A stretch of DNA of 20,154 nucleotides. Origin: a virus. Shown here in pieces: positions 1 to 20,154 of this stretch (the stretch's first letter is position 1; each line of letters starts with the position of its first letter). The translations under genes and the position numbers were made by a program. Where the stretch lies: the IMG/VR virus record IMGVR_UViG_3300009180_000272, positions 1 through 20,154 of that record, one strand, 5' to 3'. The notes beneath the pieces were generated by a model that was not told the DNA's origin, did no database searches, and saw only the letters and a list, made by a program, of their open reading frames with translations.

Positions 1-43
1 AACAAGCAGGTGTTTTTGTAAAACAAATGTTGCGGTTGTCTGA

Positions 44-1264
44 TTAGGCTTTCTGTGACTTGGCATGGCTTTTAATGGGAATTACGTTGTCGACCAACTT
101 TGGTCGTATTTCAAAGTATTTCCTCGCTACCTCCGTGTTCAAGGATTCACCATTTACGGTGATCGTCTTGTATGTCCCAAGCAAGATACCTACGGAGTGA
201 CCGCAGGCTAGAGCCGTTTGGGCAGCGTTTTGGGTATACGCCAAATGGTACGAGGCAAATGAATGCCGCATACCATTGTCGATCCACTTTGCTGGGAGTC
301 TCGGGTTTTCCTGAGACGCCAACCAAGGACTTATTAGTGTGGTGGGGTATCGCGATTTGGTGGTTGCGAGAATGTTTCCGGTCATGCCTTTATAGGGAGC
401 AAGCCATTCGGCAAGGTTTGGCATAAGGGGAGCAAGGCGGCTTTGGTTGGTCTTGGTGATCTCTCGATCAAGTCGGATGTTACCGCCGACCCAATCAATG
501 TTCTCCCACTTTAAACGAGCAAGCTCGGCTGAGCGTATGCCTGCAAATAGGCCAATAGCTATGAACGGCACGAGCTTTTTGTCGCAAAGGCTAACTAAAG
601 CTTCAGCTTGCTCTGGCGAATAGATTTCTACTGGGGGTTTCTTGAATTTGATCTCTTCGGACTTCTCCGCAACGTGCTTGCGGTCTTCTGGGAGGTAGCC
701 TTTTCTCCTGGCGTAGTTAAAGAGTACAATGATGCCCGAGCGCTGGTTGTGACGAGTTCTAGGGGCATAGGAAGCGTCGGAAAGATACTCATCGAGGTCG
801 TGAGCTGTTATCAAGGAAACGGGCTTTGTGATCTTCGAAGCAAAGCGTTTTAAGATTCCCCGCATGGTAATCTTTTGAGCGTTGGAATTAATCGACAATT
901 CGTTCTTGGCTAAAAATTCTTCGACTAGGGCAGGGACGCGGATTTCTTTAGTCTCCGCTGGATTGGTCTGGAGATAAGCTTTTACTGCCCGGTCTAGCGG
1001 GACACCGTTAAGCATATTCTCGCAAGTCCTGTAGTACTGAAGGTCTCGCATCGTGATGCCTTCGGCTGGCAGGGCAGATCCGTCCGCGAGTTGCTCAACA
1101 ATTGCTTTTGCCTCACGTTTCGCCTCGGTGAGAGAAGCCAGCCCGCGACGCATTCTTTGTTTTCCTACTCTCCAGCACACGAAGTATGTTAAATATTTTC
1201 CTCGCACCTCGCATTCATAGATGCGAGCTTCTGCCCAACCTTTCTTAATTATGAGTGGCTTCAT
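44..1264 (-). CDS. int: Tyrosine recombinase / phage integrase
   Basis: This 406-residue protein should catalyse site-specific integration and excision of the phage. The C-terminal catalytic domain (about 215-390) shows R244 in AGIRSAELARLKW, a likely beta-hairpin K271, R333 in NGMRHSFASYH, H356 in CGHS and the probable nucleophile Y365 in GTYKTI. The first box II position is Asn330 rather than the usual His, which I recall as common in integrases of Verrucomicrobiota prophages. Residues 1-60 look like a small arm-DNA-binding domain and about 108-195 like the SAM-like core-binding domain. I chose ATG at 1264; an in-frame TTG at 1303 would add 13 residues but overlaps the promoter candidate. 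There is no Shine-Dalgarno before the ATG. It is the only leftward gene and is divergent from the terminase gene. Function is confident; host assignment is inference. Confidence 0.93.
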   Translation of the reverse strand: MKPLIIKKGWAEARIYECEVRGKYLTYFVCWRVGKQRMRRGLASLTEAKREAKAIVEQLADGSALPAEGITMRDLQYYRTCENMLNGVPLDRAVKAYLQTNPAETKEIRVPALVEEFLAKNELSINSNAQKITMRGILKRFASKITKPVSLITAHDLDEYLSDASYAPRTRHNQRSGIIVLFNYARRKGYLPEDRKHVAEKSEEIKFKKPPVEIYSPEQAEALVSLCDKKLVPFIAIGLFAGIRSAELARLKWENIDWVGGNIRLDREITKTNQSRLAPLMPNLAEWLAPYKGMTGNILATTKSRYPTTLISPWLASQENPRLPAKWIDNGMRHSFASYHLAYTQNAAQTALACGHSVGILLGTYKTITVNGESLNTEVARKYFEIRPKLVDNVIPIKSHAKSQKA

Positions 1265-1268
1265 TACA

Positions 1269-1297
1269 AATACAGTTTTATTGACAAATCTTGACAA
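1269..1297 (-). promoter_or_regulatory. Candidate integrase promoter
   Basis: On the minus strand TTGTCA (1297-1292) lies 17 bases before TGTATT (1274-1269), matching the bacterial -35 and -10 consensus at 5/6 and 4/6. The -10 box ends 4 bases before the ATG at 1264, so a transcript from it would begin at or next to the start codon. This fits the missing Shine-Dalgarno. The direct repeat TTGACAAAT overlaps the -35 box, so a protein bound there would block transcription. Confidence 0.4.
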
Positions 1298-1300
1298 ATG
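1281..1300 (+). repeat. Tandem 10-bp direct repeat TTGACAAATC/G
   Basis: Two copies of TTGACAAAT stand exactly 10 bp apart (1281 and 1291), on the same face of the helix, and cover the spacer and -35 box of the integrase promoter candidate. A second pair of 10-mers, TTGCCGATTA and TTGCCGATTG, follows at 1313-1332. They look like sites for two side-by-side protein subunits, for example a repressor or the integrase arm-binding domain. The binding partner is unknown. Confidence 0.55.
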
Positions 1301-1312
1301 CAATGAAAATCT

Positions 1313-1448
1313 TTGCCGATTATTGCCGATTGCGTTTCCGAGCTTTCCTATGTATTTTCCTTTTTATGAAGGGCTTATCGGAAATAGTTGGAAATAAGTA
1401 ACTTACATAAGCGGGGTCATAGCCCAATTGGAAAAGATCGGAAAAGCA
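1313..1448. repeat. Phased GGAAA/TTTCC array, candidate attP arm sites or operator
   Basis: After the TTGCCGATT pair (1313-1332) come TTTCC at 1335, 1344 and 1356, then GGAAA at 1380 and 1390 and again at 1430 and 1440. The last four sit in two 20-bp blocks (1379-1398 and 1429-1448) placed exactly 50 bp apart, each block a 10-bp tandem of (C/T)GGAAAN4. Seven copies of one pentamer, counting both strands, in about 110 bp is far above the roughly 0.2 expected. Between the blocks lie an 11-bp palindrome (TAAGT-A-ACTTA, 1395-1405) and an overlapping dyad CTTA-CA-TAAG (1402-1411). Tandem arm sites flanking a dyad core beside int are typical of phage attachment sites, but the core is not proven. 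Confidence 0.5.
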
Positions 1449-1485
1449 TGTAGGTTAGGTAATTACAGAAATCGGCTAAAAAATC

Positions 1486-1513
1486 TTGACGGATTCTTGA
1501 CCACTTTTAACAT
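1486..1513 (+). promoter_or_regulatory. Candidate rightward promoter for the terminase/head operon
   Basis: TTGACG (1486-1491) lies 16 bases before TAACAT (1508-1513), a fair sigma70-like pair. The -10 box ends 5 bases before the ATG at 1519, so transcription would begin at or just inside the start codon. A second TTGACC lies at 1497. No other promoter-like pair was seen between the repeat array and the terminase gene. Confidence 0.4.
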
Positions 1514-1518
1514 TGCAA

Positions 1519-3246
1519 ATGGATGTGAGTGAGTCTTTTGAGCGATATGGGCGAACTTGGCCTTCCGGAACTACTGAATTAACAATTGAACTTATTGGTT
1601 TCCGCGAAAATTTTTCTGCAGAAAGCGGAGGTTTGGGAAAATATGCGCATTTTCGGAGAGTTGTAGAGCTACTTTGGCCGTATGATAAAAAGAAAAACAA
1701 AGGCGGATTTCAGTGGAATCCGTGGGCCGAAAGAATTTTTGAAGCCGCGTGTCAGCACAATTATCTTGGAATTTCAGGTCCTAAATCCTCGAGTAAAACT
1801 CACTGTATTGGAATTTGGGGTTTAGTGAATTGGCTTGCTGATCCCTTCAATACCTTGGTTCTTGTCACGACTACCTCTGTTCGTGAAGCGAGGAAACGGA
1901 TGTGGGGAGTGATACGGGAGAGGCATATCCAAGTTCAAGGCCTTCCGGGGAAGATCGTCGATTCAATGGGCAAATTAATTATGGAAGAAGCCGGCAGCGA
2001 TCGGTCGTCTATTACCCTGATCCCCTCGGCTAAGGATAAAGAGAAAGAAGCTACCGAGAAATTGATTGGGCTTAAAAATAAGAGAGTGTTCCTCCTTGTC
2101 GACGAAGCCACGGACGTTTCCCCAGCCATCTTCGAAGCCATCCACAATCTCGACTCCAACCCCTATTTCCAATGTATCGCTCTTGGTAACTTTGCCTCTG
2201 CATACGATCCTTTCGGTCAGTTCATAGCGCCAGTCAACACCTGGAACAGCGTGAATGCCGAAATGGATGAGTGGGATACTAGCCGGGGCAAATGCATCCA
2301 TCTCGACGGTGAGCGAACACCCAATATTGATTCAGACGATGAGTGGCCATTCCTACTCACAACCAAGCAACTTCGTGAGGCCAGGGAGTACCAAGGTGAA
2401 AACTCCCTTTCGTATTGGCGGTTCATCCGTTCTTTTCCCTCGCCCATCGGTGCTGAGCAGAACATTTATTCGGAAGCGGATATTCGTCGGTACGAAGGGG
2501 AGGCGCAGCCTGTTTGGGATGGGGCTCCCACAAAAGTAGCTGGGTTCGACCCAGCCTTCACCAATGGGGGAGATCGAAGCGTCCTGTATATTGGAGCTTA
2601 TGGTAAAACAAATGTAGGGGTACCTGCGGTATCCTTTGGGAAGCCCTATCTTTTGCGGGAAGACTCAACTAGGGCTAATGAACCGAGAAACTTTCAAATT
2701 GCCCGCCAGGTGCGCGAGATCTGCGAAAGAGAGGGGGTACGGCCGGAACACCTTGCGGTCGACGCTACGGGCGCAGGGGACCCGTTTTGTGACATCCTAA
2801 GCGAAATGTGGTCGTCCCGGGTCTTTCGGGTCAAGTTTGGAGAAAAACCAACAATGCTACCGACAAGTGGCATAAGCCCTGTACGGGCAAACGAGAAGTT
2901 CTCAAATCGCGTTACAGAGCTTTGGTATGTTGGTGTGGAGTTTTTGAGGTCTGGCCAGCTCAAAGGAATTACCCCGGATCTAGCTAGAGAGCTTACGGCA
3001 CGAAAATACAGCACCATGTCCGGAGGTAAACTTGTGGTTGAACCCAAAAAAGACATGAAGGCTAGAATGGGAAAGTCACCCGATTTGGCGGACGCAGCTT
3101 TTATGCTTTTAGATATCTGTCGCCATCGGCTTGGCGCTTATGCTGGAGGTAAACTTGTTGTGTCCCGCGGTGAGGGGTGGCTTAAACAAGCCGTAAAGAT
3201 GGACGTAAGTTCTTACGAAGACAGGCAGTTGCTTAACGCCGGATAG
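1519..3246 (+). CDS. terL: Terminase large subunit (packaging ATPase/nuclease)
   Basis: This 575-residue protein should be the DNA-packaging motor that docks on the portal, pumps DNA into the head and cuts concatemers. The ATPase half has a Walker A-type loop GPKSSSKT (87-94), a Walker B strand VFLLVDEA (190-197, D195 E196) and a coupling-motif-like ALGNFAS (221-227). The RNase H-like nuclease half shows three acidic positions: D344 in GFDPAF, D415 in LAVDATG and D525 in PDLADA. Length is normal for the family. ATG at 1519 is used; TTG at 1513 is two codons upstream. Neither has a Shine-Dalgarno, and a promoter candidate ends 5 bases upstream. No small-subunit gene is seen before it. A 14-bp sequence coding for GGKLV occurs twice near the 3' end. 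Confidence 0.93.
   Translation: MDVSESFERYGRTWPSGTTELTIELIGFRENFSAESGGLGKYAHFRRVVELLWPYDKKKNKGGFQWNPWAERIFEAACQHNYLGISGPKSSSKTHCIGIWGLVNWLADPFNTLVLVTTTSVREARKRMWGVIRERHIQVQGLPGKIVDSMGKLIMEEAGSDRSSITLIPSAKDKEKEATEKLIGLKNKRVFLLVDEATDVSPAIFEAIHNLDSNPYFQCIALGNFASAYDPFGQFIAPVNTWNSVNAEMDEWDTSRGKCIHLDGERTPNIDSDDEWPFLLTTKQLREAREYQGENSLSYWRFIRSFPSPIGAEQNIYSEADIRRYEGEAQPVWDGAPTKVAGFDPAFTNGGDRSVLYIGAYGKTNVGVPAVSFGKPYLLREDSTRANEPRNFQIARQVREICEREGVRPEHLAVDATGAGDPFCDILSEMWSSRVFRVKFGEKPTMLPTSGISPVRANEKFSNRVTELWYVGVEFLRSGQLKGITPDLARELTARKYSTMSGGKLVVEPKKDMKARMGKSPDLADAAFMLLDICRHRLGAYAGGKLVVSRGEGWLKQAVKMDVSSYEDRQLLNAG
3022..3158 (+). repeat. Short intragenic direct repeat in terL
   Basis: GGAGGTAAACTTGT occurs at 3022-3035 and again at 3145-3158, in the same frame, so the peptide GGKLVV appears twice near the terminase C-terminus. 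The sequence between the copies codes for the last nuclease acidic motif. This may be chance or local duplication. Confidence 0.5.
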
Positions 3247-3247
3247 C

Positions 3248-3285
3248 CCCCTTGACGAAATTTATTGAATGTTAGACTCAAGGGG
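3248..3285 (+). promoter_or_regulatory. Hairpin sequestering the portal ribosome-binding site
   Basis: CCCCTTGA (3248-3255) and TCAAGGGG (3278-3285) form a perfect 8-bp inverted repeat around a 22-base loop. The right arm contains AAGGGG, the only Shine-Dalgarno-like sequence before the portal gene, which starts with GTG three bases after the stem. Folding in mRNA would hide the ribosome-binding site. There is no T-run after the stem, so it does not look like an intrinsic terminator. The arms could also be a DNA operator. Confidence 0.55.
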
Positions 3286-3287
3286 AC

Positions 3288-5492
3288 GTGTCGATTGAAC
3301 TAGAAAATATTTCCGAATCTGGGAAAGCACCCAGAACGCGTATTAAGGACGCTAAAAGCGCACACGCTATTTACACGGCGATTCGTAATGCGGATGACGC
3401 TTCCTCCATTGATCGAAGCAAGATTCAATCGATGATGGATGGTGAGCCACCCTACAGTCCTCAAAAATTAAAAGCCCTCGGGCAGGGTTACCGAGCCAAC
3501 TTAAACTTTGGTGAGTCCGCTGCAGCCCTCGAAACGGCTATGTCCGCTTATTCCGACCTGGTTAACTCCGTAGATAGATTGGCTTCCGTTAAAACGTCTG
3601 AAGGGGACGACGTTCAGCGTGTAGAGTGGGAAAACATTATTGCAGAAGAGTTCCACAGAACTCTGACTGATTGGGATGAGTTCTTTTACAAGCAGCAAAT
3701 GCTGGCTCATCAGTTTATTGCTCAGGGAGTGGGCGTAGCTTATTTCGAAGATAATCGAAATTGGAAATGGGATGTCTCCGGATTAAAGGATTTTAAAGTT
3801 CCCCGTGGAACCCCCGCTTGCGACACGAAGATTGAGGTCGCCATTATCGAACGAGCCTATTTGGTTGGTGAGCTTTATCAGTTTATTGAAAATGAAAAGG
3901 TGGCTTCCGAGCTAGGATGGAATGTTGAAGAGACCCGACGAGCCATTATGTTGTCGACTGAAACAGGTAGAGCAACAACCCGTGACTGGGAAAAGCTTCA
4001 GGAAGAGCTTAAGAACAACGATCTGATGTATTCTCACGCACGATCCCAGACGATTCGGTGCGTTCATTATTTTGTTAAAGAGTTTGACGGATCAATTTCA
4101 CATCACATTGGTTTGCGCTCCGGCGATTCTGAGCAGTTTCTCTTCACCAAAGTAAGTCGATTTTCTCACGCCAACGAAGCGTACGTTTTGTTTTCTTACG
4201 GGATTGGTACCAATGGCCTCCTGCATAGCGTTCGTGGTCTAGGCTATAAACTGTTCCCATTTATTCAGCTGTCCAATCGTCTGCGTAATGCGGTTGTTGA
4301 CGGAGCCATGTTGTCCTCAGCGATGATGGTTCAGCCTTCTACCGGAGAGGACGTAACCAATCTTACTTTGATGTACAATGGGCCATTAAGTATTTTACCT
4401 CCTGGCATCAATGTAGTGGAACGCTCCATGCCGAATCTTGCCGCAAATGTTCTCCCAATCGTTCGCGACCTGGAGACAGTTCGGCAAAATAACACTGGTA
4501 CTTATAATCAACGTCAGGTGATGCCTGATGGCGACGCTCGGACAGCCACCGAAGTTCAAGCTCAGCTTGCGCAACAATCAGTTCTCTCCACGCAGGCTAT
4601 GAATCTTTATTACATTCCTTTTCAGAAACTGCTTAGCGAGCAGTTCCGAAGGCTTGCTAACGTTTCGTATAGGAAAGACGAACCAGGTGGCCAAGAGGCC
4701 CTTGATTTTAAGAAACGAGTAGAGGCTAGGGGAGTTCCGTGGAAAGCCGTTCAAAGCGTGTATCGAGTACAGGCTGTGCGCGCTGTTGGGGCAGGGAGCC
4801 CTGGGGCTCGTATGCTTGCGTTCAATGAGTTCATGCAAATCTTGCCGAGATTTGACGAGGTTGGGCAGCAGAATCTTATTCGTGACCGTGTTGCTGCTAG
4901 GGTTGGTTACGACCAGGTCGACAGATATGTTCCGAAGGCAGATGTCGATCGTATGCCAGTTGACGCCAAAATTGCAGAGCTTGAAAACGGAACGATGCAA
5001 AACGGACGGGGCGTCAGCGTTCAACAAGGCGAGAACCACGCTGTGCATCTTAAAGTACATCTTGAGGACGCAATGCGATTCCTGCAGGCGCTCCAACAGA
5101 ACCAAGTAAACAAGCAAGTTGTTGGGAATTACTTTCAGCTTCTCTACCCGCACGCGCTTTCTCATCTCCAGCCAATGTTGTCCGACGAGCAACGCCAGCC
5201 TGAAGTTAAGGCAGCTAAAGAAGCACTTAATCAAATGCGTGAAGCGGTTGAGAACATTTCGAAAGAGCTTGAAGCTGAGGCCAGGAAACAACAGGAGATG
5301 CGAGCTAGGCAGCAAAATCAGAATGCAGACCCCAAGACATTAATGAGTCTTCAAAAAGCAAAAATAGATTCACAAATTAAACTATCAAATGCTCAACTTG
5401 ACCAACAAATTAAGGCTACTGACCATCAGCAGAAACTCGCTTTGCGCGACGCGGAAACAGCTCAAAAGATAAAGAAGAATAAACTTGCTTAA
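3288..5492 (+). CDS. Portal protein
   Basis: This 734-residue protein should form the dodecameric portal at one head vertex, through which DNA enters and leaves. Support: position directly after terL, length close to P22-type portals, the portal-like stretch DGDARTATEVQAQLAQQ near residue 410 followed by a helix, and a C-terminal region (about 620-734) rich in Gln, Lys and Ala that is predicted helical and coiled, like a portal barrel. No catalytic motif is seen. The start is GTG at 3288; AAGGGG lies only 2 bases before it, unusually close. An in-frame ATT at 3294 would have normal spacing but is a very rare start codon. The hairpin upstream may tune its level relative to terminase. Confidence 0.85.
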   Translation: MSIELENISESGKAPRTRIKDAKSAHAIYTAIRNADDASSIDRSKIQSMMDGEPPYSPQKLKALGQGYRANLNFGESAAALETAMSAYSDLVNSVDRLASVKTSEGDDVQRVEWENIIAEEFHRTLTDWDEFFYKQQMLAHQFIAQGVGVAYFEDNRNWKWDVSGLKDFKVPRGTPACDTKIEVAIIERAYLVGELYQFIENEKVASELGWNVEETRRAIMLSTETGRATTRDWEKLQEELKNNDLMYSHARSQTIRCVHYFVKEFDGSISHHIGLRSGDSEQFLFTKVSRFSHANEAYVLFSYGIGTNGLLHSVRGLGYKLFPFIQLSNRLRNAVVDGAMLSSAMMVQPSTGEDVTNLTLMYNGPLSILPPGINVVERSMPNLAANVLPIVRDLETVRQNNTGTYNQRQVMPDGDARTATEVQAQLAQQSVLSTQAMNLYYIPFQKLLSEQFRRLANVSYRKDEPGGQEALDFKKRVEARGVPWKAVQSVYRVQAVRAVGAGSPGARMLAFNEFMQILPRFDEVGQQNLIRDRVAARVGYDQVDRYVPKADVDRMPVDAKIAELENGTMQNGRGVSVQQGENHAVHLKVHLEDAMRFLQALQQNQVNKQVVGNYFQLLYPHALSHLQPMLSDEQRQPEVKAAKEALNQMREAVENISKELEAEARKQQEMRARQQNQNADPKTLMSLQKAKIDSQIKLSNAQLDQQIKATDHQQKLALRDAETAQKIKKNKLA

Positions 5493-5522
5493 AACGTATT
5501 GACCAGATAGTGTCGAGACACA

Positions 5523-5813
5523 ATGAAACTACACGAGTGGGCCAAAAGAGACGATCTACAACTACAATGGAAAAAAGCTTGGGAAGAAAATCCTGCACTC
5601 AAAGCAGGTTTATCTGTACTCATGGAAGTAGCTTTACCTGCTGAAGTGAAAGTTCCTACCGGAATGGACGCAATTCAGTTTAATGCTCTTATTAATTCCA
5701 AACGTGAGGGGTATTATGATGCCCTTCGCAATATCGAAGTTCTTAAAGAGTTGAAACAACCTTCAGAGCCTTTGCCTGAGCCTTGGAGCGAAACGAATAA
5801 GGGGAGTGAATAA
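5523..5813 (+). CDS. Small conserved-position head-module protein, unknown function
   Basis: This 96-residue protein is soluble and mostly helical by composition, with Trp and charged residues at the N-terminus (MKLHEWAKRDDLQLQWKKAW) and a Pro/Glu-rich tail (PSEPLPEPWSE). It has no signal peptide, membrane segment or catalytic motif that I recognise. It lies 30 bases after the portal gene and 2 bases before the scaffold gene, so it is probably made with head proteins; a portal or scaffold accessory role is a guess. Its ATG has no Shine-Dalgarno. The spacer carries a TTGACC and a small dyad GTGTC-GA-GACAC (5510-5521) just before the start. Confidence 0.7.
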   Translation: MKLHEWAKRDDLQLQWKKAWEENPALKAGLSVLMEVALPAEVKVPTGMDAIQFNALINSKREGYYDALRNIEVLKELKQPSEPLPEPWSETNKGSE

Positions 5814-5815
5814 TA

Positions 5816-7123
5816 ATGTCAACAGCCACAGCCGAGCCTCAAGTTGAACCAGCAGTAGAATCTGTTAGCAGCGCCCCTGAGGTAGTTGCACCAAAAACTC
5901 CTTTTACTCTTGCCGAAGCCTTAGATGCTGCGCTTGGAACTGACGGCCCAGTGCCGTTAAACAAAGCGGCTACCCCAAAAGAGCCAGTTGCAGTTGCAAA
6001 AAAAGAAAAGGTTGCGGAGAGTAAGCCTGCCGAGGCTGTTGCGCCCAAAGCTGAGACTCCGGTAGAAACAGCTACCGCTAAGACCCCAGGCTCTGTTTTG
6101 GATCAGCTTGGAAAGCTTGGTCTTCCTGAAGAAACTACTGAATCAAAACCAGAACTCGAAGCTGTTTCCGAGGAAACTCCTTCTACTGCCTCTCCAGCCG
6201 CACAGACAGCGTTTGCTAAGCTCACCAAAGAATTGCGTGAGGCTAAGTCAAAACTTAAAGAATTTGAGAGCAAGGTCGCCAATCGCACCGAAGTGGTTGA
6301 AGAAAGCGGTAATAAGGCCGAAGATGATACGCAGCTTGCCGAGTACAACGAGCGTCTTGAGCAGTTTAAGAAAGAACGTGACGAGCTAGAAGGGGAGCTT
6401 CGAGTCTTTAAACTTGAGGCAACTAAAGAGTTTAAAACAAGTATTTCTGAGCCTATTGCAAAGGCTTCAAAAGAAATCTCGGATATTTTCTCTTCTTACG
6501 AGCTTAAGGCTGGAAATGTTTTAGAAGCTGCTTCTGAACCAGATGCCGCAAAACGTAGGCAGTTGGTTAAGTCTCTAACCAGTGAAATCGACCCAGTTGA
6601 TGCTCTTGCCGTTCGTAATAAAGTTGAAGAGCTTGCCCAGCTTAACTCTAAAAAAGAAGACCTTTTGAAAAACAGCAAGGAAGCCTTGCTCCAACTCACA
6701 AAACGTCAGGAAGAAGCTGAACGCGCCAATCGAGCTACGTATGATTCGGAAGCCAAGAAGGCGTTTTCTGAAGTATGGGACAAATACCAGGAGGACATGC
6801 CTTTACTTAAGAAAGTCGATGGCAACGACCAATGGAACAAAACTATTGATAATATACGTACGGAAGCCGAAAAATTAGATACCGAGCCCCTTGACCATCG
6901 CGCCAGAGCGGCCCTCACGTACCAAGCAGTTTCGCTTCCTTTGGTGATGCAAGTGTTTAAGGAGTACATAGCCAAAACCAATCAAGAAATGGCCAGCCTT
7001 AAAACGAATCTGGCCGAGTACCGAAAAGCAACTCCTGGCGCTGGTTCTGGTACGGCTTCAGCCAAGTCGGAAAAACTCGATAAAGGTCTTAGCTTCTTAG
7101 AAGCCCTCGAAAAAGGTTTGTAA
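5816..7123 (+). CDS. Probable capsid scaffolding protein
   Basis: This 435-residue protein lies between the portal and major capsid genes, the usual place of a scaffold. Residues 1-135 are low-complexity, rich in Ala, Pro, Lys, Glu and Thr (for example VAPKAETPVETATAKTPGS). Residues about 135-335 are strongly helical and heptad-like (KLTKELREAKSKLKEFESKV, ERLEQFKKERDELEGELRVF). The C-terminus ends with a basic and hydrophobic segment, DKGLSFLEALEKGL, which could bind the coat. Scaffolds are expected to be acidic, helical and extended, so composition and context agree. No serine-protease triad was recognised, so a fused protease is unlikely. The ATG has a good Shine-Dalgarno, AAGGGGAG (5799-5806). 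Family assignment is by features, not by sequence match. Confidence 0.7.
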   Translation: MSTATAEPQVEPAVESVSSAPEVVAPKTPFTLAEALDAALGTDGPVPLNKAATPKEPVAVAKKEKVAESKPAEAVAPKAETPVETATAKTPGSVLDQLGKLGLPEETTESKPELEAVSEETPSTASPAAQTAFAKLTKELREAKSKLKEFESKVANRTEVVEESGNKAEDDTQLAEYNERLEQFKKERDELEGELRVFKLEATKEFKTSISEPIAKASKEISDIFSSYELKAGNVLEAASEPDAAKRRQLVKSLTSEIDPVDALAVRNKVEELAQLNSKKEDLLKNSKEALLQLTKRQEEAERANRATYDSEAKKAFSEVWDKYQEDMPLLKKVDGNDQWNKTIDNIRTEAEKLDTEPLDHRARAALTYQAVSLPLVMQVFKEYIAKTNQEMASLKTNLAEYRKATPGAGSGTASAKSEKLDKGLSFLEALEKGL

Positions 7124-7126
7124 TCC

Positions 7127-7636
7127 GTGGACGATACGCCCTTCGCCAACGATGGGGCGGATACGTCCCTGCGAAAGACAGTTAGTCTCCTCAATAAGAT
7201 TGAGGCTAAGACTGGCTCCACCACTAATAACGAGGTAGAGGTAACAAACAGCATAGGTAATCCGATTCCAGTAAGTGGCACAATAACGACTGTTCCCAGA
7301 AGCGGAGCCACTTCAAAGTCGGTAAGACAAGGACTGCTTCAATCCGGGACCGATAAAATTTTTGAACAAAACCCAGCACGGAAGTATTTATTAGTCCAGA
7401 ACCTTTCAGCATCTGCTGATATGTATCTTGGCATTGGGTACGCTCCCGAAAATCCAACTCCTTTAAATATACCTTCGACTAGCGGCAACAGCGGCAACGG
7501 TATCCTTTTACCAAAAAAAGGTGGCGGTATCATTTTTGAAGGATCTTATATTCCTACTGCTGCAATTTATCTGAAGGCAGAAGTGAATCAAGCAACTAGT
7601 ACGCCATACGCAATGTGGATCGCTATTGAGGCTTAA
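7127..7636 (+). CDS. Small beta-rich protein, possible head decoration/fibre
   Basis: This 169-residue protein has a polar N-terminus (about 1-65) and a C-terminal half that reads as a small beta-sandwich, with alternating hydrophobic and polar strands such as RKYLLVQNL, DMYLGIGYA, GGGIIFEGSY, AAIYLKAEV and YAMWIAIEA. Comparable small beta proteins of phage heads decorate the capsid or form fibres, and this one lies between scaffold and major capsid genes. I cannot name a family. The start is GTG at 7127, 3 bases after the scaffold stop, with AAAAGG (7111-7116) about 10 bases upstream. Function is inferred from place and composition only. Confidence 0.6.
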   Translation: MDDTPFANDGADTSLRKTVSLLNKIEAKTGSTTNNEVEVTNSIGNPIPVSGTITTVPRSGATSKSVRQGLLQSGTDKIFEQNPARKYLLVQNLSASADMYLGIGYAPENPTPLNIPSTSGNSGNGILLPKKGGGIIFEGSYIPTAAIYLKAEVNQATSTPYAMWIAIEA

Positions 7637-7639
7637 AAA

Positions 7640-9088
7640 ATGTTCCTCTCAGGATCACCCGATACAGAAACGCTACTGACCGAGGTTCCAACCCTAGTCA
7701 GCACGTTGCGGGAGAAGACTGGTTTCTTTACTTTGTCTCTTTCGCATGCTGTAACCGCAAATTCTGGAACAGCCGACAAAGTTGTATATTTTGGGGTTTC
7801 CCCCGCGCAAGAGGCAAATGAGACGGGAGCCGATAGGTTTTTTTATTTCCCAGCCGCGGTAAGAGTTGTTGGGATTATTTCTACAGTCTCAGTCTTATCT
7901 CCGGGGCAAGGCACTAAAAATGCTTCTGACGCAACTATGGGGCTTCAAAACGCAGCAACTGGAGAATTCTTTAACCTTCACGTCTCCCACAATTATTCAA
8001 AGTCTTACGATATTGTTCGGGGAGCTGGCAAAAACATAATTGTAAAAGGTTCTGACAAGTATCGAATACGGGTAGCCATACCTGGGTATTCTCAGGCAAA
8101 CCCCTCAAACTACACCCATCAAATTACCCTCCTTTTAGAAAACCTGATTCCAAATATTTATTATTGCGGCTTTGAACAGGGTGATGCAGCGCTTCAGTTT
8201 AATTTATCTAGGTTTCCAAAAAAGTTTAGTAAGTTTGGGAGTACTTCAATTCTGGGAAACGTTTACGGCAACGTTGGGAGCTACCTAATTCGTCCAGTAC
8301 CAGTAAAAATCTTTGGTAGAGTACCACCTTCTTCAGATTTTGTTCTTTCAGACCCAGCGATAAACCCCTCGACAGTTATAATTAATGATCCACCGCCAGC
8401 AAACACAAACGCTAATTTACTCTGTGATGAGCTTGGGGCTGAATTCAGCAGCTACCCAACCTTTGTTAAGAGACCCTATTTTAACAACATAGGATTATTG
8501 GTGTCCACTTACAATCCAGACAGCTGTATAGCAACTGTACCAGGATTTGGCGTTCCCACGACTTATGTTAATTACCCCGGTTACTCAGAGTGGTGGGAAG
8601 CTAGTTTTAACGCTTCCAATAAGTATCGATTGGGTGCAAAAAACGTAAGGACGTCTTACTTTTCTTACGATACTCCCGATAGCCAAGGTAATGGTTTTTA
8701 TGCGGAGGCCTTTACTTTCGCTGTTGGGGGGAAGGAGGATCTTTTGACAACAAGCCCTTTTAATATCGTTAATATTCAGAATTGGTACTTTCTGAAAGTA
8801 AGGATTGGTGTTTTGATTGATACTGTTGGCGACCCCCAGTATTGCCCAGACTACATTAGTGTCGTCACAACTGTAGACAGCTTAAATGGTGTGCAAGCTA
8901 ACACCTTCTCGGAAAAACTACCAAAAAATGGAATACCTAAGCTAGTTGTTTTTGAGCTCGATTGCGCTCCGAATTTTATTTTCAAGTTCAACTTCTGGAA
9001 AGTGTCACCCGCCGTATTTCCAGACGTGCACACCATAGGCCAGGGACCTGACTCTATTATGTCTTTCAGCGCTGTTACCATTGACTAA
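7640..9088 (+). CDS. Large beta-rich head-module protein, unknown function
   Basis: This 482-residue protein is rich in Ser, Asn, Gly, Pro and aromatic residues and has the look of an all-beta virion protein, with no membrane segment or catalytic motif that I can find. Its first part (KVVYFGVSPAQEA, FPAAVRVVGIISTV) reads like a beta-sandwich with a presented loop; the middle holds Tyr- and Asn-rich loops. It follows the preceding gene by 3 bases, with GAGG 8 bases before the ATG, and is the last gene before the non-coding leader of the capsid gene. A capsid fibre or decoration protein is plausible; an internal virion protein is the alternative. I do not recognise the family. Confidence 0.6.
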   Translation: MFLSGSPDTETLLTEVPTLVSTLREKTGFFTLSLSHAVTANSGTADKVVYFGVSPAQEANETGADRFFYFPAAVRVVGIISTVSVLSPGQGTKNASDATMGLQNAATGEFFNLHVSHNYSKSYDIVRGAGKNIIVKGSDKYRIRVAIPGYSQANPSNYTHQITLLLENLIPNIYYCGFEQGDAALQFNLSRFPKKFSKFGSTSILGNVYGNVGSYLIRPVPVKIFGRVPPSSDFVLSDPAINPSTVIINDPPPANTNANLLCDELGAEFSSYPTFVKRPYFNNIGLLVSTYNPDSCIATVPGFGVPTTYVNYPGYSEWWEASFNASNKYRLGAKNVRTSYFSYDTPDSQGNGFYAEAFTFAVGGKEDLLTTSPFNIVNIQNWYFLKVRIGVLIDTVGDPQYCPDYISVVTTVDSLNGVQANTFSEKLPKNGIPKLVVFELDCAPNFIFKFNFWKVSPAVFPDVHTIGQGPDSIMSFSAVTID

Positions 9089-9101
9089 TTCCCAGCCCCA
9101 C

Positions 9102-9128
9102 TTGACAAGTTTTAAAAAGCATTACGAT
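9102..9128 (+). promoter_or_regulatory. Candidate promoter for the major capsid gene
   Basis: A perfect -35 box TTGACA (9102-9107) is followed, after an A/T-rich 15-base spacer, by TACGAT (9123-9128; 4/6 of the -10 consensus). The spacing is shorter than the optimum of 17. TACATT at 9130 and a second TTGACA at 9148 are nearby. It stands at the start of the only long gap inside the head module, ahead of the gene that needs the most expression. Confidence 0.4.
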
Positions 9129-9314
9129 CTACATTAGCTGTTAGAAATTGACATGGGCGTATCCGCGGGCCGCCACCGCGTTAGTCGAGGACGAATAGCT
9201 TACGGGCAATAAAAGCTCTGGGATGCCGCCAGGGAAACAAACACAGGAACTGCCATTACCTTCGGCAATGGACTTACAGTTTCTAAATTTACTTTTGAAA
9301 GGACACTAAATACT
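9129..9314 (+). promoter_or_regulatory. Structured untranslated leader of the major capsid gene
   Basis: These 186 bases carry no convincing gene but several hairpins: CGCGG/CCGCG with a 7-base loop (9164-9180), AGCTT/AAGCT (9197-9217), a six-pair stem with one G-U (9216-9221 with 9229-9234), and CCATT-A-CC/GG-C-AATGG around TTC (9253-9271). The second and third share two bases and may be alternatives. A short ATG frame (9153-9212, 19 residues) has no Shine-Dalgarno. It is followed in the same frame by 34 open codons running into the capsid gene. AAAGGA (9298-9303) is the capsid ribosome-binding site. The leader may stabilise or control the capsid mRNA; this is inference. Confidence 0.45.
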
Positions 9315-10625
9315 ATGGCTACTGAATACACAGCAATCGAGCAGTTGCTTATCTCTGAGAGCAACCGTATCGGTGACGATATTTATCGTAAAACAGTTGA
9401 TACGAGCCCCTGGCTCAAATTGGTTAAACAAGATGCTTGGCCGGATGAGATGGGTGACACCGTTTCCGTTCTGGTTTACGAGCGTTCGCTACCTTATGAC
9501 GGTAGTGGTCCCAAGATCTCTTGGAACAACGTTTCGCAAAACGGCGGTTCTTACGGTGGCACATTGTCGTATGACGGAACTGGCGCTGACTCAGGTGCTT
9601 CGGGGAATGCTAATTCTTTCCCTAGCAGCGTTGGTAAAGTGTTGGACTTCGGTCAGACGCTTCGGACCTACGGGCTGCAGCACGCTGCGCTTGAATCCCC
9701 TAACGTCTCGTTGAATGACCTGCGCTTCCCCATGAAACGGAAAGAGCAGCTCTCCAACATCATGCAAATCATGACCGAATCCACGACTGAAGTCTGGATT
9801 CAGCGGTATCGTGACCAGTACGTCGACCAAGCCGAAAATAAGCTTCTGGCGACTACCTCTACCGTTGTTGCCTCAGGTGAGGACGTTGGTATTGGTGGGA
9901 CCATCCGAAAATTGTCAACTGGTGTTGACACTCGTGTAAGTGGTTTCCCCAGCGCCACGACAGCAACCGCCGCCGCTACGCAGTTGACCCAGACCATCCT
10001 TGATCGGGTGTATATGGATCTTCTCCGCAATGGAGCAGGTGCAAACGCCTACGATCGGTCTAACGGAGCCCCTGTGTTCTTGGCGATTATGTCGCCCGAA
10101 ACCAGTGATTCCTTGATCCGGGCTAACGCGGATATCCGTCAGGATTTCCGCTGGAGCGAACGGGTTAACGAATTGCTCGCCCCCTTGGGTGTACAGCGCA
10201 GCTACCGCAACTTCCATCACTTGGTAGATGCGTTTGCGCCTCGTTACTCCCTCAGTGGCACTACGTTCACTCGGGTTTACCCGTTTGTTCGTTCCTCCAA
10301 CAATAGTTCGTCATCTGGCAATAAAACCCAGGGATTTAAGTATGAACTTAATTCCAACTACCTCACTGCCGCGTACGAAGATACTATTATCTTTGTTCCG
10401 GAAGTGTTCACGAGCTTGGTCCCCAAGCCCTTGAGCATTGGTGGTGGAATGGAGTTCAACGCTCAAAACTATCGTGGCGAGTTCACCTGGAGGAACATCC
10501 CGGATCGCGTAAATAACCCAGACGGAACTTTGGGATATTTTAGGGCCATTTTCTCAAATGGCGCTAAACCCATCTTCCCGCACATGGGTTACGTAATCCG
10601 TCACTTGCGCAACACCATCAGCTAA
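9315..10625 (+). CDS. Major capsid protein
   Basis: This 436-residue protein is the probable HK97-fold coat subunit. It lies after portal and scaffold genes, has the right size and lacks membrane or enzyme motifs. The N-terminus (ESNRIGDDIYRKTVDTSPWL, then GDTVSVLVYERSLP) resembles coat proteins of short-tailed phages: a helical arm followed by beta strands around a long Gly/Ser-rich loop (about 64-95). A helix-rich middle (KRKEQLSNIMQIMTESTTEV) and the C-terminal segment IFPHMGYVIRHLR follow. By eye the gene is richer in G and C than its neighbours, consistent with high expression. AAAGGA lies 11 bases before the ATG, and a promoter candidate and structured leader precede it. Confidence 0.8.
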   Translation: MATEYTAIEQLLISESNRIGDDIYRKTVDTSPWLKLVKQDAWPDEMGDTVSVLVYERSLPYDGSGPKISWNNVSQNGGSYGGTLSYDGTGADSGASGNANSFPSSVGKVLDFGQTLRTYGLQHAALESPNVSLNDLRFPMKRKEQLSNIMQIMTESTTEVWIQRYRDQYVDQAENKLLATTSTVVASGEDVGIGGTIRKLSTGVDTRVSGFPSATTATAAATQLTQTILDRVYMDLLRNGAGANAYDRSNGAPVFLAIMSPETSDSLIRANADIRQDFRWSERVNELLAPLGVQRSYRNFHHLVDAFAPRYSLSGTTFTRVYPFVRSSNNSSSSGNKTQGFKYELNSNYLTAAYEDTIIFVPEVFTSLVPKPLSIGGGMEFNAQNYRGEFTWRNIPDRVNNPDGTLGYFRAIFSNGAKPIFPHMGYVIRHLRNTIS

Positions 10626-10647
10626 ATAGAGAAAGGAGAACATATAT

Positions 10648-10890
10648 ATGGCTCTTCCTCTCTCTATTCAAACACAAGATCAGGTCTTTGCGGCTGGAGT
10701 CCGCAATGTCCTGGCCAATGGTGGTGCGTGGACTAACGTCGTTTCTCTTACTGCCGCTACAGGCACTACGGGTAACACTGTTAGTGATGTGACTGCGACC
10801 CCTACCCAGACCCTTGTGAATAATAACTTCAAGGTTCTGGCTGACAAAATTAACGAGCTCATTGTTCTCGTTAACCGAGTCAACGCTTAA
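10648..10890 (+). CDS. Small virion-type protein downstream of the capsid gene
   Basis: This 80-residue protein has a small Thr/Val-rich middle (SLTAATGTTGNTVSDVTATP) and a C-terminal helix, NNNFKVLADKINELIVLVNR, with a heptad of Ile, Leu and Val that should oligomerise, probably as a trimer. I recall similar short tails ending in N-x-NF-x-x-L-x-x-K-x-N in phage head-fibre or decoration proteins, but the match is from memory. It has the strongest Shine-Dalgarno of the window (AAAGGAG, 10632-10638) 9 bases before ATG, fitting high expression with the coat protein 22 bases upstream. A hairpin follows it. A capsid accessory protein is likely; the exact role is unknown. Confidence 0.65.
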   Translation: MALPLSIQTQDQVFAAGVRNVLANGGAWTNVVSLTAATGTTGNTVSDVTATPTQTLVNNNFKVLADKINELIVLVNRVNA

Positions 10891-10902
10891 GTAATTAATG
10901 GA

Positions 10903-10931
10903 GGCTCCTAGGGTTCTATCCCCTAGGAGTC
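10903..10931 (+). terminator. Strong hairpin ending the head module (terminator-like)
   Basis: GGCTCCTAGGG (10903-10913) pairs with CCCTAGGAGTC (10921-10931) over 11 pairs including one G-U, with a 7-base loop. The bases after it, TTCACCTATTCTT, are pyrimidine-rich but not a clean T-run, so termination may be partial. The right arm holds AGGAG (10925-10929), which would be hidden when folded, though it lies 15 bases before the next ATG. It probably lowers expression after the capsid genes or protects their mRNA 3' end. Confidence 0.6.
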
Positions 10932-10944
10932 TTCACCTATTCTT

Positions 10945-11241
10945 ATGTTAGCCAATCAAGTTACCGCTAAGCAGACAGAAAACGTCGCAGAGACGGCTTC
11001 TTTAGCTGCCGATCTAGTTGTATTCCCGATTCCAAGTGGTTTTGTACCCCCGCAAGGAGTCCAACCCGGGGAATCGTTTGAAGCAATAGCTCGAGTTCAG
11101 TTCACAAATGGGAAGATGGTTCTTGAAGCAATCGAAGGCCACGAAGTTAGGCTTGATACGGTTGGTGCTGAGCCCCAAGAACCAATTTCTTTTGAGAATG
11201 CAGTTGAGAGAAAGTTGGACGCTAATGCGAGGATGGCTTGA
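10945..11241 (+). CDS. Small hypothetical protein
   Basis: This 98-residue protein is acidic, without signal peptide or membrane segment. After a polar N-terminus it has a short beta region (AADLVVFPIPSGFVPPQGVQ, then EAIARVQFTNGKMVLEAIEG) and a helical end. I recognise no family. The ATG follows the hairpin by 13 bases and lacks a properly spaced Shine-Dalgarno. Its stop overlaps the next gene by 17 bases, which suggests coupled translation. By position it may belong to the late virion set; nothing in the sequence says what it binds. Confidence 0.6.
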   Translation: MLANQVTAKQTENVAETASLAADLVVFPIPSGFVPPQGVQPGESFEAIARVQFTNGKMVLEAIEGHEVRLDTVGAEPQEPISFENAVERKLDANARMA

Positions 11242-11509
11242 TCTTACGGCAGCGATTGTCGAGCAAGCTGTAGCTGATCTTGATCTCGCCGCTTTACCGT
11301 GTCGGACCAAAAGAAAGCCTGATTGGGCTTTTACTCCTGAACATTTCAGAGAGTTCTTTCAGATCACTGAACCTCTTTTTAGGATTTGTGGATTTTCGCT
11401 TAATGCTGAAGCGGTGCGAGACCGTTTAAATAAAAAGTTAGAACGACTGGAGAAAACACATGCCCCGCAAAGACGTAAACGAAATCTGCGTAAAACTTGC
11501 CGGAATTGA
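11225..11509 (+). CDS. Small hypothetical protein
   Basis: This 94-residue protein is mainly helical: LTAAIVEQAVADLDLAALP, then a compact stretch PDWAFTPEHFREFFQITEPL with Trp and several Phe, a FRICGFSLNAEAVRDRL helix, and a strongly basic tail (QRRKRNLRKTC) that could contact nucleic acid. The open frame extends upstream to 11108, but that part is the shadow of the preceding gene, so I start at ATG 11225, where the two genes overlap by 17 bases. GAGA about 10 bases upstream is a weak ribosome-binding site. It overlaps the next gene by 50 bases. I do not recognise it. Confidence 0.55.
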   Translation: MRGWLDLTAAIVEQAVADLDLAALPCRTKRKPDWAFTPEHFREFFQITEPLFRICGFSLNAEAVRDRLNKKLERLEKTHAPQRRKRNLRKTCRN

Positions 11510-11690
11510 TGCTAAGCTTGACTCGGTTGTTGATTTAATTCGCCGGCACGATGAGATGCTTTCTGGTCACTCAGACCGTTTGCATCACGCGGAGAAACAT
11601 ATCAATCTTGTTGTAGGGTGGGCAGGGGCAATTGGTCTCCTATTTTCTTTTGTTGGAACGTGGGTAGCCGAAAAACTTGGAGTAAAATAA
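11460..11690 (+). CDS. XhlA-like single-pass membrane protein, lysis cassette
   Basis: This 76-residue protein has an amphipathic helical N-terminus (about 5-48, GIDAKLDSVVDLIRRHDEML, heptad-like) and one membrane segment, about 50-70 (LVVGWAGAIGLLFSFVGTWVA). This is the plan of haemolysin XhlA-type phage proteins, which help holins and endolysins at the membrane. The good ribosome-binding site TGGAGA (11448-11453), 6 bases before the ATG, lies inside the preceding gene, with which it overlaps by 50 bases. Spanin, holin and endolysin candidates follow, which supports a role in lysis. It might be the holin itself. Confidence 0.65.
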   Translation: MPRKDVNEICVKLAGIDAKLDSVVDLIRRHDEMLSGHSDRLHHAEKHINLVVGWAGAIGLLFSFVGTWVAEKLGVK

Positions 11691-11714
11691 CCTCTGTTGC
11701 GTCTAGACAAAAGT

Positions 11715-12128
11715 ATGTCAAAATCAGCCATGAGCGTGCTTTTGATATTGGCTTGTCTCTTTCTTTCGGGTTGTACGACAGTTTCAAGCAGGGGTCTACC
11801 TAATTTCACTACCACAGAGGCTAGGCTTGATGCTGCCTCTGCCGTCGCGAACCCAGAGGCTAAAAAGCATATAGAGGCCGCTAAAGAGCAATTAAAGTCC
11901 GCTAAAGAGGCGTGTTACGCCAATACAGAGGCTTTAGAGCAGGCGATTAAAGAAAAGAACGAAGCCGTTAAGAACGCAGTCGTCTGGAAAGAGAAACAAC
12001 GTAAAGCCCTTAAAGAATTGTGGATCTATCGTGGCGCAATTATTGCTTTGGTGCTTTGGGTCTTCCGTGGGTTCTTATTTAGCGGGGTTATGGCTATAGC
12101 TCGTAAATTTGTGGGGATACCCTGGTGA
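11715..12128 (+). CDS. Probable unimolecular spanin (lipoprotein with C-terminal membrane segment)
   Basis: This 137-residue protein starts with a lipoprotein signal (hydrophobic stretch about 6-19, lipobox LSGC with lipid-bearing Cys20), continues with a charged Ala/Glu/Lys-rich helix (about 34-104, coiled-coil-like) and ends with a hydrophobic segment (about 107-129) and a basic tail (RKFVGIPW). An outer-membrane lipid anchor plus an inner-membrane C-terminus in one chain is the design of u-spanins such as phage T1 gp11, which fuse the two membranes in the last step of lysis. Arg118 inside the hydrophobic segment is odd. ATG at 11715 is used; TTG at 11697 and ATG at 11730 are alternatives. 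It overlaps the next gene by GTGA. No separate Rz/Rz1 pair is seen. Confidence 0.7.
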   Translation: MSKSAMSVLLILACLFLSGCTTVSSRGLPNFTTTEARLDAASAVANPEAKKHIEAAKEQLKSAKEACYANTEALEQAIKEKNEAVKNAVVWKEKQRKALKELWIYRGAIIALVLWVFRGFLFSGVMAIARKFVGIPW

Positions 12129-12466
12129 TTCGGTGGATCCGAAATAGCTTTCAGGGCTTAGTTGCTCTGAGTGTCGCTATCATCATTTTCTTTTTTCTAG
12201 GCCCTATTCTTCAGGGTTTCGACAGCACAGCTGGCGTTGTTGATCTTGGTTCCTTGCATGTTCTTGCATTCGGAGCCGTCCGGTTTTTGTTTTGCACATT
12301 TCTAGCTTGGTCGGTGCTTCAAATGGATTGGAAGATTCTCGACCAGTACGTTGACAAAGGTGTTTTAAAAGATGATTGGAAGGAGGCTTGCCCAAAGACA
12401 AGACTTGCAATCTTCTCGTTTGTTTTTGGTGTTCTTCTTATCGCAGCAATTCTTTCATGCAAGTAA
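12125..12466 (+). CDS. Three-helix membrane protein, holin candidate
   Basis: This 113-residue protein has three hydrophobic segments, about 11-30 (GLVALSVAIIIFFFLGPILQ), 44-66 and 93-111 (RLAIFSFVFGVLLIAAILS), with a charged loop at 67-92 and a basic N-terminus (MIRWIR). Size, three segments and position directly before the endolysin gene fit a class I holin, which would form holes in the cytoplasmic membrane at a set time. The GTG start overlaps the preceding stop (GTGA), and the gene overlaps the endolysin by 10 bases. Because the endolysin has its own signal peptide, this protein may be a pinholin or act by depolarising the membrane. No family match is claimed. Confidence 0.6.
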   Translation: MIRWIRNSFQGLVALSVAIIIFFFLGPILQGFDSTAGVVDLGSLHVLAFGAVRFLFCTFLAWSVLQMDWKILDQYVDKGVLKDDWKEACPKTRLAIFSFVFGVLLIAAILSCK

Positions 12467-12990
12467 TAATATATGCTGCGATTCTTTTTGCGTTTGTTTC
12501 CGACTCTCTGGCTGGCCCAGGAACTGAGGCGCAGAGGGTTCTCATCGTCGAACAGGCCCGTAAAAGCATCGGAATTCGGGAACTGTCGGGACGGAACGAC
12601 GGGGCCTTGGTGGACGAGATCCTTTCATCGGTAAATCTTGAAGGCACTAAATCACCTTGGTGCGCAGCATTTATTGTTTGGGTTGGCGACAAGGCTTTTG
12701 GGGCAACGCTATTTAATCCCTACCCTAGGTCGGCTTGGAGCCCGACATTTCTTGCAAAACCCACCTGGGATCGACAAAGGAAGGGAACCCCGCTCAAACC
12801 CGCAGACGTCTTTGGAATCTGGTTCCATTCGATGGGCAGGGTGGCGCACGTTGGCCTTGTGGAGAAAAACGAGGGGGATTGGTTAGTGACAATTGAGGGG
12901 AATACAAATGGTGGTGGTAGCCGGGACGGGGATGGCGTTTACAGGAGAAGACGTTTGGCCGCAAATGTCCTTGGTAGGGGGTGGCTGTGA
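12457..12990 (+). CDS. Exported CHAP-like peptidoglycan hydrolase (endolysin)
   Basis: This 177-residue protein should cut cell-wall peptide bonds as amidase or endopeptidase at lysis. After a signal sequence (1-19, IIYAAILFAF core) comes an NlpC/P60-CHAP-type domain: Cys69 in SPWCAAFIVW, His131 in RVAHVGLVEK and the polar site IEGNTN (E147, N149). The domain start VEQARKSIGIRE is also typical of this group. The open frame runs up to 12376, but ATG at 12457 gives a clean signal peptide and overlaps the holin candidate's stop; the upstream part is its shadow. A signal-bearing endolysin can reach the periplasm by Sec and stay membrane-tethered (SAR) or be released. It ends inside the start of the nuclease gene. 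Confidence 0.82.
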   Translation: MQVIIYAAILFAFVSDSLAGPGTEAQRVLIVEQARKSIGIRELSGRNDGALVDEILSSVNLEGTKSPWCAAFIVWVGDKAFGATLFNPYPRSAWSPTFLAKPTWDRQRKGTPLKPADVFGIWFHSMGRVAHVGLVEKNEGDWLVTIEGNTNGGGSRDGDGVYRRRRLAANVLGRGWL

Positions 12991-13412
12991 GCCTTCGGAT
13001 TGGTGCCGTCGGTGTCCAGAAGGTAGTCGCAAAGCTTCTTGAACAAGGTTTTCTCGTTAGCACACCTATAATTGACGATGGGTACGATCTGATTACTGAT
13101 TGGAAGGGGAAACTGTGCCGAGTTCAGGTCAAGAGTACTATGGGCGCTTCCGATGCCCACGCCCGTAACAAACTGAAGTTCTTAGCTGTTCGTGGAGCTG
13201 GTTATGGGTATGGAGCGTATTTGAAAATCAATAAAGAAAAGATGAAATATAAACCAAACGTATGTGATATCTTTATCTTTTATCATATCCCTCAAGACGC
13301 GGTATTCGCTGTCCCAAGCACTAGACTTCCAAAAACTAAGTCTATCTATTTTTCCCCCAACTCTTCCTGGAGAGATAATTGGGGCGTATTGCGCAAATTT
13401 AAAAGAGGGTAA
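12987..13412 (+). CDS. PD-(D/E)XK-type nuclease, resolvase-like
   Basis: This 141-residue protein starts with a helix (GAVGVQKVVAKLLEQGF), then a strand-turn-strand with Asp34 in DDGYDLITDW and the QVK signature in CRVQVKST (Q47, K49). This D-x(12)-Q-x-K order is that of small PD-(D/E)XK enzymes related to archaeal Holliday-junction resolvases (Pfam PDDEXK_5-like). It could resolve branched DNA before packaging or cut foreign DNA. I take GTG at 12987 (GTGA overlap with the endolysin stop), because AGGGGG at 12976-12981 is then at normal spacing; GTG at 12981 would overlap that site. A nuclease between lysis and tail genes is unusual and may be a late-acquired insert. Confidence 0.65.
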   Translation: MSLRIGAVGVQKVVAKLLEQGFLVSTPIIDDGYDLITDWKGKLCRVQVKSTMGASDAHARNKLKFLAVRGAGYGYGAYLKINKEKMKYKPNVCDIFIFYHIPQDAVFAVPSTRLPKTKSIYFSPNSSWRDNWGVLRKFKRG

Positions 13413-13461
13413 ACTCAAACAATGAGACGGATATTTCTAAAGTCCAAATCCGCTTAAGGTT

Positions 13462-16059
13462 ATGGCTGACAATTTGATCATTAACGATGGCCAGTATGAT
13501 TGGAGTGGTGGGATGGACTCTTCTAGGTCTCCGCTTAACTCTAATAAGAATACTGTTCGTGTTGGCATAAACGTCACCATGCGAGGTGGGCGAGCAAAGA
13601 CTCGTCCTGGCTTTCAACAAGTCTTTTTGACTGATGATCCGGATTACCCTGGGTCTTTAGCCTTGTTTTCTTCTGGCAAAAACTCTTCAGGGGTTAAGAC
13701 AGGTAACTATTTTCAGGGCGCTTATTTTTACGTAAACAAAAGTAATCCAGATCTTAGCTGTATTATTGCTGTAGCTGGCGGGTACGTATTTAGGATTTCC
13801 CCAGTTCAAGGCTTTGTATCTAGGCTTAACATTAATTTTAACCCTGGTTCAACTCGCTACACTGGGCTGATAAGCAATCCTCCGTTTTACTTAGACAATC
13901 TCTTTCGAGTAGACGCAACAAAGAAAGTCTATTTTTGCCAGGCTGAAAAATATCTTATTATGCAAAACGGTGTTGACCGGCCTTGGGTTTGGAACGGCGA
14001 CAGTCTTTTTCAGACAGGTGTTGGGAGCAATCAGAATGACCCAACCGCAGAAAATATTTTGTCATACACAATGCCGATTGGGACGTACATGGCCTATGGC
14101 CAGGGACGTTTGTTTGTTGCAAGCCCTACAAAAGATTCATTCCAGGCCGGGGATATTGTCTTTGGCGGTTCTTCTAACCAAACAGCAATAGTTCAATCTT
14201 TTCAGGGTCCGTATGGCCAAATCTCAACTACAACTACTCATGGCTTTGTAGCAGGTGATGTTGTTTCAATATCTGGGCATAGCTCAACACCAAACATCAA
14301 TGGGACATGGCGTGTAGTCGCCGCAAGCGGCACAACATTTACAATATCAACTCCAATTACAAATGTTGGTGTTGGCGGTTTTGTCGTGAAGGCTCAAGAA
14401 GGTCAAGAGTCAGACCTTTTGCGGTTTACTGAAACTCAATATCTAAACGAAGGCGGTTTTTTGCAAATACCTTCTCAGATGGGCTCGATTCGTGGTCTTT
14501 CGTTTATGCCAACCGGAGATACTTCCACTGGGCAAGGCGAGTTGCTTGTTTTCGGTGAGTCCGGGGTATCGTCTTTTGCAGTTTCTGTGCCTAGAGACCT
14601 TTGGAAATCTACACCTGGATTTCAAAGGGTAGCTCTTTCTGGAATTGGCCTAACAAGCGATAGAACCGTTGTTGCAATTAACAATGATTTGTTTTTCCGT
14701 AGCCTCGACGGGATACGCACTTACCGAAATGCAAGAGCACAGCAGGACGGTTACAACGTTACGCCAATCAGTACTGAGATGGATATTATCATGGATTACG
14801 ATACGGAGTCGCTTTTAAGCGCAGGGTCAGCGGTCTACCATGATAATCGGTTATTATACACTGTTTCCCCTCGTGAAAACTTAGAAAACATTGAATCTGA
14901 GGTAATTAAGACACGTCCAATATCCTTTCAAGGTATCGGTGTTTTAGACTTTAATAGCCTTGGAACCTCTGGAGAAAAACAGCCAGCCATTTTTGACGGT
15001 GTTTGGACTGGGCTTGAAGTTTTGCAACTGCTTACGGGGATTACAAACCGGCTGCCTAGATGTTTTATCTTTTCCTACGATAATATTTCCAATAGTAACA
15101 CCCTTTGGGAAAACTATCCCTGGGCCCTATTTGACTATCCTCTTGGGCAGTCTGCCAAAAAAATACAAGCTGCTGTTGAAACTCGAGGTTACGATTTCAA
15201 TAGTCCTTGGAACTTAAAAAAACTTGAGCGCGGCGACATGTGGATAGGTGAGCTATCTGGAGATACTAAAGTGAATGTGTACTATCGCCCAGACGAAAAT
15301 CCATGTTGGTTCCCTTGGCATTCTTTTAATACTTGTTCTGAACTTGAGTCTTGCATCACCTCTGTTGCAAACGTGAGTGCAACTCAAGGGTTTGAAACTG
15401 TCAAGGCTTCAGGTAAAACAGTAGAGCGAGCTAATACCTGGCGCATTAACTTTAAAGATCAAAAAGACTTCTACATTCGTTTGTCAAACACAACTGGTAG
15501 TCGAGTTGGAAATCTAGCAACTTCAGCAGTTGAGCGTTCATATCTTAATACTTTAAGTGAACGGAATACTTCAATTCTGAGTTGGCCTGTCACTGCGCAA
15601 GACATTGCTGATGTATTAACTACTGCTCTTTGGACCGGCACTACTTTACCCGCAACAGGCACTTATCCATGGCTCTATGCTGCAGTAGGCCTTGTTGATG
15701 CAGCAGTTCCAACCGACTTTTATGTTCAGTTTATCCTAGGTAATGTAAGCTATAACGCTTCTACAGGTGTCGTTACTATCCTTAATACTGGGACTTCTTA
15801 TGTTGCTCTTGAAGCACCTGTTGTAATTCCTTCAGCTTCCGAATGTGGCTTCTACAAGCCAGTCAATATCAAAGACCAATACAGATCTCAGCTTCGTCTC
15901 CCAACTCCTGACAATTCCTGCGTCACATCTACTGGGACACTAGCTAGAGTTGGTCACAGTTTTCAATTTAGGTACGAATGGGAGGGGCAGTTTGCCCTTA
16001 ACAAAATAATGTTCCACGCTTCCAAGCTTGTTGAGCCTGTTGGGGGGAATTGTTTATGA
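13462..16059 (+). CDS. Nozzle-like tail protein (beta-propeller type)
   Basis: This 865-residue protein has features of short-tail nozzle/stabiliser proteins (T7 gp12, P22 gp10 class) that close the portal channel: an N-terminal WSGGMDSSRSPLNSNKNTVR followed by RGGRAKTRPGFQQV, then repeated blade-like segments (RLFVASPTKDSF, GELLVFGESGVSSFAVS, NNDLFFRSLDGIRTYRNARA). An extra beta domain at about 250-312 (HGFVAGDVVSISG, NGTWRVVAASG) looks like an inserted Ig-like or ligand-binding module, and a second insert-like region lies at about 715-790. The last residues again look like a beta domain. Length and position fit, but the family call rests on pattern. ATG at 13462 has only AAGG 2 bases upstream. 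The stop overlaps the next start (ATGA). Confidence 0.65.
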   Translation: MADNLIINDGQYDWSGGMDSSRSPLNSNKNTVRVGINVTMRGGRAKTRPGFQQVFLTDDPDYPGSLALFSSGKNSSGVKTGNYFQGAYFYVNKSNPDLSCIIAVAGGYVFRISPVQGFVSRLNINFNPGSTRYTGLISNPPFYLDNLFRVDATKKVYFCQAEKYLIMQNGVDRPWVWNGDSLFQTGVGSNQNDPTAENILSYTMPIGTYMAYGQGRLFVASPTKDSFQAGDIVFGGSSNQTAIVQSFQGPYGQISTTTTHGFVAGDVVSISGHSSTPNINGTWRVVAASGTTFTISTPITNVGVGGFVVKAQEGQESDLLRFTETQYLNEGGFLQIPSQMGSIRGLSFMPTGDTSTGQGELLVFGESGVSSFAVSVPRDLWKSTPGFQRVALSGIGLTSDRTVVAINNDLFFRSLDGIRTYRNARAQQDGYNVTPISTEMDIIMDYDTESLLSAGSAVYHDNRLLYTVSPRENLENIESEVIKTRPISFQGIGVLDFNSLGTSGEKQPAIFDGVWTGLEVLQLLTGITNRLPRCFIFSYDNISNSNTLWENYPWALFDYPLGQSAKKIQAAVETRGYDFNSPWNLKKLERGDMWIGELSGDTKVNVYYRPDENPCWFPWHSFNTCSELESCITSVANVSATQGFETVKASGKTVERANTWRINFKDQKDFYIRLSNTTGSRVGNLATSAVERSYLNTLSERNTSILSWPVTAQDIADVLTTALWTGTTLPATGTYPWLYAAVGLVDAAVPTDFYVQFILGNVSYNASTGVVTILNTGTSYVALEAPVVIPSASECGFYKPVNIKDQYRSQLRLPTPDNSCVTSTGTLARVGHSFQFRYEWEGQFALNKIMFHASKLVEPVGGNCL

Positions 16060-16511
16060 GCGCAATAACATCATACACATATAATACGGCTTCAACACTT
16101 ACGTTGACTGTTGGGGAAAACATTGGCATTTTGCAACCGACACTTGCTCCGCCACAAACCGGAGTTACCCTCAGTTATTCCGTATCACCCGATTTACCAC
16201 AAGGGCTTCTCTTAAACGCATCGTCAGGAACATTATCTGGGGTACCCACACAAACTAGTATAGCGACTTTATACAGTTTTACTGTAGTTAATCCTCAAGG
16301 AACGTTTACGATATATGTAACAATTAGCGTAGATGACGAATGCCCAGCTCTAGAGTGTGGTTGCGGGCAGGGGTATTTTTCAGAACTAGTCCAGGGCGTT
16401 ACTGTTGAAAACGACTATCTTGGTACTGAGACCGGTGACCCATTGACAATTTCAAACTACACCGGGTCTGGCTTCTTACAAGTAGATGGTGATCTTCTGG
16501 AGTTAAATTAA
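16056..16511 (+). CDS. Ig-fold (putative Ig, He_PIG-like) tail protein
   Basis: This 151-residue protein has a bacterial Ig-like domain at about 20-92, with the typical core YSVSPDLPQGLLLNASSGTL followed by SGVPTQTSIATLYSFTVV and a final strand ending TIYVTISV. Such domains occur in cell-surface and virion proteins and bind sugars or proteins. A Cys-rich linker (ECPALECGCGQG) and a small beta tail (about 105-151) follow. ATG at 16056 overlaps the preceding stop as ATGA and has GGGGGG 7 bases upstream; a TTG at 16050 would add two residues. Its place between nozzle and fibre genes suggests an adhesin-like or linker part of the tail. Confidence 0.7.
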   Translation: MSAITSYTYNTASTLTLTVGENIGILQPTLAPPQTGVTLSYSVSPDLPQGLLLNASSGTLSGVPTQTSIATLYSFTVVNPQGTFTIYVTISVDDECPALECGCGQGYFSELVQGVTVENDYLGTETGDPLTISNYTGSGFLQVDGDLLELN

Positions 16512-17324
16512 ATGCCTACCAGTATTAGAAATCTACCACTTTTTGTTCCTGATGGGAACTTTCCAAAGGTACCAGCTTCTGGTGTTTTACCTATTGTAGT
16601 TAACGGTATTACGAGAAAGACATTTGTATCAAACGCCACAAATCTATGCGGTGGCGGAACTGTTACTGGCCTTACTGGCGGTCAAAACATATCAATATCA
16701 ACATCAAGCCCATCCTTTAACCAACGCAAAGTTATTATCAATTTTACATTTCCAGGCATTATTGTTCCGTACGTGATGAATGCGGAACAGCCTGCCGGCT
16801 GGTTATATTGTAACGGACAAGAGGTTAGTCGCGCTGAATACGCAAATCTGTTTGCAGTGGTAAGTACAACATATGGGTCTGGAAACACCACAACAACTTT
16901 TAATGTGCCAGATCTTCGTGGTCGCATACCTTTTGGGACCTCCGCAACAACCTCTAACCCTTTGAATGGCGCTATATTTGCCTCCGGAAACTCACTCACG
17001 GTCGCTTCAACCGGAGGGTCTGAGAACACTGTCTTGAACACAGCTCATGCTCCCATTCGTGATCATTCTCATACTGCCTCTGGGAGTATGATTGTTTATG
17101 GCAATCGGGACCGCTCAGATTTTGATGGTGAATGTTCCCCTCCAGGTAGTTTTGGTGATTACGGAGCTCCTGGGTCTATTGGTGGGCCTGGAACCGACTA
17201 CCCACTTTCAAAAAGCAATGTATCTACTTCAGTCCCAGTCTACCCCACAGCACCGTTAACCTCTGTTTTACCCCACAACAATATGCCCCCGTGCATATTC
17301 CTTACTTACCTAATAAAGACATAA
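16512..17324 (+). CDS. Collar-domain tail fibre, paralogue 1
   Basis: This 270-residue protein has an N-terminal attachment part (1-80) and a phage Tail Collar domain (about 81-141: FTFPGIIVPYVM, PAGWLYCNGQEVSRAEYANL, FNVPDLRGRIPFG). A Gly/Ser-rich C-terminal body follows with HSH (185-187), like metal-binding HxH sites of trimeric fibres, and it closes with NMPPCIFLTYLIKT. It probably forms a trimeric host-contact fibre. The TAA of the preceding gene directly touches its ATG, and TGGAG (16498-16502) lies 9 bases upstream. Genes 2 and 3 of the set share its whole plan. Confidence 0.82.
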   Translation: MPTSIRNLPLFVPDGNFPKVPASGVLPIVVNGITRKTFVSNATNLCGGGTVTGLTGGQNISISTSSPSFNQRKVIINFTFPGIIVPYVMNAEQPAGWLYCNGQEVSRAEYANLFAVVSTTYGSGNTTTTFNVPDLRGRIPFGTSATTSNPLNGAIFASGNSLTVASTGGSENTVLNTAHAPIRDHSHTASGSMIVYGNRDRSDFDGECSPPGSFGDYGAPGSIGGPGTDYPLSKSNVSTSVPVYPTAPLTSVLPHNNMPPCIFLTYLIKT

Positions 17325-17325
17325 T

Positions 17326-18159
17326 ATGGCGACATTTAAAATTACAGACTTAACTAATACCGACTTACCAACGTTGGCAACTGTGATCCCTTGCATTCAA
17401 GGGGAGGTCACTGAAGGGACATTGCTAACTGACTTTGTGACAAAACAAATTACTATTGGCCAAATACGAGATTTGTTTGACGTTTCAACGGTTAAAACAG
17501 TAAATGCCGGAATAGGAACAACTCTTTCTAGTTTTCCAATTACGACAAGTGGTACAGTAAGTTTTAATGCCCCGGGTCTAATGTGTCTTTATGCAGGAAC
17601 TCACGTCAACGGTGTCGCTAATCTGGCAATCCCAAGCGGATGGCTTGAGTGCAACGGGCAAGCAGTATCAAAGACTGGGACTACTGCAGCATTGTATGCG
17701 GCTATCGGCATAAAGTACGGCGGAACAGCTGGTGGGACTACCTTCAATCTCCCAAACCTGAGCGGTCGTGTTATTTGCGGCCTAGACACCGTCGATGCTT
17801 TAGCGGCTGGCGTACTTACCGAAACCTGGTGTGGGAGTGCCAGGAATACTCTTGGCGGTACTGTTGGCGCTAAAGGTGTATCACTTACTCAAGCACAAAT
17901 TCCACTTAAAAAACATTACCACACGTTAAGCTCTACTTTTACTCAGGGTTATTTCCGAAATGGTCGTAGTGGTGGAACACGCTCAGGAGCTGGTTTGGAG
18001 TACGATTTTTCAACAACATCTGGTGGCGGGAGGACGGCTTCTACGACACTACCTTTGACAATATCAAATCCTTCTGGAGGCGCTAGTGGTGTTACCTCGT
18101 CAACAGAGCATTCTCATTTACCTCCATTTATTCTGTTGAGGTATATTATAAAAATATGA
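17326..18159 (+). CDS. Collar-domain tail fibre, paralogue 2
   Basis: This 277-residue protein repeats the plan of its neighbours: N-terminal part with ITIGQIRDLFDV, collar domain at about 81-151 (PSGWLECNGQAVSK, TTFNLPNLSGRVICG), a Gly/Ser/Thr-rich body and a final PPFILLRYIIKI. It has two His-x-His motifs, HYH (197-199) and HSH (262-264), possible metal sites in a trimer. It is the most divergent of the three in the collar region (LPNLSGR in place of PDLRGR, and an insert near NGVANLAIP). Start follows the previous stop as TAA-T-ATG with no Shine-Dalgarno, and its own stop overlaps the next ATG (ATGA). Host recognition is the likely job. Confidence 0.8.
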   Translation: MATFKITDLTNTDLPTLATVIPCIQGEVTEGTLLTDFVTKQITIGQIRDLFDVSTVKTVNAGIGTTLSSFPITTSGTVSFNAPGLMCLYAGTHVNGVANLAIPSGWLECNGQAVSKTGTTAALYAAIGIKYGGTAGGTTFNLPNLSGRVICGLDTVDALAAGVLTETWCGSARNTLGGTVGAKGVSLTQAQIPLKKHYHTLSSTFTQGYFRNGRSGGTRSGAGLEYDFSTTSGGGRTASTTLPLTISNPSGGASGVTSSTEHSHLPPFILLRYIIKI

Positions 18160-18905
18160 AAATTAGCTATTTACCCGAAATTGTAAGCCCAAAGAAAACG
18201 GATACGTTTATCCCTTTCGTCTACCAGAATACCACTATTTTGGCCAGGATAGGTGACTTAAACATCACTGGAGCTCAACCTGGAGTTTCACAGATATCTG
18301 CAGGACAAAACATATACATTGACCCTCCTGACGCAACTTCTACGGCTAGCGTTAACTTTGATTTTCCAGGCGCCATATTTCCCTTCCCAACAGATCAACC
18401 GCCTGCTGGGTGGTTATATTGTCGAGGACAAAGCATCAGCAGAAATCTATACTCAAGACTATTCTCTGTAATTGGTGTTTCATATGGTAGTGGAGACGGT
18501 CGCCTTACATTTGGTCTTCCCGACTTACGTGGAAGAGTTATTGCAGGAGTTGAAAGCATGGGCGGTTCAGTAGCCTCGGGTCGTATTACAGCTTCTGTGG
18601 CCGGCAATGTTCAACCATTCTTAGGCACAACAGGTGGGGTGGAATGCACTGCCTTAAACACCGATCAAGTTCCAACGCTTTCGCATACTCATACGATAAG
18701 TTCAATTACTGCTGGTTTTGTAAATGGCAGGGTTGAGGGTGGAAATAGGTGCAGCGGCAACGATGACCAACCAAGAGGCAGGCTAGACGGTAGTGAAGCT
18801 GTGAACTTTAGCTTTGATCTTACTTACAGTACCACAGAAAACACTGCTACTGAGCACAGCAACATACCCCCACTTGCCTTTTTCTATTGGGCTATAAAAT
18901 ACTGA
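18156..18905 (+). CDS. Collar-domain tail fibre, paralogue 3
   Basis: This 249-residue protein is closest to paralogue 1 in the collar domain (about 66-131: VNFDFPGAIFPF, PAGWLYCRGQSISRNLYSRL, FGLPDLRGRVIAG). At DNA level both have GGTTATATTGT at the same place. The N-terminal part has ARIGDLNITGAQ and QISAGQNIYIDP, matching TGLTGGQNISIS of paralogue 1. HTH (177-179) is the His-x-His site, and the end is IPPLAFFYWAIKY. The middle of the body (about 185-220) is unlike the other two. It starts inside the stop of paralogue 2 and has no near Shine-Dalgarno, so it probably depends on translational coupling. Confidence 0.8.
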   Translation: MKISYLPEIVSPKKTDTFIPFVYQNTTILARIGDLNITGAQPGVSQISAGQNIYIDPPDATSTASVNFDFPGAIFPFPTDQPPAGWLYCRGQSISRNLYSRLFSVIGVSYGSGDGRLTFGLPDLRGRVIAGVESMGGSVASGRITASVAGNVQPFLGTTGGVECTALNTDQVPTLSHTHTISSITAGFVNGRVEGGNRCSGNDDQPRGRLDGSEAVNFSFDLTYSTTENTATEHSNIPPLAFFYWAIKY

Positions 18906-18906
18906 T

Positions 18907-19263
18907 ATGGCCTTAATATCCGGTTCTTTACCCCCACAAACTTGTTACGGGACTCCGCAGCAAATGCTGGATCTTTTTGCCCAATATCTGTCTTCTCCGA
19001 CTCAAAATATTATTATTGATTCACCCACATGTTCTATATCGGGGTCGATACCCGCAGGTGGGTATCTGGATGCAACTTACGGTGCTGCCGGAGCTTCTGT
19101 TGGCGATATTGTTGCTGTTTCGCCACAGGGTTCTTTTTCAACTCAAAATGTTTGGCTTACCGGAACTGTCTCTTCCGCAAATACAGTGACTATACGAGCT
19201 CAGACAACCGGAGCACTTTCGCTAACAACTATAACCTTTAAGTTCAAAGTTCTTAAGTTCTAA
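18907..19263 (+). CDS. Small beta-rich tail-module protein
   Basis: This 118-residue protein has an N-terminal part LPPQTCYGTPQQMLDLFAQY, a Pro/Ser linker and a beta-sandwich-like C-terminus (GASVGDIVAVSPQGSF, TVSSANTVTIRAQT, TITFKFKVLKF). The GD-x-V-x-x-SP then A-x-TVT-x-R pattern recurs, in my memory, in small phage tail and fibre proteins, often at the end of receptor-binding proteins. A function in fibre assembly or attachment is a guess. It follows paralogue 3 as TGA-T-ATG and precedes the next gene as TAA-T-ATG, without Shine-Dalgarno sequences. Confidence 0.6.
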   Translation: MALISGSLPPQTCYGTPQQMLDLFAQYLSSPTQNIIIDSPTCSISGSIPAGGYLDATYGAAGASVGDIVAVSPQGSFSTQNVWLTGTVSSANTVTIRAQTTGALSLTTITFKFKVLKF

Positions 19264-19264
19264 T

Positions 19265-20154
19265 ATGGCAACAACTCTATTAGAGGCACGAGAACTTCTT
19301 GCCCCTTACGTTGACAATGGAGTCTGTTCCTCTGATTCCAGGGTTATTCTTAAGATCAACGAAGCTCAAAGGCGATTACACAGCCAAAGAACATGGCTTG
19401 GCGTTCTTGCTAGGTTTTCAGTTGCAGTCGTAAACAATCAATTCACATTACCGCCAAGTCTATCTTCAATAAGCACCTACGCTGGTTTTGGTTTGGAAAG
19501 CGCTAATCGAGTCACAACTACAACTGCCCAGCAGGGTTTCATTACAAACTCTGTGCAGGCTTACCTTTGCGATTCTGGTGATGTCGTAAACCTAAACTTT
19601 GTACCTACTTCTTCAGATTTAAGAACGTATTTAATTGAAGGGACGGCCCCAGCTTTCGTAGAGGTGACCGGAAAACTTAACTACAGGCCAGCTTCGCTAG
19701 ATACTGATCTCTTGGTTATTGACGATGTAGATGCCCTTAAATTAATGATTCTTGCCATTTTCCGGGAAGAAAATAACCAACTCGATATGGCTCAGACACT
19801 TGAAAACAAAGCTGTTGAGCGTCTTACTACAAAACTGGAAATGGCTCTTGAATCCGCAAGACGGTTGAATTATCAGACAAGGCGAAGTTCGTTTGCTTAC
19901 GGGACTCTTGGTTATGTGCGATCAAAACTTGCTTTAGACATTCATCAAGGCTTACGGATGGATGATCAAAAGCTTATTGATGTGATCAATAAGGCTCAGG
20001 ATCTTTTGATTGTTCAGAAAGGCCTTTTACTTGCTGCTGGTAGGTATGGGGTAAAAGATGGTCTTGTAGTCCCTTCATTTACGTACGTATCCCAAGATTC
20101 AGGTATGCTGGCAATTACAGATTATGATCAGATTCGATGCGGGGTTTTGAGTCT
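19265..20154 (+). CDS. Head-tail adaptor-like protein with duplicated domain (3' end beyond window)
   Basis: The visible 296 residues begin with a helical unit (LLEARELLAPYVDNG, SRVILKINEAQRRLHSQ), a beta part (FSVAVVNNQFTLPPSLSSI) and a long helix pair (VDALKLMILAIFREENNQLD, then AQTLENKAVERLTTKLEMAL). This helix-beta-helix plan is that of adaptors such as T7 gp11 or P22 gp4, which sit between portal and nozzle. A second copy of the first unit begins at about residue 215 (LGYVRSKLALDIHQGLRMDD, then LIDVINKAQDLLIVQKGLL), so two or more adaptor-like units are fused. ATG at 19265 follows TAA by one base, with no Shine-Dalgarno. The gene runs off the right edge. The family call is by fold pattern only. 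Confidence 0.6.
   Translation, partial: MATTLLEARELLAPYVDNGVCSSDSRVILKINEAQRRLHSQRTWLGVLARFSVAVVNNQFTLPPSLSSISTYAGFGLESANRVTTTTAQQGFITNSVQAYLCDSGDVVNLNFVPTSSDLRTYLIEGTAPAFVEVTGKLNYRPASLDTDLLVIDDVDALKLMILAIFREENNQLDMAQTLENKAVERLTTKLEMALESARRLNYQTRRSSFAYGTLGYVRSKLALDIHQGLRMDDQKLIDVINKAQDLLIVQKGLLLAAGRYGVKDGLVVPSFTYVSQDSGMLAITDYDQIRCGVLS

Follow-up and report, generated by a model that had tools for sequence, protein, structure and literature searches.

A putative lambda-type attachment site with a tRNA 5'-end core between the integrase and terminase genes of an uncultivated phage family

In the attP of lambda, KplE1/HK620, P4 and HPI a core lies between two arms that carry short boxes of the same sequence, and in lambda-type attP sites the arm adjoining int holds additional tandem repeats. 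The 5' part of tRNA genes is the target of other elements. Archaeal plasmids of the pTN3 type insert there and cut the tRNA off from its promoter (PMC8371274, PMC5495485), and in Sinorhizobium meliloti 9 of 88 phage-related sequences integrated in tRNA genes use the 5' part (PMC11476347). Among 1,273 tRNA-integrase pairs, the divergent arrangement of int and rebuilt tRNA accounted, together with one other arrangement, for less than 8% (PMC2951348). In the tRNA-dependent lysogeny of actinobacteriophages the tRNA is destroyed and a phage tRNA replaces it (PMC10865867), and for mycobacteriophage Ms6 an altered attP core directs the unchanged Int to a different tRNA gene (PMC1762012).

We have analysed the IMG/VR record IMGVR_UViG_3300009180_000272, a virus sequence of 20,154 bases referred to throughout as the window. 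Comparison with relatives leads us to conclude that the 254 bp gap (1265-1518) between the divergent genes for an integrase (int, minus strand) and the terminase large subunit (terL, plus strand) is very probably the attP of a lambda-type (two-domain) tyrosine integrase. The gap shares with the lambda-type sites a core between two box-bearing arms and the extra tandem repeats next to int, and its integrase has SAM-like and catalytic domains and possibly an arm-binding-like N-terminal fold; it departs from them in the box word (TTGAC), in a core that is a tRNA 5' end, and in the low sequence similarity of the integrase (25% identity to the best phage matches). With the pTN3-type and S. meliloti elements it has in common a core from the 5' part of a tRNA, which would be rebuilt and separated from its promoter upon integration. 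Unlike pTN3, in which int is split, this is a tailed phage whose int would stay intact; its core stops within the D arm, where those of the 5'-part elements run past the anticodon. A tyrosine Int, a presumed attB in a tRNA gene and pairs of arm sites around the core are also features of the actinobacteriophages (PMC10865867), but the present phages have a core able to rebuild the tRNA, and the search for a tRNA gene of their own found none. Finally, while the Ms6 result came from mutagenesis among tRNA-Ala T-loops, the variation seen here is natural and lies between Ala-type and Lys-type 5' ends. That the site is of an ordinary kind in an uncommon sub-location is well supported by comparative sequence.

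On this reading an integration site that is concrete and can be tested becomes available for an uncultivated phage family, along with a hint at its hosts, namely bacteria whose tRNA-Ala or tRNA-Lys begins with the core sequence. It would also add a phage case to the minority class of elements at tRNA 5' ends, where the host tRNA needs a new promoter, and natural core variation between two tRNA types would show one way in which integrases may switch targets.

Repeats and integrase of the int-terL gap

A first-pass annotation had pointed to an array of short repeats next to int, proposing it as candidate attP arm sites or as a lysogeny switch. All the words that it listed are present in the window: the words TTGACAAAT (1281 and 1291) and TTGCCGATT (1313 and 1323), each repeated in tandem at 10 bp, CGGAAA (1379) followed by TGGAAA (1389), TGGAAA (1429) followed by CGGAAA (1439), TTTCC (1335, 1344 and 1356), GCTTAT (1373) and ATAAGC (1407). 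It had noted neither a pair of TTGAC boxes on the terL side (1486, 1497) nor the tRNA-like core at 1413-1431. At lag 10 the gap contains four runs in which 6 or more bases match, versus a mean of 0.08 in 3000 dinucleotide-preserving shuffles of the gap, none of which reached four; 0 of 1500 shuffles gave four such runs at any lag from 4 to 39, and two 9-base runs were likewise unmatched by shuffles. The repeats beside int are real and far above chance. Rfam and ARAGORN recognized no credible RNA family and no complete tRNA in the gap, and a blastn comparison of the gap with sequenced phages returned zero matches. The coordinates of the features are collected in Table 1; a TTG at 1513 is a possible alternative upstream start of terL.

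Table 1. Features of the int-terL region in the window; functions given as candidate or possible are proposals.
Feature	Position	Strand	Basis or remark
Tyrosine integrase gene (int), 406 aa, ATG at 1264	44..1264	-	Pfam PF00589, E 7e-8; PHROG 1 integrase, E 1e-25
TTGAC box, candidate arm-type Int site, P arm, int side	1281..1285	+	same in every integrase locus compared
TTGAC box, candidate arm-type Int site, P arm	1291..1295	+	122-123 bp before core start, 17 loci and window
Tandem TTGCCGATT pair, candidate accessory P-arm repeat	1313..1331	+	10-bp pair; second copy in most relatives, first variable
CGGAAATAGTTGGAAA 10-bp pair, candidate directionality-factor or accessory site	1379..1394	+	GGAAATnnTTGGAA-type match, 16 of 17 loci
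ACTTAC directly before core, possible left core-type Int site	1401..1406	+	near-invariant alignment columns
Putative attP core, tRNA positions 1-19 (acceptor 5' strand and D arm)	1413..1431	+	exact IMG/VR matches to GGGGTCATAGCYCAATTGG outside the family at tRNA-Ala starts or in tRNA fragments
TTGAC box, candidate arm-type Int site, P' arm, terL side	1486..1490	+	73-74 bp after core start, 17 loci
TTGAC box, candidate arm-type Int site, P' arm	1497..1501	+	11 bp past previous box, every locus
Terminase large subunit gene (terL)	1519..3246	+	PHROG 2 terminase large subunit, E 5e-10

The product of int contains the catalytic domain of tyrosine recombinases, with a match to PF00589 above the cut-off. 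In the alignment of integrases R244, R333, H356 and Y365 (assigned by eye) are conserved and fit the catalytic pattern, while Asn330 takes the place of the usual His of HxxR (NGMR, within DNGMRHS) in all complete members of the family. The model of the full-length protein is of low confidence (pLDDT 56); among PDB structures it matches best that of lambda Int bound to core DNA (1z1b, E 9e-4). The N-terminal 65 residues are predicted as a sheet and a helix (pLDDT 90), and the top two PDB matches of this domain are arm-binding domains (3rmp and 3jtz, weak at E ~0.1), a weak fold match which suggests an arm-binding topology. The best phage matches of the integrase are 25% identical, and it shows a weak similarity to integrases of Akkermansia phages. 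A search of the genome collection with the integrase profile found just relatives of 24-34% identity in mixed phyla, none of them close; these are too distant to inform on the site in the gap.

Candidate arm boxes and their conservation among relatives

The gap was compared with its counterparts in 17 integrase loci and 26 terL loci from IMG/VR, which come largely from the same contigs; among the former L003 and L004 are nearly identical. Its anatomy is the same in 17/17 integrase loci, and no relative with the integrase lacks TTGAC boxes, a lack that would have spoken against an attP. In each gap the TTGAC boxes all read on the plus strand: there are 2-3 next to int and a further 2 towards terL. 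In the 17 loci these repeated candidate arm boxes keep fixed distances to the core, to its left as well as to its right. The third int-side copy, found in most relatives, is 13 bp nearer to int. Core, boxes and distances are kept with integrases that are just ~66% identical to that of the window. In the four long int-bearing relatives scanned for TTGAC clusters (G005, G004, G002 and G007), the densest same-strand cluster of the entire contig is the gap itself, with 5 boxes in 240 bp. On these comparative grounds the TTGAC boxes are the best candidates for arm sites.

The 10-bp periodicity emphasized in the first-pass annotation fared less well. The int-side boxes are 10 bp apart in the window and its nearest relatives, and most relatives have spacings of 13 + 9 bp, so that strict phasing of the arm candidates does not hold. 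Half of the pairs in that annotation are conserved. Besides the TTGAC boxes, the GGAAATnnTTGGAA pair (1380-1393 in the window) is kept in all loci except L035, and a TTGCC pair is kept loosely. Relatives do not keep the 1429/1439 pair, in place of which they show GGCAAAAAGTAGAAA, and without it the exact distance of 50 bp is not kept either; the inverted repeat formed by GCTTAT and ATAAGC is not conserved, nor is the GTAACTTAC dyad in its left half. By analogy with known systems, the TTGCCGATT pair may be a site for a directionality factor or a bending protein.

The loci L055-L057 have terL but neither TTGAC boxes nor core. Likewise, contig G010 (68 kb) is syntenic with G005 on both sides, with terL on one side and the neighbour gene of int on the other, and it encodes no PF00589 protein and has the core nowhere on the contig. 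The lack of both boxes and core in relatives devoid of int implies that the array travels with int. At the place of int and attP, between the conserved neighbours, G010 has an ORF of 440 aa (L113, 10176-11498). A separate irregularity is seen in L035 (G007:40073-41292), where the integrase is in two overlapping pieces (residues 1-348 and 344-405), through a frame change or an assembly error; core and TTGAC boxes are present there despite the split.

When placed on the window, the ends of the 75-kb contig G005 fall ~50 bases from each other, and the int-attP-terL junction is therefore internal to a circular or circularly permuted genome. That G005 nearly closes as a circle through this junction, and that the array comes and goes with int, both agree with the attP proposed at the outset; on this reading the window shows the free (non-integrated) form. 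G008 matches the window at 99.99% from 1323 onward and ends at that position. Two long contigs end inside the int-attP region, at the equivalents of ~1220 (L039/L010) and 1323 (L038) of the window; the assembly may have broken there by chance, or strains may vary at this site.

The putative core and its match to tRNA 5' ends

The core of the window reads GGGGTCATAGCCCAATTGG on the plus strand. An exact scan of IMG/VR for the Ala-type 19-mer, GGGGTCATAGCYCAATTGG, gave 20 stretches, of which 8 belong to this phage family. Among the 12 others, 8 were called as tRNA-Ala starting exactly there, 2 are cut by the end of the sequence and read like the same tRNA, and 2 are tRNA-like remnants: outside the phage family, the exact 19-mer occurs in IMG/VR only at tRNA-Ala starts or in evident fragments of tRNA-Ala. 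The window has one mismatch, a C at tRNA position 12 where every tRNA match has T; the cores of L003 and L004 have the T and match the tRNA exactly.

A Lys-type core, GGGTCGTTAGCYCAAT, is present in a more distant group and in L005. Its 19-mer had 9 other matches, 9/9 at a tRNA start and 7/9 in tRNA-Lys. In L005 this core sits in a sequence background that elsewhere goes with the Ala core, with similar flanks, and the change is confined to a block of 4 bases at tRNA positions 4-7. The resemblance to tRNA stops past the core, at CAAT in group 2 and at CAA in L036. The core thus corresponds to the 5' part of a tRNA gene, as judged by the match to IMG/VR tRNAs with the window differing at position 12, and most likely reproduces 15-19 bases from the start of a tRNA gene of the host, of the Ala type in the window. 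It lies at the edge of the region (1370-1430) in which the first-pass annotation had suggested looking for a shared core, with boxes on both sides at fixed distances, and in this respect too the attP reading is upheld.

Proposed integration, rival readings and the search for hosts

Lambda Int bridges arm sites and core, and the integrase studied here most likely does the same. By this analogy, its N-terminal domain would most likely bind the TTGAC boxes, 2-3 in the P arm and 2 in the P' arm, while the catalytic domain would act on the core (1413-1431), where strand exchange would take place. Recombination with a host tRNA gene would insert the phage, with terL and int at opposite ends of the prophage. 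At the int end the tRNA would be rebuilt from the phage core and the remainder of the host gene, with the P arm as its new upstream region, and the host tRNA promoter with a tRNA stub of 15-19 nt would be left beside terL. After such a 5'-end integration the rebuilt tRNA and int would be divergent, and the tRNA would be separated from its own promoter. ARAGORN found no tRNA gene on the window, G008, G005, G004 and G002, some of which are incomplete contigs, and a phage with no spare tRNA on the contigs scanned must preserve the host tRNA through its core. A tRNA-dependent lysogeny was considered and rejected, as there is no tRNA gene of the disrupted isotype on the window or on the four long relatives. 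A temperate lifestyle would follow from the presence of int and attP.

The sigma-70 scan recognized no convincing promoter before the core for the rebuilt tRNA, and no terminator-like site was found between the core and terL. One may speculate that in the lysogen the tRNA is transcribed from a P arm bound by Int and its directionality factor, coupling tRNA expression to the state of the prophage, that the orphaned host promoter points into the terL operon, and that the same Int lineage retargets from tRNA-Ala to tRNA-Lys by four core bases; we hold this extended scenario to be doubtful.

Different explanations can be given for the same features. The core might be used as proposed, but with GGAAA/TTTCC and TTGCC repeats as the arm-type sites and TTGAC serving an accessory factor or a promoter; GGAAATnnTTGGAA is indeed near-invariant as well, and it adjoins the core. 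However, only TTGAC is present to either side of the core in all integrase loci, whereas the GGAAA and TTGCC repeats are conserved on the int side only, which makes this variant improbable; in lambda, the Xis sites are on the int side of attP. A purely regulatory role of the gap, with the TTGAC pairs as -35 boxes or repressor operators for int and terL and the tRNA-like word as an incidental match or a decoy, draws on the divergence of the two genes, on the distance of 9-13 bp between boxes, and on the sigma-70 scan, in which the first TTGAC of each arm also qualifies as a -35 box and TTGACA-18-GAAAAT and TTGACG-16-TAACAT score as weak promoters. Yet these 2 promoter-like sites compare with 1.0 expected in shuffles, the boxes share one orientation despite the divergence of the genes, the gap has no repressor gene beside it, and the boxes disappear with int while terL remains; a tRNA start at a constant distance from the boxes would also be left unexplained. 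We therefore regard a purely regulatory region as very unlikely; a promoter function of the two boxes that qualify as -35 elements is conceivable. The operator of a lysogeny switch, the second of the initial proposals, was discarded on similar grounds: the flanking genes are int and terL with no repressor next to them, and the array is absent from relatives that have lost int.

It could also be argued that the site is no longer in use, its core being left over from a past integration event or from a captured phage tRNA gene. The public genomes searched contain no integrated copies, and L035 has a frame change near the C-terminus of the integrase. Against this, core, boxes and distances are kept at ~66% integrase identity, and both forms of the core correspond to genuine tRNA starts, which fits a site in use; we regard a disused site as very unlikely, and a lambda-type attP remains our preferred reading.

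No integrated copy was found among the int and terL loci from IMG/VR or in the genome collection, and the sequences searched contained no host attB, attL or attR. The exact core of either type is absent from the sampled genomes, which comprised 199 Planctomycetota for the GCCC form (79 for the GCTC form), 150 Pseudomonadota, 80 Actinomycetota and 14 others. These negative results weigh against the attP reading, as do the C at tRNA position 12 of the window core, the Asn in the HxxR motif, the resemblance of two TTGAC boxes to -35 elements and the weak fold match of the N-terminal domain. Nor was any host-phage junction found elsewhere, which would have contradicted an attP in the gap. A scan of IMG/VR with the P-arm motif for integrated copies returned the phage family itself and one chance match (L097), located inside an RCC1-like gene.

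Two observations concern the gene content of these phages outside of the gap. A single ORF, of 5127 aa in G008 (L081-L082, 10514-25897) and 5241 aa in G005 (47004-62729), takes up a fifth to a quarter of the contig. In the window, three adjacent tail-collar-like genes (16512-18905) have an AGWLYC-type motif in common and are apparently tandem paralogues.
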